This document shows, piece after piece, positions 1 to 64,000 of a stretch of DNA of 64,000 bases. The notes below the pieces were generated by a model that made no database searches, was not told the DNA's origin, and saw nothing but the letters and a program-made list of their open reading frames with translations. A program made the translations under genes and the position numbers. Position 1 is the first letter of the stretch. Each line of letters begins with the position of its first letter. The stretch is from a virus, in the IMG/VR virus record IMGVR_UViG_3300032080_000001, positions 59,874 to 123,873 of that record, one strand, 5' to 3'.

Positions 1-489
1 CGGCTGCACGCGGACGCCGAGCTTCCGGCGCGCGGCACCCCGCACGCCGCCGGGTACGACCTCAAGGCGTACCTACTCGGCTCGCCGGTGCAGATGACGC
101 AGGGTCCCGAGCTGTTCACGCGGCATGCGGACACGGAGGCGGAGACGCCGTTCATCGCGCTGATGCCGGGGCAGCGTGCTGTCATCCCCACCGGTCTGCG
201 CGTAGCGCTGCCCGAGAGCGTGGTGATGGACGTGCGCCCGCGCAGCGGCACGAGCCTGCGGAAGGGGCTGGAAATCGTGAACGCCCCCGGCACGATTGAC
301 GAGGACTACCGGGGCGAGGTGGGCATCATCGTGAAGAACGCAACCTCCGCGATGCTGTTTATCGAGCACGGCGAGCGCATCGCCCAGGTGGTCTTCCTCC
401 GGGTCGAACACCCGTTCTTCGAGGACGCCGACGCGCTGGACGAGACCGAGCGCGGAAACGGCGCCTTCGGCTCTACCGGAGTGAAGTGA
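1..489 (+). CDS. dut: dUTPase (dUTP diphosphatase), 5' end outside window
   Basis: Hydrolyses dUTP to dUMP and pyrophosphate, keeping uracil out of DNA and feeding dTMP synthesis. The reading frame is open from base 1, so the start lies upstream. All five motifs of trimeric dUTPases are visible: AGYDLKA (1), RPRSGTSL (2), GTIDEDYRGEVG (3), RIAQVVF (4) and the C-terminal RGNGAFGSTG (5), which closes over the active site. An ATG at 88 is too late because motif 1 lies before it. It fits with the ribonucleotide reductase and MazG-like genes further along. Confidence 0.95.
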   Translation, partial: RLHADAELPARGTPHAAGYDLKAYLLGSPVQMTQGPELFTRHADTEAETPFIALMPGQRAVIPTGLRVALPESVVMDVRPRSGTSLRKGLEIVNAPGTIDEDYRGEVGIIVKNATSAMLFIEHGERIAQVVFLRVEHPFFEDADALDETERGNGAFGSTGVK

Positions 490-746
490 TGACCATGACG
501 ACTACGAATCTGCTGCTCCTCCTCCTCGCCGCCTACCTCTGGTTTCAGGGCGGCCTCGGCTGGGCGGCGTGGCACGAACTCAAGGGAGGGCTCAAGCTGA
601 CCCTCCTCGGCAAGTCCATCATCGTGGCGGCGAGCCCCATCTTCACGGCCATCTCCTTCGGGGCGATGGCGCTGGAGGGGTTCAATGTCAACGTCCTCCA
701 GCCCTGGCGGGACTGGCGGAACCGTAGAAAGGGCATAGGCGCGTGA
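489..746 (+). CDS. small membrane protein
   Basis: 85 residues, family not recognised. There are two hydrophobic stretches (about residues 7-25 and 38-58) and a basic C-terminus (WRDWRNRRKG), as in a two-pass inner-membrane protein. The ATG overlaps the dUTPase stop (TGATG), so the two genes are translationally coupled. Confidence 0.7.
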   Translation: MTMTTTNLLLLLLAAYLWFQGGLGWAAWHELKGGLKLTLLGKSIIVAASPIFTAISFGAMALEGFNVNVLQPWRDWRNRRKGIGA

Positions 747-1639
747 GCGCATTCCTCAAGGCCATCGCCAAGAACAACGCCAAGAAGCGCACCGGCTACG
801 CGGTCCCGCTCATCGAAGAGCACTTACTACTCACCGACTTGAGCGAGGACCGCCGCGACAAGATGTTCCACCCGTCTTCCCTGGCGGGTGGCTTTTGTCC
901 ACGCGAGTGGTCGCTCTATAACTATCACCCCGAGGGGTACACCATCCGCGAGGGTTCGGTAGACCCGCGCCTCGGCCGCATCTTCGGGAATGGCCACGAC
1001 GTGCACGCCCGCATCCAGTCGTACCTCGGCGCCCACCTGTGGGGGCTGTGGGTCCGCCGGGTCGATTGGGACAAGCAGAATGACCGCCCGGTGCTGGAGA
1101 CCCACAAGGGGTTCCGGCCGAGCGGCAACGGATGGACCTATGCCGAGGTGAAGCTGCGGCACGAGCCGCACCGCATCCTCGGGAGCACGGACGGGCTGCT
1201 GCACATCGACGGCGAGAAGTGGGGCCTCGAAATCAAGAGCATCAACCCGGACGGCTACCGCTGGCTCCAGGACAAGCCGAGGGTGGTTCATACGAATCAG
1301 GTGCTCATTTACGAGCACGCGCTGGAGTGGGAGCGCACGGCCTCCGGCAAGAAGCACCGGGACGCATTCGACGCATTGCCCCTACGCGGCTTTATCGTCC
1401 TGTATGAGAACAAGGGCACGCAGGAGTTGAAGGAGTACGTCGTGCCCTTCGACGCGCAGCAGGTCGAGGCGTTCATGCAGAGCCGCTTGCTGCTGATGGA
1501 TGAGGCACTGGAGTTCGAGCGGTCCGGGGAGCACCCGGCGTGCACGTGCGACGTGGGGAAGGAGTCGCCGCTGTGCAAGGCGTTCCCCGACCCGAACCGC
1601 TTCGCCAACTTGTTCAACAAGCTCGTCGCCTCGCCTTGA
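743..1639 (+). CDS. Cas4/RecB-like PD-(D/E)XK nuclease with probable Fe-S cysteines
   Basis: 298 residues with a GTG start overlapping the previous stop. The nuclease core is clear: D150 in GSTDG, E163-x-K165 in LEIKS, and the Q186/Y190 helix (QVLIY) of the RecB/lambda-exonuclease family. One cysteine near the N-terminus (C52, GGFCPRE) and three at the C-terminus (C267, C269, C278) match the layout that holds a 4Fe-4S cluster in Cas4 and AddB nucleases. Likely a DNA end-processing nuclease for phage recombination or replication. No cas genes are nearby, so a CRISPR role is not implied. It ends just before the first class A promoter. Confidence 0.85.
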   Translation: MSAFLKAIAKNNAKKRTGYAVPLIEEHLLLTDLSEDRRDKMFHPSSLAGGFCPREWSLYNYHPEGYTIREGSVDPRLGRIFGNGHDVHARIQSYLGAHLWGLWVRRVDWDKQNDRPVLETHKGFRPSGNGWTYAEVKLRHEPHRILGSTDGLLHIDGEKWGLEIKSINPDGYRWLQDKPRVVHTNQVLIYEHALEWERTASGKKHRDAFDALPLRGFIVLYENKGTQELKEYVVPFDAQQVEAFMQSRLLLMDEALEFERSGEHPACTCDVGKESPLCKAFPDPNRFANLFNKLVASP

Positions 1640-1664
1640 CAAAACGGCGTGACCCTATTATCTT
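1636..1664 (+). promoter_or_regulatory. class A promoter
   Basis: TTGACA, 17-nt spacer containing TGACCC, then TATCTT. Lies 80 nt before the start at 1716. The -35 overlaps the stop region of the nuclease gene. Confidence 0.8.
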
Positions 1665-1715
1665 GGGTGACGCTTCTTCTTAAAGCCACGCTAACGGTAC
1701 ACTGACGGTACGCTG

Positions 1716-2153
1716 ATGATTCGAGTCTACCTGGCGGGCGGTCTCAAGACGGACTGGCAGCAGAACGTCATCGACGCTTTCGCGGATGACCGCGAGGTCG
1801 AGTTCCTGGACCCACGAGAAGTGAGTCCGGACGGGGGAGGGATGCTGTTCCTCGCCGCGCAGGTAGAGCGGGAGTGGCTCGACCGCGCGGACATCGTATT
1901 TGGTTACGTCGAGGTGGCGAATACGGTCCCCATCGGACTTGCCGCCGAGTTTGGGTACATCGCCGGAAAGCGGCGCGCGATGACCGGCTCTGCGCCCACG
2001 CTCATCCTGGTGAACCAGCTTGAGACGAGGGGCATGGAGTGGGTTGCCTTCTTCGTGCAGCCCGACCAGTACACTACGTCGCTCGGCCGAGGGCTGGACT
2101 TGCTGCGGCACGCTGTCGAGGCGCACCGGCCCCATCAGCGAAAGGCGGCGTGA
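1716..2153 (+). CDS. nucleoside 2-deoxyribosyltransferase-like protein
   Basis: 145 residues. The N-terminus MIRVYLAGGL, the EFLDPRE segment, REWLDRADIVFGYV and the GLAAEFGYIAG helix fit the nucleoside 2-deoxyribosyltransferase / DUF4406 family of Rossmann-like folds. Those enzymes exchange bases on deoxyribosides or cleave nucleoside monophosphates. Substrate cannot be told from sequence. First gene of the class A promoter at 1636; the SLOG-like gene follows directly. Confidence 0.7.
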   Translation: MIRVYLAGGLKTDWQQNVIDAFADDREVEFLDPREVSPDGGGMLFLAAQVEREWLDRADIVFGYVEVANTVPIGLAAEFGYIAGKRRAMTGSAPTLILVNQLETRGMEWVAFFVQPDQYTTSLGRGLDLLRHAVEAHRPHQRKAA

Positions 2154-2154
2154 T

Positions 2155-2730
2155 ATGGCGCGCCTCCTGGTGTCTGGAAGTCGCCACATCGTCAACCCCG
2201 AGGCGGTGTCAACCATCCTCGACACGGTTGTCGAGCTGATGGGATTCCCCCTCGATACGGTGGGCTATTTCGACACACTGTGGGGGGTGTCCCTCGCGGC
2301 AGGTGAGTGGGTACAGGCAAGGGGCCACCCCGAGAGGGTGTTCTACTCCGTTACTGAGGCCGTGAAATGGGTAGCGGCGGACCCGGAGAGTGCTCTGGTC
2401 TACATCTACGACGACCCGAGTGACACGGGGGTGATGGACGAAGCGCGGCGTAGAGGCGTGGCGGTACTGGAATACTTCGTAGACCGGGAAGCCACTAGCC
2501 CGCCAGAGGCGGCTCCGGACCCGAACGTCGAGGCGGCCCTCGTTCGGGAGATACAGGCGCACCTCGACGCGGAGATACTGCGCGAACAGGACTACTGGGC
2601 AGCTACGAAGAAAACTGCTGCGGTAGATACGCTCTTCGAGCAGGCGTTCGCCAAGTGGGGCGCAGTCCGTCCCGAGGATGCCTTCAACCGGTTCGCTAAG
2701 AACCCACTTGACGGGTGGGAGTTCAAATGA
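2155..2730 (+). CDS. SLOG/DUF2493-like protein
   Basis: 191 residues. Opens with MARLLVSGSRHI, the nucleotide-binding first strand and loop of SLOG-type Rossmann folds (DUF2493), and later has ALVYIYDDPSDTGVMDEA. The C-terminal part (DAFNRFAKNPLDGWEFK) is not recognised. SLOG domains bind nucleotides or ligands; the role here is unknown. Starts 1 nt after the previous stop and overlaps the next start by ATGA. A second SLOG protein lies at 27175. Confidence 0.6.
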   Translation: MARLLVSGSRHIVNPEAVSTILDTVVELMGFPLDTVGYFDTLWGVSLAAGEWVQARGHPERVFYSVTEAVKWVAADPESALVYIYDDPSDTGVMDEARRRGVAVLEYFVDREATSPPEAAPDPNVEAALVREIQAHLDAEILREQDYWAATKKTAAVDTLFEQAFAKWGAVRPEDAFNRFAKNPLDGWEFK

Positions 2731-3344
2731 CGCTGAACGACAACTGGCTCGGCTTCGGGCGATGGAACGAGGAGTTTGCTGCCACCGCCGCGCAGGTGGA
2801 CACGGCGGGGCTGTACGGGCCCCTGCGGGGCGTCACGGAAATCGAGTTCGGCCGCCTGCGGCGTGCTCTGCGCTGTACGGTGACGCCCTTCGACGGCGGT
2901 TACCACGTCTACGACCCGAAGGGTCGGGAAGGGGTACCCGAGGACGCGCTTCCGGGGGAGTTCGTGAACCTGGACGACGGCGCCGCCACCACGCGCTGTT
3001 ACTGCGAGGACTTCCTCCTGCCGGGTGGCGCGCGTGGTGAGGGCGACGAGGCCCGGTCCGGCGAGGAGAGCGGCCGACCGTGTAAACACATCCTAGCAGC
3101 GTGCCTTGCTCACCCCGAGCATCGCAAGCAGCTGGAGCCCTTCGTACGAACGATGGAGCACCAGGACCGCGTCGCGGCAGCGGCTAAGAAGACCGTCACC
3201 GGCGAGGAGGCCGAGGCGGTGGCCCTGGCCGAGGAGGAAGGTGTGGGCCGCCTGCATGCACAGGTGGCTCTTACGGAAGCGAAGGGCGACGTGGACGCGG
3301 CGCGTAACCTCCTCCGTCAACGGGCGAAATGGATGCTACGATGA
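2727..3344 (+). CDS. SWIM zinc-finger protein
   Basis: 205 residues. CYCEDFLLPGG followed about 25 residues later by PCKHILAACLAHPEH gives the CxC-xn-CxH pattern of a SWIM zinc finger, a DNA- or protein-binding module. The N-terminal half is not recognised; the C-terminal third is Glu/Ala-rich and probably helical. ATG overlaps the preceding stop. Confidence 0.75.
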   Translation: MTLNDNWLGFGRWNEEFAATAAQVDTAGLYGPLRGVTEIEFGRLRRALRCTVTPFDGGYHVYDPKGREGVPEDALPGEFVNLDDGAATTRCYCEDFLLPGGARGEGDEARSGEESGRPCKHILAACLAHPEHRKQLEPFVRTMEHQDRVAAAAKKTVTGEEAEAVALAEEEGVGRLHAQVALTEAKGDVDAARNLLRQRAKWMLR

Positions 3345-3550
3345 ACAAAGAGCGACCGACTCTCACTGGGGCCCTGCTGTACAGTGTGGAGGCAGTGCCC
3401 GGCATGACCGCGAGCCAGTGGGCCTCGCGTCTGGACGAAGACCCCGCCACCGTCTCCAGCCTTCTCCTTCGGCTGTACCGACGAGGGGCGGTGGAACGAC
3501 GCTGTTGCGGACCGCGCGGCGGCTTCACCTACCATCCGGGTGCGGAGTGA
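3341..3550 (+). CDS. small winged-helix-like protein
   Basis: 69 residues. MTASQWASRLDEDPATVSSLLLRLYRRGAVERR reads as a helix-turn-helix with wing, as in MarR-like DNA-binding domains. The start at 3341 was chosen because ATGA overlaps the previous stop; an in-frame ATG at 3329 is possible. Confidence 0.6.
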   Translation: MNKERPTLTGALLYSVEAVPGMTASQWASRLDEDPATVSSLLLRLYRRGAVERRCCGPRGGFTYHPGAE

Positions 3551-3558
3551 GAAAAGTG

Positions 3559-3828
3559 ATGACTGAGTACTTCCTCGCTGCGTACGAGGGCATTCGTGCG
3601 CTGCGGAGTGGCTGGAAGCTGCGGGACTTGCGCGGCACGCTGCGCGGCCCGATTCGAGATTTCAAAGGCAACGTGCTGTCGTGGTGCCACTTCTGTAACC
3701 AGGGCATATACGAGGGCGAGGGCATCTATGCCCCGCCAGAGAAGCTGGGGTGGGACGGCCCGTACGTGGCGGTCGAAGTCTGCCCTCGCTGCCTGCGGGG
3801 GCCCACCGACGACAACGAGAACACATGA
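3559..3828 (+). CDS. zinc-ribbon protein
   Basis: 89 residues. Two cysteine pairs (WCHFCNQ and VCPRCLRG) about 35 residues apart suggest one zinc ribbon. Function unknown. The stop overlaps the CYTH gene start (ATGA). Confidence 0.65.
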   Translation: MTEYFLAAYEGIRALRSGWKLRDLRGTLRGPIRDFKGNVLSWCHFCNQGIYEGEGIYAPPEKLGWDGPYVAVEVCPRCLRGPTDDNENT

Positions 3829-4427
3829 ACGAAATCGAGCGTAAGTACTTGGCGTCCTACCAGCTCGCGTTTTTCAACGGCGAGATGGAGAAGGACCTGA
3901 CCGTGAAGCAGGGGTACATTGTGGCCCTGTCGTTCATGGAGTGGCGCCTCCGCGCGACAGACTACCACATCCCCGCCAAGGGGCTGCGGTTCCACACGGC
4001 GTTCAAGTTCGGCAACGGCTTCGTGCGCAAGGAGTACGAGTGGGAGATTCCGGGATGGGCCTGGAAGACGCTCTCGGTGCTCGTGTCGAACTGGCTGTCG
4101 AAGACGCGGTACTCGCGCGGTGGCTGGGATGTGGACATCTTCCACGGACCCCTGGCGGGGCTCATCCTCGCGGAGGCCGAGGTGGCGACCGCCGACGCGG
4201 AGTTCCCGCCGGTACCGGTAGGGCTGAACCTGCTGCGCGAGGTGACGGAAGAGCGTACCTTCGCCAACAAGAATCTGTCACGGCTCGACAAGACCAAGGC
4301 GCGGGCTCTCGTGTCGGGGGTGAAGTCGATGCGGCTGATGGAGGCGTTCACCTCCGGGCGGGGTTTCAGCAAGACCGCCCTGGTGTACAAGGTCGCGACG
4401 GGGGAGGACCTGGTCGAAGTCGCCTAG
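3825..4427 (+). CDS. CYTH-domain phosphohydrolase
   Basis: 200 residues, the usual size for a single CYTH domain. The hallmark ExExK motif is at the N-terminus (NEIERKYL). KQGYI, the EWRLRAT strand, LAEAEVA and REVTEERTFANKNL are further strands of the triphosphate tunnel fold. Family members are inorganic triphosphatases, thiamine triphosphatases, RNA triphosphatases or class IV adenylate cyclases. Which reaction occurs here cannot be told. Last gene of the unit started at 1636. Confidence 0.85.
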   Translation: MNEIERKYLASYQLAFFNGEMEKDLTVKQGYIVALSFMEWRLRATDYHIPAKGLRFHTAFKFGNGFVRKEYEWEIPGWAWKTLSVLVSNWLSKTRYSRGGWDVDIFHGPLAGLILAEAEVATADAEFPPVPVGLNLLREVTEERTFANKNLSRLDKTKARALVSGVKSMRLMEAFTSGRGFSKTALVYKVATGEDLVEVA

Positions 4428-4435
4428 CGGTGTAC

Positions 4436-4470
4436 TTGCGCGTACCGGTACTGTACTGTTAGATTACCGG
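4436..4470 (+). promoter_or_regulatory. class B promoter
   Basis: TTGCGC, 18-nt spacer containing TACCGGTACTGTAC, then TAGATT directly followed by ACCGG. Lies before the gene at 4498. Confidence 0.6.
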
Positions 4471-4497
4471 AACAACAGCGCACACCCGAAGGCAGTA

Positions 4498-4881
4498 ATG
4501 GCGACAAACTACGTGCGGGGGCGGGCCAAGGAGTACGAGGTCAAGTCCACGCTTGAGGCGATGGGCTACACGTGCACCCGGTCCGCCTCCTCGCAGGGGC
4601 TTTGGGACGTGTCGTGTGTCCGTGCAGACGGCACGCGGCTCGTCCAGTCGAAGCTGACCAGCACCGGTGATTTCTCGGAGGACGCGAACTGCGCCCTGCT
4701 CCGCGACCTGCCCGTAGCGCACAACACCACTAAGGAGTTGTGGCTCTATGTGAAGGGTCAAGGGCTGGTCGAGATTCGCGACCTCCGCGAGCCGAAGCCT
4801 GACGCACGAACGCCGGAAGGAAAGGCGCAGCGGGAGAGAGCACGCGAGCGGGCCATCCAGGTCCGCCGTATTATCAAGTAG
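4498..4881 (+). CDS. Holliday-junction-resolvase-like PD-(D/E)XK nuclease
   Basis: 127 residues. RGRAKEYEVKSTLEAMGY, then SSQGLWDVSCV and VQSKLTS, follow the Hjc / VRR-NUC pattern (RGxxxE, GxxD, xxK). The usual ExK is QSK, a variant known in active PD-(D/E)XK nucleases. The C-terminus is basic. Likely a structure-specific DNA nuclease in phage recombination. Confidence 0.7.
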   Translation: MATNYVRGRAKEYEVKSTLEAMGYTCTRSASSQGLWDVSCVRADGTRLVQSKLTSTGDFSEDANCALLRDLPVAHNTTKELWLYVKGQGLVEIRDLREPKPDARTPEGKAQRERARERAIQVRRIIK

Positions 4882-4900
4882 CCGTTCAACGACCGGACCA

Positions 4901-5218
4901 ATGTACCAGACCTCCGACAACCTGGCGCGCTACGGCGCGACGGTGGCCGAGACGCCGCTCAAGGTGGGTCGCGACACCAACCCCGGCTCGCTCGCCAAGA
5001 GCATCGTGATGACACTCCAGGAGCGTTCCAGCGGCACTCTGCGCGTGCGGGCGATGGGCCCCGAGCCCGTGAACCAGATGGTGAAGGGACTCATCATCGC
5101 GCAGTCGCAGCTCGCGGCCCAGGCGAAGGGCATGAGCTACGTGTTCGGGTTCGACACGAAGCGCGAGGGGACCGAAGACATCACGGTCATCCAGGCCGTC
5201 GTGACCCTGCACGTGTGA
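4901..5218 (+). CDS. SpoVS/Alba-like nucleic-acid-binding protein
   Basis: 105 residues. From LKVGRDTNPGSLAKSI onwards it follows stage V sporulation protein S: RAMGPEPVNQMVKGLIIAQ and the C-terminal strand VIQAVVTLHV. SpoVS belongs to the Alba superfamily of small dimeric nucleic-acid binders. An N-terminal extension of about 20 residues is extra. It could be a nucleoid-like or RNA-binding protein. Confidence 0.8.
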   Translation: MYQTSDNLARYGATVAETPLKVGRDTNPGSLAKSIVMTLQERSSGTLRVRAMGPEPVNQMVKGLIIAQSQLAAQAKGMSYVFGFDTKREGTEDITVIQAVVTLHV

Positions 5219-5319
5219 TGGGCAACGACATCATCTACTTCGGGGAAGACCCCGGCGAGGACGGGGTTCGCATCACGGTGCCGGTACCCGGTACGCTGCC
5301 TGCCCCCGACGCGGACTGA
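5218..5319 (+). CDS. 33-residue hypothetical protein
   Basis: Very short and acidic (MGNDIIYFGEDPGEDG). The start overlaps the previous stop as TGATG, the usual coupling in this window. Not recognised; kept because of the tight coupling. Confidence 0.45.
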   Translation: MGNDIIYFGEDPGEDGVRITVPVPGTLPAPDAD

Positions 5320-5389
5320 CCTGCACAAATACCGGTAGACGCTACGCTCTCTCCGACGCCCTTGGGACTCCGGTTCCAGGGGCGTTCGT

Positions 5390-6274
5390 ATGAACCACCA
5401 AACTCCCAGTACCATGAGCACCGACAAGTACGGCTTCCGCGAGAGCGCCTCCGGCGTCTGGATTCCCACGGGGTCCCTCATGTTCCCCATCGAGCGGCTC
5501 ATCACTGCCTCGTGGAATCCGAACGAACAGAGCGACAAGGTCTTCAAGGGCCTCGTGCAGAGCATCCAAGACGACGGCTTCCTGGAGCCCGTGCAGGTCG
5601 CGCCTATCACCGCCGCGATGCGGGCCACCTACCTGAACGAGAGCCACGACAACGGAGAGTACTGGCTCATCGTCGGCGGCGCACACCGCAAGGACGCGGC
5701 GGTGATGCTCGGCATGGCCGAGGTGCCCGTCATCGTGAAGGTGGACTGGGACGAGGACATGGTGAAGCTGCGTAACATGCGGCTCAACATGCTCAAGGGT
5801 CGCATCCGCCCTGAGAAGTTCGTGAAGCTCTTCGAGGAGATGAAGGGCAAGGGCTATCAGGAGGAGGCTCTCAAGGCGCAGATGGGGCTGGTGGAGGAGA
5901 AGGCGTTCAAGCACCTCATCAAGGGCGTGAAGGAGAACCTGCCGAAGTCGTTGGCCGACCAGGTGGACGACGAGGAGGTGAAGAACACCGACGACCTCGC
6001 CCGCGTGCTGAACGAGCTGTTCTCCAAGCACGGGGACACCCTCCCCTTCGGCTACATGGTCTTCGATTTTTCGGGTAAGACCAACTACTGGATTCCGATG
6101 ACCAGGGAGACGAAGACGGCGATGGACCTTGCGTCCTCACAATGCTTCGTAGAGAAACTGGATTTCAACAGCGTTCTTACGAAGCTTCTCCAGGACAAGA
6201 GCGCCGTGCAGAAGGCGTTCGATGCAGCGAAGGCCGAAGCCGACGTAGAAATGGATGCAGTCTTCGGTGACTGA
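5390..6274 (+). CDS. ParB-like nuclease/CTPase-domain protein
   Basis: 294 residues. The segment with PIERLITASWNPNEQ, VQSIQDDGFLEPVQV and VGGAHRKDAAVMLGM is the ParB/Srx N-terminal fold (the GGxHR box binds CTP in ParB). The remainder, with many Lys/Glu helices, is not recognised. Possible roles are DNA segregation, transcription control or nicking. It contains a TTCTTACGAA palindrome at 6174. Start at 5390 or 5414. Confidence 0.75.
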   Translation: MNHQTPSTMSTDKYGFRESASGVWIPTGSLMFPIERLITASWNPNEQSDKVFKGLVQSIQDDGFLEPVQVAPITAAMRATYLNESHDNGEYWLIVGGAHRKDAAVMLGMAEVPVIVKVDWDEDMVKLRNMRLNMLKGRIRPEKFVKLFEEMKGKGYQEEALKAQMGLVEEKAFKHLIKGVKENLPKSLADQVDDEEVKNTDDLARVLNELFSKHGDTLPFGYMVFDFSGKTNYWIPMTRETKTAMDLASSQCFVEKLDFNSVLTKLLQDKSAVQKAFDAAKAEADVEMDAVFGD

Positions 6275-6746
6275 GAAAACCTGTGCGCGGTGCGGGGTGT
6301 CGAAGTCAACGGGCGAGTTCCACCAGGCGAAGTGGTCCGTAGACGGCCACCGGCCTGAGTGCAAGGAGTGCCGCCGCGAGGAAGGGAAGCGCAGGTATGC
6401 GGAGAAGCGAGAGCACATCCTGACGAAGGCGGCCGAGTGGCGCGCAGCGAACCCTGAACGGGTGCGTACGCATGCTCGTAGGAAGAACCAGCACCTCCGT
6501 ACGTCCGTCATAGAGGGCTATGGGGGTGCGTGTGCTTGTTGCGGCGAGGACGAGCCGAAATTTCTGTCTATCGACCACATCTGTGGAGGCGGTACTCAGG
6601 AGAGGAAAACAGTACCGAGTACAACGCTTTACCGGCGGCTCATTAAGGAGGGTTTCCCGAGGGACCGGTACCAGCTCCTCTGCCACAACTGCAACATGGC
6701 GAAGGGCTTCTACGGTGCCTGCCCGCACCAGTTGAAGGCTGCGTGA
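6255..6746 (+). CDS. HNH endonuclease
   Basis: 163 residues. An N-terminal Cys4 finger (CARCGVSKS...CKECRRE) is followed by a basic linker and an HNH/zinc core: CACCGEDE, FLSIDHICGGG and LLCHNCNMAKG. This layout is typical of free-standing phage HNH (homing-type) nucleases. It overlaps the ParB-like gene end by 20 nt, consistent with insertion of a mobile nuclease. A GTG at 6267 is an alternative start. Confidence 0.85.
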   Translation: MQSSVTEKTCARCGVSKSTGEFHQAKWSVDGHRPECKECRREEGKRRYAEKREHILTKAAEWRAANPERVRTHARRKNQHLRTSVIEGYGGACACCGEDEPKFLSIDHICGGGTQERKTVPSTTLYRRLIKEGFPRDRYQLLCHNCNMAKGFYGACPHQLKAA

Positions 6747-6757
6747 TTCGTACGAAA

Positions 6758-6784
6758 GGCGCTCGCTTCGGCGGGCGCCTTCTT
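6758..6784 (+). terminator. intrinsic terminator
   Basis: 9-bp stem GGCGCTCGC / GCGGGCGCC with a TTCG tetraloop, followed by TTCTT. It sits between the HNH stop and the next promoter. Confidence 0.8.
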
Positions 6785-6792
6785 CATACCCC

Positions 6793-6821
6793 TTGACAAA
6801 ACTCTCTGACCTGATTATACT
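6793..6821 (+). promoter_or_regulatory. class A promoter
   Basis: TTGACA, 17-nt spacer with TGACCT, TATACT; 70 nt before 6863. Confidence 0.8.
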
Positions 6822-6862
6822 ACGCACAAGCAGAAGATGACCGACAACGAAAGGGAACTACG

Positions 6863-7129
6863 ATGGTTCTCGGAGTGCAAGAGCTGCGCGACTTGGGCGT
6901 GGACCTGACCTACGTCTCGGTCTTCACGCTTCCCAGCGTGATTTCCCCGCTCGGGTCGCCGGTTGCCGCGACCGTCGTTAGCCTGCCGAATAACGCGCAC
7001 GACGCGCGGGATTTCGCGCAGCGCTATTTCGATTCGCGACGCGGCCGTGTGGGTGTGCTGGACCGCGCTACGGAGGACGACCCTGACCACGCGTACATGC
7101 GCGTCTTCGAGTGGGCGGTGGCCTCGTGA
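6863..7129 (+). CDS. hypothetical protein
   Basis: 88 residues; a short alpha/beta protein with RDFAQRYFDSRRGRVGVLDRA. Not recognised. GAAAGGG precedes the ATG. First gene of a run through about 10176 with no further promoter. Confidence 0.7.
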   Translation: MVLGVQELRDLGVDLTYVSVFTLPSVISPLGSPVAATVVSLPNNAHDARDFAQRYFDSRRGRVGVLDRATEDDPDHAYMRVFEWAVAS

Positions 7130-7461
7130 CGCGAGACAAGCTCATCGAGCAGGCACTTACCGGCGCGGTCGTGAACACAGACGACGGACTGGCGCTAAGC
7201 CTAGACGCGGAAGAGGGTCTGTGGGTTGGCCGGGCTCAGGAAGAGCAAGTGAGCGTCGGGCTGGAGAACACGCGGCTGTTGGCGGATACCCTCGTGCGAG
7301 CCGGTTACGCCTCACCTACCGAAGACCTGGACAAGGCGCTACAGGCCGCTGCCGACCTCGCGGGTTTTATCGACCACTCTCCTCCGTGGGAGCGGGCGCG
7401 AGAAGTACTCTGCTCCTTGGCGAAGAAGCACGGGGTGGCCATCGACTACCCCTGCACCTGA
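7126..7461 (+). CDS. hypothetical protein
   Basis: 111 residues, GTG start overlapping the previous stop. Acidic and helix-rich (EDLDKALQAAADLAGFI). Not recognised. Confidence 0.7.
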   Translation: MTRDKLIEQALTGAVVNTDDGLALSLDAEEGLWVGRAQEEQVSVGLENTRLLADTLVRAGYASPTEDLDKALQAAADLAGFIDHSPPWERAREVLCSLAKKHGVAIDYPCT

Positions 7462-7533
7462 CGGCGGCACGAAGTTCGCGGCGCGCCCTCCCCCGGTCGC
7501 GGCGACGGTGAACCGGAAGCGAAAGGCAAGACG

Positions 7534-7839
7534 ATGAGCACGACGGTATGGGATTGCCCGTTGACGCTCGAACCCGCGCAGGAAGTCGAACTTCCCGAGG
7601 GTGCCACTCCCCTGACCGTGCTGGCGCACAACAGCGGGGTGAGCGAGCGACCCGTCTGCCTCTTCGCCCTAGCGGACCCTGGCCGCCCGATACAGCGGCG
7701 CCGCGTGGTCATCTTCGACGGCGGCCAGTCCCGTGTAAACGTGCGGCCGGAGGATTACGTCGGCACCGTCGTGCTCGGGGCAGAGCACCAGTACGTCGCG
7801 CACGTCTTCCTGCCTCCCGCAGGCGTGGGGAGGGACTGA
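7534..7839 (+). CDS. phage protein resembling DUF7352
   Basis: 101 residues. The opening STTVWDCPLTL, the ELPEGATPLTVLAH strand and the RRVVIFDGGQ turn resemble small phage proteins grouped as DUF7352, of unknown function. SD GAAAGG 8 nt before ATG. Confidence 0.65.
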   Translation: MSTTVWDCPLTLEPAQEVELPEGATPLTVLAHNSGVSERPVCLFALADPGRPIQRRRVVIFDGGQSRVNVRPEDYVGTVVLGAEHQYVAHVFLPPAGVGRD

Positions 7840-8027
7840 TGTTCGTGGTGACGAAGGAGGAGCTGCGAGAGTTCTACGGCTACGCCGCGTGGTGCCTCGG
7901 GCGCACCAGCGTGTTCTCTCCTCACGCGTTGGACGAGTGGAATTGTCTCGATGCCGAGGTGAAGGAAGAGTGGCGCTTGCGCGGGGAAGACCGCGCGTGG
8001 TGGACCAGCCAGCGAAAGGCACACTGA
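7839..8027 (+). CDS. hypothetical protein
   Basis: 62 residues, Trp-rich (four Trp in the last 30 residues). TGATG coupling to the preceding gene. Not recognised. Confidence 0.6.
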   Translation: MFVVTKEELREFYGYAAWCLGRTSVFSPHALDEWNCLDAEVKEEWRLRGEDRAWWTSQRKAH

Positions 8028-8326
8028 TGCATACTGCGGTGGAACTGCCGACGACTGAGCCGCAAATCGTGTGGCTGTGTCGTGTCGAACACGCCTATGA
8101 CCCTTCTTCTATCGAAGGCATAGTCGCGAACGGGGAAGTGGCGCGGACCTGGCTAGAGGGGCAGCGCTCGTCGGACGAAGACTCGTGGCTGCGATACAGC
8201 TTGAACGTGGGTGACATACACGAGTACGCCAGCGGAGGTTTCTACTATATCCGGCCTGATGGCGGAACTGTTAGCGCTGTGCCCCTCCGCGTTGCGGTCA
8301 CGACCTGTGACATGGAGAGTGTGTAG
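8027..8326 (+). CDS. hypothetical protein
   Basis: 99 residues. Mostly beta-strand-like with YASGGFYYIRPDGG. Starts in TGATG. Not recognised. Confidence 0.65.
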   Translation: MHTAVELPTTEPQIVWLCRVEHAYDPSSIEGIVANGEVARTWLEGQRSSDEDSWLRYSLNVGDIHEYASGGFYYIRPDGGTVSAVPLRVAVTTCDMESV

Positions 8327-8328
8327 AG

Positions 8329-8556
8329 ATGGCGACGAGCAAAGACTACGAGCGGATGGAGACGCTCAAGGCGTATACCCGCACCCACGGGCTCGCGGCA
8401 GGTATCGACAAGGCCGTGCGTGACGCGGAGAAAATCGAGCACCTGACCAAGTGCGAGTCCCGCGCGCGCATTCTGCGGCAGGGCGGGTACGGCACGCTCG
8501 CCGTGGCGTTCGAGAACCGCGCGCTCTTCCTCAAGGCGAACGGGGTGCTGGTATGA
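8329..8556 (+). CDS. hypothetical helical protein
   Basis: 75 residues, basic and helical (KAYTRTHGLAAGIDKAVRDA). Not recognised. Confidence 0.65.
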   Translation: MATSKDYERMETLKAYTRTHGLAAGIDKAVRDAEKIEHLTKCESRARILRQGGYGTLAVAFENRALFLKANGVLV

Positions 8557-8666
8557 TGCATCCCGCCGATTGTCCCTGGTGCGAAGGAGAGGGTCTCCCT
8601 CGTCCGAACAACGCCGCGTGGATTTGCCCGGTATGCGGTGCCTACTACCCTGCGGTGATAGCATGA
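8553..8666 (+). CDS. 37-residue zinc-ribbon peptide
   Basis: Two CxxC knuckles (CPWC and CPVC) in a peptide that could bind one zinc. Overlaps both neighbours by 4 nt, which supports translation. Confidence 0.6.
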   Translation: MMHPADCPWCEGEGLPRPNNAAWICPVCGAYYPAVIA

Positions 8667-8926
8667 GCCACTACAGCCAAGGGACCCACGCGGACAGCAC
8701 CACGCACCGCATCATCTACCTCGACGGGCGGCCGGTGGCGATGGCGTACAACGCCGGTGACGACCGCGAAGTAGTGGAGGCCATGCTCCAGGAGCCGGTC
8801 TCCCTCGGGCTGCTGTTGCGTACCTTATGGTCCGCTGAGCGCTCGTTGGCTGAGGCGGTGATTGATGAGCGGGTGCCGTCCTATCTCCAAGACGCCGTGC
8901 GTGAGGTGCTGGGGGAGGCCCCGTGA
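8663..8926 (+). CDS. hypothetical protein
   Basis: 87 residues. Begins with strands (IIYLDGRPVAMAYN), then acidic helices. ATGA overlap with the previous stop. Not recognised. Confidence 0.65.
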   Translation: MSHYSQGTHADSTTHRIIYLDGRPVAMAYNAGDDREVVEAMLQEPVSLGLLLRTLWSAERSLAEAVIDERVPSYLQDAVREVLGEAP

Positions 8927-9465
8927 CCAACGACGCGACCCTGGAGCGTATTGCGGTGCTTGCTCGGGAGGCGCAGGAGAGCAACGACAGCTCCAATGCG
9001 TTCGACGCGCTACGCGACATCCTGGAGGTAATTGAGAGCCGACCGCAACCGGCGGTGAGAGATGCGGCTCCGCTGGCTCGCATTCGGGAGCGCTTGCAAC
9101 ACGTAGAAGGTCTATTGGCTGTGGACCGCCCGCTATATACGGCCTCCATGTTCATGGCGCGTGAGTGCGGCGACCCCACCGCCGACAAGCATCGCGCAGG
9201 CGCCTACCTGACGCTCAAGTCGATTCAGCGCAGACTGGAGGCGTACGAAGAGAATGTCGAGGCAGCAGTAAGTCTGTTTGCCGAAGCTGCTTCGGGCTTC
9301 GTGTTTGACTCCTCCTGGATTCAGCCTGTAAGGAGAACCGAACAGGAGCGGCGCTTGGCGTTCAACGAAGGAAAGCTTTTGCTGTTGGGCGACGCAACGA
9401 GTACCGCCGAACAGGCGGAGCCGACGCGGGCGCTCGGCCTCATACGAAAGGATGACAAGGCATGA
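8923..9465 (+). CDS. hypothetical helical protein
   Basis: 180 residues, GTG start. Almost entirely helical with heptad-like Leu spacing (about residues 10-75 and 85-120); coiled coil possible. Not recognised. Confidence 0.7.
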   Translation: MTNDATLERIAVLAREAQESNDSSNAFDALRDILEVIESRPQPAVRDAAPLARIRERLQHVEGLLAVDRPLYTASMFMARECGDPTADKHRAGAYLTLKSIQRRLEAYEENVEAAVSLFAEAASGFVFDSSWIQPVRRTEQERRLAFNEGKLLLLGDATSTAEQAEPTRALGLIRKDDKA

Positions 9466-9737
9466 AGCTTTACAAGCTGCGACACAAGCCCACAGGCTTG
9501 TATTACAAGCCCTCGAAGCACCGCAGCAAGAGCAACCTATCGGCGCAGGGAAAGGTGTACCATACACGCCCCTCGTTCGGGTGGCTCTCAGGACTCTACC
9601 GGCCAATGACAGACGCGGAACGGGCAGCGGCCGACGCACGGCCTTGGGGGCAGAAACTCCCCCTGGATTTCGACAAAGTGGTGCAGTTCAAATTCATCGA
9701 GGACGAGTGGGAAATTGTGGAATTGGAGGTCGCGTGA
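9462..9737 (+). CDS. hypothetical protein
   Basis: 91 residues. Basic, Lys/Tyr-rich N-terminus (KLYKLRHKPTGLYYKPSKH) resembling small phage proteins that start with a strand-turn 'kLR..KTGLYY'. Function unknown. Confidence 0.65.
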   Translation: MKLYKLRHKPTGLYYKPSKHRSKSNLSAQGKVYHTRPSFGWLSGLYRPMTDAERAAADARPWGQKLPLDFDKVVQFKFIEDEWEIVELEVA

Positions 9738-9946
9738 CAGCACGGGAAGAGCACCTCCGGGTCAGGGAAGAGCTGCGTGAAGCACGCAATCGCGCAGGCG
9801 ACGAATTCCGCACCTGGAGCCAGTGTTCCGCGTGTGTGAACGGCAAGACTTACTGCCCCAGGCATCGGGAGACACTCGCTCGCCTGCAAGGGGCCCAGGC
9901 CGCTCTGCGGCTGCACATTCGGCGGTCCCTCGGAGCGCGGCCGTGA
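9734..9946 (+). CDS. hypothetical zinc-binding protein
   Basis: 70 residues, GTG start. CSACVNGKTYCPRH could bind zinc; the flanks are helical and Arg/Glu-rich. Confidence 0.6.
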   Translation: MTAREEHLRVREELREARNRAGDEFRTWSQCSACVNGKTYCPRHRETLARLQGAQAALRLHIRRSLGARP

Positions 9947-10176
9947 ACTTGCGCAACATGTGCGGGCTCTTCTGGCACCACCGGTACGGAGAGCCCGTGC
10001 CCGGAAACCTATACGAGAAGGACGGCAAGCCGCTGTTCGACTACGTGCGTCGTTGCAAGTGCGGAGCCGAGAAGATAGAGGTGTCCGAAGTCGAGGGAAA
10101 GCACCACCCCAACATGGTGTTTCAGTACGGTGACGTGTACGCTACCACTAGTGGATGGCCCCTTAACAAACGTTGA
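9943..10176 (+). CDS. hypothetical protein
   Basis: 77 residues. GTG start overlaps the previous stop. Has CGLFWHHRYG and CKCGAEKIEV, possibly a zinc site. Last gene before the ribonucleotide reductase. Confidence 0.6.
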   Translation: MNLRNMCGLFWHHRYGEPVPGNLYEKDGKPLFDYVRRCKCGAEKIEVSEVEGKHHPNMVFQYGDVYATTSGWPLNKR

Positions 10177-10183
10177 TGACCCC

Positions 10184-10217
10184 TTTCCTGTGGCTTCGGC
10201 TACCGGTACATTACGGG
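10184..10217 (+). promoter_or_regulatory. weak class B promoter-like site
   Basis: TACCGG, TACATT and ACGGG reproduce the class B -10 arrangement; the -35 (TTTCCT) is poor. Upstream of ribonucleotide reductase and of a hairpin. Confidence 0.4.
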
Positions 10218-10226
10218 CAGGTTAAC

Positions 10227-10253
10227 GGCCCCGCAACTCACCCCTGCGGGGCC
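10227..10253 (+). terminator. hairpin, terminator or attenuator
   Basis: 9-bp perfect stem GGCCCCGCA / TGCGGGGCC with a 9-nt loop; no clear T-run follows. It lies between the class B-like site and the reductase start, so it might attenuate rather than end transcription. Confidence 0.5.
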
Positions 10254-10294
10254 GTCGTGTCCGGCCACACCTAGTTCTGGAAGACCCACGCAAG

Positions 10295-12643
10295 ATGTCT
10301 GACCTCTCTACTTATCGCCCGCTCGACCCCGGCATGGGCGAAGCCGTCTTCGGCCGCACGTACATGCGATTCGACAAGCACGGCGTCGCGGAAGACTGGG
10401 GTAACGCCTCGGACCGCACAAGCTACGGCAACGTCTCCCTGGTGGACCCCGAGCCCGAGACGAACATCGAGTACCACCAGATGCGCCAGGCCATGCGCCG
10501 GGGCGTGCTGGCGATGAGTGGCCGCCATCTCCAGCAGGGCGATGCCCTCCAGAAGACCCGGCCGATGGAGGTCTTCACCAACTGCTCGACGGCCCCGTGG
10601 TCGTGGGGGAAGTTCTACCTGCTCCTGAACGGTTCCGGCGTCGGACGCTTCTACGCGGACGGGTTGACGCCGGTAGACTGGCGCCAGATGCCGGACGTGG
10701 CCCTCGTCATCGGCTCGGTGCCGCAGACGTACAAGGGCACGCACCTCAAGTCCGGCCACCTGCACCCCGAGGCCAAGAAGGCGTGGGCCGCCGGATTCCA
10801 GAACCGTGACGCATTTCTGCGCGACCTCAACACCCGGGGGCGGAAGCACTTCCTCTTCCCGGTGCCGGACTCCCGCGAGGGGTGGGCGCAGGCGGTCGAG
10901 ATGCTGGAGTCGATGGCGTACGCCGGGTCGTATAGGAACACCCTCGTCATTCTGGACTTCTCCGAGGTACGCCCCGAGGGTGCCCCCATCGGCGGAATGC
11001 AGGACCGTCCCGCCAGTGGACCGCTCCCGCTCATGGAAGCGCTGCGCGACCTGGCGGCGCTCAAGCACGGAGACATGCGTCCGTGGAAGCAGGCGATGCA
11101 CGTGGACCACTACCTCGCCCGTACCGTGCAGGTCGGCGGCGCCCGTCGTGCGGCTCGCATCGCGGTGAAGCCGTGGACGGACCCGGTCGAGGACGTGCTG
11201 GAGTTCATCCACGTCAAGCAGAACGACAGCCAGGCGGGCGGCGACGGCCTGTGGTCGAGCAACAATTCGGTGGGCGTGGATGCGGAGTTCTGGCGTCTTG
11301 TCGGAGCGGCGCAGGCGAAGTTCATCAACGTCTACGGTGTTTCAGCAGCCACGACGCTCACGCGTGAGGAAACGAAGGCGTGGCGTATCTTCGAGGCGGC
11401 GAGTCGCGCCGCGTACGAGCACGGCAACGGGGAGCCCGGCTGGCTCAACCTCGACAAGCTGGCGCAGAACGACGAGGGTATGGAGGTCTACGACGACGGC
11501 ATCTTCGCGCAGTCCGACCGCTACACGCCGATGCCCCTCACGAAGGCGCTGTCGGCGGCGCTGGTCGCGGCCGTGAAGGCGCTGCCGTACAAGTACATCG
11601 TGAACCCGTGCGGCGAGATTTCGCTCTTTGCCCTCGGCGGGTTCTGCGTCATCGCGGACGTGGTGCCGTTCCACGCCGATACGCTGGACGAGGCTCGGCA
11701 GGCGTTCGTGCTGGCGGCCAGGGCGCTGATGCGGGTGAACACGATGGAGAGCATGTACTCGAAGGAGGTCCATCGTACGAACCGCATCGGGGTGGGATTC
11801 ACGGGCATCTTCGAGTTCGCCTGGAAGTTCTTCGGCCTGACCTTCCAGGACCTCATCGCGGACTACGACCTGCTGATGCGTCCGTGGAACCCGACCGACC
11901 ACTGGAAGGTGATGCGGTCGCAACTCTTCTGGCGCTGGATGTGGGAGACCTCGCAAGTCGTCATCGAAGCGACGAAGAAGTACGCGTCCGAACTCGGCGT
12001 GGCCGTGCCGCACACGGTGCTGACGGTGAAGCCAAGTGGCACCATCTCGAAGCTGTGGGGCGTTACCGAGGGCGCGCATCCGTCCGCCTTCCGCGAGTAC
12101 CTGCGGTGGACGCAGTTCAACAAGGCGTCGCAGTCGGACCTCGTCGCGGAGTACGAGGCGAAGGGCTACCCAGTCGTGTGGGACATCGTGAACGCGCAGG
12201 GCGTGAACGTATACCCGAGCGTGGCCATCGTGGGCTTCCCGACGCGCCCGCTGATTCGCACTCTCGGCATCCCCGAGGAGCGGTTTACCACGGCCAGCGA
12301 CGTGACGTTCGCGGACCACTTCAAGTGGGTCTCGCTCATCGAGCGATTCTGGCTCGGAGCAGAGAAGGGCAACCAGGTCTCGTACACCGCGAAGTTCGAC
12401 AAGCGCGTCACGTCGTACGAGGAGTACACGCGGGCCATCCAGACCTGGATGCCGAAGGTGAAGGCCATCTCGGTGCTCGCCACGAGCGATTACGCCGAGA
12501 CGGTGGCGACGTTCGGCTACAGCCCCGAGCAGCCCATCACGGCCGAGGAGTACGAGGAGTACATGGCGGTCATCACGCAAATGGCGGAGACGTTGACCGA
12601 CGACGACCTCCGCTGCCTGGGCGGGGCCTGCCCCATCATTTGA
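10295..12643 (+). CDS. nrdJ: adenosylcobalamin-dependent ribonucleoside-triphosphate reductase (class II)
   Basis: 782 residues, matching monomeric Lactobacillus-type RTPR. Reduces NTPs to dNTPs with an adenosylcobalamin-generated thiyl radical. NPCGEISL at about residues 437-444 carries a catalytic cysteine; TNCSTAPW near residue 95 supplies the first active-site cysteine region. The C-terminal tail RCLGGACPII has C774 and C779, the CxxxxC pair that re-reduces the active site. The next gene is a thioredoxin-like CPPC protein, a natural electron donor. Works without oxygen but needs host vitamin B12. Confidence 0.95.
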   Translation: MSDLSTYRPLDPGMGEAVFGRTYMRFDKHGVAEDWGNASDRTSYGNVSLVDPEPETNIEYHQMRQAMRRGVLAMSGRHLQQGDALQKTRPMEVFTNCSTAPWSWGKFYLLLNGSGVGRFYADGLTPVDWRQMPDVALVIGSVPQTYKGTHLKSGHLHPEAKKAWAAGFQNRDAFLRDLNTRGRKHFLFPVPDSREGWAQAVEMLESMAYAGSYRNTLVILDFSEVRPEGAPIGGMQDRPASGPLPLMEALRDLAALKHGDMRPWKQAMHVDHYLARTVQVGGARRAARIAVKPWTDPVEDVLEFIHVKQNDSQAGGDGLWSSNNSVGVDAEFWRLVGAAQAKFINVYGVSAATTLTREETKAWRIFEAASRAAYEHGNGEPGWLNLDKLAQNDEGMEVYDDGIFAQSDRYTPMPLTKALSAALVAAVKALPYKYIVNPCGEISLFALGGFCVIADVVPFHADTLDEARQAFVLAARALMRVNTMESMYSKEVHRTNRIGVGFTGIFEFAWKFFGLTFQDLIADYDLLMRPWNPTDHWKVMRSQLFWRWMWETSQVVIEATKKYASELGVAVPHTVLTVKPSGTISKLWGVTEGAHPSAFREYLRWTQFNKASQSDLVAEYEAKGYPVVWDIVNAQGVNVYPSVAIVGFPTRPLIRTLGIPEERFTTASDVTFADHFKWVSLIERFWLGAEKGNQVSYTAKFDKRVTSYEEYTRAIQTWMPKVKAISVLATSDYAETVATFGYSPEQPITAEEYEEYMAVITQMAETLTDDDLRCLGGACPII

Positions 12644-12665
12644 CCAAGGCTACCAGTACTGTACC

Positions 12666-12688
12666 GGGAGCCCGGTAGGCGGGCTCCC
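12666..12688 (+). terminator. intrinsic terminator
   Basis: 9-bp stem GGGAGCCCG / CGGGCTCCC, loop GTAGG. Directly upstream is TACCAGTACTGTACCGG, a variant of the class B operator. Confidence 0.6.
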
Positions 12689-12713
12689 CACTACTCGACG
12701 AGGATTCTTACGA

Positions 12714-12992
12714 ATGAGCAAGAAGCTGCTGTTCTTCCATCAGGCTAACTGCCCGCCCTGCGAAGAGGCCAAGCCCAAGATTGCGGCACTCCTGCTGCGT
12801 GGGCTCGCTGTCCACTACATCGACCTGACGCCCGGAGAGCAACAGCACCCGCAGGCGGCGGAGCTGGTCCAACGCTACCGGGTGAAGTTCACCCCGACCG
12901 CCGTGGTCGTGGACGCCGACACCGGCGAGCGGCGCGGCTCGCAGTTCGGCAAGCTCATCAACACCGAGACCCTGGTATCGTTGCTCTCATAA
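12714..12992 (+). CDS. thioredoxin/glutaredoxin-like protein
   Basis: 92 residues. CPPC (in HQANCPPCEEAKP) at the start of helix 1, and the cis-Pro loop KFTPTAVVV, mark a thioredoxin fold. Likely reductant of the ribonucleotide reductase tail. A TTCTTACGAA palindrome (12705-12714) touches the ATG. Confidence 0.85.
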   Translation: MSKKLLFFHQANCPPCEEAKPKIAALLLRGLAVHYIDLTPGEQQHPQAAELVQRYRVKFTPTAVVVDADTGERRGSQFGKLINTETLVSLLS

Positions 12993-12996
12993 GAAT

Positions 12997-13018
12997 GGCC
13001 CGCTTCGGCGGGCCTTCT
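12997..13018 (+). terminator. intrinsic terminator
   Basis: 7-bp stem GGCCCGC / GCGGGCC with a TTCG tetraloop, then TTCTT. Confidence 0.8.
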
Positions 13019-13028
13019 TCGTATGCCC

Positions 13029-13057
13029 TTGACAAAACGTGTTGTAACGATTACTTT
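13029..13057 (+). promoter_or_regulatory. class A promoter (divergent spacer)
   Basis: TTGACA, 17 nt, TACTTT; spacer has TGTAACG instead of TGACCC. 59 nt before 13088. Confidence 0.7.
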
Positions 13058-13087
13058 ACTCGCACTTCACCCGCACCAGAAAGACAC

Positions 13088-13453
13088 ATGGACGACTACG
13101 TGACGCCTCGGAAGGGGCAAGTATGGAAGCACCGGCACCTCGGCCGGGAAATGGAGGTTCTCTCTTCGGATGGGGAGAACGTCCGTATCCTGGCGGTGCA
13201 GGGCAGGGAACGGTCCATCCCGGTTGGGATGCACGCCACCCAGCTGAACTCGCACTACGAGTACGTGCGGGACGTACCCGTGACCCAGGACTCGAAGCCG
13301 GAATGCGGCGGATGCCGTCAACCTCCGTGCGCGAAGGGACACAAAAGCGCCGCATCCCCGCTCAAGGGACACAAAGGAGGGGAGCTTCTACCGCCAGGGG
13401 TGAACCCTTTCCCTCTGGAGGTTGGGCCTCTGTCTGCTGAGGAGGGTGTGTGA
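13088..13453 (+). CDS. hypothetical protein with Cys cluster
   Basis: 121 residues. The N-terminal 65 residues look like a small beta barrel (PRKGQVWKHRHLGREMEVLS). CGGCRQPPCAKGHK may bind metal. The C-terminus is Pro/Gly-rich. Confidence 0.65.
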   Translation: MDDYVTPRKGQVWKHRHLGREMEVLSSDGENVRILAVQGRERSIPVGMHATQLNSHYEYVRDVPVTQDSKPECGGCRQPPCAKGHKSAASPLKGHKGGELLPPGVNPFPLEVGPLSAEEGV

Positions 13454-14001
13454 CCGAGGACAACAGCAAGAAAGCGTTGGCCCGTCTGTCCGCTACCGGA
13501 CGTAAGTGCGACCACTGCGGCACGCACATCGGGCGGTGGACAGACAAGTGCCACTACGACCCGGTCTTCGACCGCGCGTACTGCTCCACCAACGGCTGCG
13601 CGGTAAAGTTCAGCCGCTCCCCGTTCTGCGCGGGCTGTGGATGTCAGGTGAATCCCTTCGAGACGAAGGGTGTTACACGGTTGCCGGGCGCCGGAGGGGA
13701 GATTACCTACTGCGCTGCCTGCTCCGTGGATGACTCGCTGGACGAAGAGCCGCCTACCGTGCCCGCCAAGAAGGCGAAGCGTTCGAGGGGGACGGACGGT
13801 ATCGTCATCCCGGCGCCGCTGGTGGTCCTGAGCAGCGAGCCGCCGACCGAGTCGGAGATGCGAGACGCCGAAGCAGGGCCGTACCGAGTGGTGGAAACGC
13901 GACCGGGGTGGTACCAGGTGAGGTTCCGCAACCAGGTGCGGTCCACCGGCCCGGACAAGAACCGCCTGACGAAGCTCTGCGCGAGATTCAACGCGCAGTA
14001 G
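13450..14001 (+). CDS. zinc-finger protein
   Basis: 183 residues, GTG start. Several cysteine pairs (CDHC, CHYD...YCSTNGC, CAGCGC, CAAC) make two probable treble-clef or ribbon fingers in residues 15-95, then a linker and a basic C-terminal strand-helix unit. Possibly nucleic-acid binding. Confidence 0.65.
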   Translation: MTEDNSKKALARLSATGRKCDHCGTHIGRWTDKCHYDPVFDRAYCSTNGCAVKFSRSPFCAGCGCQVNPFETKGVTRLPGAGGEITYCAACSVDDSLDEEPPTVPAKKAKRSRGTDGIVIPAPLVVLSSEPPTESEMRDAEAGPYRVVETRPGWYQVRFRNQVRSTGPDKNRLTKLCARFNAQ

Positions 14002-14003
14002 GG

Positions 14004-14024
14004 TCCTCTCCTTCGCGGAGGGGA
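14004..14024 (+). terminator. intrinsic terminator
   Basis: 8-bp stem TCCTCTCC / GGAGGGGA, loop TTCGC, abutting the next -35. Confidence 0.55.
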
Positions 14025-14025
14025 G

Positions 14026-14055
14026 TTGACAAACATCCGAGTGTGCCGTTACTGT
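14026..14055 (+). promoter_or_regulatory. promoter, 18-nt spacer
   Basis: TTGACA, 18 nt, TACTGT. The TGACCC block is replaced by TGTGCC. About 110 nt of leader before the chosen start at 14166. Confidence 0.6.
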
Positions 14056-14165
14056 CCTTGCACTCTACCGGTGACGCTGCGGCGTGAGGAACCAGCGGTA
14101 GAGACGGGTTGTACCGGTTTACAGACGACTCACCCATGTTGACTTTGAAGGGAGCAACACACTCC

Positions 14166-14642
14166 ATGCAGGCCAATAACGCCGAAGTGATGGACCTGCT
14201 CGACGCCCGACATGCGTTCGAGTTCTACGTGGGCGGCAAGCGAGTAGACGGGCCTAACGGCTTACTCGGGTCGCTGGCCGCGATGAAGGAAATCCTGCAC
14301 GGCAACCCGGACGGGGCCGTCGAGGGGGAGTTCACCGTGAAGGTTCGTGCTCGCATGGACGAGAGCCCCGAGGGCTACCCGGTTCTTCGCATCGTGAGCG
14401 AGGACCTGGTGAGCTTCTGCCCGGACAACACGACGAAGGAGCGGAAGCTCATCGTCGTCCAGGGTAACCCGATGGCCGACCGGCGCAACGCACCGCGCGC
14501 GGAGGACGCGGCCGAGCAGCCGAAGAGCGTGCGCAACCGTTCCACCCACCTGCGCGCGCTGCCCAGCGCCGCAAGCCTCGCCACCTCGGCGGCGGCAGTG
14601 CTGGCCTCCGTTGCCGAAACGCTGACGCCCGTCCTCGGCTGA
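14166..14642 (+). CDS. hypothetical protein
   Basis: 158 residues from the ATG after GGGAG; in-frame starts at 14109 (TTG) and 14136 (ATG) would add up to 19 residues. N-terminal alpha/beta domain (FEFYVGGKRVDG, GEFTVKVRARMDE), then a disordered basic linker and an Ala-rich C-terminal helix. Not recognised. Confidence 0.65.
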   Translation: MQANNAEVMDLLDARHAFEFYVGGKRVDGPNGLLGSLAAMKEILHGNPDGAVEGEFTVKVRARMDESPEGYPVLRIVSEDLVSFCPDNTTKERKLIVVQGNPMADRRNAPRAEDAAEQPKSVRNRSTHLRALPSAASLATSAAAVLASVAETLTPVLG

Positions 14643-14652
14643 GTAAGAACGT

Positions 14653-14676
14653 GCGCCCCTAACGGGGCGCCTTCTT
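14653..14676 (+). terminator. intrinsic terminator
   Basis: 7-bp stem GCGCCCC / GGGGCGC, loop TAAC, then CTTCTTC. Confidence 0.8.
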
Positions 14677-14683
14677 CTGACCC

Positions 14684-14712
14684 TTGACAAGCGCACATGA
14701 AACGTTTAAGTT
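14684..14712 (+). promoter_or_regulatory. class A promoter (divergent spacer)
   Basis: TTGACA, 17 nt, TAAGTT; spacer TGAAAC. 72 nt before 14756. Confidence 0.7.
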
Positions 14713-14755
14713 AGTCTCACGTTGTTCTTACGGAACCCGGACGCAGTGTGTGGTA

Positions 14756-14950
14756 ATGAAGACGACCATCGAGGCGGTGTACCGCTTGGGCCAACACGGA
14801 TGGGACTTCCGGCACACCGCTACGGGTTGGGAGGTCTTCGTGCGCTGGTTCGAGGGCATGGACGCCGAGGTCCTCGGGCGTGGCGACAACCTGGTCGATG
14901 CAGTCAAGGCCGCCGAAGCAAGAACCTGTAACCAGAAGCACGTACTATGA
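14756..14950 (+). CDS. hypothetical protein
   Basis: 64 residues, strand-rich (GWDFRHTATGWEVFVRWF). The ATG at 14756 was chosen because earlier in-frame starts overlap the promoter. Confidence 0.6.
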   Translation: MKTTIEAVYRLGQHGWDFRHTATGWEVFVRWFEGMDAEVLGRGDNLVDAVKAAEARTCNQKHVL

Positions 14951-15231
14951 GAACCGTGTGGCTTGCACAAGAGAACGCGGACCTTACGGAGGGCCGGGGG
15001 CCGATGGTCACGAAGGGTGCGTTTTTTTGCAAGGAGGACGCGGAGCGCGCGGCAGCGAACCTCAAGAGAGTGTATGGCTTCGGCCACGGTGAGGTTGCGC
15101 GCGAGCCCTTGGAGGTGTGGAACTCATTCGAGGAGTGGCAGCAACATAACGACAACGCTGTCCGCAGCCGGGCGCTCGCCAAGCTTACCCCCGAGGAGCG
15201 TGAGGCGCTTGGGTTTGCGGGGGCCGAATGA
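14947..15231 (+). CDS. hypothetical protein
   Basis: 94 residues. N-terminal strand-turn-helix (TKGAFFCKEDAERAAANL), acidic helices after. ATGA overlap. Not recognised. Confidence 0.65.
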   Translation: MRTVWLAQENADLTEGRGPMVTKGAFFCKEDAERAAANLKRVYGFGHGEVAREPLEVWNSFEEWQQHNDNAVRSRALAKLTPEEREALGFAGAE

Positions 15232-15644
15232 CGGTGAAGCTCTACGTGGACGGCGGAAACCTGGGCGCCAATCCCAGCCCGCTGGGCGTGTACTGGAGCG
15301 TGGGGCGTGAGCACGCGGACGGCTCCGTCGAGCTGCTGACGGAGCGCCAGGAGAGCGCGAGCTACACGTCTAACAACCACGCGGAATACCTGGCTCTCAT
15401 CGACGCCCTGCGGCATGCGACGACGCTCTCCGGCCAGGAAGCCATCGAACGGGTGGTTATCCACTCTGACTCGCAGCTCATCGTGAACCAGTTCAACGGG
15501 AAGTGGACCATCAACGACCCGCTGCTTCGAGAGCTGTGCACGGCCGCCCATCGCGGCGCCGAGTTCCTTATCACTGGGCTGGGCGTGGACGTGGAGGTGA
15601 CGTGGGTGCGTCGCGCGGAGAACGTGAAGCGGCTCGGACACTGA
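15228..15644 (+). CDS. ribonuclease H-like protein
   Basis: 138 residues. Three of four RNase HI catalytic acids are clear: D in KLYVDGG, E in NNHAEYLAL and D in IHSDSQLIV. The C-terminus VRRAENVKRLGH lines up with the usual NxxADxLA helix but lacks the fourth Asp. Expected to cut RNA in RNA-DNA hybrids, for instance primers, though the missing residue may reduce activity. Confidence 0.85.
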   Translation: MTVKLYVDGGNLGANPSPLGVYWSVGREHADGSVELLTERQESASYTSNNHAEYLALIDALRHATTLSGQEAIERVVIHSDSQLIVNQFNGKWTINDPLLRELCTAAHRGAEFLITGLGVDVEVTWVRRAENVKRLGH

Positions 15645-15646
15645 CC

Positions 15647-15895
15647 ATGACCATCGAAGACCAGGTCTACCGTGCCGCCGTGGAAATGGAGGTGCGCACG
15701 TTGCGGAAGGGCGCGGCTCGTCACGTTTGGCTGAGCGAGTTGGACTACGCCCGCGCCCAGCGTGAGGCCGATGCCGAGCATCGTATCCTGAACGTGCACC
15801 ACATCTACCACGCAGGGAGGTATATCCCGGAGGGTTTTGCGGCGCTGATGGACGCGACCTTGAACGTCACGACTATCCTGCGCCTAGAGAGCTAA
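15647..15895 (+). CDS. hypothetical protein
   Basis: 82 residues; helical N-terminus, then HHIYHAGRYIPEGFAALMD. Not recognised. Starts 2 nt after the RNase H stop. Confidence 0.65.
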   Translation: MTIEDQVYRAAVEMEVRTLRKGAARHVWLSELDYARAQREADAEHRILNVHHIYHAGRYIPEGFAALMDATLNVTTILRLES

Positions 15896-15899
15896 GCCG

Positions 15900-16103
15900 A
15901 TGAAGACAAAAACATACGCGGTGTCGGTGGTGCTGACGCGGATGAACACCGCGAGTATCAGCATCCACAACTTCCTCGGGGTCCGCACGGTGGCCAGCGG
16001 CCCGGATGCCGAAGACGCTGCTCGGGGAAGCGTGGTACAAGAGGCGTTGCAGGCCAATCCCGGTTTCGCGGTACACTTGATTCTCGCGCATGAGGTAGGC
16101 TGA
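15900..16103 (+). CDS. hypothetical protein
   Basis: 67 residues, one strand-helix-strand unit (SISIHNFLGVRTVASGPDAEDA), similar in size and layout to small phage proteins with an alpha/beta ferredoxin-like unit. Not recognised. Confidence 0.6.
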   Translation: MKTKTYAVSVVLTRMNTASISIHNFLGVRTVASGPDAEDAARGSVVQEALQANPGFAVHLILAHEVG

Positions 16104-16540
16104 TGGGTACTGACGAACCGTGGAGCCCGGAGCGGGAGCGAGCGATGCGTGCCCGTACTCTTGAAGTCAAGGCGTACACGGGCTACGGCATCCCGTACGA
16201 GCATCTCAGGGGTTTGCCCGGCATCAAGGTGCAGCGGTTGGTGCCCGCCAAGCACAACGCTGGAATGTGCTCCTGCACCTGTCACGACGAGCCAGGCACC
16301 ACGCACTTCATGGCGTGCTGCACGCGGACGTACGAGCAGCGCATCCCGAAGCTGCTGCGCCCTACAGACTCGGAGTTCCTGGCGCTCTGGCAGGCTTCTT
16401 ACGAACGCTTCTTGGCCGCTGAAACCAACGAGGACCGCGACCGCGAGATTTACAACGGCCGCCTCCTGGTCCAGAAGCGCCTGCGGCGAGAAGACTGGAA
16501 CCGCGTGCCGAACCCCGCGACCCTCGTACGAAAGGACTGA
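16103..16540 (+). CDS. hypothetical Cys-rich protein
   Basis: 145 residues. CSCTCHDEPGTTHFMACCTRTYE could hold zinc. N- and C-terminal helices are charged. Contains a TTCTTACGAA palindrome at 16396. Confidence 0.65.
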   Translation: MGTDEPWSPERERAMRARTLEVKAYTGYGIPYEHLRGLPGIKVQRLVPAKHNAGMCSCTCHDEPGTTHFMACCTRTYEQRIPKLLRPTDSEFLALWQASYERFLAAETNEDRDREIYNGRLLVQKRLRREDWNRVPNPATLVRKD

Positions 16541-16541
16541 G

Positions 16542-16691
16542 ATGCACCCGAGCCACAAGACCCGCTTCTCCGACGCTTCCCGCTTCGACTACGTCTGCGT
16601 CTACTGCGGCGCGACCGACGAGACCGGGAACGGGTGGGGAGAGCTGGCGAAGCCATGCCCCAAGGCACCGCCTCCGGCCGCCGAGCCGTGA
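16542..16691 (+). CDS. 49-residue zinc-knuckle protein
   Basis: YVCVYCGATDETG plus a distal Cys (KPCPKAP). Small and probably zinc-bound. Not recognised. Confidence 0.55.
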   Translation: MHPSHKTRFSDASRFDYVCVYCGATDETGNGWGELAKPCPKAPPPAAEP

Positions 16692-16873
16692 GGCTGCGGG
16701 CCATCCTCTGCGCCCTGTGGTTCGGCATCATACCGTGGTGGGTCTACGAGGAAGAGCGGCACTACCCGGAGCCGTACCTGGAGCACCTTTGGCTGAACCT
16801 CGTCTACGCGGCGCACTGGGCACTCGGCCGACAAACGCTTGGAGATGTACGCTTCGAGCTTGAGAACAACTAG
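16688..16873 (+). CDS. small membrane protein
   Basis: 61 residues from the GTG overlapping the previous stop. One hydrophobic segment (LRAILCALWFGIIPWWVY). An ATG at 16655 would add 11 residues. Confidence 0.5.
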   Translation: MRLRAILCALWFGIIPWWVYEEERHYPEPYLEHLWLNLVYAAHWALGRQTLGDVRFELENN

Positions 16874-16935
16874 CAGCCGAGGCTCGTACGCTGGGCGCCG
16901 AGGAACGGGAACGGTAAAGTAAACATAGTCTGCCC

Positions 16936-16964
16936 TTGACATACCGGTACCACGCTGTTATACT
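16936..16964 (+). promoter_or_regulatory. promoter of the RNA locus (class B-like)
   Basis: TTGACA, 17-nt spacer starting with TACCGGTAC, TATACT. No open frame of any length starts after it; it reads into structured noncoding DNA, the tRNA-like element and the tmRNA. Confidence 0.8.
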
Positions 16965-16965
16965 A

Positions 16966-17815
16966 GTGGCACGACGACGGACGACTAACGCGACGCCACG
17001 CAGCGCGCTTCCCGCCCGACAGGCCAGGCCCTAGAGCCAGTGGCGACACAGGGAATGCGGACGCGCAGCAAGACGAGACGCAGAAGTCCTGAGACGAACA
17101 ACGGGGCCGCGAATGAACGCCTCGCACATTGCGGTGCAACTCAGGGCTGGTGAAGGATACGGCGTTAAGCAGTAGCCAGCCTCCTTCGATGGGGATACGC
17201 CGTTCGTCCCGCAGTGTGGGCTCCATGCAGTTGGCGCAGCGCGCCGAGGCTGATTGACAACCGACGTTCTGTGACGAAGGTACACGGCCGCGACCACCGC
17301 GAGTCGGCCCCACGTTGACCCGGCAACCCCGGAGAGTGGGTTGTGGAGGAAGCAAGTCTCCTTACGAGCGCCAGAAGAGAGACCGACTCCCGTGTACCAC
17401 GCCGTGCCGAGGCCGCGCAATCTCTTCCTCGGCGTAACACCCCGCTCTTTCGTGTTGACCCGTTGGTAGGCCACGGCCGAAAACGACGAGCGAAGGATGC
17501 GGTTTAGTCGGAGGAGATATCCCGCCTGTATAGCACACGCGAGAAGACTCCTTGTTAAGACAGCCGCGCGGGGCGGCACGTGAGGAAAAGGGCTCACCCC
17601 TCCCTGGAGGGGGACACGCCGTCACCTCACCCCGCACTCTGCTCCTCTGGTGTAAGCAGCACCCCGTGTTCAGCGGCAGTCGAGGTTCAAGTCCTCGGAG
17701 GAGCATATCCGACTCCGGCACACGACGGAGAAAGCCCACGGAGCCTTGACTGGCCGAGAGACCTGCCGGTGGGATAAAGGATTCAGGCTGACAGCCGGGA
17801 AAGACCGGCACCTAC
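16966..17815 (+). ncRNA. long structured noncoding RNA candidate
   Basis: About 850 nt between a strong promoter and the tmRNA with no believable reading frame on either strand. It holds several local hairpins, for example GCCGAGG / CCTCGGC around 17405-17437 and a GGCCGAAAACG loop region near 17475, and a tRNA-like unit with a T-loop at 17641-17705. Size, phage context and closeness to tRNA and tmRNA genes resemble the large ornate RNA classes GOLLD and ROOL. I cannot match a consensus by eye, so the class is unknown; it may be one RNA or a precursor. Confidence 0.5.
17641..17705 (+). tRNA. tRNA-like element (degenerate)
   Basis: Seven-base-pair acceptor GCTCCTC / GAGGAGC, discriminator A and a perfect T-arm CGAGG-TTCAAGT-CCTCG. 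The D-arm is minimal (GTG / CAC, loop lacks GG) and the anticodon arm has only three pairs with G where U33 is expected; the apparent anticodon would be UUC (Glu). Only 65 nt. Either a decayed tRNA or a tRNA mimic within a larger RNA. Confidence 0.35.
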
Positions 17816-18211
17816 GGGCTCGCCAGGCTTCGACAGGTGCAGACGCAGGTGGAGGGTATGCGTGCAAGGGGCGTCTTCCGGTCTCTTTGAACACACGGAA
17901 GAAACTTCAAATGCCACTCGTAACGACGTGGTTGCCGTGAACGCGATTCCCGCGTACGCCCAGGCGTAAAACCCTGCGGTAGGCACCGGCCAAACCGACT
18001 CCGATAGGGGCGGCCGTACTGCATCGGAGGACACCGGGAAAGACTGGGGTGGACGGCCTGTGCACCTAAAACACGGCAGGGAAGGGGGTCAGACCTCCAG
18101 CGGGCCGCGTACGCCCGACCGCCCAACGAATGGGTCACACTACGCTACGCACGCTGAATAGTCCGAAACAGGCTTTGTGCTTGGACGCGGGTTCGATTCC
18201 CGCCGAGTCCA
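17816..18211 (+). ncRNA. ssrA: transfer-messenger RNA (tmRNA)
   Basis: 396 nt. The 5' end GGGCTCG pairs with 3' CGAGTCC, with G3-U as the third pair, the alanine identity element. GGCTTCGACAGG near the 5' end and CTACGCACG plus a T-arm GCGGGTTCGATTCCCGC near the 3' end are tmRNA signatures. A tag reading frame at 17913-17969 encodes ATRNDVVAVNAIPAYAQA then TAA; the resume codon is my inference. No CCA is encoded. Rescues stalled ribosomes and tags the product for proteolysis. Confidence 0.85.
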
Positions 18212-18215
18212 CTAA

Positions 18216-18357
18216 GAGGAGTCAGGTCCGATACTGGTAGGTGGGACGGGACGCGCACCGCCACCGGAGGGAGGTGAGAACCGCTGATGACCCTGTGCAC
18301 GGGTAGGCGGCAACTTGCCCCGAGGAAATATCCGGTAGCCCACCCCTGGCTCCTCCT
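18216..18357 (+). ncRNA. structured RNA segment 3' of tmRNA
   Basis: GAGGAGTCAGG at 18216 can pair with CCTGGCTCCTC at 18347 (one G-U), enclosing about 120 nt with smaller hairpins. No convincing gene. Could be a separate RNA or a processing spacer. Confidence 0.35.
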
Positions 18358-18373
18358 GTTAGGCCGTACCGAA

Positions 18374-18392
18374 CCGCAGCGGTTTCTGCGGG
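18374..18392 (+). repeat. repeated hairpin copy 1
   Basis: CCGCAGCGG then TTCTGCGGG; the same hairpin recurs at 18769-18795 and 19225-19253. Confidence 0.5.
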
Positions 18393-18422
18393 AGCTTCAC
18401 CACCTCAAAGAAAGGAACCGCA

Positions 18423-18554
18423 ATGGACCCGCTCATGGAGAATCCGTACCCGACCACCGGCGACCCGACCGAGTACCCCGTGCTGCCGCCGCTGGAGGAC
18501 GACCCCAACGGCCCCGCGCAGACTCCGGGCGCGCTGTTCCCTCTGCCGGGCTGA
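18423..18554 (+). CDS. 43-residue Pro-rich protein
   Basis: Acidic and Pro-rich (YPTTGDPTEYPVLPPLEDD), probably disordered. GAAAGG is 8 nt before the ATG. Not recognised. Confidence 0.55.
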   Translation: MDPLMENPYPTTGDPTEYPVLPPLEDDPNGPAQTPGALFPLPG

Positions 18555-18576
18555 CCGACGCCCTCAAGGAGTGGGG

Positions 18577-18756
18577 ATGAGTATTTTCAGCGCACCTGCG
18601 GTCTCCATCACGGAGACCGACAACACCGAACGTCCTCCGCTGCCCGGCGAGTCGAGCACGCTGCTGATTCCCGGCAGTGCGGAGCAGGGCGGGGGCGGCA
18701 TCGGGGACCCGAGCGGTGGGGGAGACCCGCCTCCCCCGGTGGAGCTGGGAGACTGA
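18577..18756 (+). CDS. 59-residue Gly/Pro-rich protein
   Basis: AAGGAG precedes the ATG. A short strand-forming N-terminus, then a Gly/Pro-rich tail (GGGGIGDPSGGGDPPPP). Similar in style to the preceding gene; likely disordered, function unknown. Confidence 0.5.
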   Translation: MSIFSAPAVSITETDNTERPPLPGESSTLLIPGSAEQGGGGIGDPSGGGDPPPPVELGD

Positions 18757-18768
18757 CCTGGAACCCGG

Positions 18769-18795
18769 CCCGCAGCGGGTAGAAGTCTCTGCGGG
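18769..18795 (+). repeat. repeated hairpin copy 2
   Basis: CCCGCAGCGGG then TCTCTGCGGG, stem CCCGCA / TGCGGG. It follows the 59-residue gene and could act as terminator or processing site. Confidence 0.5.
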
Positions 18796-18830
18796 ACTGC
18801 AATCAACCACTTCACTCGAAAGGCACGACC

Positions 18831-19244
18831 ATGCTGTTCGGAAGCGCACAACAGGAGGAGCAGTTCAAGGAGAACCACTTCTTCGGACTGCATGACACCT
18901 GTGGCGGGGGTTACACTTCGCCCGCAGGTTGGGCGGAGGACGCGGCGTGGCACTGCGTCGGGGAATACGCGGCCATCGAGTACGAGAACGGGAAGCGTGT
19001 CGGTCTGCTCCTTCCGTACGCGAGCTACAGCAATCCGCGCAACTACGTCGAGAGCGCCTGGGCGAGGGACGCTATCTTGCGCGTGCGTACCTCGATGACC
19101 GGGGACAGCGCCGCGCACTTCGACACCAGCATCCCGACGAAGGGCATCAGCGACATCCAGTGGTTCTTCGCGTACGCGACTGACGAGAACTTCGCGGGGC
19201 CGCAGTACCAGAAGGACCCGCCCGCCCCGCAGCGGGTGCAGTAA
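18831..19244 (+). CDS. hypothetical protein
   Basis: 137 residues, alpha/beta, with WAEDAAWHCVGEYAAIEYE and LLLPYASYSNPRNYVESAWARDA. GAAAGG precedes the ATG. Not recognised. It lies inside the RNA-rich locus. Confidence 0.65.
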   Translation: MLFGSAQQEEQFKENHFFGLHDTCGGGYTSPAGWAEDAAWHCVGEYAAIEYENGKRVGLLLPYASYSNPRNYVESAWARDAILRVRTSMTGDSAAHFDTSIPTKGISDIQWFFAYATDENFAGPQYQKDPPAPQRVQ

Positions 19245-19253
19245 TTCTGCGGG
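19225..19253 (+). repeat. repeated hairpin copy 3
   Basis: CCCCGCAGCGGG then TTCTGCGGG, spanning the stop codon of the preceding gene. Confidence 0.5.
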
Positions 19254-19722
19254 TGGTGGAGAAGACGACCGTAACCGGTTGTCCCCAAACGAGGCTCGGG
19301 CGTGACGCCTCTGCGAAGCACGCCCCGTGGGCAATAGTCGGCTGGCAAGTTACCGGTGCTCTGCGCCAACCCACGTAAAACAAGTGACGTAACCGGGTGG
19401 GACGATGGTGGCCGGGTGAAGTAGGTAGCCCGGTGGACGGCAAGGCCGTCCGGTGCACCGCTCAAGGTGCTTCCGGGGTTCGAGTCCCCTCAGTCCCTTA
19501 CCCACTCCACGCAACGCAGGAAAGCCGTAGCGCCCGCGATAGAGGCAGGCGCCGCTTTGGGGCGAAAGCCTGGCGAGTACGTGATAAGAAGTGGGTTTGT
19601 AAAGAAGGGCCGGTAGCCGTAGCGTGGACACGGCTGCGTGGTAGGCTCCACGGGTCGCGCAAGCGACCGCCTGACTTTTGAATGAGGGCCGGAAGTACCT
19701 GTTGTGGCAGGGAAACCGTTGC
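19254..19722 (+). ncRNA. second structured noncoding RNA region
   Basis: About 470 nt without a believable gene, packed with hairpins: CCGGG / CCCGG, GGACGGC-AAG-GCCGTCC, GCACC / GGTGC, a T-arm-like GGGG-TTCGAGT-CCCC, CGTGG / CCACG near 19640 and GGTCGC-GCAA-GCGACC near 19655 with a GNRA loop. It runs into tRNA-Lys. Includes a class II tRNA-like unit listed separately. Confidence 0.45.
19399..19498 (+). tRNA. class II tRNA-like element, identity unclear
   Basis: Ends GGGAC / GTCCC pair; inside are a D-arm-like CCGGG / CCCGG, an anticodon-like GGACG-GCAAGGC-CGTCC, a long variable-arm-like GCACC / GGTGC and a T-arm with loop TTCGAGT. Layout resembles tRNA-Leu/Ser, but U33 is missing and the D-stem is too long. 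Possible decayed tRNA or mimic. Confidence 0.3.
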
Positions 19723-19795
19723 GCCGCGTTAGCTCAGTTGGTAGAGCAGGGGACTCTTAATCCCAAGGTCGGAGGTTCGAACCCTCCACGCGGCA
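19723..19795 (+). tRNA. tRNA-Lys(CUU)
   Basis: 73 nt. Acceptor GCCGCGT / ACGCGGC, D-arm GCTC / GAGC with AGTTGGTA loop, anticodon loop CTCTTAA (CUU), T-arm GGAGG-TTCGAAC-CCTCC, discriminator A. The first anticodon-stem pair is a G-A mismatch. CCA is not encoded. Confidence 0.9.
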
Positions 19796-19800
19796 TTAAG

Positions 19801-20065
19801 CGAAGTAGGGCGGGGATGAACGCGGCCGATAACAACGGTGCCGCCGACCTGTCGATTGCAACGGCCAGCCTGAGAGCGTACGGCTCAGGGGATACCCTAC
19901 TTCGTGATTCTGGAGCGAGGTGGCGTGGGGCGGAGTCACAGCTTCGCCTTAAAGCGGAAGGAGAAGTCCCACCTTCCCGCCTCGTAGAAGGTGCCCCGTT
20001 GACTGTGCTGGACGGCCCGGCTTGCCGGGGACGGTGTCCAGACTTGAAAAGCACTCACGCCACGC
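19801..20065 (+). ncRNA. third structured noncoding RNA region
   Basis: CGAAGTAGGG at 19801 pairs perfectly with CCCTACTTCG near 19895, enclosing CCTGAG / CTCAGG. Then come CGAGG...CCTCG and CTGGAC / GTCCAG around CCGGC-TT-GCCGG. No plausible gene until the lipoprotein at 20158. Confidence 0.4.
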
Positions 20066-20157
20066 GGCGAGGACGGGTAAGCGCGCGTGGAGGTTTACCG
20101 GTTCCTGCCAGTAGGCGAATACCGGCTCCCTCCCCTCCTTCGCGAAAGGCGAATCGT

Positions 20158-20400
20158 ATGGCTCGCACGACCAAGATGCTCCTGCTGGCGGTGCTGGCGG
20201 CCGTGGTCTCGATGACCGCGTACGCGTGCAGCACTCCCGCCGCGCCCGAGACCCCTGCCAGCATTCGTCACGGCAGCGGCGTGCTCGTGGGCGGCAACCG
20301 CACCGACAGCACCGCCGCCACGAACGGCACCAACAGCACGCCCGTCACCGCGACGGACACCACCGGCCGGACCGGGGGCACGACGCTCGGCGGCAACTGA
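20158..20400 (+). CDS. small lipoprotein
   Basis: 80 residues. Signal peptide MARTTKMLLLAVLAAVVSMT followed by lipobox TAYAC, so cysteine 23 is expected to be lipidated after signal peptidase II cleavage. The mature part is Thr/Asn/Gly-rich and disordered. Such phage lipoproteins can act in superinfection exclusion or lysis; the role here is unknown. Confidence 0.75.
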   Translation: MARTTKMLLLAVLAAVVSMTAYACSTPAAPETPASIRHGSGVLVGGNRTDSTAATNGTNSTPVTATDTTGRTGGTTLGGN

Positions 20401-20409
20401 CGCTCTACG

Positions 20410-20435
20410 CCGGGCGGTTCTTACGGGCCGCCCGG
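20410..20435 (+). terminator. intrinsic terminator
   Basis: 8-bp stem CCGGGCGG / CCGCCCGG after the lipoprotein gene. Confidence 0.6.
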
Positions 20436-20450
20436 TCGTGTCTTCCTGTA

Positions 20451-20479
20451 TTGACAAACCGCTGTGACCCGATTAGCTT
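20451..20479 (+). promoter_or_regulatory. class A promoter
   Basis: TTGACA, spacer with TGACCC, TAGCTT; 70 nt before 20521. Confidence 0.8.
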
Positions 20480-20520
20480 AAGTCACGGTGCACGACGGCA
20501 ACGACAACTCAGGAGGCAGT

Positions 20521-20745
20521 ATGGAGCGCACCCCGGTAAACAGCAGCAACATCGCGTCGGTGGGGTACACCCGTAACCCGGATACCGTGGGGATGGGAAC
20601 CCTGGAAGTCGAGTTCAAGAACGGCGCGGTCTACCAGTACGACGACGTGCCGTGGGAGACGCACGACGCCCTGCTGCGGGCGGAGTCGGCGGGGAGCGTC
20701 TTCTCGCACTCCGTTCGGGGCGTGTTCACGGGGAGGCGCGTGTGA
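20521..20745 (+). CDS. KTSC-domain protein
   Basis: 74 residues. NSSNIASVGYTRNPDTVG, GTLEVEFKNGAVYQYDDVP and LLRAESAGSVFSHSVRG match the KTSC domain, common in phages and near lysyl-tRNA synthetase genes; function unknown. A good AGGAGG precedes the ATG. Confidence 0.85.
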   Translation: MERTPVNSSNIASVGYTRNPDTVGMGTLEVEFKNGAVYQYDDVPWETHDALLRAESAGSVFSHSVRGVFTGRRV

Positions 20746-20987
20746 CCACTGTCTCCATTCGTTTCTTCGGCGTGCCCGAAGACCGGTACGAGCGCTCGCC
20801 CTACCACGACGACGTGGTGCGCATCCAGCGAGTGCTGCGCGAACGGGGGTGGGACGCGACGTACCAGCAGGCAGAGGGAGCCTGGGACGCTTACTCGGAC
20901 GACGTAGAGGCAATCTGGATGGACCTGCCCAAGACCGACGACTGCCTCTACGAGCGCGTGAGGGGATACATCGAGGCGGTTGACTAG
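20742..20987 (+). CDS. hypothetical protein
   Basis: 81 residues, GTG start. Acidic; RFFGVPEDRYERSPYHDDVVRIQ suggests an alpha/beta unit. Not recognised. Confidence 0.65.
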   Translation: MTTVSIRFFGVPEDRYERSPYHDDVVRIQRVLRERGWDATYQQAEGAWDAYSDDVEAIWMDLPKTDDCLYERVRGYIEAVD

Positions 20988-21028
20988 CCGCCTCTCATTC
21001 GTAAGAACTACCAACCGGACTAGAAGCC

Positions 21029-21388
21029 ATGCCTCCGTACAGCCAGTTCAACGGCGTCCACGAGTTCGCCTTCGAGGACAACGCAACCCTGTCCAACGCC
21101 GTGGACATGGGGGGCTCGCGCCTCATGGCGATGCGCGTGCCACCCGCGTGGGAAGGCACGACCGTGACCTTCCTGGCCGCCGTCGAGCCGGACGGCGACT
21201 TCTTCTCCGTCTACGACGACGAGGGCGCGGAGGTCAAGGTGACGGTGGCCCCGGACCGCATCGTGGGTGTGGACAAGGTCGCCGGGAAGCTGGCCGCTCT
21301 CCGCTACCTCAAGCTGCGCTCGGGTACGCAGGCGGCGCCACAGCCGCAGTCGAGCGCGCGCGCCTTCACCGTGATGACGAAGCGATGA
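21029..21388 (+). CDS. hypothetical protein
   Basis: 119 residues, beta-rich: EFAFEDNATLSNAVDMGG and PAWEGTTVTFLAAVE read like one strand layer of a virion-associated jelly roll. Paired with the lectin-like gene that follows. Virion association is an inference. Confidence 0.65.
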   Translation: MPPYSQFNGVHEFAFEDNATLSNAVDMGGSRLMAMRVPPAWEGTTVTFLAAVEPDGDFFSVYDDEGAEVKVTVAPDRIVGVDKVAGKLAALRYLKLRSGTQAAPQPQSSARAFTVMTKR

Positions 21389-22176
21389 GCCACCGCATCC
21401 TGCTGCTCGGCGTCGGCGGGGACCCGAGCCACCAGCACGAGCCCGCCGAGGGGCCGTTCTCGTTCCTGAGCGTGGCGAACGCCGCGTTCGTGTACGACGG
21501 GCGCATGCTCTCGGGCGCGGACGGGTCCAACCTCTCGTCCTTCGCGGACGGGTCTACCTCGGGCCTCTCGGTGACGCAGAGCGACCCGCTCAAGCGGCCC
21601 ATCCTCCGGACAGGCGCCAACGGCCTAGGCGGGCACCCGATTCTGCACTTCGACGGCGCGCAGACCCTATCGCGGCCCAACACGCCCGCTACGGCGCTGT
21701 CGCTCTCGGACCAGATGACGTTCTACGCGCTGGTGCGCCTGACGAGCTACGAGTTCATGCCGCTCGGGTGGGAGCAGTACCCGGACGAGGACGGCACCAA
21801 GTACGGGCGCATCCGCCCGGTCGCCTCCGGCGGCACGCTGTACTTCCAGCACGGTGGGGACCCGACGCTGTTCGTCAGCGCCTCGGGCATCGCGGGAGAC
21901 GCGCCCAACGACCTGCTGAACAACTGGCGGTGGGTGGAGTACTGGCGCAACGGCTCCGTGGCCGAGCTTCGAGTGGGCGGGGCGCTGGTCGCCTCCGGAG
22001 CGATGCCGAACCCGCTCACGCAGGACCGCTCGGGGGAGTTCTTCCTGGGCGCGGGGCCGTCCGGAAGCCTGCCCCTCTCCGGGGACGTGGCGGCTGTGGT
22101 CGGCTACAAGCGAGCGCTCAACGCCAGCGAGCGGGATTACCTCGCGCTGGGCGTCGAATCGGCTTGGGCGCTGTAG
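21385..22176 (+). CDS. concanavalin/LamG-like protein
   Basis: 263 residues. HFDGAQTLSRPN, the SLSDQMTFYALVRL strand, WRWVEYWRNGSVAELRVGG and the final GDVAAVVGYKRALNASERDYL are typical of LamG / concanavalin-A-like sandwiches in phage fibres and hydrolases. Could bind a glycan. The only candidate virion protein here. Start overlaps the previous stop. Confidence 0.75.
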   Translation: MSHRILLLGVGGDPSHQHEPAEGPFSFLSVANAAFVYDGRMLSGADGSNLSSFADGSTSGLSVTQSDPLKRPILRTGANGLGGHPILHFDGAQTLSRPNTPATALSLSDQMTFYALVRLTSYEFMPLGWEQYPDEDGTKYGRIRPVASGGTLYFQHGGDPTLFVSASGIAGDAPNDLLNNWRWVEYWRNGSVAELRVGGALVASGAMPNPLTQDRSGEFFLGAGPSGSLPLSGDVAAVVGYKRALNASERDYLALGVESAWAL

Positions 22177-22221
22177 AACGCAACATCCGGCCGTGCGTCC
22201 TTCGGGGCGTGCGGCCGTCTT

Positions 22222-22305
22222 GCCCCCGTGCTGGAATTGGTAGACGGACCGGACTCAAAATCCGGGGGCCGAAAGGCTGTGTGGGTTCGAGTCCCACTGG
22301 GGGTA
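22222..22305 (+). tRNA. tRNA-Leu(CAA)
   Basis: 84 nt class II tRNA. Acceptor GCCCCCG / TGGGGGT with two G-U pairs, D-loop AATTGGTAGA, anticodon loop CTCAAAA (CAA), variable arm GGGGGCC-GAAA-GGCT region, T-arm GTGGG-TTCGAGT-CCCAC, discriminator A. No CCA encoded. Confidence 0.92.
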
Positions 22306-22325
22306 CTTCTCATTCCGGAGGACCG

Positions 22326-22538
22326 GTGCAGGTCTTGTTCGTGAGGGTCAGCGAAAAGCTTCACGACACCGTGAACGTGAAGCTGTTTGAAGAAGGTTTA
22401 AGCGGCACGCACCTGGGCACGCTGCATCTTCGTAAGAAGACGTGGGCGGAGTTGGAAGAAATCCTCCGCCGAGGTCTTCTCGCCCAAGGCAAACTCCTCG
22501 TCGTGCAGCAAAGCAACAGGCCCGCTCGCGCGGCGTAA
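22326..22538 (+). CDS. hypothetical protein
   Basis: 70 residues, GTG start after GGAGGA. LHLRKKTWAELEEILRRGLLAQG is a basic helix pair. Carries TTCGTAAGAA at 22429. Not recognised. Confidence 0.6.
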   Translation: MQVLFVRVSEKLHDTVNVKLFEEGLSGTHLGTLHLRKKTWAELEEILRRGLLAQGKLLVVQQSNRPARAA

Positions 22539-22542
22539 CCCC

Positions 22543-22571
22543 TTGACAAAACAGCACGACCCTATTACGTT
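22543..22571 (+). promoter_or_regulatory. class A promoter
   Basis: TTGACA, spacer with CGACCC, TACGTT. TACCGGTACAGTACC, the class B operator word, lies 40 nt downstream in the leader of 22647. Confidence 0.75.
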
Positions 22572-22646
22572 TGGGTCCTCAGCACGTGGGACTCTCGTAC
22601 GAAGTGCCGGAACTACCGGTACAGTACCAACAGCGCACGAAGACCG

Positions 22647-22934
22647 ATGACGAAGAATTTCCGCTCCAAGTTCTCGGCCGCCACCGGCACCGCGCTCATC
22701 GACGGCACCATCGCCCAGTTCCGCAAGATGCGGGAGAGTCTGGAGAGCGGTATCGAGCACCTGACGAACGCGCGCAACGCGAACGACAACGAGGTCGAGA
22801 CCAGCCGCCAACGGCACGCGGCCTTCGCGCACGCCAAGGCGCAGGAGAACGGCGTGCTCGACGCGAAGATGGAGGAGGCCCGGCATGTGCTGGCCGCCCT
22901 GCCGGGCGCGCCGCGTGAGAAGGAGGTGGTGTGA
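22647..22934 (+). CDS. hypothetical coiled-coil protein
   Basis: 95 residues, one long charged helix from about residue 15 to 85 (IAQFRKMRESLESGIEHL). Not recognised; precedes the RNA ligase. Confidence 0.65.
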   Translation: MTKNFRSKFSAATGTALIDGTIAQFRKMRESLESGIEHLTNARNANDNEVETSRQRHAAFAHAKAQENGVLDAKMEEARHVLAALPGAPREKEVV

Positions 22935-23839
22935 TGCCCGAGGTGCGCTCGTACTCCAGCATCTACAACATCGACCACCGCGTCGCGGCCGACATCTTCG
23001 ACGGACCGGTCGCCGTGCAGGAGAAGGTGGACGGCTCGCAGTTCTCGTTCGGCGTGTACGACGGCGAGGTCGCCGTGCGCTCGAAGGGGCAGCAAATCAT
23101 CCTCGACGCGCCGCCGAAGATGTTCAAGAAGGCCGTGGACACGGTGCTCCGGCTGGCCCCGCGCCTGGTGCCCGGCTGGACGTACCGAGGCGAGTACCTG
23201 GAGAAGCCGAAGCACAACGCGCTGGCGTACAGCCGGGTCCCCAAGGACCACATCATCCTGTACGACATCGACCGGGGCCACCAGGACTACCTGTCCCCCG
23301 AGGAGACGTTCGCGGAGGGCGTTCGCCTGGGGCTGGAAGTGGTGCCGCTGCTGTACTACGGCGTGCTCGCCGGTCCCGCCGAGGCGCGGGCGCTGCTCCC
23401 CGAGGAGAGCATCCTGGGCGGCGTGAAGCCCGAGGGCGTGGTCGTGAAGAACTACGCCAAGCTGGACCCGGAGAAGAAGACGCTGATGGTCAAGTTCGTG
23501 ACCGAGGCGTTCCGCGAGGTCCACAAGAAGGCGTGGGGCGAGAGCAACCCCGGCCAGAAGGACATCATCCAGCGCCTCATCGAGACGTACAAGGTCGAGG
23601 CCCGGTGGGAGAAGGCCGTGCAGCACCTTCGCGACGCCGACGTGCTAACCGGCACGGTGAAGGACATCGGCGCGCTGATAAAGGAGGTGCCGAGGGACGT
23701 GCGGAAGGAGGAAGAGGACGCCATCAAGGACGCACTCTTCGCCTACGCGTGGCCGCACATCCTGCGCGGCATCACGTCCGGCCTGCCGCAGTGGTACAAG
23801 GCACGGCTGGAGGCCGAGGCGATGGAGGCCGCCGCATGA
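22934..23839 (+). CDS. RNA ligase (Rnl2-like nucleotidyltransferase)
   Basis: 301 residues. Ligase motif I EKVDGSQF has the adenylated lysine (K-x-D-G); motif III is YRGEYLE, motif IV EGVVVKNY and motif V LMVKFV. Size and motif IV form fit Rnl2-type ATP-dependent RNA ligases, which seal nicks with 3'-OH and 5'-phosphate. ATG chosen for AAGGAGG just upstream. With RtcB further on, two chemically different RNA-sealing routes are present. Confidence 0.85.
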   Translation: MPEVRSYSSIYNIDHRVAADIFDGPVAVQEKVDGSQFSFGVYDGEVAVRSKGQQIILDAPPKMFKKAVDTVLRLAPRLVPGWTYRGEYLEKPKHNALAYSRVPKDHIILYDIDRGHQDYLSPEETFAEGVRLGLEVVPLLYYGVLAGPAEARALLPEESILGGVKPEGVVVKNYAKLDPEKKTLMVKFVTEAFREVHKKAWGESNPGQKDIIQRLIETYKVEARWEKAVQHLRDADVLTGTVKDIGALIKEVPRDVRKEEEDAIKDALFAYAWPHILRGITSGLPQWYKARLEAEAMEAAA

Positions 23840-24054
23840 ACTGGCTACGCAAGCTGCTACAGCGGCGCCTGTATCTCCGCATCGTGTTCAAGAGCGGACA
23901 CGTCGAGACGGTGCGGGTGACGCGGTACGAGGTGACGCACAACCTGTCCCGACTCACGTGGACGGACCCTCCGGAGCCGTACAGACCACGCGCGCTGAGC
24001 GGGCTACGAATGGACCACGTGAGCGCCGTGCTCTCTGAGTGGCGCTTCTTCTGA
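23836..24054 (+). CDS. hypothetical basic protein
   Basis: 72 residues, basic, strand-rich (LYLRIVFKSGHVETVRVTRYEV). Overlaps the ligase stop. Not recognised. Confidence 0.6.
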   Translation: MNWLRKLLQRRLYLRIVFKSGHVETVRVTRYEVTHNLSRLTWTDPPEPYRPRALSGLRMDHVSAVLSEWRFF

Positions 24055-24062
24055 CGAACAAA

Positions 24063-24085
24063 GGGAGGGCGTGACCCGCCCTCCC
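24063..24085 (+). terminator. intrinsic terminator
   Basis: 9-bp stem GGGAGGGCG / CGCCCTCCC, loop TGACC; weak T content after it. Confidence 0.6.
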
Positions 24086-24105
24086 TGCAAAACGAAAGAC
24101 AACAG

Positions 24106-24330
24106 ATGTCATTCAAACCGTACGTCAAGCAGCCCGAACGCAAGACCTCCCGGAGCCACCGTATCCTGGACCGACTGCTCGCGGCGCTCATCTACGTCGC
24201 GGCCGGGCTGCTGGTCTTCCTGTGGGTGGTGGTCGTCACGGTGTGGAACGCACTGGTCAGCGCCCTGCCGTGGGTCATCGCGGTTCTCGCCATCGTGTGG
24301 GTGCTGCACTTCTGGCTCGGGGTGCTCTGA
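24106..24330 (+). CDS. two-pass membrane protein
   Basis: 74 residues. Basic N-terminus (residues 1-25) then two hydrophobic spans (about 26-47 and 52-72). Holin-like in size and layout, but no other lysis gene is nearby. Confidence 0.65.
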   Translation: MSFKPYVKQPERKTSRSHRILDRLLAALIYVAAGLLVFLWVVVVTVWNALVSALPWVIAVLAIVWVLHFWLGVL

Positions 24331-24737
24331 TGCCCCGGCTCTACGTGCCGAGCATCGGGGACCAGCTTCGCCTGACGAAGGACTGGACCTTCCGGCTGCA
24401 CTACGAGTACCGCAACAGCAAGCTCCTGGCGGCCATCGGGGCAAAAGTCCACGGCTACGGGTCTCCGGCGTACACGCGCCCGAACGGAGAGCCGCTGTTC
24501 ACCGGCTACTACAACGAGGGCCCGGACCTTCCGCACGAGACAATGACACTCCCGGCGGGGACCGTCCTCAAGGTGGACCGCATCTACATCAAGAAGGGCA
24601 GCGGGGACTTCGACTCGATGACCTTCTACGTGAAGAAGGAGAGCGGCGCCGCGCTGGACAAGAAGTTCTACGGCGCCCGCTTTTGGGTGAAGCTCGCGGA
24701 CGCCAACACCATCGAGTTCGAGGAGGTGGCAGAGTGA
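24330..24737 (+). CDS. hypothetical protein
   Basis: 135 residues, beta-rich (DWTFRLHYEYRNSKL, GTVLKVDRIYIKKGSGDFDS). Starts in TGATG. Not recognised. Confidence 0.65.
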   Translation: MPRLYVPSIGDQLRLTKDWTFRLHYEYRNSKLLAAIGAKVHGYGSPAYTRPNGEPLFTGYYNEGPDLPHETMTLPAGTVLKVDRIYIKKGSGDFDSMTFYVKKESGAALDKKFYGARFWVKLADANTIEFEEVAE

Positions 24738-24970
24738 CGGCACCCGACTTGTTCGGTGGCGAGAAGCCCATCGAAGCCCCGTTGCTGGAGCACAAACTTC
24801 GCGACTTGCTCGTGAAGCACCGCTACGACAGCCTGTCGCGGCCCGGTACGCAACGTAAGCTGATGCCACACCATATCGACGCCCTGGTGAAGGACCTGCT
24901 TCCGTTCATCGACAGCGAGACGCAGGTTGCGTGGGAGGCCGGGGTAGATGCGGCGGGCGGCATCGACTGA
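24734..24970 (+). CDS. hypothetical helical protein
   Basis: 78 residues, GTG start. HKLRDLLVKHRYDSLSRPG and LVKDLLPFIDSE are amphipathic helices. Not recognised. Confidence 0.6.
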   Translation: MTAPDLFGGEKPIEAPLLEHKLRDLLVKHRYDSLSRPGTQRKLMPHHIDALVKDLLPFIDSETQVAWEAGVDAAGGID

Positions 24971-25031
24971 TGACTCTGCGGTCCCACGCACGGGGCTTGC
25001 GCCAAGCGACACGTAAGAGGGACAAATACCC

Positions 25032-25060
25032 TTGACAAAACGCCCTGACCCCATTAGGTT
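25032..25060 (+). promoter_or_regulatory. class A promoter
   Basis: TTGACA, spacer with TGACCC, TAGGTT; 69 nt before RtcB. Confidence 0.8.
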
Positions 25061-25100
25061 CAGGGCGTTCTTGCTAACGACGCCTGACGAATGGAACACG

Positions 25101-26441
25101 ATGACGAGTAACATCTTCGGTACGCACGATGCCAACACCCTCGCGCAGTTCGAGGACGTGCAGAGCCGCGCGCTGCGCGCTGCACTCATGTCGGACGGGC
25201 ACCTCGGCTACGTCATGCCTATCGGCGGTGTGGCGGCGTACGACAATAAGGTGAGCGTGGTGGGGGTCGGGATGGATATCGCGTGCGGGAACGCTGCCAT
25301 TCGTACCAACCTGACGCTGGAGGGGCTCACCGGCATCACCGCCGAGGAAGCGAGGAGCAACCCGCACCGTGTGGCGGCGAACCGCGTGCTGAACGAGCTG
25401 GCCGACACCATCCAAAGCACCATTTCGTTCGGCATCGGTCGTAAGAACCAGAACGACGACGCCCCCGTGGACCATCCGTTGTTCCTGGACCCGCGCTGGT
25501 ACGCGGTACCGAACACCGGGAGCTTCCGCCAGGACCTCATCGAGAAGGCGCGGCGCCAGCTCGGCACGGTCGGCTCGGGCAACCACTACGTGGACGTATT
25601 CTACGACGAGCAGGGCCGCATTTGGGTAGGCGTGCACTTCGGCTCGCGAGGGCTCGGTCACACCATCGCCACGAACTTCATCGCCATCTCGCAGGGCGGA
25701 ACGTGGGGAGACCGGGCGAAGGAAGTGGAGGTACTGCTGGACCTCGACACGCCGATGGGGCACGACTACTGGAGCCTGATGAACCTCGCGGGGGCGTATG
25801 CCTACATTGGCCGCGAGTGGGTGGCGCGCAAGGTGGTGGAGCTGCTGGGCGGCGCCGAGCTGGAGCTGGTGCACAACCACCACAACTTCGCCTGGAAGGA
25901 GTTTCACGCCCTGCGGGAACCGCCCAACGGAACACAATTCCACGGTGGCACCTCCTCGGTGCGTGAGGTGGTCGTGGTCCGCAAGGGTGCGACTCCCGCC
26001 TTCCCTGGCCAGAAGGGCTTCGTCGGCGGCAGCATGGGCGACGACTCGGTCATCCTCCGGGGCGCCGACTCGGAGGAGCCCATGACCCCGTGGGAGGAAG
26101 AGGCGAACGACGCGGTGTGGGCCGCGCAGGAGGCCGCGCTCTTCTCCACCGTTCACGGTGCGGGCCGCGTGATGAGCCGCACGGCCGCCGCCGGGAAGCG
26201 CGACCGCAAGACCGGGCAGGTGAAGGTACCCGGCGCCATCTCTCCGGAGATGATGAAGACGTGGCTCGCCAAGAAGGGTGTCATCCTGCGCGGTGGTGGG
26301 CTAGACGAGGCACCGCAGGCGTACCGTCGCCTGCACGAGGTGCTGCCACAGCAGCGCGGCACGGTGGAAGTGTTGCACACGCTGTCGCCGCTGGTCGTGG
26401 TCATGGCCGGAGCCAACGAATTCGACCCGTACAAAGACTGA
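25101..26441 (+). CDS. rtcB: RNA-splicing ligase RtcB
   Basis: 446 residues, near the family's usual length. Joins RNA 3'-phosphate or 2',3'-cyclic phosphate ends to 5'-OH ends using GTP and Mn. Landmarks: SDGHLGYVMPIGGVAA, VVGVGMDIACG (metal-binding Asp and Cys), GSGNHYVD, LVHNHHNFAW, GGSMGDD and FSTVHGAGRVMSR, whose His is the usual guanylation site. Likely repairs tRNA or other RNA cut by host nucleases during infection. Confidence 0.93.
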   Translation: MTSNIFGTHDANTLAQFEDVQSRALRAALMSDGHLGYVMPIGGVAAYDNKVSVVGVGMDIACGNAAIRTNLTLEGLTGITAEEARSNPHRVAANRVLNELADTIQSTISFGIGRKNQNDDAPVDHPLFLDPRWYAVPNTGSFRQDLIEKARRQLGTVGSGNHYVDVFYDEQGRIWVGVHFGSRGLGHTIATNFIAISQGGTWGDRAKEVEVLLDLDTPMGHDYWSLMNLAGAYAYIGREWVARKVVELLGGAELELVHNHHNFAWKEFHALREPPNGTQFHGGTSSVREVVVVRKGATPAFPGQKGFVGGSMGDDSVILRGADSEEPMTPWEEEANDAVWAAQEAALFSTVHGAGRVMSRTAAAGKRDRKTGQVKVPGAISPEMMKTWLAKKGVILRGGGLDEAPQAYRRLHEVLPQQRGTVEVLHTLSPLVVVMAGANEFDPYKD

Positions 26442-26444
26442 GCG

Positions 26445-26894
26445 ATGCCCTACAACGGACCGGTGCAGTACCCGATGTGGCAGGGCCCCACCTTCCCCTG
26501 CCGCCGGTGCGGACGACCGAGTTACCGCCTGCACGGAGACGACGAGCTATGCCTCACGTGCGCTGGTGGAGACCGTACCGGGTTCTTCTGGTGGGACCTG
26601 AGTGCGGAAGAGAAGACCGGGGTGACGGCTGAGCTGAACAAGCGCGCGGGATGCGCTGTGCCGGAAGCACTGGTCGTCCGCCTTCTCAACCAGCACCGCG
26701 ACGTGCTGGAGAAGCTGAATCGCGTTGGGGCCGACACAGCGACGATGGATGAGGTGTGCGACATGGTGGCGCTACACCTCGTCGGCCAGGAATGGCCCAC
26801 GTTCGGACAGAGCGCGGGAGAGGCTTTCTTCGAGGCACTACACCGCGCGCTCGACTGTACTCCCGAGCGTGACCGCTACGGCAGCGAGTTCTAA
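26445..26894 (+). CDS. hypothetical zinc-finger protein
   Basis: 149 residues. CRRCGRPSYRLHGDDELCLTC is a Cys4 ribbon; the rest is helical. Not recognised. Confidence 0.65.
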   Translation: MPYNGPVQYPMWQGPTFPCRRCGRPSYRLHGDDELCLTCAGGDRTGFFWWDLSAEEKTGVTAELNKRAGCAVPEALVVRLLNQHRDVLEKLNRVGADTATMDEVCDMVALHLVGQEWPTFGQSAGEAFFEALHRALDCTPERDRYGSEF

Positions 26895-26909
26895 CGAAAG
26901 GTCAAGACG

Positions 26910-27170
26910 ATGCGCAAGGCCATCACTGTCTCCAGTCCCATCACGGTCGGGGTGGATGAGTCAAAGTTCACGCCGGAGTTCATGGAGGCGTTCCGTAAGA
27001 ACTTCTTCGACTTCGACACCGTGCAGGACCACATGGAGTACCTCGCCACGCTGTACGTGGAAAACGGCGGAAACTTCGCCGGGTGGATTGAGGGATACGG
27101 TGACCCGAACGACTTCGGCATCACGTTCGAGGAGTGGGGCCCCAACGTAACCGAAGTCGAGGACGCCTAA
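26910..27170 (+). CDS. hypothetical acidic protein
   Basis: 86 residues, acidic; DTVQDHMEYLATLYVENGG. GAAAGG upstream. Not recognised. Confidence 0.65.
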   Translation: MRKAITVSSPITVGVDESKFTPEFMEAFRKNFFDFDTVQDHMEYLATLYVENGGNFAGWIEGYGDPNDFGITFEEWGPNVTEVEDA

Positions 27171-27174
27171 ACTC

Positions 27175-27621
27175 GTGGCGCGGGTCATCATCGCGGGCTC
27201 GCGGAGCTTCACCGACATTCGTTACGTGAAACTGGCGGTGAAGCTTACGCTGGAGCGGCATCCGGGTCTCAGCATCACCGAGGTGGTGTCCGGCAAGGCG
27301 CGAGGGGCGGACACTCTCGGGGAGTGGTGGGCAAAGAAGAACAGCATCCCGGTGAAGGAGATGCCTGCTCCGTGGGACGACCTCACCCGACCGGGTGCGA
27401 AGATTCGTACGAATGCGTGGGGCAAGAAATACAACGCCAACGCGGGCTTCGAGCGCAACCGTGACATGGCAAAGTACGCCGCCGACGACCCGTACGGACA
27501 GGGCGGCCTCATCGCCCTTTGGGACGGCGAGTCGAACGGCACGCTCGACATGATTGAGCACGCCAAGGCGTACAACCTGTGGGTCGAGATGTTCACCAAA
27601 CGCTTAAAGGCACCGGAATGA
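27175..27621 (+). CDS. SLOG-family (DUF2493, YspA-like) protein
   Basis: 148 residues, GTG start. ARVIIAGSRSFTD, VVSGKARGADTLGEWWA and the NAGFERNRDMAKYA helix are the defining SLOG/DUF2493 features: a Rossmann pocket for nucleotide or ADP-ribose-like ligands. Common in phages, function unsettled. Followed by an HD hydrolase and a MazG-like protein. Confidence 0.85.
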   Translation: MARVIIAGSRSFTDIRYVKLAVKLTLERHPGLSITEVVSGKARGADTLGEWWAKKNSIPVKEMPAPWDDLTRPGAKIRTNAWGKKYNANAGFERNRDMAKYAADDPYGQGGLIALWDGESNGTLDMIEHAKAYNLWVEMFTKRLKAPE

Positions 27622-28154
27622 CAAAATTGGAACGCGCGCGCCAGTTCGCGCAAGAGAAGCACGCCAGACAGACGTACAACGAGCGCCCGTATGTCCATCA
27701 CCTCGATGGGGTGGTCATGGTACTGCTGCGGTTCGGTCGCTGTGCCGAGAACGTCACCGTTCCGGCGATGCTGCACGACGTGCTGGAAGACACAGACACT
27801 ACGCGGGAAGAGCTGGTCGAGGTGTTCGATACGCAGACCGCCGACACGGTAAACTACGTTACCGACCAGCCGGGTAAGAACCGGGCAGAGCGGCACCGCC
27901 TCACGTACGAGCGCCTGGCGAAGGGCGACGAGGGGCTGTACGTGGAGTTCATCAAGCGGGACGCTCGCACGGTTAAGCTGGCGGACCGCATCGCCAACGT
28001 AGAGACCAGTCTCGCCGCCGAGGGGAAGAGCTTCTTCGGCATGTACCGCAAGGAGTACCCCTTCTTCCGCGCCATGCTGCATGTGCCGGGCGAGAACGAG
28101 GAGATGTGGGCGCACCTCGATGCGCTGATGGCCTCGGACTGGAAGGTGAGCTGA
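27618..28154 (+). CDS. HD-domain phosphohydrolase (RelA/SpoT hydrolase-like)
   Basis: 178 residues. PYVHHLDGVV, AMLHDVLEDTDTTREEL and KLADRIANVETS carry the HD metal ligands as in MESH1 and the ppGpp-hydrolase domain of RelA/SpoT proteins. It might degrade (p)ppGpp or another nucleotide alarm signal; substrate is an inference. Confidence 0.85.
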   Translation: MTKLERARQFAQEKHARQTYNERPYVHHLDGVVMVLLRFGRCAENVTVPAMLHDVLEDTDTTREELVEVFDTQTADTVNYVTDQPGKNRAERHRLTYERLAKGDEGLYVEFIKRDARTVKLADRIANVETSLAAEGKSFFGMYRKEYPFFRAMLHVPGENEEMWAHLDALMASDWKVS

Positions 28155-28438
28155 TGGACGTGCAAGCGACGATGGACCGCGCCTACGCTATCTGCGAAGC
28201 GAAGGGATGGAGACGGGACTGGGTAGAGGGCGGGGTGGCGCTCCACCTCGAAGCCAGCGAGTTCATCGAATCCCTGCGCGGCAAAGGAGGGGACCCCGCC
28301 GACGAGGCAGGCGACGTGCTGTTTGTCATCCTGTCGATGATGAAGGGGAACGGTATCACGCTCGACGCCGCGATGGCCGCCACCAATCGGAAGATGTCCG
28401 CCATCGAAGCGGGTACCTACAAGAACGGGGTGCACTGA
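28154..28438 (+). CDS. MazG-like nucleotide pyrophosphohydrolase
   Basis: 94 residues. LHLEASEFIES and DEAGDVLFVI give the ExxE-x-ExxD metal-binding helices of MazG/all-alpha NTP pyrophosphatases. Would hydrolyse (d)NTPs or an alarmone. Coupled by TGATG to the HD hydrolase. Confidence 0.8.
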   Translation: MDVQATMDRAYAICEAKGWRRDWVEGGVALHLEASEFIESLRGKGGDPADEAGDVLFVILSMMKGNGITLDAAMAATNRKMSAIEAGTYKNGVH

Positions 28439-28623
28439 TGCTTCCGTACATCTGGTACGCGACGAAGTATGCGCTGTTCTCCGTGTTCACGACCGGTGTG
28501 GCCGGGGCGGCTACATGGTTCGTCGGGGTGACGCCCACCCCCGCCGCGTTCGCCGCAGTCTCGGTGCTCAACTTCGTCGTGCTGGTGACAGTGAATCCTC
28601 TCAACTGGGATGACGCGTCATGA
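28438..28623 (+). CDS. small two-pass membrane protein
   Basis: 61 residues. Hydrophobic spans at about 7-28 and 35-53. Starts in TGATG. Not recognised. Confidence 0.6.
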   Translation: MLPYIWYATKYALFSVFTTGVAGAATWFVGVTPTPAAFAAVSVLNFVVLVTVNPLNWDDAS

Positions 28624-28757
28624 AATTCTTACGAATCGCGTGGCGCTGGTTCACCGGCCGCTGCACACGCTGCGGCGCGCCGATGGAGACCGCCTACTCC
28701 GGCTGCACGGGCGCGTGGTTCCGCTGCACCAATTCCGCGTGCAGCGTGCCCCCTTGA
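28620..28757 (+). CDS. 45-residue zinc-ribbon protein
   Basis: Basic N-terminus (KFLRIAWRWFTGR), then CTRCG...CTG...CTNSAC. Its stop codon is the TGA within the -35 TTGACA of the next promoter. Contains TTCTTACGAA at 28626. Confidence 0.6.
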   Translation: MKFLRIAWRWFTGRCTRCGAPMETAYSGCTGAWFRCTNSACSVPP

Positions 28758-28782
28758 CAAAACCGTAGGACGCGTTTAAGTT
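28754..28782 (+). promoter_or_regulatory. class A promoter (divergent spacer)
   Basis: TTGACA, spacer GGACGC, TAAGTT; 79 nt before 28833. Confidence 0.75.
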
Positions 28783-28832
28783 CTGTCGTCTGTCTGACGA
28801 CTACTCCCGAGTCACCTGTTGAAAGGAAGCTG

Positions 28833-29579
28833 ATGAAGAGCAACATCCGGTCGTTCTGCGAGTTCAAGGACGCCATCCTGGAGCACGTGCGCGACCACGT
28901 CCCCTCCCGCACCATCGAGTTCGTGCCCGTCGCGGACGAGCGCGGCAACAGCCTGTTCGGCACGACCGTGGACGGAGTGCTGGTGGACTCGGCCACGGCC
29001 AACTACGCGGAGGGCTTCCGGCGCGCGGTGCAGATGAGCATGGCGCGCGGCGCGCCGGGGCTGGACGTGGTTCACGTGGCCGCTGAGCAGTTCGCACACC
29101 ACACCGTGGACCGCATCTTCCACACGTACCCGTTCCTCCAGAGCGAGGTACAGGAGTACAACGACGACCTGGACAACCAGTACGCGGACCTCTCGGACGG
29201 CATGGCGAGCGCGATGTTCGACGCGCTGAACGCCAACCGCCGCAAGGGCGCGACGTGGGACACGGACAACGTGCACGGGCTGCTGGCCCACCTGTCGGAG
29301 GAGGTCAACGAGTTGGCCGAACTCGCCGGGACTTACGCCGACCTGTACGGCGACCCCATCGACGTGCTGCTGGACGAGCGGGTTCGCGACCGCATCCAGC
29401 GTGAGGCGGCCGACGTGGCGAACATGGCGGCGATGGTGGCCTCGCGCTTCGGCGCGCTGCCGGTGCCTGCACCGGAAGAGGCGGAGAACCTGGACTTCGC
29501 GGGGCCCATCGACGTGGACTTCGACGCCTACAGTCGCACGGAGCAGTACCTGAGCGGCTTCCGCAGCACCGGGTTCTAA
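28833..29579 (+). CDS. MazG-like domain protein
   Basis: 248 residues. The N-terminal half (residues 1-115) is not recognised. The C-terminal half has NRRKGATWDTDN, HLSEEVNELAELAG and QREAADVANMAAMVA, the EExxE / ExxD helices of phage MazG-like dNTP hydrolases. May tune the dNTP pool or remove a modified nucleotide. Confidence 0.8.
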   Translation: MKSNIRSFCEFKDAILEHVRDHVPSRTIEFVPVADERGNSLFGTTVDGVLVDSATANYAEGFRRAVQMSMARGAPGLDVVHVAAEQFAHHTVDRIFHTYPFLQSEVQEYNDDLDNQYADLSDGMASAMFDALNANRRKGATWDTDNVHGLLAHLSEEVNELAELAGTYADLYGDPIDVLLDERVRDRIQREAADVANMAAMVASRFGALPVPAPEEAENLDFAGPIDVDFDAYSRTEQYLSGFRSTGF

Positions 29580-29597
29580 TCGCCCCCGAGACGCGTC

Positions 29598-29626
29598 GAG
29601 GGCCGTCCGAAACACCGGGCGGCCTC
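29598..29626 (+). terminator. intrinsic terminator
   Basis: Imperfect stem GAGGGCCGTCCG / CGGGCGGCCTC with AAACAC loop. Confidence 0.5.
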
Positions 29627-29640
29627 TCGTGCGCAGCGGG

Positions 29641-29674
29641 TTGACATGAAGGCGTCGTACCGGTAGTTTACCGG
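29641..29674 (+). promoter_or_regulatory. class B promoter
   Basis: TTGACA, 17 nt ending TACCGG, TAGTTT, then ACCGG. 88 nt before 29729. Confidence 0.75.
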
Positions 29675-29728
29675 TGTGGCAGGGCGCCCACTCTACCATC
29701 TTCATCCCTTTGCAAAGGAAACCACAGC

Positions 29729-29962
29729 ATGGCGAACAAGAGCCCCGTTTCGGCCGCCGTCGCGGCGGAGAAGCGCAAGGAGGGTCCGACCACGGCCATC
29801 AATACCGTGCGGCGCGACTCGACCAAGAGCGACCACGTCCCCGGCGACCAGACCTTCCATCGTCCGCAGGGCACGCCCACCGACTTCCGCAACAACCTGG
29901 ACGTGGCCGTGGACCAGCAGGTCCCGACCGGCCAGCCCGCCTACCCGGCGCCCGAGGCGTAA
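29729..29962 (+). CDS. hypothetical disordered protein
   Basis: 77 residues, low hydrophobicity (AVAAEKRKEGPTTAINTVRR), probably unstructured. Single-gene unit bounded by its own promoter and terminator. Confidence 0.65.
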   Translation: MANKSPVSAAVAAEKRKEGPTTAINTVRRDSTKSDHVPGDQTFHRPQGTPTDFRNNLDVAVDQQVPTGQPAYPAPEA

Positions 29963-29981
29963 GTCCGGCGCGGTTCGTACG

Positions 29982-30019
29982 AAGACCCGGCACTCATTCG
30001 AGAGCCGGGTCTTTCTGTT
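29982..30019 (+). terminator. intrinsic terminator
   Basis: 10-bp stem AAGACCCGGC / GCCGGGTCTT, then TCTGTTG. The 5' arm overlaps a TTCGTACGAA palindrome. Confidence 0.8.
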
Positions 30020-30024
30020 GCCCC

Positions 30025-30053
30025 TTGACAAAACAACGTGCCCCGTATATGTT
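30025..30053 (+). promoter_or_regulatory. class A promoter
   Basis: TTGACA, spacer TGCCCC, TATGTT; 69 nt before 30094. Confidence 0.8.
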
Positions 30054-30093
30054 AGTCGCGTTCGCCTGACGACTCACCAGCGAAGGAACAGCA

Positions 30094-30297
30094 ATGCCCC
30101 CGCCCACGCCCGCGAAGCTCGGAACCCTGACGTTCCTGTGCCCCACACACGGGCCAGTGCCTCTGCGGCGCAGCGACGTACACTTTTATGCCAACCTCAA
30201 CCACGGCGTGACTGCGTCCTTCGACTGCGACTGCGGAAATAAACACCGCGTGGTGCTGATGGAAGAAAGCGGAGAGCAGGTCGGAGGCATGGGATGA
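30094..30297 (+). CDS. hypothetical zinc-ribbon protein
   Basis: 67 residues. FLCPTHGPV and DCDCGNKH could form a zinc ribbon. Not recognised. Confidence 0.65.
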   Translation: MPPPTPAKLGTLTFLCPTHGPVPLRRSDVHFYANLNHGVTASFDCDCGNKHRVVLMEESGEQVGGMG

Positions 30298-30662
30298 ACT
30301 TCGACCTGATTCGGCCGTGCGCCAATTGCCCCTTCCGTAACGACAAGCCGGGCTACCTGCGGCGCGAGCGCGTGGAAGAGCTGGAGGAGGGGATGGAACG
30401 GGGCACCTTCGCCTGCCACAAGACGGTGGACTACGACCGGTGGGACGAGGAGAGCGGAGAGGACGGCGAGCCCGCCGACTACACCCACGACGGAACCGAG
30501 CAGCACTGTGCGGGTGCGCTCATCCTCATGGAGAAGGAAGGCCGCCCGTCCCAGCTCATGCGCATCGGAGAGCGCATCGGCTTCTACAACCCGGAGAAGC
30601 TGGACATGAACTCCCCTGTCTACGCCTCCTGGGCGGAGATGGCAGACGCGATGCAGGAGTAG
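30294..30662 (+). CDS. phage protein resembling DUF6283
   Basis: 122 residues. RPCANCPFRNDKPGYL, FACHKTV and HCAGALI match the spaced Cys/His set of the phage family DUF6283, which may bind metal. Function unknown. ATG overlaps the previous stop. Confidence 0.75.
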   Translation: MNFDLIRPCANCPFRNDKPGYLRRERVEELEEGMERGTFACHKTVDYDRWDEESGEDGEPADYTHDGTEQHCAGALILMEKEGRPSQLMRIGERIGFYNPEKLDMNSPVYASWAEMADAMQE

Positions 30663-30702
30663 GAGCACCACCCAACCCAACCCAACGAAAGGCCGCACGC
30701 CC

Positions 30703-30921
30703 GTGATTTCGACCACGAAGAAGACCCTGCGCGAGATGGAGCCCGGCGACCGCGTCCTTCTCCAGAAGCCCGGCGAACACGCCCTGTTCCGCACGGTGGC
30801 AGTGTACCCGGAGACCGATGGCGAGGGGTACCCGTTCGTACGAATGAAGGAGGCGCCGGAACTGCGCCTGTATCTCGACCTGCGCCGCCAGTACACCGTC
30901 GCCTGCCCGCCGCAGGTCTGA
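30703..30921 (+). CDS. hypothetical protein
   Basis: 72 residues, GTG start after GAAAGG. A short beta-barrel-like sequence (MEPGDRVLLQKPGEHALF). Carries TTCGTACGAA at 30835. Confidence 0.6.
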   Translation: MISTTKKTLREMEPGDRVLLQKPGEHALFRTVAVYPETDGEGYPFVRMKEAPELRLYLDLRRQYTVACPPQV

Positions 30922-30929
30922 CCGCTCCC

Positions 30930-30955
30930 GGCGGGGTGCTCCTCGGCACCCCGCC
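30930..30955 (+). terminator. intrinsic terminator
   Basis: 10-bp stem GGCGGGGTGC / GCACCCCGCC, then ATTCTT. Confidence 0.8.
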
Positions 30956-30968
30956 ATTCTTATGCCCC

Positions 30969-30997
30969 TTGACAAATTCGTACGACCCGATTAGATT
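30969..30997 (+). promoter_or_regulatory. class A promoter
   Basis: TTGACA, spacer CGACCC, TAGATT; the spacer also has TTCGTACGA. 71 nt before 31040. Confidence 0.8.
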
Positions 30998-31039
30998 CGG
31001 GACCGTTCTGGAGACGACTCACCGACGAAAGGTAAGACG

Positions 31040-31249
31040 ATGGCAAAGTATCGCATCGGGAACGCGGTGCGCGGAGAGTTCTACTTCGACGCACCTGACG
31101 ACGAGACCGCGTGGACCATCGGGGCGGCCCTATTCGACAACGCATACCCGACCGTCTCCGGCCACGGCCGAATGGTGATGTTGGAGGCGGTTCGGCCGGT
31201 GAAGCAGGATTTCACACCGGGGAAGAAGGACACCGGGAGAAAGGGGTAA
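31040..31249 (+). CDS. hypothetical protein
   Basis: 69 residues, alpha/beta (FYFDAPDDETAWTIGAALF), basic tail. Not recognised. Confidence 0.65.
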   Translation: MAKYRIGNAVRGEFYFDAPDDETAWTIGAALFDNAYPTVSGHGRMVMLEAVRPVKQDFTPGKKDTGRKG

Positions 31250-31256
31250 CGGCGCC

Positions 31257-31490
31257 ATGAAGCTCATATTCTACCACTCGGGGGACGAGGAGACACTCCA
31301 CATCGTGCTGGAGTCCGGGGACGGCCGCGACACCGACGTTATCCGCACCGACTACGACCTTGTCGGTTGGAGCGGTTTGGCAGCGGTGCGAGAGACCGCC
31401 GAGACGCTCGCGCGTGCCGCCGGGTGGTCCGTCGAGCACAGCTACGGCGACGAGGACGACTACGAGGACGAAGAGGCCCCGTGCGCCTGA
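31257..31490 (+). CDS. hypothetical acidic protein
   Basis: 77 residues. Strand-helix layout with an acidic C-terminus (GDEDDYEDEEAP). Not recognised. Confidence 0.65.
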   Translation: MKLIFYHSGDEETLHIVLESGDGRDTDVIRTDYDLVGWSGLAAVRETAETLARAAGWSVEHSYGDEDDYEDEEAPCA

Positions 31491-31699
31491 TAACAGCGGA
31501 GGGCGAAGCGCGCGAGATGGGCTTTCGCTTTCGCCTTGGGCGACTTGGGTACGGGTCATACCGCACCGAGGTCAACGGGGCCGTGTTACGTGGCGGGCCC
31601 TTCGCGGGGTTCCTCGCCGTGTGCCATACCCGCGAGCGCTGGCGCTACCTCGGCCTCGGGTTCTGGTGGCGAGACTACCTACGCGCGAGGTGCAAATGA
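31481..31699 (+). CDS. hypothetical basic protein
   Basis: 72 residues, GTG start overlapping the previous gene by 10 nt. Arg/Trp/Gly-rich (GFRFRLGRLGYGSYR). Not recognised. Confidence 0.5.
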   Translation: MRLITAEGEAREMGFRFRLGRLGYGSYRTEVNGAVLRGGPFAGFLAVCHTRERWRYLGLGFWWRDYLRARCK

Positions 31700-31893
31700 G
31701 CGACGGCTGGATGCTGTACGAAAACGTGCGCTTCCCGCACTGGCGCATGAAGGCCCGCCTTGCGACAGCCGAAGAGTTAGCCGCGAGCGAGGTTCCTTTC
31801 GCGGAGGCATACGTCGCATGCAACGGCTACGACTTCCACCGGAGTGACGTGTTCAAGAAGTACTGGCGACCCGTGACGGAGGAGACCGTATGA
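31696..31893 (+). CDS. hypothetical protein
   Basis: 65 residues; aromatic-rich (GWMLYENVRFPHWRMKARL). ATGA overlap. Not recognised. Confidence 0.6.
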   Translation: MSDGWMLYENVRFPHWRMKARLATAEELAASEVPFAEAYVACNGYDFHRSDVFKKYWRPVTEETV

Positions 31894-32081
31894 AGGGGGA
31901 GTTCATCCGCCAGTACGTGGCGGCGTTTCTCGCCGGTCTAGCGGTGGAGGAATTCAACCAGAACCGCTCGCACCGGGCGAACGAGACCCGGTATCAGACG
32001 CCGGATGCAGTCTTCCTGGCCGAGGAGGCGTGGAAGACGCTGGAGCAGGAGGCGCCCCAGTACACCACGGAGAACGCATGA
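31890..32081 (+). CDS. hypothetical protein
   Basis: 63 residues, helical (FIRQYVAAFLAGLAVEEFN). Not recognised. Confidence 0.6.
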   Translation: MKGEFIRQYVAAFLAGLAVEEFNQNRSHRANETRYQTPDAVFLAEEAWKTLEQEAPQYTTENA

Positions 32082-32473
32082 GCGGCCAGTCCACCGAGAA
32101 TCCGCTGGACGCCTTCTCGCGGGAGATGACCGGCAAGCCGCTGGCCGACCTCACGCGCGAAGAGAGGCAGGCTCTCCAGCGTCATCCAGCGTGGCTCGGC
32201 ATCGCGTACGGCATGGGGCAGCAGCGCATGAACGACCTGCTCCTGTTGGACTACAGCAGCGACCACCTGCCGCCGGGAGACAACACCCCCGAGCAAAAGG
32301 AGATGATTGGCCGAGTCACCGAGATGTTCCGACAGTTTCACGCGGCGTACCCGGAGTTCAAGGCACTGTTCCCGCAGAGCCCCGCGCCCGTGCAAGAGCG
32401 CCACAACCACGGCCTCCAGAACGCGTGGGTCCGGGCGGCTGAACTTCGTATGAAGGAGAAGGACCACGAATGA
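32078..32473 (+). CDS. hypothetical protein
   Basis: 131 residues, mostly helical and soluble (KPLADLTREERQALQRHPAW). ATGA overlaps on both sides. Not recognised. Confidence 0.65.
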   Translation: MSGQSTENPLDAFSREMTGKPLADLTREERQALQRHPAWLGIAYGMGQQRMNDLLLLDYSSDHLPPGDNTPEQKEMIGRVTEMFRQFHAAYPEFKALFPQSPAPVQERHNHGLQNAWVRAAELRMKEKDHE

Positions 32474-32670
32474 TGCTTCCGCTGCCGGTGGACCAGATGC
32501 ACCCGCTCACGCGCGAAGAGGTCATCGCACGCGTTGAGGCGACGGGAGTAGCCGCGCCGCAGGTGCGCAGTGTGGTGCGCGCTCTCGCGGACGAGCGACT
32601 GGTCAACTTCTTCGGCATCCACGGGTCTGATACCGTCATCGCGGTGTACTACCCTGACCAGCCTAACTGA
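32470..32670 (+). CDS. small winged-helix-like protein
   Basis: 66 residues. LTREEVIARVEATGVAAPQVRSVVRALADERLV reads as helix-turn-helix plus wing. Possible regulator at the end of the 31040 unit. Confidence 0.6.
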   Translation: MMLPLPVDQMHPLTREEVIARVEATGVAAPQVRSVVRALADERLVNFFGIHGSDTVIAVYYPDQPN

Positions 32671-32692
32671 CGACTTCGTACGACCCGCCGGG

Positions 32693-32726
32693 TTGACAGA
32701 ATCGTACTGTACCGGTATATTACCGG
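32693..32726 (+). promoter_or_regulatory. class B promoter
   Basis: TTGACA, 17 nt ending TACCGG, TATATT, then ACCGG. Best example of the class. Would make a 400-nt leader before 33109, or serve a start at 32863. Confidence 0.8.
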
Positions 32727-33015
32727 CGTTGTGCGACTTCATGGGACGCGCCCGCTTCATCTTAAGCGTCCCCTACTTCGTACCGTGGATAACGGTACTG
32801 TACATACAGGACACCGGTCCGCTTCATACGGGCGGACCGGCTCCGATCACGTTGCGCGAGACATGCTGACGCCGACTGGAGTGCCTCTAGTCCTGAACCC
32901 CGCTGTACCGCGCGGCATGTCGTTCCAGCTTAACGGAAGCCTCGTCCTGAATCCCAAGGACGTTTACGATTTCGGCACGGTGTACATCGCCCCCGGCCTC
33001 TTGCAGCCGGAGGCA

Positions 33016-33044
33016 TTGACAAATGCCGGTGACCCTATTAGCTT
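33016..33044 (+). promoter_or_regulatory. class A promoter inside an open frame
   Basis: TTGACA, spacer TGACCC, TAGCTT. It lies within a frame that is open from 32731 and continuous with the CobS-like gene. Confidence 0.8.
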
Positions 33045-33108
33045 AACGGACGTAGCTGACTCGGCCACTTCACCCGAGCCAACTTCGACACCTGGGGAGA
33101 CGACGCGC

Positions 33109-34626
33109 ATGGCGAAGCAGAACGTAATGAAGGTTCCGAACCCGAGGACGGGTCAGGACGAGCCGCAGTTCATCGACGTGGAGTTCCACGGTGTCGTCGT
33201 CCCCCTGCTGGAAGTGCGGCGCGCCCTGCGCGGGGACAAGAAGCTGCGTCAGGAAGACATCGCCGCGCTGACCGCCAACTACACGCCGGACAAGCGCGCC
33301 CTGCACCAGACCTCGGTCAGCAACTATTTCCTCGGCAAGGTCCCGATGCACGACGCCGTAGTGTCGTTGCTGGAGGCGACCTTCACGCCCGCCGAGGCGC
33401 AGTCGATGGCGACGAAGAGCCCGCTGATGAGCGCGCCCGTCCCCACGCCGCAGGTCTCGGGCCTCACCACAGCGGACCTCGTGGACCCCAAGACGGCGGG
33501 CGTCCTGACGACCGCGATGCTGGAGCAGGCGGAGCAGGAGCGACAGAAGGCCCTACAGACCGGTCGCGTAAACACCGCGTCGCCCACGTTCCAGAACATC
33601 CCGGTACCGCGCACGGCGGGCGCCCCGGCCTTCGCGCAGACGCTATCCGCCGTGGGAGGGGGAGCGCCACTCTCGCCGGACGCCACGGTGGTGCCGCAGG
33701 CGCCGACCACGCAGACGCACACCGTCGCGGTCAAGGCGCTCCAGCCTTTCCCGATGGATAAGGCGCACGAGCTGGCGGCGGGCGTGCGCACGGCCGAGCG
33801 GAAGGGTGACGTGACGACCACGTTCTCGCTGCGCAAGCTGGTGGCGTGGGGTCGCGCGTACTACCTGCTCCAGCAGGAGGGCTACGACCCGAAGGAGGCG
33901 CTGTCCGGGGCGTTCCACCTCGCCGCCGAGGGCAAGACCTACGGCGAGGACCGCACGTTCCTCAAGAACCTGTTTCAGGCCAAGTTCGGCTTCGAGAGCA
34001 AGCCGCCGCGCGAGAACTCTCGCGTGGCGCTGTCCGAGGGGCGCCACCCGATGTCCTACCTCATCGAGCCGCTGGTGCGTGAGGGCATGCACGTCTGGCT
34101 GCACGGACCGACCGGGGCGGGGAAGACGCACTCGGTGTTCGACATCGCCGCGCGCCTCAACCGCAAGGTGGTCCGCTTTCAGGGCAAGGGGGACGCGACC
34201 ACGGACGACTTTGTGGGTGGCTTCGGGCTCAAGAGCGAGAACGGCGCGTCGGTGACGGAGTTCCAGTACGGCCCGCTTCCGAAGGCGATGATGGAGGGGT
34301 CCCTGCTGAACATTGACGAAATCACGACCCTCCCGGCCGAGGTGCTCTTCGAGTTGCAGGCGGTGCTGGAGGGCAAGCCGCTGGTTCTTACGAAGAACCG
34401 GGGTGAGGAGATTCTCCCTGCCCCCGGCTTCGCGGTGGTGGCGGCCGACAACACGCTCGGCCTCGGGGAGGCCCCGGCCTACGTCGGGACCAACGTGATG
34501 AACGAGGCGTTCCGCGACCGCTTCTTCTTCATCGAGTACGGCTACATGCCTGACGCGATGGAGAAGCGGGCCCTGAAAAGCGAACTGGAGGCGTTCTTCA
34601 ACCCGCGCGGGTGGGCGGTGGCCTGA
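33109..34626 (+). CDS. CobS/MoxR-like AAA+ ATPase
   Basis: 505 residues from the ATG after GGGGAG. The N-terminal 220 residues contain a helical repeat-like part and a long Pro/Thr/Ala linker. The AAA+ module has Walker A GPTGAGKT (about 333-340), FVGGFGL, Walker B SLLNIDEI (about 400) and sensor-1 VVAADNTLG. This is the CobS (cobaltochelatase) / MoxR type, which remodels a VWA partner. That partner is four small genes downstream. The frame is open to an ATG at 32863, so a longer form of 587 residues could come from the class B promoter. Confidence 0.85.
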   Translation: MAKQNVMKVPNPRTGQDEPQFIDVEFHGVVVPLLEVRRALRGDKKLRQEDIAALTANYTPDKRALHQTSVSNYFLGKVPMHDAVVSLLEATFTPAEAQSMATKSPLMSAPVPTPQVSGLTTADLVDPKTAGVLTTAMLEQAEQERQKALQTGRVNTASPTFQNIPVPRTAGAPAFAQTLSAVGGGAPLSPDATVVPQAPTTQTHTVAVKALQPFPMDKAHELAAGVRTAERKGDVTTTFSLRKLVAWGRAYYLLQQEGYDPKEALSGAFHLAAEGKTYGEDRTFLKNLFQAKFGFESKPPRENSRVALSEGRHPMSYLIEPLVREGMHVWLHGPTGAGKTHSVFDIAARLNRKVVRFQGKGDATTDDFVGGFGLKSENGASVTEFQYGPLPKAMMEGSLLNIDEITTLPAEVLFELQAVLEGKPLVLTKNRGEEILPAPGFAVVAADNTLGLGEAPAYVGTNVMNEAFRDRFFFIEYGYMPDAMEKRALKSELEAFFNPRGWAVA

Positions 34627-34793
34627 TGGCGCTACGCGAGTGGACGAACACCACGCTGGTGTGGGGAGCGGTGGACCAGCCGCTCCTCCACCCGCACGGT
34701 CCGACCACCGTCGAGTGGCTGCGCTGGTTGCAGGCGCGGCGGCCGGACATCGTGCTGGAGTACCCCAACGGCGAACTTCACGGCAACGACTGA
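34626..34793 (+). CDS. hypothetical protein
   Basis: 55 residues. Trp/Leu-rich (TVEWLRWLQARRPDIVLEY). TGATG coupling. Not recognised. Confidence 0.55.
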   Translation: MALREWTNTTLVWGAVDQPLLHPHGPTTVEWLRWLQARRPDIVLEYPNGELHGND

Positions 34794-34806
34794 CGAAAGG
34801 TTGACG

Positions 34807-35031
34807 ATGCGCCCCACCCACACCGTCTCCGTTGGAGACCTGCAAGACTTCTCCTTCGAGACGACGCTGGCAAGCGGGCACAGCAAGCGAGGACGCAAGC
34901 ATCTGGTTGCCCGCACCGTCTTCCACGACGAAGGCTATGCCGTGACGGTGTTCGTGGTAAAAGTCGGAACGGAGGACGAGGGCGCCAGCACGCACCTGCA
35001 AGACGCGGTGGACATGTACAACGACCTCTGA
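34807..35031 (+). CDS. hypothetical protein
   Basis: 74 residues; beta strands then a helix (STHLQDAVDMYNDL). Its ending resembles that of the gene at 35241 (FEHAVDMLRKADEEY), so the two may be distant paralogues. GAAAGG upstream. Confidence 0.65.
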   Translation: MRPTHTVSVGDLQDFSFETTLASGHSKRGRKHLVARTVFHDEGYAVTVFVVKVGTEDEGASTHLQDAVDMYNDL

Positions 35032-35044
35032 CGAAAGGCCGACG

Positions 35045-35227
35045 ATGCAGGACGGATTCTACTGGTACACACAGCGCGGTAAAGACCGCACAGTCGTGAG
35101 AGTCGAAACCTCGACCGACCCCACGGAGGACGCGGGGCCGTGGGTGTACTTCCCCGGAGAAGACGGAGAGACACACATCGAGGAGCTGTGCGGGTCGTTC
35201 ACCGGCCCCCTCCAGCCGCCCACCTGA
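35045..35227 (+). CDS. hypothetical protein
   Basis: 60 residues, strand-rich (FYWYTQRGKDRTVVRVE). GAAAGG upstream. Not recognised. Confidence 0.6.
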   Translation: MQDGFYWYTQRGKDRTVVRVETSTDPTEDAGPWVYFPGEDGETHIEELCGSFTGPLQPPT

Positions 35228-35240
35228 CGAGAGGACGCTG

Positions 35241-35483
35241 ATGGAACGCTTCGCCAAGATTGTGGAGACGGGGGACGCACAGGTTCTCTTCTTCATCGAG
35301 CACGACGCCGACAGTGACCGCACCCAGCTTCACCAGATGACCGTGGTGGACGGCGCGCAGGCGGACATGGCAATCGGCTTCGGAGGGGAGAACCAGTTCG
35401 AGCACGCGGTGGACATGCTGCGCAAGGCCGACGAAGAATACGCCTCCGACGTGGTGCGTGAGATTCGTAGAGTGCTCGCTTAA
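35241..35483 (+). CDS. hypothetical acidic protein
   Basis: 80 residues; two-strand hairpin (AQVLFFIEHDADSD) then helix. See 34807 for possible kinship. Confidence 0.65.
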   Translation: MERFAKIVETGDAQVLFFIEHDADSDRTQLHQMTVVDGAQADMAIGFGGENQFEHAVDMLRKADEEYASDVVREIRRVLA

Positions 35484-35498
35484 CGCGAGGGTCAGTCC

Positions 35499-35527
35499 TT
35501 GACAAACGGGACTGACCCTATTAGCTT
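35499..35527 (+). promoter_or_regulatory. class A promoter
   Basis: TTGACA, spacer TGACCC, TAGCTT; 72 nt before 35571. GATCA lies just before the start. Confidence 0.8.
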
Positions 35528-35570
35528 CTACCTCGTTCGCACGACGACTCGCAACCGGGAACCGATCAAC

Positions 35571-37751
35571 ATGCAGAGAGCAGGGCGCCACTCCGGCAAG
35601 GGCGTATTCGCGGCCACCGCGCTGGCGAAGGTGATGTCCGGCGACATGGGCGAGTTGAAGCTCGCCATCGGGAAGCCGGGCTACAACCCGCACACGAACA
35701 CCCTGTACCTTCCGGGCATCCCCGGCGACGACCTTCCCGAGGACGCGCTCAAGCTGCTGCGGGCGTATCTCCAACACGAAGCCGCCGAGCGCGGGCGCTC
35801 GACGTGGGACCCCCGCGACCCCCGTTGGTTCAACAAGGACCCGAGCAAGCGGAAGCCGGGGCTCAAGAAGCTGGTCAACGCCATCAACGACGCGCGTATC
35901 GACCTCTCGTACGAGCACGACTTCCCCGGCGCGTACCTAAACATCCGGTGGGCCGTGCAGCGGGACATTGACGAGCTGCTGGTGAAGAACGCGGCGGAGC
36001 CGCTCAAGCCGAGCGTCAACCTCGTCGCCACCCTCTCGCGCTACGTGGGGGAAGGTCTCCTCACCGTGGACGACCTGTACCGAGAGTTCCCCCAACTGAG
36101 GAAGCACCTCGACAAGGTGCAGCACCTCCTGCGGGCGCTGGACCTGACGAGTGAGGACCGCATCATCGAGCAGGCCATCGCCATCTACAGGCTTCTTAAG
36201 AAGCCGGGCGAGACGCCCAAGCCACAGCCGCAGCCCTCGAAGGGTACACAGGACCAGCAGCCGCCGGAGCAGGAGGATGGCGAGGGGGACGACGCGGGCG
36301 AGTCTCAGGACCAGTCGGAGGCGGCGCAGCAGCAGTCCAAGAACTCGAAAAACAAACCCGAGCACGGTCGCGAGCCGGACGCCAAGAGCGAGAGTCCCAA
36401 CGCCGACGAGAAGGGCAAGCAGGGCAAGGGGCAGAACAACGACGAGGCGGACGAGGGAGAGGACGACACCGAAGAGCACGACGGGCTCGACGGTGAGGAC
36501 GACAGCGACGTGCCCGAAAGGTCCGGTGGTGGCGGCAGCGGCGGGGAAGAGGAAGACGAAGGGGAAGAGGACGACGAGGCTGACGAATTTTCGGACGAGT
36601 GGGACGACGGACTGGACGACTTCGAGGAGGACGGTAATTCGTCCAACGAAGGGGGCAGCAACGCCTCTGGTGGTGGCAACGCCGGGGGCGGTGCGCACGA
36701 CGATAGGGGACCGGCCAGCGGGCAGTCCGGCGAGCACTCGCACGAACTCGGAGAACCCGGTGAACCGCCGTTGGACGATGAGGCGGACACCGACCACGAC
36801 ACCGAGCAGTCCATGCTGGACGACATCGTGGACGCGCTCTTCGACGGGCAGCAGTTTCACGAACACTATGGCTCAGAGGCCACGACGTACACGTGGGACC
36901 CGACCGGCGACTCGGTCTCCGTGGTGAACCACCGCGATGGCAAGCCGCTTTCGCCAAGCTCCTACAAGGCCCCGGCACAGGTGCTGGAGACGAAGCTCCG
37001 GCAGGCGCTGACCATGCCCGCCCCGCGCATGACGCGCGGCCGGGAGCGCGGCGAGGTGGACGAGAGGGTGCTGCACAAGGTCCCGGCGGGCGTGTCGTCC
37101 GTCTTCCGGCGGCGCATCGTACAGGAGGCGGATTCCGTGGCGGCCAGTCTGTCGTGGGACGAGTCGGGGTCGATGGGCGGCGTCTTCGGGCCAGGGTCCA
37201 TCGACGTGGTAAAAACTCTGGCCTATGTCTTTAACGAAGCGCTGGGACGCCTCGGCATTCCGACCGAGATGCTGGGATGGACGACTGGCGGCTACGTGGC
37301 AAACCCGAACGTGTACCGCCGCAACACGGCCCGACACCGCATCTACAAGGAGTTCAAGGACGCCTACACCGACCCCAAGGTGTTGGCGCGCCTCGGGAAG
37401 ATGGCGGCTTCTGGCTCTACGCCCACGGCCGAGGGGCTGCGGGTGGCGCTGGAGCGGCTGGGCGCGCGACCGGAGAAGCGCAAGGTGCTCTTCTTCCTGA
37501 CGGACGGCCGCCCCGAGATGTCGGTAAACGGACCCAAGCAGGTGCACGAGGAGTACATTTTCACCCTGTTGGAACGCGCGGAGAGGGCGGGCATCGAAGT
37601 GGTCGGCGTCGGCATCAAGGCGGACGTGTCCAAGTACTTCACGCGGTCGGTGCACGTCAACAACATCACCGACATCCGCGCCCGTGTGGCCGACGAGCTG
37701 GTGAAGGTGCTGCGCGAGGGCAAGCGGCTGGTTCTTGCGGGCAAGGCGTAA
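35571..37751 (+). CDS. CobT-like VWA-domain protein
   Basis: 726 residues. The N-terminal 210 residues include a peptidase-like helical part (YLQHEAAERGRSTWDPRDPR) seen in CobT-type proteins. Residues about 220-410 are a very acidic low-complexity linker. The C-terminal von Willebrand A domain has MIDAS residues DESGSMGG (about 527), GSTPTAEGLRVAL and FFLTDGRPE. In cobaltochelatase CobT pairs with CobS; phage versions have no proven substrate. Partner is the ATPase at 33109. Confidence 0.85.
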   Translation: MQRAGRHSGKGVFAATALAKVMSGDMGELKLAIGKPGYNPHTNTLYLPGIPGDDLPEDALKLLRAYLQHEAAERGRSTWDPRDPRWFNKDPSKRKPGLKKLVNAINDARIDLSYEHDFPGAYLNIRWAVQRDIDELLVKNAAEPLKPSVNLVATLSRYVGEGLLTVDDLYREFPQLRKHLDKVQHLLRALDLTSEDRIIEQAIAIYRLLKKPGETPKPQPQPSKGTQDQQPPEQEDGEGDDAGESQDQSEAAQQQSKNSKNKPEHGREPDAKSESPNADEKGKQGKGQNNDEADEGEDDTEEHDGLDGEDDSDVPERSGGGGSGGEEEDEGEEDDEADEFSDEWDDGLDDFEEDGNSSNEGGSNASGGGNAGGGAHDDRGPASGQSGEHSHELGEPGEPPLDDEADTDHDTEQSMLDDIVDALFDGQQFHEHYGSEATTYTWDPTGDSVSVVNHRDGKPLSPSSYKAPAQVLETKLRQALTMPAPRMTRGRERGEVDERVLHKVPAGVSSVFRRRIVQEADSVAASLSWDESGSMGGVFGPGSIDVVKTLAYVFNEALGRLGIPTEMLGWTTGGYVANPNVYRRNTARHRIYKEFKDAYTDPKVLARLGKMAASGSTPTAEGLRVALERLGARPEKRKVLFFLTDGRPEMSVNGPKQVHEEYIFTLLERAERAGIEVVGVGIKADVSKYFTRSVHVNNITDIRARVADELVKVLREGKRLVLAGKA

Positions 37752-37772
37752 GAACGCCGGGAGCCGTACCGA

Positions 37773-37800
37773 GGAGGCGGGTCAAGCCCGCCTCCTTCTT
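37773..37800 (+). terminator. intrinsic terminator
   Basis: 9-bp stem GGAGGCGGG / CCCGCCTCC, loop TCAAG, then TTCTT. Confidence 0.85.
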
Positions 37801-37808
37801 ACGACCCC

Positions 37809-37837
37809 TTGACAAGAGTCGGTGACCCCATTACATT
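37809..37837 (+). promoter_or_regulatory. class A promoter
   Basis: TTGACA, spacer TGACCC, TACATT, followed by ACCGGTACG, so it also has a class B half-site. Confidence 0.8.
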
Positions 37838-37894
37838 ACCGGTACGTTGAAGGTACGACACGTCACGCATCCTTGGAACGAAAGGCACCAGACG

Positions 37895-38917
37895 ATGACT
37901 CTCGACTTCGACCTCGTCATCGTGGGCGCAGGACCGGCGGGCCTCTCGGCGGCCGTGTACGGCAGCACCGAGGGACACCGCACACTGGTGGTGAACGGCG
38001 GGAAGGTGGGCGGGCAGGCTGGGGAGTCGGCTCTCATCGAGAACTACCTCGGGTTCCCGCACGGCATCTCGGGCGAGCAGCTCGCCACCTACGGCTACCA
38101 GCAGGCCACGCGCTTCGGTACCGAGTTCGTGAACGAAACCGTGACGGACATCGTCGCCCTCTCCAACGGGGTACGCGTAGTCTCCCTCTCCGGCGGCCGG
38201 TCGGTCTCCTGCGCGTCGGTGGTGCTCGCCTGCGGCGTGGAGTACAAGCGGCTCGGCGTGCCGGACCTCGACCACTGCATCGGGCGCGGCGTGTACTACG
38301 GGTCCATGCCCGAACGGCCGTTCACCCGCGAAGACCACGTCTTCATCGTGGGCGGCGCCAACTCGGCGGGACAGGCAGCGTGCCATCTCGCCCAGTTCGC
38401 CGGGAAGGTCACGATGCTGGTGCGGAGCAACACGACGCTGGCTGCGTACCTCGACAAGCGCGTGCGCGAGAACCCCCGCATCGAAGTCGTGGTCGGGGCG
38501 GAGGTGGTCGGGTGCGGGTACGACGAGAACCGCCACCTGACGCACGTGCACTACGCGACGCACGGCGGGCTCCTCGTCACGGTGGAACCGGCCGCCGCCC
38601 TGTCGGTCTTCATCGGCGCGGCGCCGCGCACCGACTGGCTCCCGTACGGCATCGTGTGCGACGAGCAGGGTTACGTCCTCACCGGGGGCGACCTGCCCGA
38701 CCACTTCCGCAGCGCCTACGAGGTCTTCCATGACCGCGCTCCGGACATGCTGGAGACCTCCATGCCCGGCGTGTACGCGGCGGGAGACGTGCGGAAGGGC
38801 AGCACGAAGCGTATCGCCGCCGCCGCAGGCGAGGGAGCGTTCTGCATCACCTTCGCCGGGCCGAACCGGCGTCGCGTCGAAGCGAGCCTGCGGGAGGAGG
38901 AGGAGGAGGCGGCATGA
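37895..38917 (+). CDS. thioredoxin-reductase-like FAD/NAD(P) oxidoreductase lacking CxxC
   Basis: 340 residues. FAD site VIVGAGPAGLSAAVYG, GGQAGESALIENYLGFP, NAD(P) site VGGANSAGQAA and the C-terminal MPGVYAAGDVRKGSTKRIAAA are clear. The position of the redox CATCDG box reads GVYYGSMPERPF with no cysteines, so it cannot reduce thioredoxin by the standard route. It resembles CxxC-less TrxR-like flavoproteins, possibly ferredoxin/flavodoxin-linked. It could still support ribonucleotide reduction indirectly. The C-terminus is a Glu run. Confidence 0.85.
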   Translation: MTLDFDLVIVGAGPAGLSAAVYGSTEGHRTLVVNGGKVGGQAGESALIENYLGFPHGISGEQLATYGYQQATRFGTEFVNETVTDIVALSNGVRVVSLSGGRSVSCASVVLACGVEYKRLGVPDLDHCIGRGVYYGSMPERPFTREDHVFIVGGANSAGQAACHLAQFAGKVTMLVRSNTTLAAYLDKRVRENPRIEVVVGAEVVGCGYDENRHLTHVHYATHGGLLVTVEPAAALSVFIGAAPRTDWLPYGIVCDEQGYVLTGGDLPDHFRSAYEVFHDRAPDMLETSMPGVYAAGDVRKGSTKRIAAAAGEGAFCITFAGPNRRRVEASLREEEEEAA

Positions 38918-39129
38918 GCTACGGAACGGAGGTGAAGCTGACGCCCCACCCGTACTCCAAGTCCATGAAGTTCGCCACGTGCCCTAACGGGTGCCTGGGC
39001 GGCGACGGGGCCCCGATTCGTACGATGGTGGAGACGTGGAGCACCCCGGTGAAAGTCACCAACCGGTGCGGGTGCCACATCGTCGGCTCGGAGACCAAGG
39101 ACACGGTGCGCTTCTATCCCAAGCGATGA
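38914..39129 (+). CDS. hypothetical Cys-containing protein
   Basis: 71 residues. FATCPNGCLGGDG and NRCGCHIVG could form a zinc ribbon. ATGA overlap. Not recognised. Confidence 0.65.
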   Translation: MSYGTEVKLTPHPYSKSMKFATCPNGCLGGDGAPIRTMVETWSTPVKVTNRCGCHIVGSETKDTVRFYPKR

Positions 39130-39410
39130 ACATGAACGAGCACGCCTGCAACCGCAAAGCATGCCAGCAACGCGGTGCGCGCTGGTGGAACCGCCACATG
39201 CGGGCATACTACTGCACGGAGTGCGCGGGTCTCATCGCCCGCGCGCAGGACCCGTTCGCGTACGGCTGGTTCACGCTCGACGGGCCGGACGGGGAGAGCA
39301 TGGACGACGTTCGTAAGAATACCGACCGGATGTGGGCCATCGAAGATGTCGAGGGTTGGCCCGGCCGAACCCTATCAACACACCCAAGAGACACGAGGAT
39401 TACCCGATGA
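39126..39410 (+). CDS. hypothetical zinc-binding protein
   Basis: 94 residues. CNRKACQQRG and YYCTECAGLI make a Cys4 finger. Contains TTCGTAAGAA at 39310. Confidence 0.65.
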   Translation: MNMNEHACNRKACQQRGARWWNRHMRAYYCTECAGLIARAQDPFAYGWFTLDGPDGESMDDVRKNTDRMWAIEDVEGWPGRTLSTHPRDTRITR

Positions 39411-39613
39411 ACCAGAACACCCGCACGCTGCCCGGCATGGCCCTCCCCCTGGCCGCCGCCCTTGCCATGCAGTACGACAAGAACGGCCACGCCCGGACGG
39501 GGCCCCACCTGCTCCCGCGCCAGAAGCCGGACGCGGCCAAGACGCGCGCCGCGAAGAAGAAAGCTCGCCAGCAGCAGAAGGCCGGGCGCAGGGCCGCGCG
39601 AAAGGGGCGCTGA
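39407..39613 (+). CDS. hypothetical basic protein
   Basis: 68 residues with a strongly basic C-terminus (KTRAAKKKARQQQKAGRRAA), possibly nucleic-acid binding. Confidence 0.6.
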   Translation: MNQNTRTLPGMALPLAAALAMQYDKNGHARTGPHLLPRQKPDAAKTRAAKKKARQQQKAGRRAARKGR

Positions 39614-39828
39614 TGGCGACCACGGTGGAGTACATCGCGTACACGCCCAAGTTCGGCGGAACGCAGCGGGAGACCACGGAGACCTACTCCGTTACGGCCG
39701 GACCCGCCGTGCTGGAGAAGGCGAAGCGCCGCGCGAGAGCGCTCGCCTCCAAGACCGGTCATTCACACATCGCCGTCGCGGACACGACGGGCAAGCTACT
39801 CTGGAACGGCCCGGCGTTCGCCCCTTGA
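39613..39828 (+). CDS. hypothetical protein
   Basis: 71 residues; beta-helix-beta (EYIAYTPKFGGTQRET, KAKRRARALASKTG). Starts in TGATG. Its stop is the TGA inside TTGACA of the next promoter. Confidence 0.65.
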   Translation: MATTVEYIAYTPKFGGTQRETTETYSVTAGPAVLEKAKRRARALASKTGHSHIAVADTTGKLLWNGPAFAP

Positions 39829-39853
39829 CAAAACTAACGGACCCTATTAGGTT
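39825..39853 (+). promoter_or_regulatory. class A promoter
   Basis: TTGACA, spacer GGACCC, TAGGTT; 71 nt before 39896. Confidence 0.8.
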
Positions 39854-39895
39854 GAGGTCCGGCAGAAGAGAGTGACCTACGGCGAAAGGATGGCG

Positions 39896-40168
39896 ATGAG
39901 GGTAGTAGACGAGAGGGCGAGCACTGGCGTGCCGCTGGACAGCATCCCCGTCAACGGCACGTTCGAGTACGAGGGTAGGGTCTACCTCAAGGCGAACGGC
40001 ACGTTCCACATGAAAGGATACCGCGTGGGCATCACCGGCGGCGAACTGTACCACTTCGCCGTGGACCTCAACAACGGGACCGTGCAGAGCATCTTCAACG
40101 GAGGCGGACTTACCTACCAGACGCGGGTGCAGCCCGTAACCGCCGAGGTGCGGCTGGTCTCGCAGTAG
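39896..40168 (+). CDS. hypothetical protein
   Basis: 90 residues; beta-rich (GTFEYEGRVYLKANGTFHMKG). ATG at 39896 has GAAAGG at ideal distance; 39890 is also possible. Not recognised. Confidence 0.65.
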   Translation: MRVVDERASTGVPLDSIPVNGTFEYEGRVYLKANGTFHMKGYRVGITGGELYHFAVDLNNGTVQSIFNGGGLTYQTRVQPVTAEVRLVSQ

Positions 40169-40238
40169 GACGACACACCCCGCGCCCGCGTGCACGGAGG
40201 CCGCGCGGCGCATCGCACAGCCGATGAAAGGCAACACG

Positions 40239-40787
40239 ATGGCGAAGAACACCACGCTGGTGAAGCTGTCCCTCTCTCCCACGGCGCTCGTAGCCGAGGG
40301 CACACCGACTGCCGAGACCCGCCTCACGGACCTCCGCGTCAGGCACTACTACTACGGCAGCTATCGGTCGCTCGGTAAGGTCTCCCTCAGCTCGCTGGCG
40401 AAGGTGGGCATCTTCACGCTCGGAGACCTGACGAGCTTCACGAAGGAGGAGGTGAAGGACATCAAACGCGTATACGGCGACACGCTGGCCGCGCTCAACC
40501 TGGCCCTGAGCGGGGCCGGACTCAAGTACAGCCCTACCTCGGGCAGCGTGAGCGTGACCGTGAAGGGCGAACTCGCCGCCCGCACCGTCGAGTCCGCGAA
40601 GATGGCGGGCCAGAGCCCGGCCGCGCTGCTCTCCAGCATCATCAGCGCCAACGAGAGCCTGCTGCTGGAGAGCGTGGGCGACGTGCTGGCCGAGCAGAAG
40701 CGCCAGAAGGCCGCCGCGCTGTTCGACGAGGCCAGGAAGCTCCAGCAGCAGGCTCACGACCTGCTGGCCGAGGTGCAGGCGGGCTGA
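40239..40787 (+). CDS. protein with RNA-polymerase alpha-CTD-like helix-hairpin-helix
   Basis: 182 residues. LSSLAKVGIFTLGDLTSFTK followed by EEVKDIKRVYGDTLAALNLAL lines up with the alpha-subunit C-terminal domain (NCLKxAxIxTxGDLxxxTExxLLxIxNLGxKSLxEIxxxL). A second, helical part (about residues 95-180) ends in a coiled coil. It might bind DNA or contact polymerase, but other HhH proteins share this pattern. Confidence 0.65.
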   Translation: MAKNTTLVKLSLSPTALVAEGTPTAETRLTDLRVRHYYYGSYRSLGKVSLSSLAKVGIFTLGDLTSFTKEEVKDIKRVYGDTLAALNLALSGAGLKYSPTSGSVSVTVKGELAARTVESAKMAGQSPAALLSSIISANESLLLESVGDVLAEQKRQKAAALFDEARKLQQQAHDLLAEVQAG

Positions 40788-40799
40788 CACCGACACCCC

Positions 40800-40828
40800 T
40801 TGACAAAACGGCCTGATGCTATTAGGTT
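40800..40828 (+). promoter_or_regulatory. class A promoter of a short transcript
   Basis: TTGACA, spacer TGATGC, TAGGTT. The only downstream start before a strong terminator is a five-codon frame at 40887. Confidence 0.75.
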
Positions 40829-40834
40829 AGACAG

Positions 40835-40971
40835 GTCGAGCAAATCAGGGGCGACTGAACCGGCCACCGAGGAGAGGAGCAAAACGATGAGACGCACCCG
40901 CTAGAGACGACGATAGGGCGACAGAGGGACCAAAAGAGGAGGGGAGCCGCCCGGTCGCGCGGGCGGCTCTT
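40835..40971 (+). ncRNA. short RNA with five-codon leader frame
   Basis: Between a class A promoter and a strong terminator there is room only for about 135 nt. It contains GAGGAGAGGAG and ATG with the frame MRRTR-stop at 40887-40904. Could be a small regulatory RNA or a remnant leader. Confidence 0.5.
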
Positions 40972-40973
40972 CT
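40944..40973 (+). terminator. intrinsic terminator
   Basis: 10-bp stem GAGCCGCCCG / CGGGCGGCTC, loop GTCGCG, then TTCTC. Confidence 0.8.
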
Positions 40974-40982
40974 CGGACCACC

Positions 40983-41004
40983 GCTACCGGTACAGTACCG
41001 GGAC
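40983..41004 (+). promoter_or_regulatory. class B operator-like site
   Basis: CTACCGGTACAGTACCGG upstream of 41030; no good -35. Same word as in the class B promoters. Confidence 0.45.
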
Positions 41005-41029
41005 ACTTCGCAACCGGGGAGACACGACG

Positions 41030-41425
41030 ATGCGCACGATCATTCCGAAGAGGGCCGAGGTCAAGTTCCACAAGGACATCCACCTGCCCGCGAAGCTGCG
41101 CGACGCAGCGCTGTCGGCGGTGGTTCGTACGAACGGCCGGTACACCCTGACGAAGCATGCCGAGGAGCGCCTGCGTGGCGTCGAGTTCGGGTGGGGCGTG
41201 ACTCTGCCGGAGCGCATCCCGTTCCAGCAGGCCGAGGTCATCGAGGTGACGACCACCGACGACGGCGTGTTCGAGAAGGCGCTGCTCCGGTTCCCCTCGG
41301 GCGACAGTCTCCACGACCTGTGCGTGTCGTTCACGAAGGACGGCAAGCTGGCGACCGTGTACGTCAACGAGGCGAAGGACGCGCACCGCACGCTGCGCCA
41401 CGACGTGTACGCGAGGGCCGCATGA
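41030..41425 (+). CDS. hypothetical protein
   Basis: 131 residues. YTLTKHAEERLRGVEFG resembles the opening of DUF4258-type RNase-like folds, but too weakly to assign. GATC lies in codons 3-4. Contains TTCGTACGAA at 41124. Confidence 0.65.
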   Translation: MRTIIPKRAEVKFHKDIHLPAKLRDAALSAVVRTNGRYTLTKHAEERLRGVEFGWGVTLPERIPFQQAEVIEVTTTDDGVFEKALLRFPSGDSLHDLCVSFTKDGKLATVYVNEAKDAHRTLRHDVYARAA

Positions 41426-41628
41426 ACCAGCCGCTGCAACGCCTTACGGACACCGCGACCACCGAGACGCCGGACATCTCAGAGATGGTGGAGGTGTACC
41501 GTTGCGGGGATGAGTGGAAGACAGTCCATACGGTCTACTTCCGTCCACGCGACCAGAAGCACTTCCTGCACTTCCGCGCGTACGGAGCAGGGGACGCGTG
41601 GGACGCTCTGGAGCCTCCGGAAGGGTGA
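41422..41628 (+). CDS. hypothetical protein
   Basis: 68 residues; ATGA overlap. VYFRPRDQKHFLHFRAYG. Not recognised. Confidence 0.6.
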   Translation: MNQPLQRLTDTATTETPDISEMVEVYRCGDEWKTVHTVYFRPRDQKHFLHFRAYGAGDAWDALEPPEG

Positions 41629-41633
41629 ATAGA

Positions 41634-41891
41634 ATGAATTACGACCTGACGTACGACCCGCAGCGCAGCGGCTACGAAGCGGGCAAGGACGACAAGGAGT
41701 TCCGCCGCCCGCTGTACTGCTCGTACGACCCGGCGGAGATGGACTTCGGTTTTTACCGACGCGGATACGACGAAGCCACCCTGGGTTTGGCGGTTGACGA
41801 ATACGGCTTCGACTACTGGGACGCTGCTGCTTACGACGAGAAACACGACCCGTGGTGCCGCTGCTTCTACTGCTACGTGGACGAGGAGTAA
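41634..41891 (+). CDS. hypothetical Tyr/Asp-rich protein
   Basis: 85 residues, 13 Tyr and many Asp (RRGYDEATLGLAVDEYGFDY), ending in a Cys pair (CRCFYCYVDEE). Not recognised. Confidence 0.6.
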   Translation: MNYDLTYDPQRSGYEAGKDDKEFRRPLYCSYDPAEMDFGFYRRGYDEATLGLAVDEYGFDYWDAAAYDEKHDPWCRCFYCYVDEE

Positions 41892-41892
41892 C

Positions 41893-42570
41893 ATGGCGCA
41901 ATTTTTCGGCACCGTGCAGGGCGGCGGTAAGAAGGAGCAGACCGCCACCGGGACGGCCGCCTCCGGTCTTGTCACGAACGCGGCCAGCGCGCAGGGGTCG
42001 GTGCAGGTACGTCTAACACACGACAAGGCGACCGGTCTGGATGTGGCGCGGGTGTCGCTGGAACCGTGGGAGGGCGCGGGGGCCTCGCGCGTGCTGTACG
42101 ACGGTCCGGTGGGTGATTCCCGTGCCGAACCCGGCAAGCGCCGTTCCCTCCCCACCGCCGCCGCGTTGGTAGACCGAGCGGAGCGATTGCAGGAGGAGTT
42201 CAACCGGCGGCAGGCCGAGCAACTGGGCGCCTTGGCTGACGAGCGGCTGGCGCTTATGGCGGCCGAATTCCGCAAGCACTACCCGAAGCGCCGCCTGCGC
42301 ATCTTATTCGGCATGGGCTCCTACTACGTGGACCTCGACGGTCGTCCCGTCCAGTTCTGGCAGCGGGAGGACTTTAGCGGGTGGGAAGTCAGGCGCGGCG
42401 ACTGGTACGCTCAATGGGAGGGGAAGCTCGGGCATGCCCTCAACCTCCCGCTGCCGACGACGCCGGGGCTGGCGCTTATCCACGACGCGCTGGGGGACGT
42501 GGAGCGCATCTGTGGCGATTTCACGCTGGCCGCACCCAACGACCTGACCGTCACCCCGGAGGCCAAGTGA
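41893..42570 (+). CDS. hypothetical protein
   Basis: 225 residues. N-terminal half beta-rich with a Gly/Thr/Ala stretch (GGGKKEQTATGTAASGLVT), middle helix, then a C-terminal alpha/beta part. Similar style to small phage structural or single-strand-binding proteins, but no motif secures this. Confidence 0.6.
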   Translation: MAQFFGTVQGGGKKEQTATGTAASGLVTNAASAQGSVQVRLTHDKATGLDVARVSLEPWEGAGASRVLYDGPVGDSRAEPGKRRSLPTAAALVDRAERLQEEFNRRQAEQLGALADERLALMAAEFRKHYPKRRLRILFGMGSYYVDLDGRPVQFWQREDFSGWEVRRGDWYAQWEGKLGHALNLPLPTTPGLALIHDALGDVERICGDFTLAAPNDLTVTPEAK

Positions 42571-42734
42571 CCGTAGAACAATCGAATGCAGACTTCATCC
42601 GGCTGGAGAACAGCTTCGGAAACCCCTGCACGCTGGACCGGGAGGACGTGCTGCTGGTCCTGCGCACGACCCTCCGCGACGGGCTCATCTCGGATGACGA
42701 TGTACTGAGCCTTCTTGCAGAGGAGGGCGCATGA
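42567..42734 (+). CDS. hypothetical acidic protein
   Basis: 55 residues, GTG start, helical (TLRDGLISDDDVLSLLAEEG). Not recognised. Confidence 0.55.
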   Translation: MTVEQSNADFIRLENSFGNPCTLDREDVLLVLRTTLRDGLISDDDVLSLLAEEGA

Positions 42735-42904
42735 GGTGGACGAGACCACACTGCGGAGCTACGCGGTACGTCAAGCGCTTCCTCTGGTGGCCGAAAACCA
42801 TCGGCGCCCAAACAAGGTGGTTGGAGTGGGCCACTTGGAAAGAAGTGTACCGGTGCTATGAACTGGGGCAATGGTGGGCCCCCGACCGGTGGCTAACCTC
42901 GTGA
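42731..42904 (+). CDS. 57-residue Trp-rich protein
   Basis: Ten Trp residues, basic (VKRFLWWPKTIGAQTRWLEW). ATGA overlap with the previous gene. Not recognised. Confidence 0.5.
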   Translation: MRWTRPHCGATRYVKRFLWWPKTIGAQTRWLEWATWKEVYRCYELGQWWAPDRWLTS

Positions 42905-42910
42905 ACCCGT

Positions 42911-43207
42911 ATGACCCACTCTCGGAGGCCGCGCGTGAGGTGTGATAACGACCAACCGTTCACAGGACGCTTTCGACCGCTCGGCGGGTGCCCCGGCGGC
43001 GAGGCCACGATGGAGGCTTGCCTCTTCAACGCAGGTAAGCTGGTGGAGACCAAGCACCTCTGCACCATGTGCTCTGGCGCCTACGTGAAGCGGCACCACG
43101 TCCACGGCACCAACCGGGTGAAGCTCCGCGCGTTGCCGAAACCTTCGGGGATGAGCTGGCGGGAGTACCTGTTCGGCCGCAAGAAGCCTCGGCGCATCGT
43201 CGTATGA
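42911..43207 (+). CDS. hypothetical zinc-binding basic protein
   Basis: 98 residues. Cys at CDN, CPG, CLF and HLCTMCSGAY, basic C-terminus (LFGRKKPRRIVV). Start uncertain; GTG at 42935 is possible. Confidence 0.55.
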   Translation: MTHSRRPRVRCDNDQPFTGRFRPLGGCPGGEATMEACLFNAGKLVETKHLCTMCSGAYVKRHHVHGTNRVKLRALPKPSGMSWREYLFGRKKPRRIVV

Positions 43208-43211
43208 ACCC

Positions 43212-43240
43212 TTGACAAATTCGTAAGACCCGATTATCTT
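43212..43240 (+). promoter_or_regulatory. class A promoter
   Basis: TTGACA, spacer with TTCGTAAGACCC, TATCTT, then TACGAACGTTCG. 74 nt before 43286. Confidence 0.8.
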
Positions 43241-43285
43241 ACGAACGTTCGCCCGCTGACCACGACGACGACGAAAGGCAAGACC

Positions 43286-43720
43286 ATGTGCATCGACTCG
43301 ACCAACTCGCGCGGCTTCAACGACCCCGAGCTTCGTACCGCCTCGCAGCGGACGTTCGCCAAGCCCACCAACTTCGGTCTGCCCTACGGCCGCGCTGCGT
43401 CCGCCGAGCGCTCGACCGAGTACGTCGGCCTGAGCACGCCGGTGACGGCCGCCAGCCCGTACCCCGGCAAGCTGGTGAGCGCCGCGCCGACGACCGAGCG
43501 CACCACGGCCGCCGTGGCGGCCGGGTACACCTCCCCCATCTCCATCGGGGGCGTGCCGCAGTTCTCCTTCGCACGCCACACCGCCACCGGTGCCGTGTAC
43601 GTCCGCGCCCACGGCGTCTGGAACTTCGTCCGCGACGAAGGCGTGTACGAGAACGGCCGCCTGCTGGACATCGGCTTCCGCGAGGCCGAGACGTGGCGAG
43701 AATTCGCCAAGAACGGCTGA
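43286..43720 (+). CDS. hypothetical protein
   Basis: 144 residues. Low-complexity Ser/Thr/Ala-rich first 85 residues, then a beta-rich domain (PQFSFARHTATGAVYVRAHG). GAAAGG before ATG. Not recognised. Confidence 0.65.
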   Translation: MCIDSTNSRGFNDPELRTASQRTFAKPTNFGLPYGRAASAERSTEYVGLSTPVTAASPYPGKLVSAAPTTERTTAAVAAGYTSPISIGGVPQFSFARHTATGAVYVRAHGVWNFVRDEGVYENGRLLDIGFREAETWREFAKNG

Positions 43721-43761
43721 GACGAACAACCCTGACGACCACGCAACGAAAGGCTCCACGC

Positions 43762-44616
43762 ATGACGACCGAGCTGACCCTCCCCACCGTTCCGCACAAC
43801 GGCCTCGACGTGCCCCTGTACGTCTTCTTCTTCGAGACGCTGCCCGCCCTGCGTGCCGACGCGCAGCGGCAGAATCCCGGTGCCTATGACGGCCGGGGAC
43901 AGCTGCTCTCCGGCAAGAACGCGGACGTGGAGTGGCTGACCAGCGTGCTCGCGGCCATCGAACCCCACGAGGGCAAGAAGGTGAAGACCCCGTACGAGGA
44001 CGCGCTGTGGGGCCTCGGACTGGTTCTGGACGTGGGCCGCAAGGAGGGCATCGGGAACCACGTGGTCATCGCCACGCGCGCCAACGCGCAGGAACGCGTC
44101 AACCTCTACGTGGTCGGCGGCATCCGAGGGCTGGTGGAGGCCGTGCGCGAACGCCTCAAGCTCGCCAAGCAGCAAGCCGAGCGTCTGGCGCAGGCGCAGG
44201 CCGAAGCCGAGGAGCGGCAGCGCATGCTGTCCAACTTCGACGGCTTTGACTTCTCCCCGCTGACCCACCCCGCCTACTGGCGCTCTGTACTGGACCTGAC
44301 CGGGAAGACCTCGGGCTACGGGTCGCGGAATGGCCGGGAGAGCATCTCCGGCCTGCGCTACCTGCTCAACATCAGCAGTAGCCTTATGAAGAGCGGCTAC
44401 CCGGTCGAGCTGGTCCGGAGCATCGAAGAGGCCATCCGGACCACGCTGGAGGAAGTGGCGGTGCTGGAGAAGGTCTTCCGCAGTGACGCGTGGGACGCGG
44501 TCGTGGCGCGCCTCGCGGCGCCCGAGACCACGGTGACGGGACTGCTGGTGGCCGCGCCGGAGCCGAGCGAGGATGCGCAGGAAGCCGACTACGAAGTCGT
44601 GACCGACGCGGTGTGA
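43762..44616 (+). CDS. hypothetical protein
   Basis: 284 residues. N-terminal alpha/beta region, a coiled coil at about 125-160 (RLKLAKQQAERLAQAQAEAE), a helical C-terminal domain and an acidic tail. Not recognised. Confidence 0.7.
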   Translation: MTTELTLPTVPHNGLDVPLYVFFFETLPALRADAQRQNPGAYDGRGQLLSGKNADVEWLTSVLAAIEPHEGKKVKTPYEDALWGLGLVLDVGRKEGIGNHVVIATRANAQERVNLYVVGGIRGLVEAVRERLKLAKQQAERLAQAQAEAEERQRMLSNFDGFDFSPLTHPAYWRSVLDLTGKTSGYGSRNGRESISGLRYLLNISSSLMKSGYPVELVRSIEEAIRTTLEEVAVLEKVFRSDAWDAVVARLAAPETTVTGLLVAAPEPSEDAQEADYEVVTDAV

Positions 44617-44624
44617 CCGGGGAA

Positions 44625-44662
44625 GAGAGGGGCGGGAGAGTAACTTCCGCCCCTCTCTCTGG
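44625..44662 (+). terminator. intrinsic terminator
   Basis: 11-bp stem GAGAGGGGCGG / CCGCCCCTCTC, then TCTGGTCTC. Confidence 0.75.
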
Positions 44663-44668
44663 TCTCCC

Positions 44669-44697
44669 TTGACAAAACGTTGTGACCCGGTTACATT
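44669..44697 (+). promoter_or_regulatory. class A promoter
   Basis: TTGACA, spacer TGACCC, TACATT; GATCA at 44705 follows. 74 nt before 44743. Confidence 0.8.
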
Positions 44698-44742
44698 CGA
44701 GAGCGATCACTCGGAACGACCACGACGACGAAAGGCTGTACG

Positions 44743-46044
44743 ATGGCGACGACGCGCAAGGGTCCGAAGCTCGGGCGGGACTACTTCAAGGACAAGGTGA
44801 AGAAGTTGGTGGCGCAGACGCGTCGCCACATCACGGCGCGCGCAGGCGTGCCTTCCGTCGAAGAGGGCACGCGACTGCGCATCTTCTCCGAGGTGCAGAC
44901 GCGCGTGGACCTGGGCGAGTCGCTGGAGACCCTGCGCGACGAGTTCGCGGCAGAGGTCGAGCGCCTTCCCAAGAGAGGGGGAGCCTCCGAGGCGTCCCAC
45001 GCGGTAGACGCGGCGCGGCGCGCGTACTACGCCGCGCAGGAAGCACACCGGGTGAACCACCCCAAGCCCGCACCGGGCTCCCCGTGCAGCGACAAGGATG
45101 CTGAGGAGCCGGAGGAGCATCCGGACGTGGTCGCCGCGCGCGCAACGTGGCACACGGCGGTGACCACGTACGAGACGTGGGTCGCACGGATTCAGGCGTA
45201 CAACGAGCTTCACGAGGCCGTTCTCATCGCCATCTCCGACGAGGACCAGCTCAACCAGACGAACGCCCGCAGCGTGCCCGCCCACGACGGACTGCCCGGC
45301 TACGTGGTGTCGCAGTACCCGCCCGTGCGGGCCGTGGCGGGGCGGAAGCAGCACTACCCCTTCGAGGTGGTGGTGGACGGGATTCCGGGGCAGTTCCGAG
45401 TCTCGTACCAACTGCTGGAGCACGCCAACAATGGAGGTACCCGCGTCGTTCCCGGTGCCCGCGCCGTGCCTGACGCGTTGCGCGAGCGCGGGGCGAAGAT
45501 GGAGGAGTTCGTCGCCTACTTCGAAGAGGTGCTGCGGGGTTTGGACCTGAACGGCAAGTACGTGTACGACGTGATGGCCCTAGACGGCGGTGACCCGTTT
45601 TGGGGCACGGGGTACGATATCCTGCGGCAGGGCGCCCGTTCGTTCCTGACCGAGGCAGAAGCAGAGCAGTCCATCCGCGCCGGGTACACCTTCGGGAGCC
45701 AGAACCTCGTGCTGCTGGTGCAGCGCCGCGACCGCAAGACGGGGGACGCCAAGGTCGTTCAGAAGTGGGGACGGGGCCCGGCGGTAACCGACCGATACGG
45801 CAACTGCACGGCGAAGATGGTGCAGGTGCCGGTGAACACCCCGCTGGACAAGGTGCTGGAGGTCTCCCGCAAGGGGTCCGAGAACGAGCCGGGGCCGCGC
45901 GGCGCGGAGAAGGTGACGAAGCTGCCGAGAGGTACGTCCCCCGCCGAGGCGCCGGACGCGCTGCCGGACACGGCGAGCACCGACCACGACACGCAGCAAG
46001 CCACGCTGGAGCGGGCGGCCGAGGCCATCTCCGCCGGTTCGTAA
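44743..46044 (+). CDS. hypothetical protein
   Basis: 433 residues, among the larger unknowns. Basic start (RKGPKLGRDYFKDKVKKLVA), helical part to about 170, then an alpha/beta region with a beta-hairpin (FEVVVDGIPGQFRVSYQLLE). C-terminus acidic and disordered. Contains TTCGTAAGAA at its end. No family recognised. Confidence 0.7.
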   Translation: MATTRKGPKLGRDYFKDKVKKLVAQTRRHITARAGVPSVEEGTRLRIFSEVQTRVDLGESLETLRDEFAAEVERLPKRGGASEASHAVDAARRAYYAAQEAHRVNHPKPAPGSPCSDKDAEEPEEHPDVVAARATWHTAVTTYETWVARIQAYNELHEAVLIAISDEDQLNQTNARSVPAHDGLPGYVVSQYPPVRAVAGRKQHYPFEVVVDGIPGQFRVSYQLLEHANNGGTRVVPGARAVPDALRERGAKMEEFVAYFEEVLRGLDLNGKYVYDVMALDGGDPFWGTGYDILRQGARSFLTEAEAEQSIRAGYTFGSQNLVLLVQRRDRKTGDAKVVQKWGRGPAVTDRYGNCTAKMVQVPVNTPLDKVLEVSRKGSENEPGPRGAEKVTKLPRGTSPAEAPDALPDTASTDHDTQQATLERAAEAISAGS

Positions 46045-46058
46045 GAATCACCTTCACG

Positions 46059-46080
46059 GGGCCGGGCGAACACCCGGCCC
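46059..46080 (+). terminator. intrinsic terminator
   Basis: 8-bp stem GGGCCGGG / CCCGGCCC, loop CGAACA; little T after it. Confidence 0.6.
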
Positions 46081-46089
46081 TCACTGCTT

Positions 46090-46497
46090 ATGCCCATCGT
46101 ACGCGAGCAGGTCATTCCGGATATGTTCGGGGACAAGCTGGGCTCTATCGACCTCTTTCGTCCAGACGACCCCGCAAGTGAGGCAGGCCCCAACAACCCG
46201 TTCGCAGGGTGGGATACCGTCTGGCTTCACCTCCGGGTGCAAGCAAGCAAAAGCGACGAGGCGTTCAACCTGTTACAGGCCATCGCCCTGCGTCTGCCGG
46301 GCGTGAACGAGGAACTGTCGCCGGAGAACCCGACCGCGCCCGAGACGCTGCCAACCGACACGGTCGGGCGTTACACGTTGCTGTTGAAGCTGCTGACGGA
46401 ATTCGAGGCCGACCAGATGATGGAGTCGGGCGGCGAGACGGATGATGGCATAGCGCACGTGGTATCGCTTGTGGAGAGCACCCTGCTGGAGCTGTAA
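46090..46497 (+). CDS. hypothetical acidic protein
   Basis: 135 residues, acidic and helical in its second half (VGRYTLLLKLLTEFEADQMM). Not recognised. Confidence 0.65.
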   Translation: MPIVREQVIPDMFGDKLGSIDLFRPDDPASEAGPNNPFAGWDTVWLHLRVQASKSDEAFNLLQAIALRLPGVNEELSPENPTAPETLPTDTVGRYTLLLKLLTEFEADQMMESGGETDDGIAHVVSLVESTLLEL

Positions 46498-46505
46498 GAC
46501 CGCCC

Positions 46506-46534
46506 TTGACAAATTCTTATGACCCCATTATGTT
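46506..46534 (+). promoter_or_regulatory. class A promoter
   Basis: TTGACA, spacer TGACCC, TATGTT; 69 nt before 46575. Confidence 0.8.
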
Positions 46535-46574
46535 AGGTGCCTGTTCACCGACGCACCCGAGCTGACGAACACGG

Positions 46575-46823
46575 ATGAGAAATTACGAACGCGGCAGACA
46601 CTTCCGCCCGCAGGCGAAGCCCATTCTCGGTATTCCTCACGACAGGCTTGCCGCGCTGCGCGCCGTGGCGAAGAACAGCACGAGGCCGCCGCAGCGTCTT
46701 CTCGACCGCTTGGAAGGAGAAGGTCTCCTGCACGTAGCCAAGAACGGGCGCGTCACCTTGACCGACCTCGGCCGCGCGGAGGTGGCTTTCTACAACCAGT
46801 ATCCGACGAAGGTGCGCTGCTGA
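46575..46823 (+). CDS. small winged-helix protein
   Basis: 82 residues. RPPQRLLDRLEGEGLLHVAKNGRVTLTDLGRAEV is a helix plus wing ending in the TxxG of MarR/PadR-like regulators. Possible DNA-binding regulator. Confidence 0.65.
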   Translation: MRNYERGRHFRPQAKPILGIPHDRLAALRAVAKNSTRPPQRLLDRLEGEGLLHVAKNGRVTLTDLGRAEVAFYNQYPTKVRC

Positions 46824-46999
46824 TGCCCGCCGCCTGCATGGACCGCTACGCGGTCCGGCTCACGCGACTGGGAGTGGAGGTCTGGTCCTCCTCTCACTTC
46901 GCCTTGAGCGAAGAGCACGCGGTCAGCATCGCCCGCAAGCTCGCCGCCGGGGCAGGGAAGACGTGGGACACGGTGTGGTGCACGGCACAGCACCCTTGA
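46823..46999 (+). CDS. hypothetical protein
   Basis: 58 residues (RYAVRLTRLGVEVWSSSHFA); one strand-strand-helix unit. Starts in TGATG; its stop is inside the next TTGACA. Confidence 0.55.
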   Translation: MPAACMDRYAVRLTRLGVEVWSSSHFALSEEHAVSIARKLAAGAGKTWDTVWCTAQHP

Positions 47000-47024
47000 C
47001 AAGCGTCAACGACCCTATTAAATT
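46996..47024 (+). promoter_or_regulatory. class A promoter
   Basis: TTGACA, spacer CGACCC, TAAATT; 72 nt before 47068. Confidence 0.8.
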
Positions 47025-47067
47025 AAGCACACGTTGACCTGACGAACCGCAGAAAGGCACGACCGCA

Positions 47068-47430
47068 GTGGACACAACGCTTGAACACGCAAAGAGCGTC
47101 GCGGAAGAAGCTCTGTCTCGCCTAACCGGTACGGCAGCGGATATCCGGGCCAAGATGGAGGCCGGTGGCTACCTCTACGGTAGAGCGCACCAGAGAAATT
47201 GCCCGCTGGCGCACTACCTTCGGGCGGTGATTAACGACCGCCGGGTGGACGTGCTTGTCAATGCCCACGCCGGAGTTCAACTCACGCGCTACGAACTGGA
47301 GAGACAAGGACAGCCGTGGTACACTGTGTTGCCTCTACCGAATAACGTCACAGACTTCGTGCGCGGATGGGATGAAGAAGTCATTCAGAACCGCCGAGCG
47401 GCCCGGCCGCAGAAAGGCATCCCGGCATGA
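47068..47430 (+). CDS. hypothetical protein, tandem paralogue A
   Basis: 120 residues, GTG start. TAADIRAKMEAGGYLYG, NCPLAHYLR and NVTDFVRGWDEEV recur in the next gene as TPADIRVALEQGGFLRG, NCPVYHYLC and PVRDFIGGWDEEY. Function unknown. Confidence 0.7.
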   Translation: MDTTLEHAKSVAEEALSRLTGTAADIRAKMEAGGYLYGRAHQRNCPLAHYLRAVINDRRVDVLVNAHAGVQLTRYELERQGQPWYTVLPLPNNVTDFVRGWDEEVIQNRRAARPQKGIPA

Positions 47431-47828
47431 CGACCACTTACGAGACGGCGACTAACGAGCAGACCGTCCGCAGCGGCATCGAGCGCGCCTTGAACGAGCT
47501 GTCCGCCTACGGCACCCCCGCCGACATCCGGGTCGCGCTGGAGCAGGGTGGCTTCCTGCGCGGCACCAACTCCGGCTCCAACTGCCCGGTCTACCACTAC
47601 CTGTGCGAGCAAGTACCTACCGCCGACGCGCACATCATGACGGTCGGTAGCGTGGAAGTCCTGCTGATTGATTCGAGCGGCGACGTGCCTATTCCCGAAC
47701 CCGTCCGCGACTTCATCGGCGGGTGGGACGAGGAGTACCGCAAGACCCACGTCTTGCGCCTGCCCGCCAACTCTCCTCTGGCCTCCGTCCCCGGCGAGTT
47801 CTCCAGCCCGTTCGGAGACCTGGGATGA
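47427..47828 (+). CDS. hypothetical protein, tandem paralogue B
   Basis: 133 residues. Shares three blocks with its upstream neighbour, so the pair arose by tandem duplication. The conserved N-C-P-x-x-H-Y-L core could be functional. It has an extra C-terminal 20 residues. Confidence 0.7.
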   Translation: MTTTYETATNEQTVRSGIERALNELSAYGTPADIRVALEQGGFLRGTNSGSNCPVYHYLCEQVPTADAHIMTVGSVEVLLIDSSGDVPIPEPVRDFIGGWDEEYRKTHVLRLPANSPLASVPGEFSSPFGDLG

Positions 47829-48046
47829 GCGCCGACGCCCTCCTTCACGCCGTGAACCTCCGGGACGGGCGAGAGGCGAGCGTGCGTAAGAACCGCCGCC
47901 GGGGTGCGCGCTTCGTGCTGGCCGTGTACATCCCGAGCCTACGCCCAGTCCCGGCGCGGCCCACGGTGCTGCACCTCGACTGCGAGGACCTGATGGCGGC
48001 CCTCGCTCACCTCCAGCCTGACGAGGGCTGGCGGGTCTTCGAGTAG
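47825..48046 (+). CDS. hypothetical basic protein
   Basis: 73 residues; basic centre (VRKNRRRGARFVLAVYIP), acidic C-terminus. Not recognised. Confidence 0.6.
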   Translation: MSADALLHAVNLRDGREASVRKNRRRGARFVLAVYIPSLRPVPARPTVLHLDCEDLMAALAHLQPDEGWRVFE

Positions 48047-48093
48047 CGCCAGCTTCATACGCACCTACAACCCATCGTAAGAAAGGGACGGGT

Positions 48094-48375
48094 ATGAAAG
48101 AGATTCAGGACTGGGTGACGCGGAACCGGTGCCCTCTTCGCATCGACGTGAAGCCGGGCGGGCGCGTAGAGGTGAGCAACGACACCGCCGACGACGCCGA
48201 AGGCTTCTTGAGCAGCCCGTGTTTCGACAGTCTCATTTCCGGTGGGGGAGACAGTATCGAAGACGCGTGGTCCAACTTCATCAGCGCATGGACGCAGGAA
48301 GAGACCGAGGACGCCGCATTCGAGGCTTGGCTGGAGCTGAACGACACGGACTTCGACTTCACCCGGCGCCCCTGA
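48094..48375 (+). CDS. hypothetical acidic protein
   Basis: 93 residues; acidic and helical C-terminal half (EETEDAAFEAWLELNDTDFD). Not recognised. A GCCAGCTTCATA repeat lies just upstream at 48048. Confidence 0.65.
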   Translation: MKEIQDWVTRNRCPLRIDVKPGGRVEVSNDTADDAEGFLSSPCFDSLISGGGDSIEDAWSNFISAWTQEETEDAAFEAWLELNDTDFDFTRRP

Positions 48376-48379
48376 GAAA

Positions 48380-48404
48380 ACGGCCCGGCCGGGGGCCGTC
48401 TTCG
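48380..48404 (+). terminator. intrinsic terminator
   Basis: 7-bp stem ACGGCCC / GGGCCGT followed by CTTCG. Confidence 0.6.
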
Positions 48405-48412
48405 TCGTGCCC

Positions 48413-48441
48413 TTGACAAATCACCATGACCCTATTATGTT
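48413..48441 (+). promoter_or_regulatory. class A promoter
   Basis: TTGACA, spacer TGACCC, TATGTT; GATCA at 48458. 70 nt before 48483. Confidence 0.8.
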
Positions 48442-48482
48442 CAAGGCACGTTGAACCGATCACGCACGACGAAAGGACGCAC

Positions 48483-48707
48483 ATGGCCGACCTCACTGTG
48501 GTAGTTGCGAAAGACCGCCTGCTGGACACCATCGCGACGTTCACTGGCGGCCGTTACTACGGCGACCTGACGCAGGCGGAGCAGGACTACCTGCGCAAGG
48601 CGGGGCGGCTGCTGGCCCTGCCGGACGACTCCCCCGAAGCCCTGCCCCTTGCCAAGGAGCTGGACCTCGTCAACGGCGAAGAGTACCTGTACGCGGAGGG
48701 GAAGTGA
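48483..48707 (+). CDS. hypothetical protein
   Basis: 74 residues, helical (LTQAEQDYLRKAGRLLALPD). Not recognised. Confidence 0.65.
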   Translation: MADLTVVVAKDRLLDTIATFTGGRYYGDLTQAEQDYLRKAGRLLALPDDSPEALPLAKELDLVNGEEYLYAEGK

Positions 48708-48937
48708 TGGCCGCCGCCGAGAAGAGGGTTCACCTCGCCGCCGCGCTCCCATTCAACGCGGCCACGAAGGAGTACGACACCTCCGTCCTGCTGAACGGGA
48801 CGGCCCTTGTGGTCCCCGCCTGCGCGACGGAGGGACTCAAGCCGCGTCTGACTCTGGTACTGGGCGAGGTGACGTGCAGCAGATGCCGGATGCTGGTCAT
48901 CCGCACGACGGGCAAATACCCTGCGCAGCACGCGTAG
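48707..48937 (+). CDS. hypothetical zinc-knuckle protein
   Basis: 76 residues; strands then CSRCRMLVIR near the C-terminus. TGATG coupling. Not recognised. Confidence 0.6.
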   Translation: MAAAEKRVHLAAALPFNAATKEYDTSVLLNGTALVVPACATEGLKPRLTLVLGEVTCSRCRMLVIRTTGKYPAQHA

Positions 48938-48985
48938 CAAAGCAAGTGGACCGCGCGCGGTCACCCACAAACGAAAGGCTGCACA

Positions 48986-49249
48986 GTGCATCGCTTCAAC
49001 GAGGGCGACCGCGTACAGACGCGGGTGGAGCAGGTGGACCACGACGAGAACGACGTGCGCCGCGTGACCCCGGCAGGCACGTTGGGCATGGTGGAGCACC
49101 GTATCACCTACGGCCACGTCCCGCCGGGCGCACAGGACGGAGTCTGCGCCGAGTACCACGTTCGATTTGACAACGGTGCGTGGCTGGTCTTCCACGAGGG
49201 CCCGGCGGTCAACGACGTGGACGAACTGGAGGCCGCCTCAGCTTCATAG
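48986..49249 (+). CDS. hypothetical beta-barrel-like protein
   Basis: 87 residues, GTG start after GAAAGG. GDRVQTRVEQVDHDENDVRR, GTLGMVEHRI and YHVRFDNGAWLVFHE look like a small SH3-like barrel. Function unknown. Confidence 0.65.
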   Translation: MHRFNEGDRVQTRVEQVDHDENDVRRVTPAGTLGMVEHRITYGHVPPGAQDGVCAEYHVRFDNGAWLVFHEGPAVNDVDELEAASAS

Positions 49250-49285
49250 CACGCGCCAGCTTCATACGCAGCGCAGGATTCATAC
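49238..49285 (+). repeat. AGCTTCATA repeats
   Basis: Three copies of (CC)AGCTTCATA or ATTCATACG overlap the preceding gene end and the gap. They are outliers of the main cluster at 51620. Confidence 0.6.
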
Positions 49286-49372
49286 GAAGGAAGCCCGCGC
49301 ACGGGGCCAGGGAAGAGATAGACCGGACCACGCGATTTAGTCTGGCGGCCGGGGAGTCCTCTTCTCGGCCCC

Positions 49373-49401
49373 TTGACAAACCAGTCTGACCCTATTAAGT
49401 T
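49373..49401 (+). promoter_or_regulatory. class A promoter
   Basis: TTGACA, spacer TGACCC, TAAGTT; GATCA at 49433. 79 nt before 49452. Confidence 0.8.
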
Positions 49402-49451
49402 CAGGGCAGGTTGAAACAAGGGAAGCACACCCGATCAGAAAGGCACGACCG

Positions 49452-49859
49452 ATGAAGCTGCACATCACTGCCCCGCAGACCGCCGAGCTGGACGGCATCT
49501 ACCTGCACGTCACCTACAACTCGGCGTTCTGGCTCGGGAGCGCCAACACTGCGTATGACTTGGCCTTCCCGGCGGACCGGGAAAAGCTCGGCCTCGGCTT
49601 CGTCCCGACGCACTACAGCATCGACGGCGACCTGACCTTCCTGCCGCTGCACGGCCGGGCCACGGTGGAAGAGGACATGGAGGACTGGGGCGAGTCCGGA
49701 CTGCCGGTCGCTCTCCGCGCGGTCTTCATCGACCCACAGGGCGTGACCTTGACGCACCCGGACGGCCGCACGGAGCGACTGGACTTCGTGGAAGACCTTC
49801 TGCCCTATAACGGGTGCTTCTACGGCGATTTCGAGGTGTTCCCCCGTGTGGAGGACTGA
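49452..49859 (+). CDS. hypothetical protein
   Basis: 135 residues, alpha/beta, acidic; DLAFPADREKLGLGFVPTHY and LTHPDGRTERLDFVEDLL. Not recognised. Confidence 0.65.
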   Translation: MKLHITAPQTAELDGIYLHVTYNSAFWLGSANTAYDLAFPADREKLGLGFVPTHYSIDGDLTFLPLHGRATVEEDMEDWGESGLPVALRAVFIDPQGVTLTHPDGRTERLDFVEDLLPYNGCFYGDFEVFPRVED

Positions 49860-49862
49860 GCC

Positions 49863-50102
49863 ATGCGCGTCGTCATCGAGACCCGAGAGAACGCGGAGTT
49901 CAACCCGCGTACCGACCTGCCGGACGAGCGGTACGAAGCGTACGTGGTGGACGGGCCGGACTACATCTACGGTGTGACCGCGTACGGCGAGGACGCCAAC
50001 GACGCATTCGGCCAGCTCCGAGATGACCTGACCTTCGTGCACCCGGTGCTGGACCCGCGAATCAGCGGAATCGCGGTATACTGGGTGCACAATCCGAACT
50101 GA
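49863..50102 (+). CDS. hypothetical protein
   Basis: 79 residues; RVVIETRENAEFNPRTDLPD then strands and a helix. Not recognised. Confidence 0.65.
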   Translation: MRVVIETRENAEFNPRTDLPDERYEAYVVDGPDYIYGVTAYGEDANDAFGQLRDDLTFVHPVLDPRISGIAVYWVHNPN

Positions 50103-50108
50103 ACTTTC

Positions 50109-50143
50109 GAGCGCCCCGTCTACCCGGCCGGGCGCTCGTTCTT
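50109..50143 (+). terminator. intrinsic terminator
   Basis: 8-bp stem GAGCGCCC / GGGCGCTC, then GTTCTTT. Confidence 0.75.
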
Positions 50144-50149
50144 TACCCC

Positions 50150-50178
50150 TTGACAAATCACCCCGACCCGATTAAATT
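50150..50178 (+). promoter_or_regulatory. class A promoter
   Basis: TTGACA, spacer CGACCC, TAAATT; 73 nt before 50223. Confidence 0.8.
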
Positions 50179-50222
50179 CCCTACGTGTTCACAAACAACA
50201 CTAACACGAGGGAGCCGCCGCC

Positions 50223-50558
50223 ATGATCGAGTACCGCATCCGCGTGGAGCAGGAAGACATCCCGGTACGGGGCAACATCATCGACTCCGGGGACCCCGCG
50301 TACGACCGGCGCGTAGAGAACGGGATTCTCCGGCGACTGGACGCGGGTGACGTGTGGGCCTGGGCGCTCGTAACCGTGGAATGTGTGGTGGACGGGCTCG
50401 TGCTGGGACGCTCCTCGCTGGGCGGCTGCTCGTACAAGAACGAGCGCGACTTCATCCGGTCCAGCGGCCATTACGATTACCTCAAGGCCGAGGCGCTGGC
50501 CGAGGCCCGCGCGCACGCGGAGAAGGTGTGTGCGGCGTTCGCCCCGGTGGCCGAGTAG
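50223..50558 (+). CDS. hypothetical protein
   Basis: 111 residues. The ATG itself overlaps GATC. Strand-rich start (YRIRVEQEDIPVRGN) and a C-terminal helix (LAEARAHAEKVCAAF). Not recognised. Confidence 0.65.
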   Translation: MIEYRIRVEQEDIPVRGNIIDSGDPAYDRRVENGILRRLDAGDVWAWALVTVECVVDGLVLGRSSLGGCSYKNERDFIRSSGHYDYLKAEALAEARAHAEKVCAAFAPVAE

Positions 50559-50863
50559 TGGCCGCCCCTCGCCGGTACGAAGTGGCAGTGATGTTCACGA
50601 ACGGGGTGCGGACGACTGTGGTGGTTCACGCCCCCACCCCTGACGGCGCGCGTACCGCCGCCCGGAAGCGGATGCGCCAGCTTTTCCCCGGCCGGGCTGT
50701 AGCCCGCGCCCACGTACTGGAAAGGACGCACCATGCTGTCTCTCCGAAGGACCGCACCAAAGGAACGCGGGAGCAAGCAGCAGCGGACACGCCTGCGGCT
50801 CTACGTGTGGGAAAACGTGTTCTGCGACTACTCGTGTGGAATCGCCTTCGCCCTCGCCCATAG
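50558..50863 (+). CDS. hypothetical basic protein (overlaps next gene)
   Basis: 101 residues from a GTG overlapping the previous stop. Arg-rich (GARTAARKRMRQLFPGRAVA). Its last 130 nt overlap the next gene in another frame, unusual here. The true product may be shorter through a frameshift, or the end may be spurious. Confidence 0.4.
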   Translation: MAAPRRYEVAVMFTNGVRTTVVVHAPTPDGARTAARKRMRQLFPGRAVARAHVLERTHHAVSPKDRTKGTREQAAADTPAALRVGKRVLRLLVWNRLRPRP

Positions 50864-51008
50864 CGAGGCGCAAGCACGGCGACTGGTGAAAGGCCAAGGA
50901 TACGAGTACTCCGCGCGACGTGGACGGGCCGCCTACGAGCGTGTACGACTTCACCAGCGCCCCCGTGGGTTACGCGGTGTCGGGAGGGGGATGAACCCCG
51001 CCCCTTGA
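50733..51008 (+). CDS. hypothetical basic protein
   Basis: 91 residues. GAAAGG sits 7 nt before the ATG, the strongest evidence for this frame. LRLYVWENVFCDYSCGIAFA, then a basic tail. Its stop is inside the next TTGACA. Confidence 0.6.
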   Translation: MLSLRRTAPKERGSKQQRTRLRLYVWENVFCDYSCGIAFALAHSEAQARRLVKGQGYEYSARRGRAAYERVRLHQRPRGLRGVGRGMNPAP

Positions 51009-51033
51009 CAAACACCACTGACCCCTTTAGATT
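51005..51033 (+). promoter_or_regulatory. class A promoter
   Basis: TTGACA, spacer TGACCC, TAGATT; 90 nt before 51095. Confidence 0.8.
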
Positions 51034-51094
51034 AGGCCATGTACAAGCCGGGCGGCACTTCACCGCCCGGACCTTTACCAACCTGGGGGCGATC

Positions 51095-51619
51095 ATGGCC
51101 GACTACCCGACCTTTACTCTCGATACCAAGTACGGCCCGTTCACCGTGACGGTGTTGGACCCGACGCCCAGTGAGGAAGAGCAGCGTCGCAACGGGGTGC
51201 ACGCGCGGGAAGAGCGGCTGTTCATCATCAGCGGTAAGGCCACCATCAACCGCGTCCCGCTACGGGTGGACGCCTCGTTCACCCGCTACCCTCAGCGTGA
51301 CCCCGAGACCGGGCAACCCGTTGTCCCGCACGCGTGGTACCTACGGTACGCAGGCTACGGCGTAGTGCGCACGGACCGCCGCAACGAGATTCCGGAGGGT
51401 GTGCGGAAGGCGGTAACGCAGGACCTCGCAGACGCGGCGTTCGCCCTCGTCACGCAGGAGCACATCCGCGCGGCCCGCGTGGCACGTCTCACGGACGACG
51501 CGGACCGCAAGCGCCAAGAGGCCGAAAGCCTGACGCAGCGAGCCGCCGAAGCCATGCGGGAAGCCGACGAACTGTGGTACCGCGCGCAGCGGCTACTACA
51601 TCTCGGCTCCGAGACCTGA
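51095..51619 (+). CDS. hypothetical protein
   Basis: 174 residues. N-terminal beta-rich domain (FTLDTKYGPFTVTVLDPTPS), C-terminal coiled coil (about 130-165, RKRQEAESLTQRAAEAMREA). GATC directly abuts the ATG. Ends at the repeat cluster. Confidence 0.65.
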   Translation: MADYPTFTLDTKYGPFTVTVLDPTPSEEEQRRNGVHAREERLFIISGKATINRVPLRVDASFTRYPQRDPETGQPVVPHAWYLRYAGYGVVRTDRRNEIPEGVRKAVTQDLADAAFALVTQEHIRAARVARLTDDADRKRQEAESLTQRAAEAMREADELWYRAQRLLHLGSET

Positions 51620-51764
51620 GCCAGCTTCATACAACAGGGGCGCCAGCTTCATAGAGCGGCGCCCCGTTCCTAGCTTCATACCGCCAGCTTCATACGGATT
51701 CGTAGCCAGCTTCATAGCCAGCGGCTCGGTTCGTGGCCGCCAGCTTCATACCGCCAGCTTCATA
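51620..51764 (+). repeat. iteron-like cluster of GCCAGCTTCATA
   Basis: Seven same-direction copies: 51620, 51642, 51672 (partial), 51683, 51705, 51739 and 51753. Spacing is irregular (about 11-34 nt). Some are followed by CGG or GCC. The cluster lies between convergent genes. Candidate protein-binding region, for instance a replication origin or partition site. Confidence 0.75.
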
Positions 51765-51797
51765 CGGCGCGCCAGCCAGATTTCACGGGCGCGAAAA

Positions 51798-51830
51798 GGG
51801 GCGGAGCCGATTTCACGGCCCCGCCCCGTT
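51798..51830. terminator. bidirectional terminator
   Basis: GGGGCGG / CCGCCCC stem. On the - strand it is followed by TTTT, so it can end the leftward gene; on the + strand by GTTTGG. Flanked by two copies of GATTTCACGG. Confidence 0.65.
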
Positions 51831-51858
51831 TGGTGTGTCCACCCCGTGGGCATTCAGT

Positions 51859-52143
51859 TTACGCCAGTTCTTCCACGTGACCCTCTTCCGCGTACACCAG
51901 CGAGGGCGCGGCGCCGTTTACCGTCCGGTAGGCGCATACTTCGCTGTGCTCCCGCAGAAGCGCTCTTACGAACGCATCCGCCGTCTCCAGAGGCACCCCG
52001 CCGAACTCAAGGAACGTCGTCGGCTCCATCCCCCACGTGCCGAACCCGAACCCCTGCGAGACTGACCCCGCCAGCCCGGCCGCCTGTCCGCGCGCCGCTA
52101 CCGTCTCCGGTGCCACGTTCGCCACCGCGTAGCGAACAACCAT
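51859..52143 (-). CDS. hypothetical protein, lone leftward gene
   Basis: 94 residues from the ATG at 52143, with GAGGAAG just upstream. VRYAVANVAPETVAARGQAA and FGGVPLETADAFVRALLREH; alpha/beta, not recognised. One of only two leftward genes I accept; it has its own class A promoter and faces the repeat cluster. Confidence 0.75.
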   Translation of the reverse strand: MVVRYAVANVAPETVAARGQAAGLAGSVSQGFGFGTWGMEPTTFLEFGGVPLETADAFVRALLREHSEVCAYRTVNGAAPSLVYAEEGHVEELA

Positions 52144-52205
52144 GCTTCCTCGCTTTCCCCCCAGTCGTGTGAAGTGCCGCCCGGCGCGATTGCCGAACGG
52201 GGAGG

Positions 52206-52234
52206 AACGTATACGGGTCACCGAAATTTGTCAA
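52206..52234 (-). promoter_or_regulatory. class A promoter, leftward
   Basis: On the - strand: TTGACA, 17 nt with TGACCC, TACGTT. Confirms the leftward gene at 52143. Confidence 0.85.
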
Positions 52235-52260
52235 GGGACGACGGCCGCAACCTGCACCCC

Positions 52261-52305
52261 TTGACAAGTCCGGGCGACACGGTTAATGTACCGGTACGCT
52301 ACCGG
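52261..52305 (+). promoter_or_regulatory. hybrid class A/B promoter
   Basis: TTGACA, 17-nt spacer CGACAC, TAATGT, followed by ACCGGTACGCTACCGG. Divergent from the leftward promoter, 27 nt away. Confidence 0.75.
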
Positions 52306-52350
52306 CGCGATAGCGACGGGGCCACCACTTCAAACCGGGAGGAACAACCA

Positions 52351-52617
52351 ATGTTCAAAGCCATTTTGGGCCGGATGCGGGGCAACGCGGTCACGATCAA
52401 GACCGCAGGCGCGCCGGACTGGCGGGAGATTCTGCCGGGTCTCGTGGCGTCGGACGTGCGCCGCAAGGGCGCCCCGCGCACGCTGCTGGAGTGGAACGAA
52501 CGCCAGTTCAAGCTGGCCGTGCTGGTTTCGCTGTTTTACGAAGTAGACCGGTTGGACGTGCTGCCTCTGGTGGCGCTGGAGTGGCCCAAGCACGCGCCGC
52601 GCACCTACGCCGCGTAG
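52351..52617 (+). CDS. hypothetical protein
   Basis: 88 residues, basic then helical (LLEWNERQFKLAVLVSLFYE). GGGAGGA precedes. Not recognised. Confidence 0.65.
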   Translation: MFKAILGRMRGNAVTIKTAGAPDWREILPGLVASDVRRKGAPRTLLEWNERQFKLAVLVSLFYEVDRLDVLPLVALEWPKHAPRTYAA

Positions 52618-52650
52618 CCGCCCGTCAACTTCTTACGAAGGAGCGTAGCC

Positions 52651-52926
52651 ATGAACTGGGCCCGCTTTGACCGCATCCACAGCGCGCGCAGCGTCCGCCT
52701 GCGGGTGGACACTGTGCAGACAGACAACATCGTCCGGCGCGCCCTCAATATCCTTGACCCGGCCGCCGCCCGTGTAGCGCTGTCGGCACGCGCTCGTCTG
52801 GCCGCTTCTATCGGACGGAACAAGGCGTACGACTTCAAGCGCCGCATTCCCGGCGCACCCCACCCGCTCCCGCCGAACATACTGCGTCGCGCGCTCCGTC
52901 GCGTGGCCCTTGACAAGTATTCCTGA
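52651..52926 (+). CDS. hypothetical basic protein
   Basis: 91 residues, Arg/Ala-rich helices (VRRALNILDPAAARVALSAR). Its C-terminal codons run through the next promoter: the stop is the TGA of TGACCC. TTCTTACGAA at 52630 is upstream. Confidence 0.6.
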   Translation: MNWARFDRIHSARSVRLRVDTVQTDNIVRRALNILDPAAARVALSARARLAASIGRNKAYDFKRRIPGAPHPLPPNILRRALRRVALDKYS

Positions 52927-52938
52927 CCCGTATAGCTT
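52910..52938 (+). promoter_or_regulatory. class A promoter inside a gene end
   Basis: TTGACA, spacer TGACCC, TAGCTT; 86 nt before 52996. Confidence 0.8.
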
Positions 52939-52995
52939 GACTGCACACGAGCCGCACACGGCGGCCCGCACACTCACGGCGCGAAGGCAAGAGCA

Positions 52996-53754
52996 ATGCG
53001 AAACGGGGTTAAGTGGCTGAGGGACGCGGCCAGCGAGTACGCGCGCCAGAACTGGCGCCGGTTCAACCTGCGCGAGTACATCCGGTGCAATCCCTACGTG
53101 GCCGTTCCGGAACAGCAGGCGCGCTATCTGGCGGACTTGTTCGAGACGCTGCCGCACACGCCGCAGCTCCCGCGCATCCAACGCAGCTACGCCGCACTCG
53201 CGCGGGAGCTGCTGCACCAATGGGACGTACTCCGCGCGTTCGGACTAGAGATGCGCCCCTTTCAGGGCGAAGGGGAACCCTACGCCAACTCTGCCGCCAT
53301 GCTGGCGGACGTGCGCGAGAACCGGCGGCTGTACTTCCTGCCTACGGCGGGCGCGTTCGGAGAGACGGGGGACGCCTCAGACAGGGCCGCCCATCCGTTG
53401 CTCGCCTCAGCCGGGGTTACGGTAGACGGGGTGCCGCTGCTGCTGAACGACGTTTTCCGGGCTGTACACGACGCTTTCGGCCACGCGGCGGAAGGGTTTG
53501 AGTTCGGCCCGCGCGGGGAGCACAACGCGTGGATTGCGCACGCCCGGATGTTCTCCAGAGAGGCGCGTCTCGCGCTTGCTATCGAGACGCGCGCGCAAAA
53601 TTCATGGGTGAACTACGGCGCCCACCTGCGGCGCCCGGACGGAAGCCTGCCGCGCAAGGGAGACGCGGACTACGTGCCTCTGTCGGAGCGGCCCTTCGCA
53701 CCGCAAAAGCTGGTGGACTTGCCGGACGCCTTTGTGCATCCGCCTATCCCTTGA
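52996..53754 (+). CDS. conserved phage protein with HDAFGH motif
   Basis: 252 residues. FRAVHDAFGHAAEGFEFGPR, then AHARMFSREARLALAIETRA and QNSWVN: I recall this pattern from a widespread phage and mobile-element family of unknown function. The His/Asp/His set looks catalytic or metal-binding. Its stop overlaps the next TTGACA. Confidence 0.75.
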   Translation: MRNGVKWLRDAASEYARQNWRRFNLREYIRCNPYVAVPEQQARYLADLFETLPHTPQLPRIQRSYAALARELLHQWDVLRAFGLEMRPFQGEGEPYANSAAMLADVRENRRLYFLPTAGAFGETGDASDRAAHPLLASAGVTVDGVPLLLNDVFRAVHDAFGHAAEGFEFGPRGEHNAWIAHARMFSREARLALAIETRAQNSWVNYGAHLRRPDGSLPRKGDADYVPLSERPFAPQKLVDLPDAFVHPPIP

Positions 53755-53779
53755 CAAGTGTCCATGCCCCTTATATCCT
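53751..53779 (+). promoter_or_regulatory. class A promoter
   Basis: TTGACA, spacer TGCCCC, TATCCT; 75 nt before 53826. Confidence 0.75.
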
Positions 53780-53825
53780 GACGGGGGCCGGGCACACAGT
53801 GAACCAGCGAACGCGAGAACGAGCC

Positions 53826-54233
53826 ATGCCGCGCGGGTACCTTACCATCTACCGTGTCGAATGCGCAGAGCGCCGAACGGGCGTGTACTACACGACAAGC
53901 GTGCTTGACGGGACGGCGGCCGAGCACCGGCCCGGCCCGTACGAGGACGGGCTAGGGGACAAGCTGTGGGGTGACCTGCCTTGGGAAGAACAACGGCAGT
54001 ACTATTTCGGCTTCCGCAGCGTGGATGCGCTACAGCGCTGGTTTGACTGCGCGCAGGAGCGGCGCAGGTGCGTTGAAGAGGTTCCAACGCTCCGCGTGAA
54101 CGTGTATCAGGTTCCCGCGTCCCACGTTCTTACCGGAAGCGCACAGGCGGTGTTCAAGCTGGACCACGCCAAGTGCGTGGGCGCCCTGTGCTTTGAGACC
54201 TTGTATCCGGTACCCCTTGACAAGTGGAACTGA
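53826..54233 (+). CDS. hypothetical protein
   Basis: 135 residues. GYLTIYRVECAERRTGVYYT then YYFGFRSVDALQRWFD: alpha/beta, similar to small phage proteins with an N-terminal 'YRVE...GxGPY' strand. Stop lies in the TGACCC of the next promoter. Confidence 0.65.
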   Translation: MPRGYLTIYRVECAERRTGVYYTTSVLDGTAAEHRPGPYEDGLGDKLWGDLPWEEQRQYYFGFRSVDALQRWFDCAQERRRCVEEVPTLRVNVYQVPASHVLTGSAQAVFKLDHAKCVGALCFETLYPVPLDKWN

Positions 54234-54245
54234 CCCGTATACGTT
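54217..54245 (+). promoter_or_regulatory. class A promoter inside a gene end
   Basis: TTGACA, spacer TGACCC, TACGTT; 88 nt before 54305. Confidence 0.8.
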
Positions 54246-54304
54246 GATTGTCGAAGGGCGCACGCACAAGGCAGGGCGCCTCGCACCCAAGGGAAGCACG
54301 ATCA

Positions 54305-55042
54305 ATGACCAGCACGGCGAACGCGGCGGCTCGCGACCTGTCCAGCGGCGCGCGCAACATCCTCTCCGTCTACTACGCGGCCGGGCCGGTGGAGACGGAC
54401 TACGGGATGACGTGGTACACTACCGCGCACATGATCGCGCGTGCTCTGGCGAACGCACACGCGGGCCAGACTGACCCGGTGCACGGGCGCGGGGTGACGC
54501 TTGAGGCGGTTGCCGCCGTCCTCTCGGCCCTGTCCCCGTCCAACGCATGGGCCACGAACGTGCGCGACGCGGACAAGATGTTGTCGGTGTTCATGGCGGG
54601 CGGGAAGCTGGCGGACTTCACCGTCTCCACCTACAACGCGAACAAGCGCAAGGCGTGGGCGATTCTTACGGGCGCCCTGACTCCGGCGGAGGCGTTCGGT
54701 AAGAACACCTCGCTTAAGACCCGCGCGTTCTGGCGGAACATCCTTGACCCGCACTCCGCGTGCGCCCATGTCGTTGTGGACGGGCACGCCTACGGTATCT
54801 GGCTTGGGGAGCGGCGCCCTCTCGCGAAAACACCGAAGCTGTCTCCCAAGCTGTACCAGACGGTTGCGGATGCGTACGCAGAGGCCGCCCGCGCGGTTGG
54901 CGTGGCGCCCTCGCAGATGCAGGCGGTGACGTGGGTGACGTGGCGGAACCTGCACAACGTGGGGGAGTTGTCCCCTCAGTATGACTTGTTCGGGGAGCGG
55001 CCCGGCAAGAGCAGCGCGCCCACGCTCCCGGTGGCCGCCTGA
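54305..55042 (+). CDS. phage protein with glycosylase-like helical fold (DUF7178-like)
   Basis: 245 residues. VAAVLSALSPSNAWATNVRDADKM, FWRNILDPHS and VVVDGHAYGIWLG follow a phage family with helix-hairpin-helix glycosylase-like features, annotated as DUF7178 as far as I recall. Activity unproven. ATG directly follows GATCA. Confidence 0.65.
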   Translation: MTSTANAAARDLSSGARNILSVYYAAGPVETDYGMTWYTTAHMIARALANAHAGQTDPVHGRGVTLEAVAAVLSALSPSNAWATNVRDADKMLSVFMAGGKLADFTVSTYNANKRKAWAILTGALTPAEAFGKNTSLKTRAFWRNILDPHSACAHVVVDGHAYGIWLGERRPLAKTPKLSPKLYQTVADAYAEAARAVGVAPSQMQAVTWVTWRNLHNVGELSPQYDLFGERPGKSSAPTLPVAA

Positions 55043-55052
55043 AACGCGTCCC

Positions 55053-55081
55053 TTGACAAGCGACGGAGACCCGTTTAGCTT
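55053..55081 (+). promoter_or_regulatory. class A promoter
   Basis: TTGACA, spacer AGACCC, TAGCTT; 91 nt before 55144. Confidence 0.8.
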
Positions 55082-55143
55082 GTCTGTCCAGAGGGGTGCA
55101 CGCGGCGCCCCTCGCTGGAGACCCGGAACCCGGATACCGATCA

Positions 55144-55482
55144 ATGGCACGGACGAACGACACGGCCAACGCCGCGATGATGGACGCCAACCATGCCTAC
55201 AACCTGCTGTCCAGCGTGGCGCGCAAGCTCCGCGCGCTTGGACACACGGATGCGGCACAGGCCGCCGAATCGCTGGCGGACAGCACCTTCGCCCTGCGGG
55301 ACGCGGTGTCGTGGTACACGGAGCCCGGACGGGACCCGCAGCAGGGAGACACGCAGGCCGCTAGCCTGCTCAAGCGGCTTTACAAGCGGCCCCGCGTGCG
55401 TACACCGAAGTGCTCCGGAATCGCGGGAACCTGTGTACGGCGCTCCGGTCACAAGGGACATTGCCGGGCACGCGGCGAGTAA
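55144..55482 (+). CDS. hypothetical protein
   Basis: 112 residues; helical N-terminal 70 residues, then a basic Cys/His tail (CSGIAGTCVRRSGHKGHC) that may bind zinc. ATG follows GATCA. Confidence 0.65.
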   Translation: MARTNDTANAAMMDANHAYNLLSSVARKLRALGHTDAAQAAESLADSTFALRDAVSWYTEPGRDPQQGDTQAASLLKRLYKRPRVRTPKCSGIAGTCVRRSGHKGHCRARGE

Positions 55483-55540
55483 GGCTGTTCAGGGGAGCCC
55501 GATGCGCGTGCTCCCTACACCCTGACGAAAGCACCGATCA

Positions 55541-55897
55541 ATGCCGTTCTACACCTACCGCCAGAACAACGTGGGGGGCAAGTTCAAGGGGCCGCGCTAC
55601 GTGAGTGTCGAAGCCGCCACCGCAGAGGAAGCGGACGAGCGGTCCGGGCTGGACTTCAATGACTGGTGCCGCGACAACGCCGCGTGCGGCTGTGGCCGCC
55701 GGTGGACCAACATGCAAGAGGACCCGGAACTGGGGCAGGGAACCGACGCGCCGCAGGTGTACGGTGAGTCTCTGGACCCGGCGTCACCGGAGGTGCGCCT
55801 CGTGCTCAAATCGTGCTGCCTCTTTCACGCCACGGGCGGGGAGAAAGACCGCTCGTGCGGGGGAGACGTGAACCTTCCCGCAGGGGAGGACTACTAA
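55541..55897 (+). CDS. phage protein resembling DUF7296
   Basis: 118 residues. FYTYRQNNVGGKF, the EEADERSGLDF helix and CGCGRRW match a small phage family I know as DUF7296; four Cys could bind zinc. Function unknown. ATG follows GATCA. Confidence 0.65.
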   Translation: MPFYTYRQNNVGGKFKGPRYVSVEAATAEEADERSGLDFNDWCRDNAACGCGRRWTNMQEDPELGQGTDAPQVYGESLDPASPEVRLVLKSCCLFHATGGEKDRSCGGDVNLPAGEDY

Positions 55898-55901
55898 CCC
55901 C

Positions 55902-55930
55902 TTGACAAGGGGTAGTGACCCGTATAACTT
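55902..55930 (+). promoter_or_regulatory. class A promoter
   Basis: TTGACA, spacer TGACCC, TAACTT; 87 nt before 55989. Confidence 0.8.
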
Positions 55931-55988
55931 GGGTGCACGTTCGCTGCACGACGCGGCGGACAGGCACCCAGGCACGGAGCACCGATCA

Positions 55989-56321
55989 ATGACCGTCCGC
56001 AACGACACCACGGAAGAGACGAGCAACCGGGAGACCGGCCGCACGCACACGGCCACGTTGTACGTCTGGAGCGACTACGGGGTCACGCCCATCACCGGCC
56101 GGGGCGGCTCCTACGTGGACGAACTGGCGCGGGTGACGGTAGCGGTGTACGGCCCCAAGGATGCGCGAGAGAAGTTGGGGGAGCTGCTGCGCGGCACTCA
56201 GTACGCGTCCACCGGCGCCTACTGCATTGACGCCTCGTGGTGGAACCACAACACGCGACAGGGGAGCTTGTCCATGTGGGACGTGAACGCTCCCGCAACC
56301 CGCGCCGCTCTGCGCGGCTGA
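55989..56321 (+). CDS. hypothetical protein
   Basis: 110 residues; central strands (ATLYVWSDYGVTPITGRGGS) and helix (DAREKLGELLRG). ATG follows GATCA. Not recognised. Confidence 0.65.
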   Translation: MTVRNDTTEETSNRETGRTHTATLYVWSDYGVTPITGRGGSYVDELARVTVAVYGPKDAREKLGELLRGTQYASTGAYCIDASWWNHNTRQGSLSMWDVNAPATRAALRG

Positions 56322-56333
56322 GGACCACACCAG

Positions 56334-56357
56334 AGGGGCCGCACCCCTGCGGCCCCT
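56334..56357 (+). terminator. intrinsic terminator
   Basis: 10-bp stem AGGGGCCGCA / TGCGGCCCCT, loop CCCC; no T-run. Confidence 0.55.
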
Positions 56358-56391
56358 CGCACCCCCGCGCTTTCAACGGAGACACGATCAA

Positions 56392-56709
56392 ATGCAGACC
56401 CGCAACGCGGTCATCGTTTTCCGGGGCCATTGGATGGCCGCTTCGGAAATCGGGCGGAAGCTGGACGAATGCCACAAGGTGCCGAACCTTGTCACCTCTC
56501 CCGGCGACGGGCCGTCCTTCGTGGAAGTGCTGCCCCAGTACGCGGCACGCGCGCGGAAGCACGTCCAGCGCATCGGGTACCCCGTGTGTCCGGTGTGCGA
56601 GGGGACCGGATACCCGACGCTCAAGCGGGCGCGGCCGGGAGTGCCTATCGCCAAGGGGTTGCAGTGTGGCGCCTGCGGAGGGTACACCAGCGCGCCGGAG
56701 GACCTGTGA
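56392..56709 (+). CDS. hypothetical zinc-finger protein
   Basis: 105 residues. CPVCEGTGYP and CGACGG form a DnaJ-like CxxCxGxG ribbon. ATG lies one base after GATCA. Confidence 0.65.
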   Translation: MQTRNAVIVFRGHWMAASEIGRKLDECHKVPNLVTSPGDGPSFVEVLPQYAARARKHVQRIGYPVCPVCEGTGYPTLKRARPGVPIAKGLQCGACGGYTSAPEDL

Positions 56710-56915
56710 GTCCGGAAAGCTGGCCGCGCGACCGGGAGACGGGGATGGGTATCCCCGCGTGGAAGAAAGGCACCAGCATGGCAGGGGATGCACCAGACGC
56801 GCGGGAGCAGTGCCCGGTGTGCTGGGAGCTATTTGGGATGACGTTTTATCACCGGGCGCCCTGCGTGTACGCGGACAAGACTGAGGGGCAGCGGAAGTTT
56901 GCGCACGCCCCTTGA
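56706..56915 (+). CDS. hypothetical zinc-knuckle protein
   Basis: 69 residues from the overlapping GTG; an ATG at 56778 with GAAAGG in front would give 45 residues and may be the true start. CPVCWELFG plus a distal Cys. Stop inside the next TTGACA. Confidence 0.5.
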   Translation: MSPESWPRDRETGMGIPAWKKGTSMAGDAPDAREQCPVCWELFGMTFYHRAPCVYADKTEGQRKFAHAP

Positions 56916-56940
56916 CAAGCTTTTCTGACCCGTATACTAT
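56912..56940 (+). promoter_or_regulatory. class A promoter
   Basis: TTGACA, spacer TGACCC, TACTAT; 95 nt before 57007. Confidence 0.8.
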
Positions 56941-57006
56941 TCTACTCAAGTCGCACGCACCACGGCGCGCGACGGACTGGAACAGTACAGGGAAAGGCTC
57001 CGATCA

Positions 57007-57612
57007 ATGACTGCCAACACCGCCGCCTTCGCGCTCCCCACCCCGGCCGAGTGCCTGACGCTGGCGAACGTGGAGCACGCCGCCAAGCTGGCCCGGACGC
57101 AGACGCGCGAGAATCTGGAGACCATGCTGTGCGGGATGGAAAACCCGAATGGTCATCTGGACGCGAAGGCGCGCATCCCCAACAGCATCCGCCGCAGCAT
57201 TGCGAACCTCCGCGCGGCGCTGGAAATCCTCAAGATGGCGGAGCAGGGCAAGGCGACTGCGGACCAGCTTGACGGCGCCGCTGCGTATCTGGAGACGGCG
57301 CACGTCAATCCGGAGAACTTGACGGCCGCCGCATACGCGGTGCGCCTGTTCCGGGCCACGGCCGTTATCCTGCGGGAGCGGGAGGCCGCCGAGATGGCGC
57401 GCCGCGCGGCCCTGCGGGCGCACGTCCGGAACATGGTGGCGAACCGGGCCGGGTGGCTCGCATTCGATATCTTCCGCTCCGGCCTGTCCGACGCGGACCG
57501 CGCGGACGTGTACGCGCACGCCTTCCACCAGAGGGAGCGTGCTTTCAGGGACGGCGCCAAGCTGGCCGTGCGCAACGCGTGGAACCGCGCCTGCCGCACG
57601 CTGGCCGCGTAG
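57007..57612 (+). CDS. hypothetical helical protein, paralogue of 58919
   Basis: 201 residues, almost all helix. The first 75 residues (ALPTPAECLTLANVEHAAKL, IRRSIANLRAAL) recur at 58919. The C-terminal half is Ala/Arg-rich. ATG follows GATCA. Function unknown. Confidence 0.7.
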   Translation: MTANTAAFALPTPAECLTLANVEHAAKLARTQTRENLETMLCGMENPNGHLDAKARIPNSIRRSIANLRAALEILKMAEQGKATADQLDGAAAYLETAHVNPENLTAAAYAVRLFRATAVILREREAAEMARRAALRAHVRNMVANRAGWLAFDIFRSGLSDADRADVYAHAFHQRERAFRDGAKLAVRNAWNRACRTLAA

Positions 57613-57680
57613 CGGCCTTTGAGGACCGGGGAAGGGCCGAATGGCGGCCCTTCCACTCCCTACACTGGAGACGACTGACC

Positions 57681-57929
57681 ATGCACGGGCGCGTAGTGAT
57701 TCGCGGGCCCTTTCCTCCGCCAACGGGGATTGTAGGGCCGAACGCCCGCCGGACGTGTAGTTACGTCTTTCAGGTCTTCGGTACGGACGGACGCAAGCTA
57801 ATCGGCGGCACAAGCGGCCCGGACCTGCACGCATGCAGGGCCCGTGCGTTGCGTCTCGCTGCTGAGAAAGGGTTGCCCTGTCCCGCCGTAGAAGTAGAAC
57901 CGGCGGCCCCGCACTTGACAAGTGGTTGA
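57681..57929 (+). CDS. hypothetical protein
   Basis: 82 residues; strands and a helix (CSYVFQVFGTDGRKLIGG). Its last codons run through the next promoter. Confidence 0.6.
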   Translation: MHGRVVIRGPFPPPTGIVGPNARRTCSYVFQVFGTDGRKLIGGTSGPDLHACRARALRLAAEKGLPCPAVEVEPAAPHLTSG

Positions 57930-57943
57930 GACCCGTTTAGCTT
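57915..57943 (+). promoter_or_regulatory. class A promoter inside a gene end
   Basis: TTGACA, spacer AGACCC, TAGCTT; 90 nt before 58005. Confidence 0.8.
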
Positions 57944-58004
57944 GGAAATCGAAGGGCGCGCACGCTGCGCGGCCCCTGAACCCAAGCCACGGAAAATACG
58001 ATCA

Positions 58005-58226
58005 ATGGCCGCCATCTCTCAGAACGTCCGCGCCACGCTGCACGGAATCAGCTACACCGCCGCGTGCCCCTGCTGCGGTACGCCCTACACGCAAAGCGGG
58101 TACGGCCCCTTCCGGATGCAGCAGGGGTGCAAGCATGTCACGCGAGAGGGAGTTTACTTCGCGTCGGACAACGTGGCCCGTGTGCGCTTCGTTTGGGATA
58201 GCGCGGAAGAGGCGCCCGCCAAGTAG
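58005..58226 (+). CDS. hypothetical zinc-ribbon protein
   Basis: 73 residues. CPCCGTPYTQSG and a distal Cys. ATG follows GATCA, which excludes the longer in-frame start at 57942 that overlaps the -10. Confidence 0.65.
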   Translation: MAAISQNVRATLHGISYTAACPCCGTPYTQSGYGPFRMQQGCKHVTREGVYFASDNVARVRFVWDSAEEAPAK

Positions 58227-58318
58227 ACCTGACGGAGTCGTACGGCTGAACCGGAGGGCGGACGAGGGGCCGTCCAAGCGGCGGTCCCTGAATCCCCACA
58301 GAGAGAAGAGAGAGAGGC

Positions 58319-58525
58319 ATGAAATACCGCGCGGAGTGCCTTGCGGACGCCTACGTCCTGTCTGAGCTGGAGATGGAGACGGATGCATCTGGCAGGTACG
58401 GAGACAGGGTGGCTCTGGCGGAAATGACCGCCGACTTTCGCCGTAAATGGGGCGTGGGGTATTACTCCGTTGTCAGAGCGGTTGGACGCACGTCTCTGGC
58501 CCGCGCGGCAAACGGCGGCCTTTGA
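58319..58525 (+). CDS. hypothetical protein
   Basis: 68 residues; alpha/beta (AECLADAYVLSELEMETDAS). Preceded by a purine-rich GAGAGAAGAGAGAGAGG. Not recognised. Confidence 0.55.
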   Translation: MKYRAECLADAYVLSELEMETDASGRYGDRVALAEMTADFRRKWGVGYYSVVRAVGRTSLARAANGGL

Positions 58526-58529
58526 GCCA

Positions 58530-58585
58530 GCCAGAGAGAGAGAGACAGGGGAAAGGGGAGAGACACCTGCCCTGTCTCTCGTGCG
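58530..58585. repeat. GA-rich hairpin
   Basis: GAGAGAGAGA run, then GAGACAGGGG able to pair with CCCTGTCTCTC. Part of a gap of about 300 nt (58526-58826) without a believable gene; could end transcription in both directions. Confidence 0.45.
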
Positions 58586-58660
58586 TCAGGGAGCTTGCCA
58601 GACGCGTTGTCAGTCCTCCCGGCTGTCACCTCTCCGACAGACCCGCCAGACCCGCACGCC

Positions 58661-58689
58661 ATATAATAGAGGCATTGGCGCTTGTCAAA
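58661..58689 (-). promoter_or_regulatory. possible leftward promoter
   Basis: On the - strand TTGACA, 17 nt, TATATG (or TATTAT with a shorter spacer), without TGACCC. Points to a short antisense transcript ending at the GA-rich hairpin. Weak. Confidence 0.3.
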
Positions 58690-58826
58690 CCTGACCTGTT
58701 CTTACCTGCCTGTCCTCCCGTCGCCCTCCCGCCTTCCTCTCAAACCAACGTCTTAAGAACCGCGAGCCGAGCCGGTAAGAATTCCTGTCAGGTGTGCTTG
58801 CAAGCACGGGACTTTAAGCATACCCC

Positions 58827-58855
58827 TTGACAAACAATTCTGACCTGTTAATATG
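58827..58855 (+). promoter_or_regulatory. class A promoter, 16-nt spacer
   Basis: TTGACA, spacer TGACCT, TAATAT; 92 nt before 58919. Confidence 0.7.
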
Positions 58856-58918
58856 AATGCACGGCGCACGCAGTCCGGCGGCGCCGGGGCAAGAACCTGT
58901 AAGAGAAAGGCATGATCA

Positions 58919-59305
58919 ATGAACCGGCTCCCCAAGGGGTACGCGCTCCCGACGCAGGCCGAAGCCCGCGCCCTGACGAATCTGGACTATGCCGCGCGGC
59001 TGGCGCGCCGGTTCAGCAACAACTACCTGCGGACCACCCTGTGCGAGATGGAGAAGCCAGAGCATAGCGGGTGGAGCATGCCCGAAAGCATGCGCCGGGG
59101 TATCGCGAACGTCCGTACGGCCCTCTCCATCCAGAGCATGGCCGCGTTGGGTGCCGCGCTGCTGAGTGAGACGCTGGAGCTGTTGGCGCCTGCCTGCGAC
59201 GGGACGCCGGAACAGCCACTACGGCAAGACCGTTCAGGCGGCACTGGAGCTGGCGCGGGAACAGGATTCGTAAGAACCGGGGCACGCGCTTACAGAGGTA
59301 TGTGA
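58919..59305 (+). CDS. hypothetical protein, shorter paralogue of 57007
   Basis: 128 residues. Residues 8-75 (ALPTQAEARALTNLDYAARL, MRRGIANVRTAL) match the N-terminus of 57007; the rest diverges into a Gly/Arg-rich tail that may be a frameshifted remnant. ATG follows GATCA. Confidence 0.65.
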   Translation: MNRLPKGYALPTQAEARALTNLDYAARLARRFSNNYLRTTLCEMEKPEHSGWSMPESMRRGIANVRTALSIQSMAALGAALLSETLELLAPACDGTPEQPLRQDRSGGTGAGAGTGFVRTGARAYRGM

Positions 59306-59315
59306 GCGCGTGCTC

Positions 59316-59339
59316 TTGTCTCTCTCTCTCTCTCTCTCA
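59316..59339. repeat. (CT)n microsatellite
   Basis: About 12 CT units just upstream of the 59355 gene; a slippage-prone tract. Confidence 0.7.
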
Positions 59340-59354
59340 AGAAAGCATCCGCGC

Positions 59355-59666
59355 ATGAAACTCCGCATCTCTCTGGCCGTCGCCGCCGCGTCCGTGCTGC
59401 TGCTCTTCCTGCTGGTTGCCGCCGCGCCTCTGAGCCCGGTAGGGCCCGCACACCTGCTGCTCTGTGCGGCTCTGGCTGGCCTGTCGGCCGCGCTGTACTA
59501 CGGCGCAGAGTCGCAAGACGGGGCCTCGCAGACATGGACCCGCGCCGCCGCGCTGGCGACGGTGCACAGCGTCACAGACCTGTCCACGGGGGAGTGCGTC
59601 AAGTACAGCGTGCAGCGCGTGGCTCGCGACCGCCGGGGCCGGGTGCGCTGCACCGCCAAGCTGTGA
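59355..59666 (+). CDS. small membrane protein, paralogue of 59765
   Basis: 103 residues. Two hydrophobic spans (about 6-26 and 32-50) ending ALAGLSAALYYGAESQD, repeated in the next gene. A soluble tail of 50 residues follows. Not recognised. Confidence 0.65.
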   Translation: MKLRISLAVAAASVLLLFLLVAAAPLSPVGPAHLLLCAALAGLSAALYYGAESQDGASQTWTRAAALATVHSVTDLSTGECVKYSVQRVARDRRGRVRCTAKL

Positions 59667-59676
59667 ACCGTACCCC

Positions 59677-59705
59677 TTGACAAAGGGGAATGACCCGTAT
59701 AGGTT
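59677..59705 (+). promoter_or_regulatory. class A promoter
   Basis: TTGACA, spacer TGACCC, TAGGTT; 88 nt before 59765. Confidence 0.8.
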
Positions 59706-59764
59706 GGATGCAGGCGGGGCGCACACGGCGCCCCGCGCTGACCCCCTGAGAAGGGAACCGCACC

Positions 59765-59947
59765 ATGAACACGATCACTCGCGTAGCGCTGGCCGTCCTG
59801 TCCCTGCTGCTGGTCTACATGGTCGGCAGCGCGCCGCTAACGGCCTTCGGAGCAGGGCACGTGCTGCTCCTCTTTCTGGCCGTGGCGGGACTGGGTACCG
59901 CGCTCTACTACGGTATCGAGGTGACGGACGCAGAGCGGCGGCAGTAG
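59765..59947 (+). CDS. small membrane protein, paralogue of 59355
   Basis: 60 residues; two hydrophobic spans, SAPLTAFGAGHVLLLFLAVA then GTALYYGIEVTD, matching the upstream gene. GATC lies in codons 3-4. Confidence 0.65.
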   Translation: MNTITRVALAVLSLLLVYMVGSAPLTAFGAGHVLLLFLAVAGLGTALYYGIEVTDAERRQ

Positions 59948-60188
59948 CCGCACCCCTGCCCCGGTCCAACGCCCTAAGAAGCTGCGGACCGGGGGAGTTC
60001 AACCCCTGCCCCTGTTCAATCGCTTAAGGGCCCTTTTCCGGGGTAGGGGGATATAGTAGAGCATGAACGCAGGCAGCATGTAAGCCAGCAAACCAGCAAG
60101 CCAGCGCAGCGCGCGACGATTCGTGCGAACGCAGCAGCGCAGCACAGCAAGCACAGGCACACACTCACACCACACTGGAGCGCACCCT

Positions 60189-60281
60189 ATGCTTACCCTC
60201 TGGCTACTGACCACGGCCGTGCTTACCGGTACCGTAGGGGTACCTCTGCTACGGGTGCTGGACAGGACGGCCGAGGTGTAG
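60189..60281 (+). CDS. 30-residue hydrophobic peptide
   Basis: MLTLWLLTTAVLTGTVGVPL then a charged end (DRTAEV). One membrane span. No clear SD; contains TACCGGTACC. Tentative. The rest of the 59948-60290 gap holds CAGCA-rich sequence and a GC-rich hairpin, no gene seen. Confidence 0.35.
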   Translation: MLTLWLLTTAVLTGTVGVPLLRVLDRTAEV

Positions 60282-60290
60282 CCGCACCCC

Positions 60291-60319
60291 TTGACAAGTG
60301 CACCTGACCCGTATAAATT
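60291..60319 (+). promoter_or_regulatory. class A promoter
   Basis: TTGACA, spacer TGACCC, TAAATT; 86 nt before 60377. Last class A promoter in the window. Confidence 0.8.
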
Positions 60320-60376
60320 AGGTGCACGAACCACGCGGCGCACGCCGCACCACACTTCGCAACGGGGAGACGAACC

Positions 60377-60598
60377 ATGCACGACACGATCAACGGCTAC
60401 GACGGCGACAGCGAGTGCGAGGGTACGCTGGCGGGACTGAACGAGGACCAGCTGAACGACTACGAGGACGTGCTGTTGCGCGACTGGGAAGAGCAGGACG
60501 ACAGCGAATGGGATGCGCTGGAGGAAGCGTATGACGACGACGTGACCGACGCGTATCGCCAGACGCGCGAGTGGTTCGATACGGACGACAACGACTGA
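60377..60598 (+). CDS. very acidic small protein
   Basis: 73 residues with about 30 Asp/Glu and only 4 basic residues. LNEDQLNDYEDVLLRDWEEQ and the DDDVTDAYRQTREWF helix. Such charge suits a DNA-mimic (anti-restriction or anti-repressor) protein; that is inference. GATC in codons 4-5. Confidence 0.65.
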   Translation: MHDTINGYDGDSECEGTLAGLNEDQLNDYEDVLLRDWEEQDDSEWDALEEAYDDDVTDAYRQTREWFDTDDND

Positions 60599-60970
60599 CC
60601 GCCGCGCCGGGGCATTCGCGCCCCACGTGAGACACCGGTGCCACACCCCTCCCCCTTTCCGCCGCCGGGGGAGGGGCGGGTGCGGTCGAAGCTGCTGGTT
60701 GAGGCAAAATTTTTGGGAATTTTGACGATTCTCTGTCAGAAGGGTCCCCTTTCGGAACGGGTCCCATAGACGGCGAACTTGGGTCCCCTCTTGGGTCCCA
60801 TCTGCCTCTCAAGTCGGGTCCCCTCTGTAGCTGGACTTGTGGACCTGGCCGCCACGCAGGACTCAACAACACCTCTTCATACGAACGTGTTGGAACCAGT
60901 TCCAATCAGGGTTCCAATCTTCGGCGGCTACGCCGCCTGCTCGTCCCGCCCTCCCGGTAAGCCCTCCACA
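60599..60970. other. noncoding region with repeats
   Basis: About 370 nt without a gene. Holds an AT-rich stretch (AAAATTTTTGGGAATTTT near 60706), then the GGGTCCC repeats, then GGTTCCAATC words (60890-60920). Possible regulatory or replication region. Confidence 0.5.
60744..60824 (+). repeat. GGGTCCC direct repeats
   Basis: Five GGGTCCC heptamers, followed alternately by CT and A (CCCCT, CCCA, CCCCT, CCCA, CCCCT), within about 80 nt. The heptamer is itself palindromic apart from the centre. Confidence 0.7.
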
Positions 60971-61165
60971 CTAGTCTCCCCACAAAGGCCGCTCGGGGCT
61001 CCGCACTTCTTGCCGGATCAGTGCCATCACGGCCGCCTCCGGCGTGGCGCCCCAGGCGAGGCCCGTGGCCGTGTAGCCCAGGGCGATGTACACGAAGGGT
61101 CCCTCGGTGGGGTCCACGGGATGACGACCGCGATAGAGTCTAAGAATCGGGTAGGATGGTAGCAT
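60971..61165 (-). CDS. hypothetical protein, leftward
   Basis: 64 residues. GPFVYIALGYTATGLAWGAT and PEAAVMALIRQEVR look like a real strand-helix protein. The ATG sits in a TACCGGTATG word with no usual leader. Opposite in direction to nearly everything else. Confidence 0.45.
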   Translation of the reverse strand: MLPSYPILRLYRGRHPVDPTEGPFVYIALGYTATGLAWGATPEAAVMALIRQEVRSPERPLWGD

Positions 61166-61285
61166 ACCGGTACTCTAACGAGCCGTAGGCTACCTTGCAA
61201 TACCTGTCTTGTGGTGTTATACTACCGGTACACAGGCGCGCGGCTTGCGCGCCGCTTCATTGTCCCACTGTACCGGTACTGTACC
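61155..61285. promoter_or_regulatory. bidirectional control region with class B words
   Basis: Three TACCGGTAC words (61164, 61224, 61271). Rightward promoter TTGCAA, 17 nt, TATACT (61195-61223) followed by ACCGGTAC. Lies between the leftward gene and the integration genes; a likely lysogeny switch. Confidence 0.55.
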
Positions 61286-61290
61286 TGTCG

Positions 61291-61497
61291 ATGTTGCGGA
61301 CGATTCGTGCGCGCCTTTTCGCGCGCCTCTTTCCCGAGCAAGCCGCTGACCTGCGACGCGCGGACCTCTACCGCCGGGCACTCAAGCTCATCGCGCTACT
61401 TGAACACACCACCGGTGTGCACCCCTCCAGCTTGGAGGCGTACGAGCCCGCGATGGTGGCGCTCGTCACCCTGGACGCCGCTGAGACGCTTCGATGA
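61291..61497 (+). CDS. hypothetical protein
   Basis: 68 residues. FPEQAADLRRADLYRRALKL: basic helices. Shares an LYRxALxLIA block with the next gene. Confidence 0.6.
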   Translation: MLRTIRARLFARLFPEQAADLRRADLYRRALKLIALLEHTTGVHPSSLEAYEPAMVALVTLDAAETLR

Positions 61498-61655
61498 GCA
61501 TACGTGAATGGGTCCTGCGTCACTTCTTCACGCGAGAGTACACCCAGCTGGAGTTGTACCGGCATGCCCTGACCCTGATCGCCACTGCGCGTCTCCCCGA
61601 CAAGTCATCTGCGGACTTGGCCGACCGCGCGTTGAACATCGGAGACCTGTACTAA
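61494..61655 (+). CDS. hypothetical protein
   Basis: 53 residues; FTREYTQLELYRHALTLIA, then a helix. ATGA overlap. Possible short paralogue of the previous gene. Confidence 0.55.
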   Translation: MSIREWVLRHFFTREYTQLELYRHALTLIATARLPDKSSADLADRALNIGDLY

Positions 61656-61862
61656 ATGAGCCTGCGCACTGCTGTAAACCGCACCCTCTGCAAAGCTGGC
61701 GTACACAATTTCCTGCTCGTCTACAAAGACGACCTGGAGAAGGTGTACTCTTGCCGCCGAGACCACGGGAAGGGGGAGATGTGCCCGGCCGTGATGGCGA
61801 AGCGCTTGTCGTCCGGCCCCGTGGACATCGCCCCGGAACTGCTGGACGGCTTCGACCGGTGA
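61656..61862 (+). CDS. hypothetical protein
   Basis: 68 residues; KAGVHNFLLVYKDDLEKVYSC with two more Cys. Starts directly after the previous stop. Not recognised. Confidence 0.6.
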   Translation: MSLRTAVNRTLCKAGVHNFLLVYKDDLEKVYSCRRDHGKGEMCPAVMAKRLSSGPVDIAPELLDGFDR

Positions 61863-61996
61863 GCGTTCTGCTCCTACTCGCCGTCCTGGTCCTGACCGAG
61901 AGACAGCGGCAAAATAGAGGCACGGCAACTGCCCAACGACAGATGAGCCCGCACATGCGCCGGGCTATCGAAGACTTCAAGCGAAAGCACGGCTGA
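61859..61996 (+). CDS. 45-residue membrane peptide
   Basis: GTG start overlapping the previous stop. SVLLLLAVLVLTERQRQ is a short membrane span; the tail is basic. Not recognised. Confidence 0.5.
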   Translation: MSVLLLLAVLVLTERQRQNRGTATAQRQMSPHMRRAIEDFKRKHG

Positions 61997-62394
61997 TGCT
62001 GGATACGAACTGGCTGGACGCGTTCCTCACGAGCGCGGAGAACGAAACGAGCATCCTGCGCGAGAACGGCGCCGGGTGTCAGGTGGAGGCGCGCGAGCGG
62101 TTGCTGACTAAGCTGCGCGAGGCCGCCACCCTTGCTCAAGACGAGACCGTCTCGGTCGAGCAGGCGGTGGTACTGACCGGAGTAAACCCGGAGACCGTCC
62201 GCCGCGCGGTGCGAAGCGGGGAGGTGACCGACTTGCGGTCAAGCCCCAAACAGACCATCCGCGTGCTCAAGCGAGACTTGCCGCTACTCGCGGCAAAGAG
62301 GCGCCGTAAGAGCAACGGTCTTGCGGGGGACACCGTCGATGCGTACAATGCTGAGGCCGATGCCGAGGCGGTGCTCGGACGGTTCACTCGATAG
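61996..62394 (+). CDS. helix-turn-helix protein, excisionase candidate
   Basis: 132 residues. VSVEQAVVLTGVNPETVRRA then VRSGEVTDLRSSP is a MerR/Xis-like winged helix-turn-helix, followed by a basic segment. Position immediately before the integrase is typical for a recombination directionality factor. Could also be a regulator of integrase. Confidence 0.65.
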   Translation: MLDTNWLDAFLTSAENETSILRENGAGCQVEARERLLTKLREAATLAQDETVSVEQAVVLTGVNPETVRRAVRSGEVTDLRSSPKQTIRVLKRDLPLLAAKRRRKSNGLAGDTVDAYNAEADAEAVLGRFTR

Positions 62395-62413
62395 GGGTCT
62401 CCCCGAGGTACAC

Positions 62414-63631
62414 ATGGCAGTCAACTCCGAAGTCATCGGAGTCGAGGGCCTTCGGGTGCGCATCTACCAGCGCGTACCTGGAGGCCCTTTTCAGCGCGAG
62501 GTGAAACTCCGGCTCCAGGACGGCTCATGGAAAACGGACCGGGAGAGCTTAGGCCACCGGGACCAAGGCAAGGCACGAGGACAGGCGCGACTGCTCCTCG
62601 CCGCCCTTCTTAAGAAGCAACCTCACGATACTCTGCCTAATACGCAGGCAGGGTTACGGTTGGGCGGACTCATCTCCCTCTACACCAGAAGCGAAGAGTG
62701 GCAGACCATCGAGCCGAAGACCCGCCGGGACCGCGCGAAGTCCTTCGCCATCCTGGCCGCCTACTTCGGGACGGACTTCGACCTCAAGCTCTTCAATAAC
62801 TCGCACGCCTTGCGCTACACGAAGGACCGCCTGGCTGGGACGTTTGCCCACCCTCAGATTCGCGTCCGGAAGGGCTCCCGCGCCTGTCAGCCGCAGACGG
62901 TGAAGAATGACCTGGCCGCTCTGCGCACGGCCGCCCTGTGGGCGTACGGGCAAAAGGACCGAGAAGGGAATCGACTTCTCGCAGAACGCATCTTCGACGG
63001 CGTGACGCTTCCCGAGGAGAAGAACCCCCGACAGCCTCTCATTTCAGACAGCCTCTTCGATCAGCTCTTGGCCGTGGCCGACACGACGCGCCACCCTATG
63101 TTCCGAGTCGCCCTCATCCTGGCTGAGGCGTTCGGCAATCGCATTTCCAGCATCCGACACCTTGCCTGGGCGGACATCCGGTGGGCTGACCGGGAGGTGT
63201 GGTGGAACCCTATATATGACAAGATGGAGTACGAACGGACGAGCCACATCCCGGACGACGTGCTGGCGGCCCTGGCCGCTTGGAGAGACGACCCGTCTCG
63301 ACTACCTTCCCCTTGGATACTGTACGCCCCGGCGGACCCGACACGGCCCGTCAGCGAGAACCGAGTACAGCTATGGATGACACGAGCCTTCACGAAGCTC
63401 GGGACACCTCGCCCGAAGGGATTCGGCTGGCACGCCCTCCGAAGGAAGTGGAACACCGACCGGAAAGACCTGCCGATGAAGGACGTGATGGCCGCCGGGG
63501 GCTGGAAGAGCCTTGCCGCCTTCCTGCGGTACCAGCAGCCGGACAAGGCAACCATGCGGGCCGTGATGACACACCGGCGGAGAGCACGTGGTGACACGGT
63601 TGGTGACAGCACGACAGGCGGGGATTCTTAA
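62414..63631 (+). CDS. int: tyrosine recombinase (phage integrase)
   Basis: 405 residues. An N-terminal arm-type domain, core-binding helices and a C-terminal catalytic domain: Arg I in FGNRISSIRHL (about 240), HALRRKW (His/Arg II, about 339-342), GGW and RYQQPD with the nucleophile Tyr near 372. Catalyses site-specific recombination between attP and a host att site. The half-tRNA sequence 40 nt downstream is the likely attP core. Confidence 0.93.
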   Translation: MAVNSEVIGVEGLRVRIYQRVPGGPFQREVKLRLQDGSWKTDRESLGHRDQGKARGQARLLLAALLKKQPHDTLPNTQAGLRLGGLISLYTRSEEWQTIEPKTRRDRAKSFAILAAYFGTDFDLKLFNNSHALRYTKDRLAGTFAHPQIRVRKGSRACQPQTVKNDLAALRTAALWAYGQKDREGNRLLAERIFDGVTLPEEKNPRQPLISDSLFDQLLAVADTTRHPMFRVALILAEAFGNRISSIRHLAWADIRWADREVWWNPIYDKMEYERTSHIPDDVLAALAAWRDDPSRLPSPWILYAPADPTRPVSENRVQLWMTRAFTKLGTPRPKGFGWHALRRKWNTDRKDLPMKDVMAAGGWKSLAAFLRYQQPDKATMRAVMTHRRRARGDTVGDSTTGGDS

Positions 63632-63669
63632 AACTCGTAAGTCGTTGTTAGTTATGTGGTTAAAGGGTC

Positions 63670-63713
63670 GCCCCTGTAGCTCAGGTGGATAGAGCAGCGG
63701 TTTCCTAAGAAGT
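63670..63713 (+). other. attP-like half tRNA (tRNA-Arg CCU 5' half)
   Basis: GCCCCTGTAGCTCAGGTGGA and AGAGCAGCGGTTTCCTAAG reproduce the 5' half of a tRNA to the anticodon loop (CCU), then the match ends. There is no D/T completion, so this is not a working tRNA. Next to int it is best read as the attP core region for insertion in a host tRNA-Arg gene. Confidence 0.7.
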
Positions 63714-63728
63714 TACACAGACCTTATT

Positions 63729-63780
63729 ATACGACTATTAGTAGTAAGGCACCCGCCACATGCGGGTGCCTTAGTCGTAT
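63729..63780. terminator. large bidirectional hairpin
   Basis: Perfect 12-bp stem TAAGGCACCCGC / GCGGGTGCCTTA, loop CACAT, extended by ATACGACTA / TAGTCGTAT. Ends int transcription and may also mark the attachment region. Confidence 0.75.
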
Positions 63781-63844
63781 GTTACCTGTATTCGATAGGC
63801 GCCAGTCGCGGGGTTTGGTGACACTTCTTGGTGACACCTGGCTC

Positions 63845-63878
63845 TTGACTTTCATCCAAAGTACCGGTACATTACCGG
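63845..63878 (+). promoter_or_regulatory. class B promoter at window edge
   Basis: TTGACT, 17 nt ending TACCGG, TACATT, ACCGG. Reads rightwards out of the window; no start codon with a convincing frame is seen before base 64000. Confidence 0.75.
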
Positions 63879-64000
63879 TAGTCGCGCGGCGCTTACCGAC
63901 AAACGCTCTCCGGTGACGCTGTCTCTCCTGAAATCATACAGGGCAGGTCTGCACCGCACCGTTCGACGGGGCGCCCGCGACACCAAATGTACACGTTGGG

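What the first reader, a model, noticed from the sequence alone, without database searches (positions are those of the whole stretch)
16936..17815. Long structured noncoding RNA beside tmRNA in a phage-like genome
A clean promoter (TTGACA-N17-TATACT) opens about 850 nt with no usable gene, several hairpins and an embedded tRNA-like unit, then a tmRNA. Large ornate RNAs of phages (GOLLD, ROOL) are known to sit next to or contain tRNAs. This could be a divergent member or a new class. It is the best candidate here for an undescribed system.
Basis: partly seen in the sequence, partly recalled or inferred. Interest (0 to 1): 0.88.

Follow-up and report, generated by a model that had tools for sequence, protein, structure and literature searches.

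The report
Phage noncoding operon around a tmRNA
In an uncharacterised phage with a high-GC genome, a strong promoter drives about 850 bases that encode no protein and contain a tRNA-shaped element without a normal anticodon, followed by a tmRNA and more RNA genes; it is a real, unclassified RNA locus, but nothing here shows that the long RNA is an elaborately folded molecule like GOLLD or ROOL.

Summary
The promoter (11 of 12 bases) belongs to a phage-wide set: 19 on the + strand, none on the other, 0.3 expected. The stretch 16971-17815 has no coding signal. With the tmRNA it forms the longest noncoding run in the window; the second longest is 19.2-20.2 kb, around a tRNA-Lys. The tRNA-like unit (17641-17704) is beyond chance (0.005 expected per 64 kb strand) but lacks a normal anticodon arm. 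The tmRNA (17816-18212) is genuine.

No GOLLD, ROOL or other Rfam family matches even at E = 5-10. Folding of the long segment is no better than shuffles, with fewer confident pairs, although energy z-scores also fail on the tmRNA. No homologue of the long segment exists in the collections searched, so covariation could not be tested.

Best reading: one stable-RNA transcription unit, cut up by RNase P at tRNA-like elements; the role of the 670-nt first segment is open. By-product: a covarying, Rfam-unlisted ~90-nt RNA family lies in other phages' tRNA arrays, so such arrays do carry undescribed RNAs. The window is not a member.

The parts
16936..16964 (+). Promoter, TTGACA-N17-TATACT with TG before the -10; expected start of transcription about 16971
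   Evidence: 11/12 match; one of 19 on the + strand, 0.3 expected
16942..16949 (.). Palindrome TACCGGTA inside the promoter spacer; candidate operator
   Evidence: 17 copies in the window against 0.30 expected, several at promoters
16971..17640 (+). nc1: about 670 nt noncoding 5' segment, no known family
   Evidence: Codon score strongly negative; no Rfam match; no BLASTN match
17641..17704 (+). TLS1: tRNA-like cloverleaf with shortened anticodon arm and no GG in the D-loop; candidate RNase P signal
   Evidence: Fold z -3.2; chance 0.005 per 64-kb strand; not called by ARAGORN; Rfam mascRNA 24.3 bits, below its cut-off of 42.5
17705..17815 (+). 111 nt spacer between TLS1 and tmRNA, with a 7 bp helix TGCCGGT/ACCGGCA
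   Evidence: helix not significant alone (22 of 100 shuffles as good)
17816..18212 (+). tmRNA, one-piece; tag ATRNDVVAVNAIPAYAQA; G3.U70 in the acceptor stem; CCA not encoded
   Evidence: Rfam RF00023 58.9 bits; ARAGORN; sequence
18213..18422 (+). nc2: noncoding; 11 bp helix 18216-18226/18345-18355 starting 4 nt after the tmRNA
   Evidence: Anchored-stem p = 0.010; helix P>0.85
18423..18554 (+). Small ORF, 43 aa
   Evidence: Codon score positive
18571..18756 (+). ORF, 61 aa, weak coding signal
18831..19244 (+). ORF, 137 aa, no family
   Evidence: Codon score +10.4; no Pfam match
19245..19722 (+). nc3: noncoding, with a second tRNA-like domain (T-arm at about 19474-19490, stem GGGAC/GTCCC) at about 19395-19500
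   Evidence: T-arm scan; helices; codon score -17.5
19723..19795 (+). tRNA-Lys (CTT)
   Evidence: 71.2 bits, ARAGORN
19796..20157 (+). nc4: noncoding; helix 19800-19810/19895-19905 starting 5 nt after the tRNA
   Evidence: Anchored-stem p = 0.037; the full-length partition function prefers another partner for 19800-19805
20158..20400 (+). ORF, 80 aa, lipoprotein-like (hydrophobic start, Cys); last ORF before the next promoter-like site (TTGACA 20451-20456)
   Evidence: Codon score +7.6; sequence
20521..20745 (+). KTSC-domain protein, 74 aa, just downstream
   Evidence: Pfam PF13619, E 1.5e-16

Best explanation
The locus is a phage stable-RNA transcription unit. A host-type promoter carrying a palindrome that may be an operator starts one transcript at about 16971. 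It runs through a 670-nt noncoding segment (nc1), a cloverleaf without a normal anticodon (TLS1), the tmRNA, further noncoding pieces, small ORFs and tRNA-Lys, ending before the next promoter at about 20451. Because no intrinsic terminator is seen in 15.5-19.5 kb, the tRNA-like elements probably act as punctuation: RNase P cuts at the 5' ends of TLS1, tmRNA and tRNA-Lys and separates the RNAs. TLS1 would thereby form the 3' end of nc1 and free the tmRNA. The tmRNA and tRNAs then support translation and ribosome rescue in infected cells, beside phage RNA ligase and RtcB. nc1 is either an RNA with its own unknown function or a long processed leader. Shown: promoter family, absence of coding, TLS1 fold, tmRNA, tRNAs. 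Inferred: co-transcription, RNase P punctuation, function.
For: Promoter and its family. The two longest noncoding runs of the 64 kb both hold known RNA genes. TLS1 statistics. All five T-arms lie on the + strand, none on the other. No terminator-like site in 15.5-19.5 kb. Helices begin 4-5 nt after the tmRNA and the tRNA-Lys. RNA ligase, RtcB and KTSC proteins are nearby. A phage sharing RNR (44%) and RtcB (51%) also has a tmRNA plus 31 tRNAs and a significant excess of end-closed spacers.
Against: No expression data. Folding of nc1 is not better than shuffles, and its pairing is less defined. No homologue of nc1, TLS1 or nc2-nc4 was found. TLS1 could be a decayed tRNA. One transcript across the small ORFs is inferred only from the lack of other promoters.
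Confidence: 0.55

Rival explanations
1. nc1 is a divergent GOLLD or ROOL RNA, a large phage RNA that assembles into cages.
For: Right size class, phage genome, next to tRNAs and a tmRNA; GOLLD and ROOL lie near tRNA islands and GOLLD linkers can contain tRNAs (PMC12286853).
Against: No GOLLD or ROOL hit at the gathering score or at E up to 10 with permissive filters on a short stretch. The universally conserved 3' region of GOLLD should be detectable.
Confidence: 0.04
2. nc1 is a non-functional or DNA-level stretch: the remains of a decayed tRNA/RNA array or a long leader, with TLS1 a degenerate tRNA.
For: No folding signal, no homologues, shortened anticodon arm in TLS1, tRNA cluster context.
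Against: Phages seldom keep about 0.7 kb of useless sequence (general knowledge). TLS1 keeps 12 perfect pairs in acceptor and T-arm. One of the best promoters of the phage points into it.
Confidence: 0.33
3. The stretch encodes one or more small proteins.
For: Open frames up to 65 aa on + and 188 aa on -.
Against: All have negative codon scores while neighbouring genes are positive; no frame periodicity.
Confidence: 0.04
4. nc1 is a new class of large structured phage RNA, with TLS1 as its 3' processing element. (A stronger form of the best explanation, not exclusive of it.)
For: Strong dedicated promoter, length, noncoding nature, TLS1, matching no Rfam family. Other phage tRNA arrays do hold an undescribed covarying RNA.
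Against: No structural evidence for nc1 itself; a single sequence.
Confidence: 0.28

Closest known systems
GOLLD RNA and ROOL RNA
   Same: Large noncoding RNAs of phages and prophages near tRNA islands; GOLLD often exceeds 800 nt and can have tRNAs in its linker (PMC12286853)
   Different: No sequence or structure match in Rfam scans; here the neighbour is a tmRNA and structure is not demonstrated
mascRNA at the 3' end of MALAT1 (RF01684)
   Same: A tRNA-like element with a reduced anticodon arm at the end of a long noncoding RNA, there cut by RNase P (own knowledge)
   Different: 24.3 bits, below the 42.5 cut-off; only the acceptor and T-arm align; vertebrate, no common origin claimed
Phage T4 small stable RNAs (species 1 and 2) in its tRNA cluster
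   Same: Noncoding RNAs of unknown function transcribed with phage tRNAs (own knowledge; no paper found)
   Different: Those are about 120-140 nt (own knowledge); nc1 is about 670 nt and comes with a tmRNA
tmRNA (RF00023)
   Same: 17816-18212 is a full one-piece tmRNA
   Different: Phage-encoded, with divergent middle part and unusual tag

Membership tests
GOLLD / ROOL | Match to the Rfam covariance model | tested here: not met
   no hit at gathering or E<=10
GOLLD / ROOL | Phage or prophage location near tRNA genes | tested here: met
   family description from PMC12286853
GOLLD / ROOL | Extensive covariation-supported secondary structure | not testable with these tools
   No homologue found
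GOLLD / ROOL | Homo-oligomeric cage | not testable with these tools
   Needs cryo-EM
tmRNA | Rfam model above gathering score | tested here: met
   58.9 vs 47 bits
tmRNA | Tag reading frame with stop | tested here: met
   ATRNDVVAVNAIPAYAQA*
tmRNA | Alanine identity pair G3.U70 | tested here: met
   GGGCTCG/CGAGTCC, third pair G.T (sequence; helix)
tRNA (TLS1) | 7 bp acceptor and 5 bp T-arm with TTCRANY loop | tested here: met
tRNA (TLS1) | 7-nt anticodon loop on a 5 bp stem; called by ARAGORN or RF00005 | tested here: not met
   13-nt arm; no call
mascRNA | Rfam RF01684 above gathering score | tested here: not met
   24.3 vs 42.5 bits
R1, the new ~90-nt phage tRNA-array RNA found here | Match to covariance model R1 | tested here: not met
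   No hit in the window

The most novel reading that the evidence does not exclude
nc1 is a new class of large phage RNA made from its own promoter, whose 3' end is formed by an anticodon-less tRNA mimic that also separates it from a phage tmRNA.
Probability: 0.28. Interest if true: 0.8.

Novelty: new variant of a known kind. Interest (0 to 1): 0.5.

Why it matters
Large phage RNAs near tRNA islands have unknown roles. A phage that puts a long noncoding transcript, a tRNA mimic and a tmRNA under one promoter would link such RNAs to ribosome rescue and tRNA processing, and gives a compact locus for testing. The side result, an undescribed covarying RNA family in other phage tRNA arrays, shows that the gaps in such arrays are worth searching systematically.

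Tried and rejected
Rfam at gathering and permissive thresholds: only tmRNA and tRNAs. BLASTN against phages and plasmids: among the best rows only the tRNA-Lys and the tmRNA 3' end match. Exact patterns from tmRNA and TLS1 in IMG/VR: none. Relatives by adjacent ORFs, RNR and terminase: RNR at most 44%; one 23.9 kb fragment with terminase 59% that does not cover the locus; no tmRNA over the cut-off among the terminase relatives. MFE z-scores, 100-nt windows, longest stems and pairing entropy gave no signal for nc1; the tmRNA control showed that the energy test is weak here. Direct and inverted repeats within the region were judged chance-level by a rough estimate and not pursued. A pattern scan for the R1 family was mis-specified by one base and returned one coding-region hit.

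Full report
Setting. The window is bases 59874-123873 of a 123.9 kb viral contig. Tail sheath, terminase, DNA polymerase I-like, ThyX and RecA-like proteins are visible in the rest of the contig (tail sheath and terminase supported). The window itself has a class II ribonucleotide reductase, RNA ligase, RtcB, a CobT-like protein and a ParB-like protein. It is a tailed, probably contractile phage with no close relative: RNR at most 44% identical in the viral and bacterial collections, and terminase 59% in a single 23.9 kb fragment. G+C is 62-68% throughout, with no dip or jump at the locus.

Observation. The promoter is real by the phage's own grammar. Nineteen TTGACA-N16/17-TAnnnT sites lie on the + strand and none on the - strand, against 0.3 expected; most share CCCTTGACAAA and GACCC. 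The one at 16936 has one of the best -10 hexamers and also carries the palindrome TACCGGTA, which occurs 17 times against 0.30 expected. A codon-usage scan makes 16.82-18.41 kb and 19.21-20.17 kb the two longest noncoding runs of the 64 kb. They hold the tmRNA and the tRNA-Lys. No ORF tested in nc1 on either strand looks coding.

The tRNA-like unit. TLS1 (17641-17704) folds into a cloverleaf with 7 bp acceptor, 5, 4 and 5 bp arms, -28.1 kcal/mol, z = -3.2. Elements with its T-arm and acceptor occur 18 times in 1813 shuffled windows, both strands. TLS1 has no normal anticodon arm and no GG in the D-loop, so it is not an ordinary tRNA. A second T-arm domain lies at about 19395-19500 inside nc3, but its stem extends into a longer helix, so it is a weaker case.

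Structure of nc1. The energy of the 845 nt equals that of shuffles (z = -0.24). Only 6% of bases have a confident partner, against 18 +/- 8% in shuffles. The genuine tmRNA also has a weak z (-0.91; -0.13 in windows), so the energy test cannot reject structure; but its confident-pair fraction (29%) is higher than that of nc1. Stems begin 4 and 5 nt after the tmRNA and tRNA-Lys (anchored p 0.010 and 0.037; the combined p over five sites is 0.005). Thus nc2, and less clearly nc4, have some support as discrete RNAs; nc1 has none of its own.

Relatives. G029 (loci L048, L307, L308) shares RNR (44%) and RtcB (51%) with this phage, has a tmRNA and 31 tRNAs. Its tRNA spacers are closed by end-to-end stems more often than shuffles (18 spacers, Fisher p = 7e-5); some spacers hold small ORFs instead. 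So a tmRNA among tRNAs and extra noncoding pieces recurs, but without detectable sequence similarity to the window outside a tRNA. In a third phage, G011, hairpin-rich noncoding sequence and a small ORF precede the tmRNA.

A by-product. In other phage lineages the spacers between tRNAs hold one RNA of about 90 nt: a 15-bp closing stem in which 5 pairs change on both sides among 5 sequences (93% of cells paired; covariation score above all 500 shuffles) around CTCWAAGAGGMA...CCCACCAG. No Rfam family matches. A covariance model finds it in 6 of 50 records and not in the window or in G029; BLASTN with one member finds none in named phages. The two records G010 and G107 carry the same longer variant and are probably one lineage.

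Mechanism. The order promoter, nc1, TLS1, tmRNA, nc2, small ORFs, nc3, tRNA-Lys, nc4, and a lipoprotein-like ORF, with the next promoter-like site at 20451 (sequence; GACCCGATTA motif at 20466) and no terminator-like site in 15.5-19.5 kb, suggests one transcript matured by cutting at tRNA-like elements. Cutting of tRNA-like RNAs by RNase P is established knowledge; that it happens here is inference. RNA ligase, RtcB and a KTSC protein nearby fit a module that protects or supplements translation; this too is inference.

Verdict. A genuine, unclassified phage RNA locus. It is not GOLLD or ROOL by the Rfam tests. That nc1 is an ornate RNA is possible but undemonstrated.

Noticed in passing
L008 12745-12836; L085 12688-12778 and 12938-13028; L043 12452-12540; L023 12784-12870; L018 and L079 12475-12611: Undescribed ~90-nt RNA family in tRNA arrays of other phages: covarying 15 bp closing stem around CTCWAAGAGGMA...CCCACCAG, no Rfam match.
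   Followed up: partly
window, 17 sites (4213, 4443, 5330, 10201, 16942, 22614, 29658, 32710, 37837, 40985, 52289, 60224, 61165, 61223, 61271, 63862, 63873): Palindrome TACCGGTA, 17 copies against 0.30 expected, several in promoter-like sequence such as GTACCGGTACnnTACCGG; candidate operator or second promoter class.
   Followed up: partly
window, + strand, e.g. 1636, 6793, 30025, 43212, 50150: Large family of near-identical promoters, CCCTTGACAAA-N-GACCC-N-TTAnnTT, all on the + strand.
   Followed up: partly
window 20521-20745: KTSC-domain protein directly downstream of the RNA unit, near RNA ligase (22931) and RtcB (25032).
   Followed up: partly
window 60581-61321: Third longest noncoding run, with repeated GGGTCCC segments and three TACCGGTA palindromes.
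   Followed up: no
L308 2463-6646: Array of 24 tRNAs with stem-closed noncoding spacers in a phage that also has a tmRNA.
   Followed up: partly
window 62321-63631: Phage integrase family protein at the end of the contig, which with the ParB-like protein hints at a temperate or plasmid-like life style.
   Followed up: no
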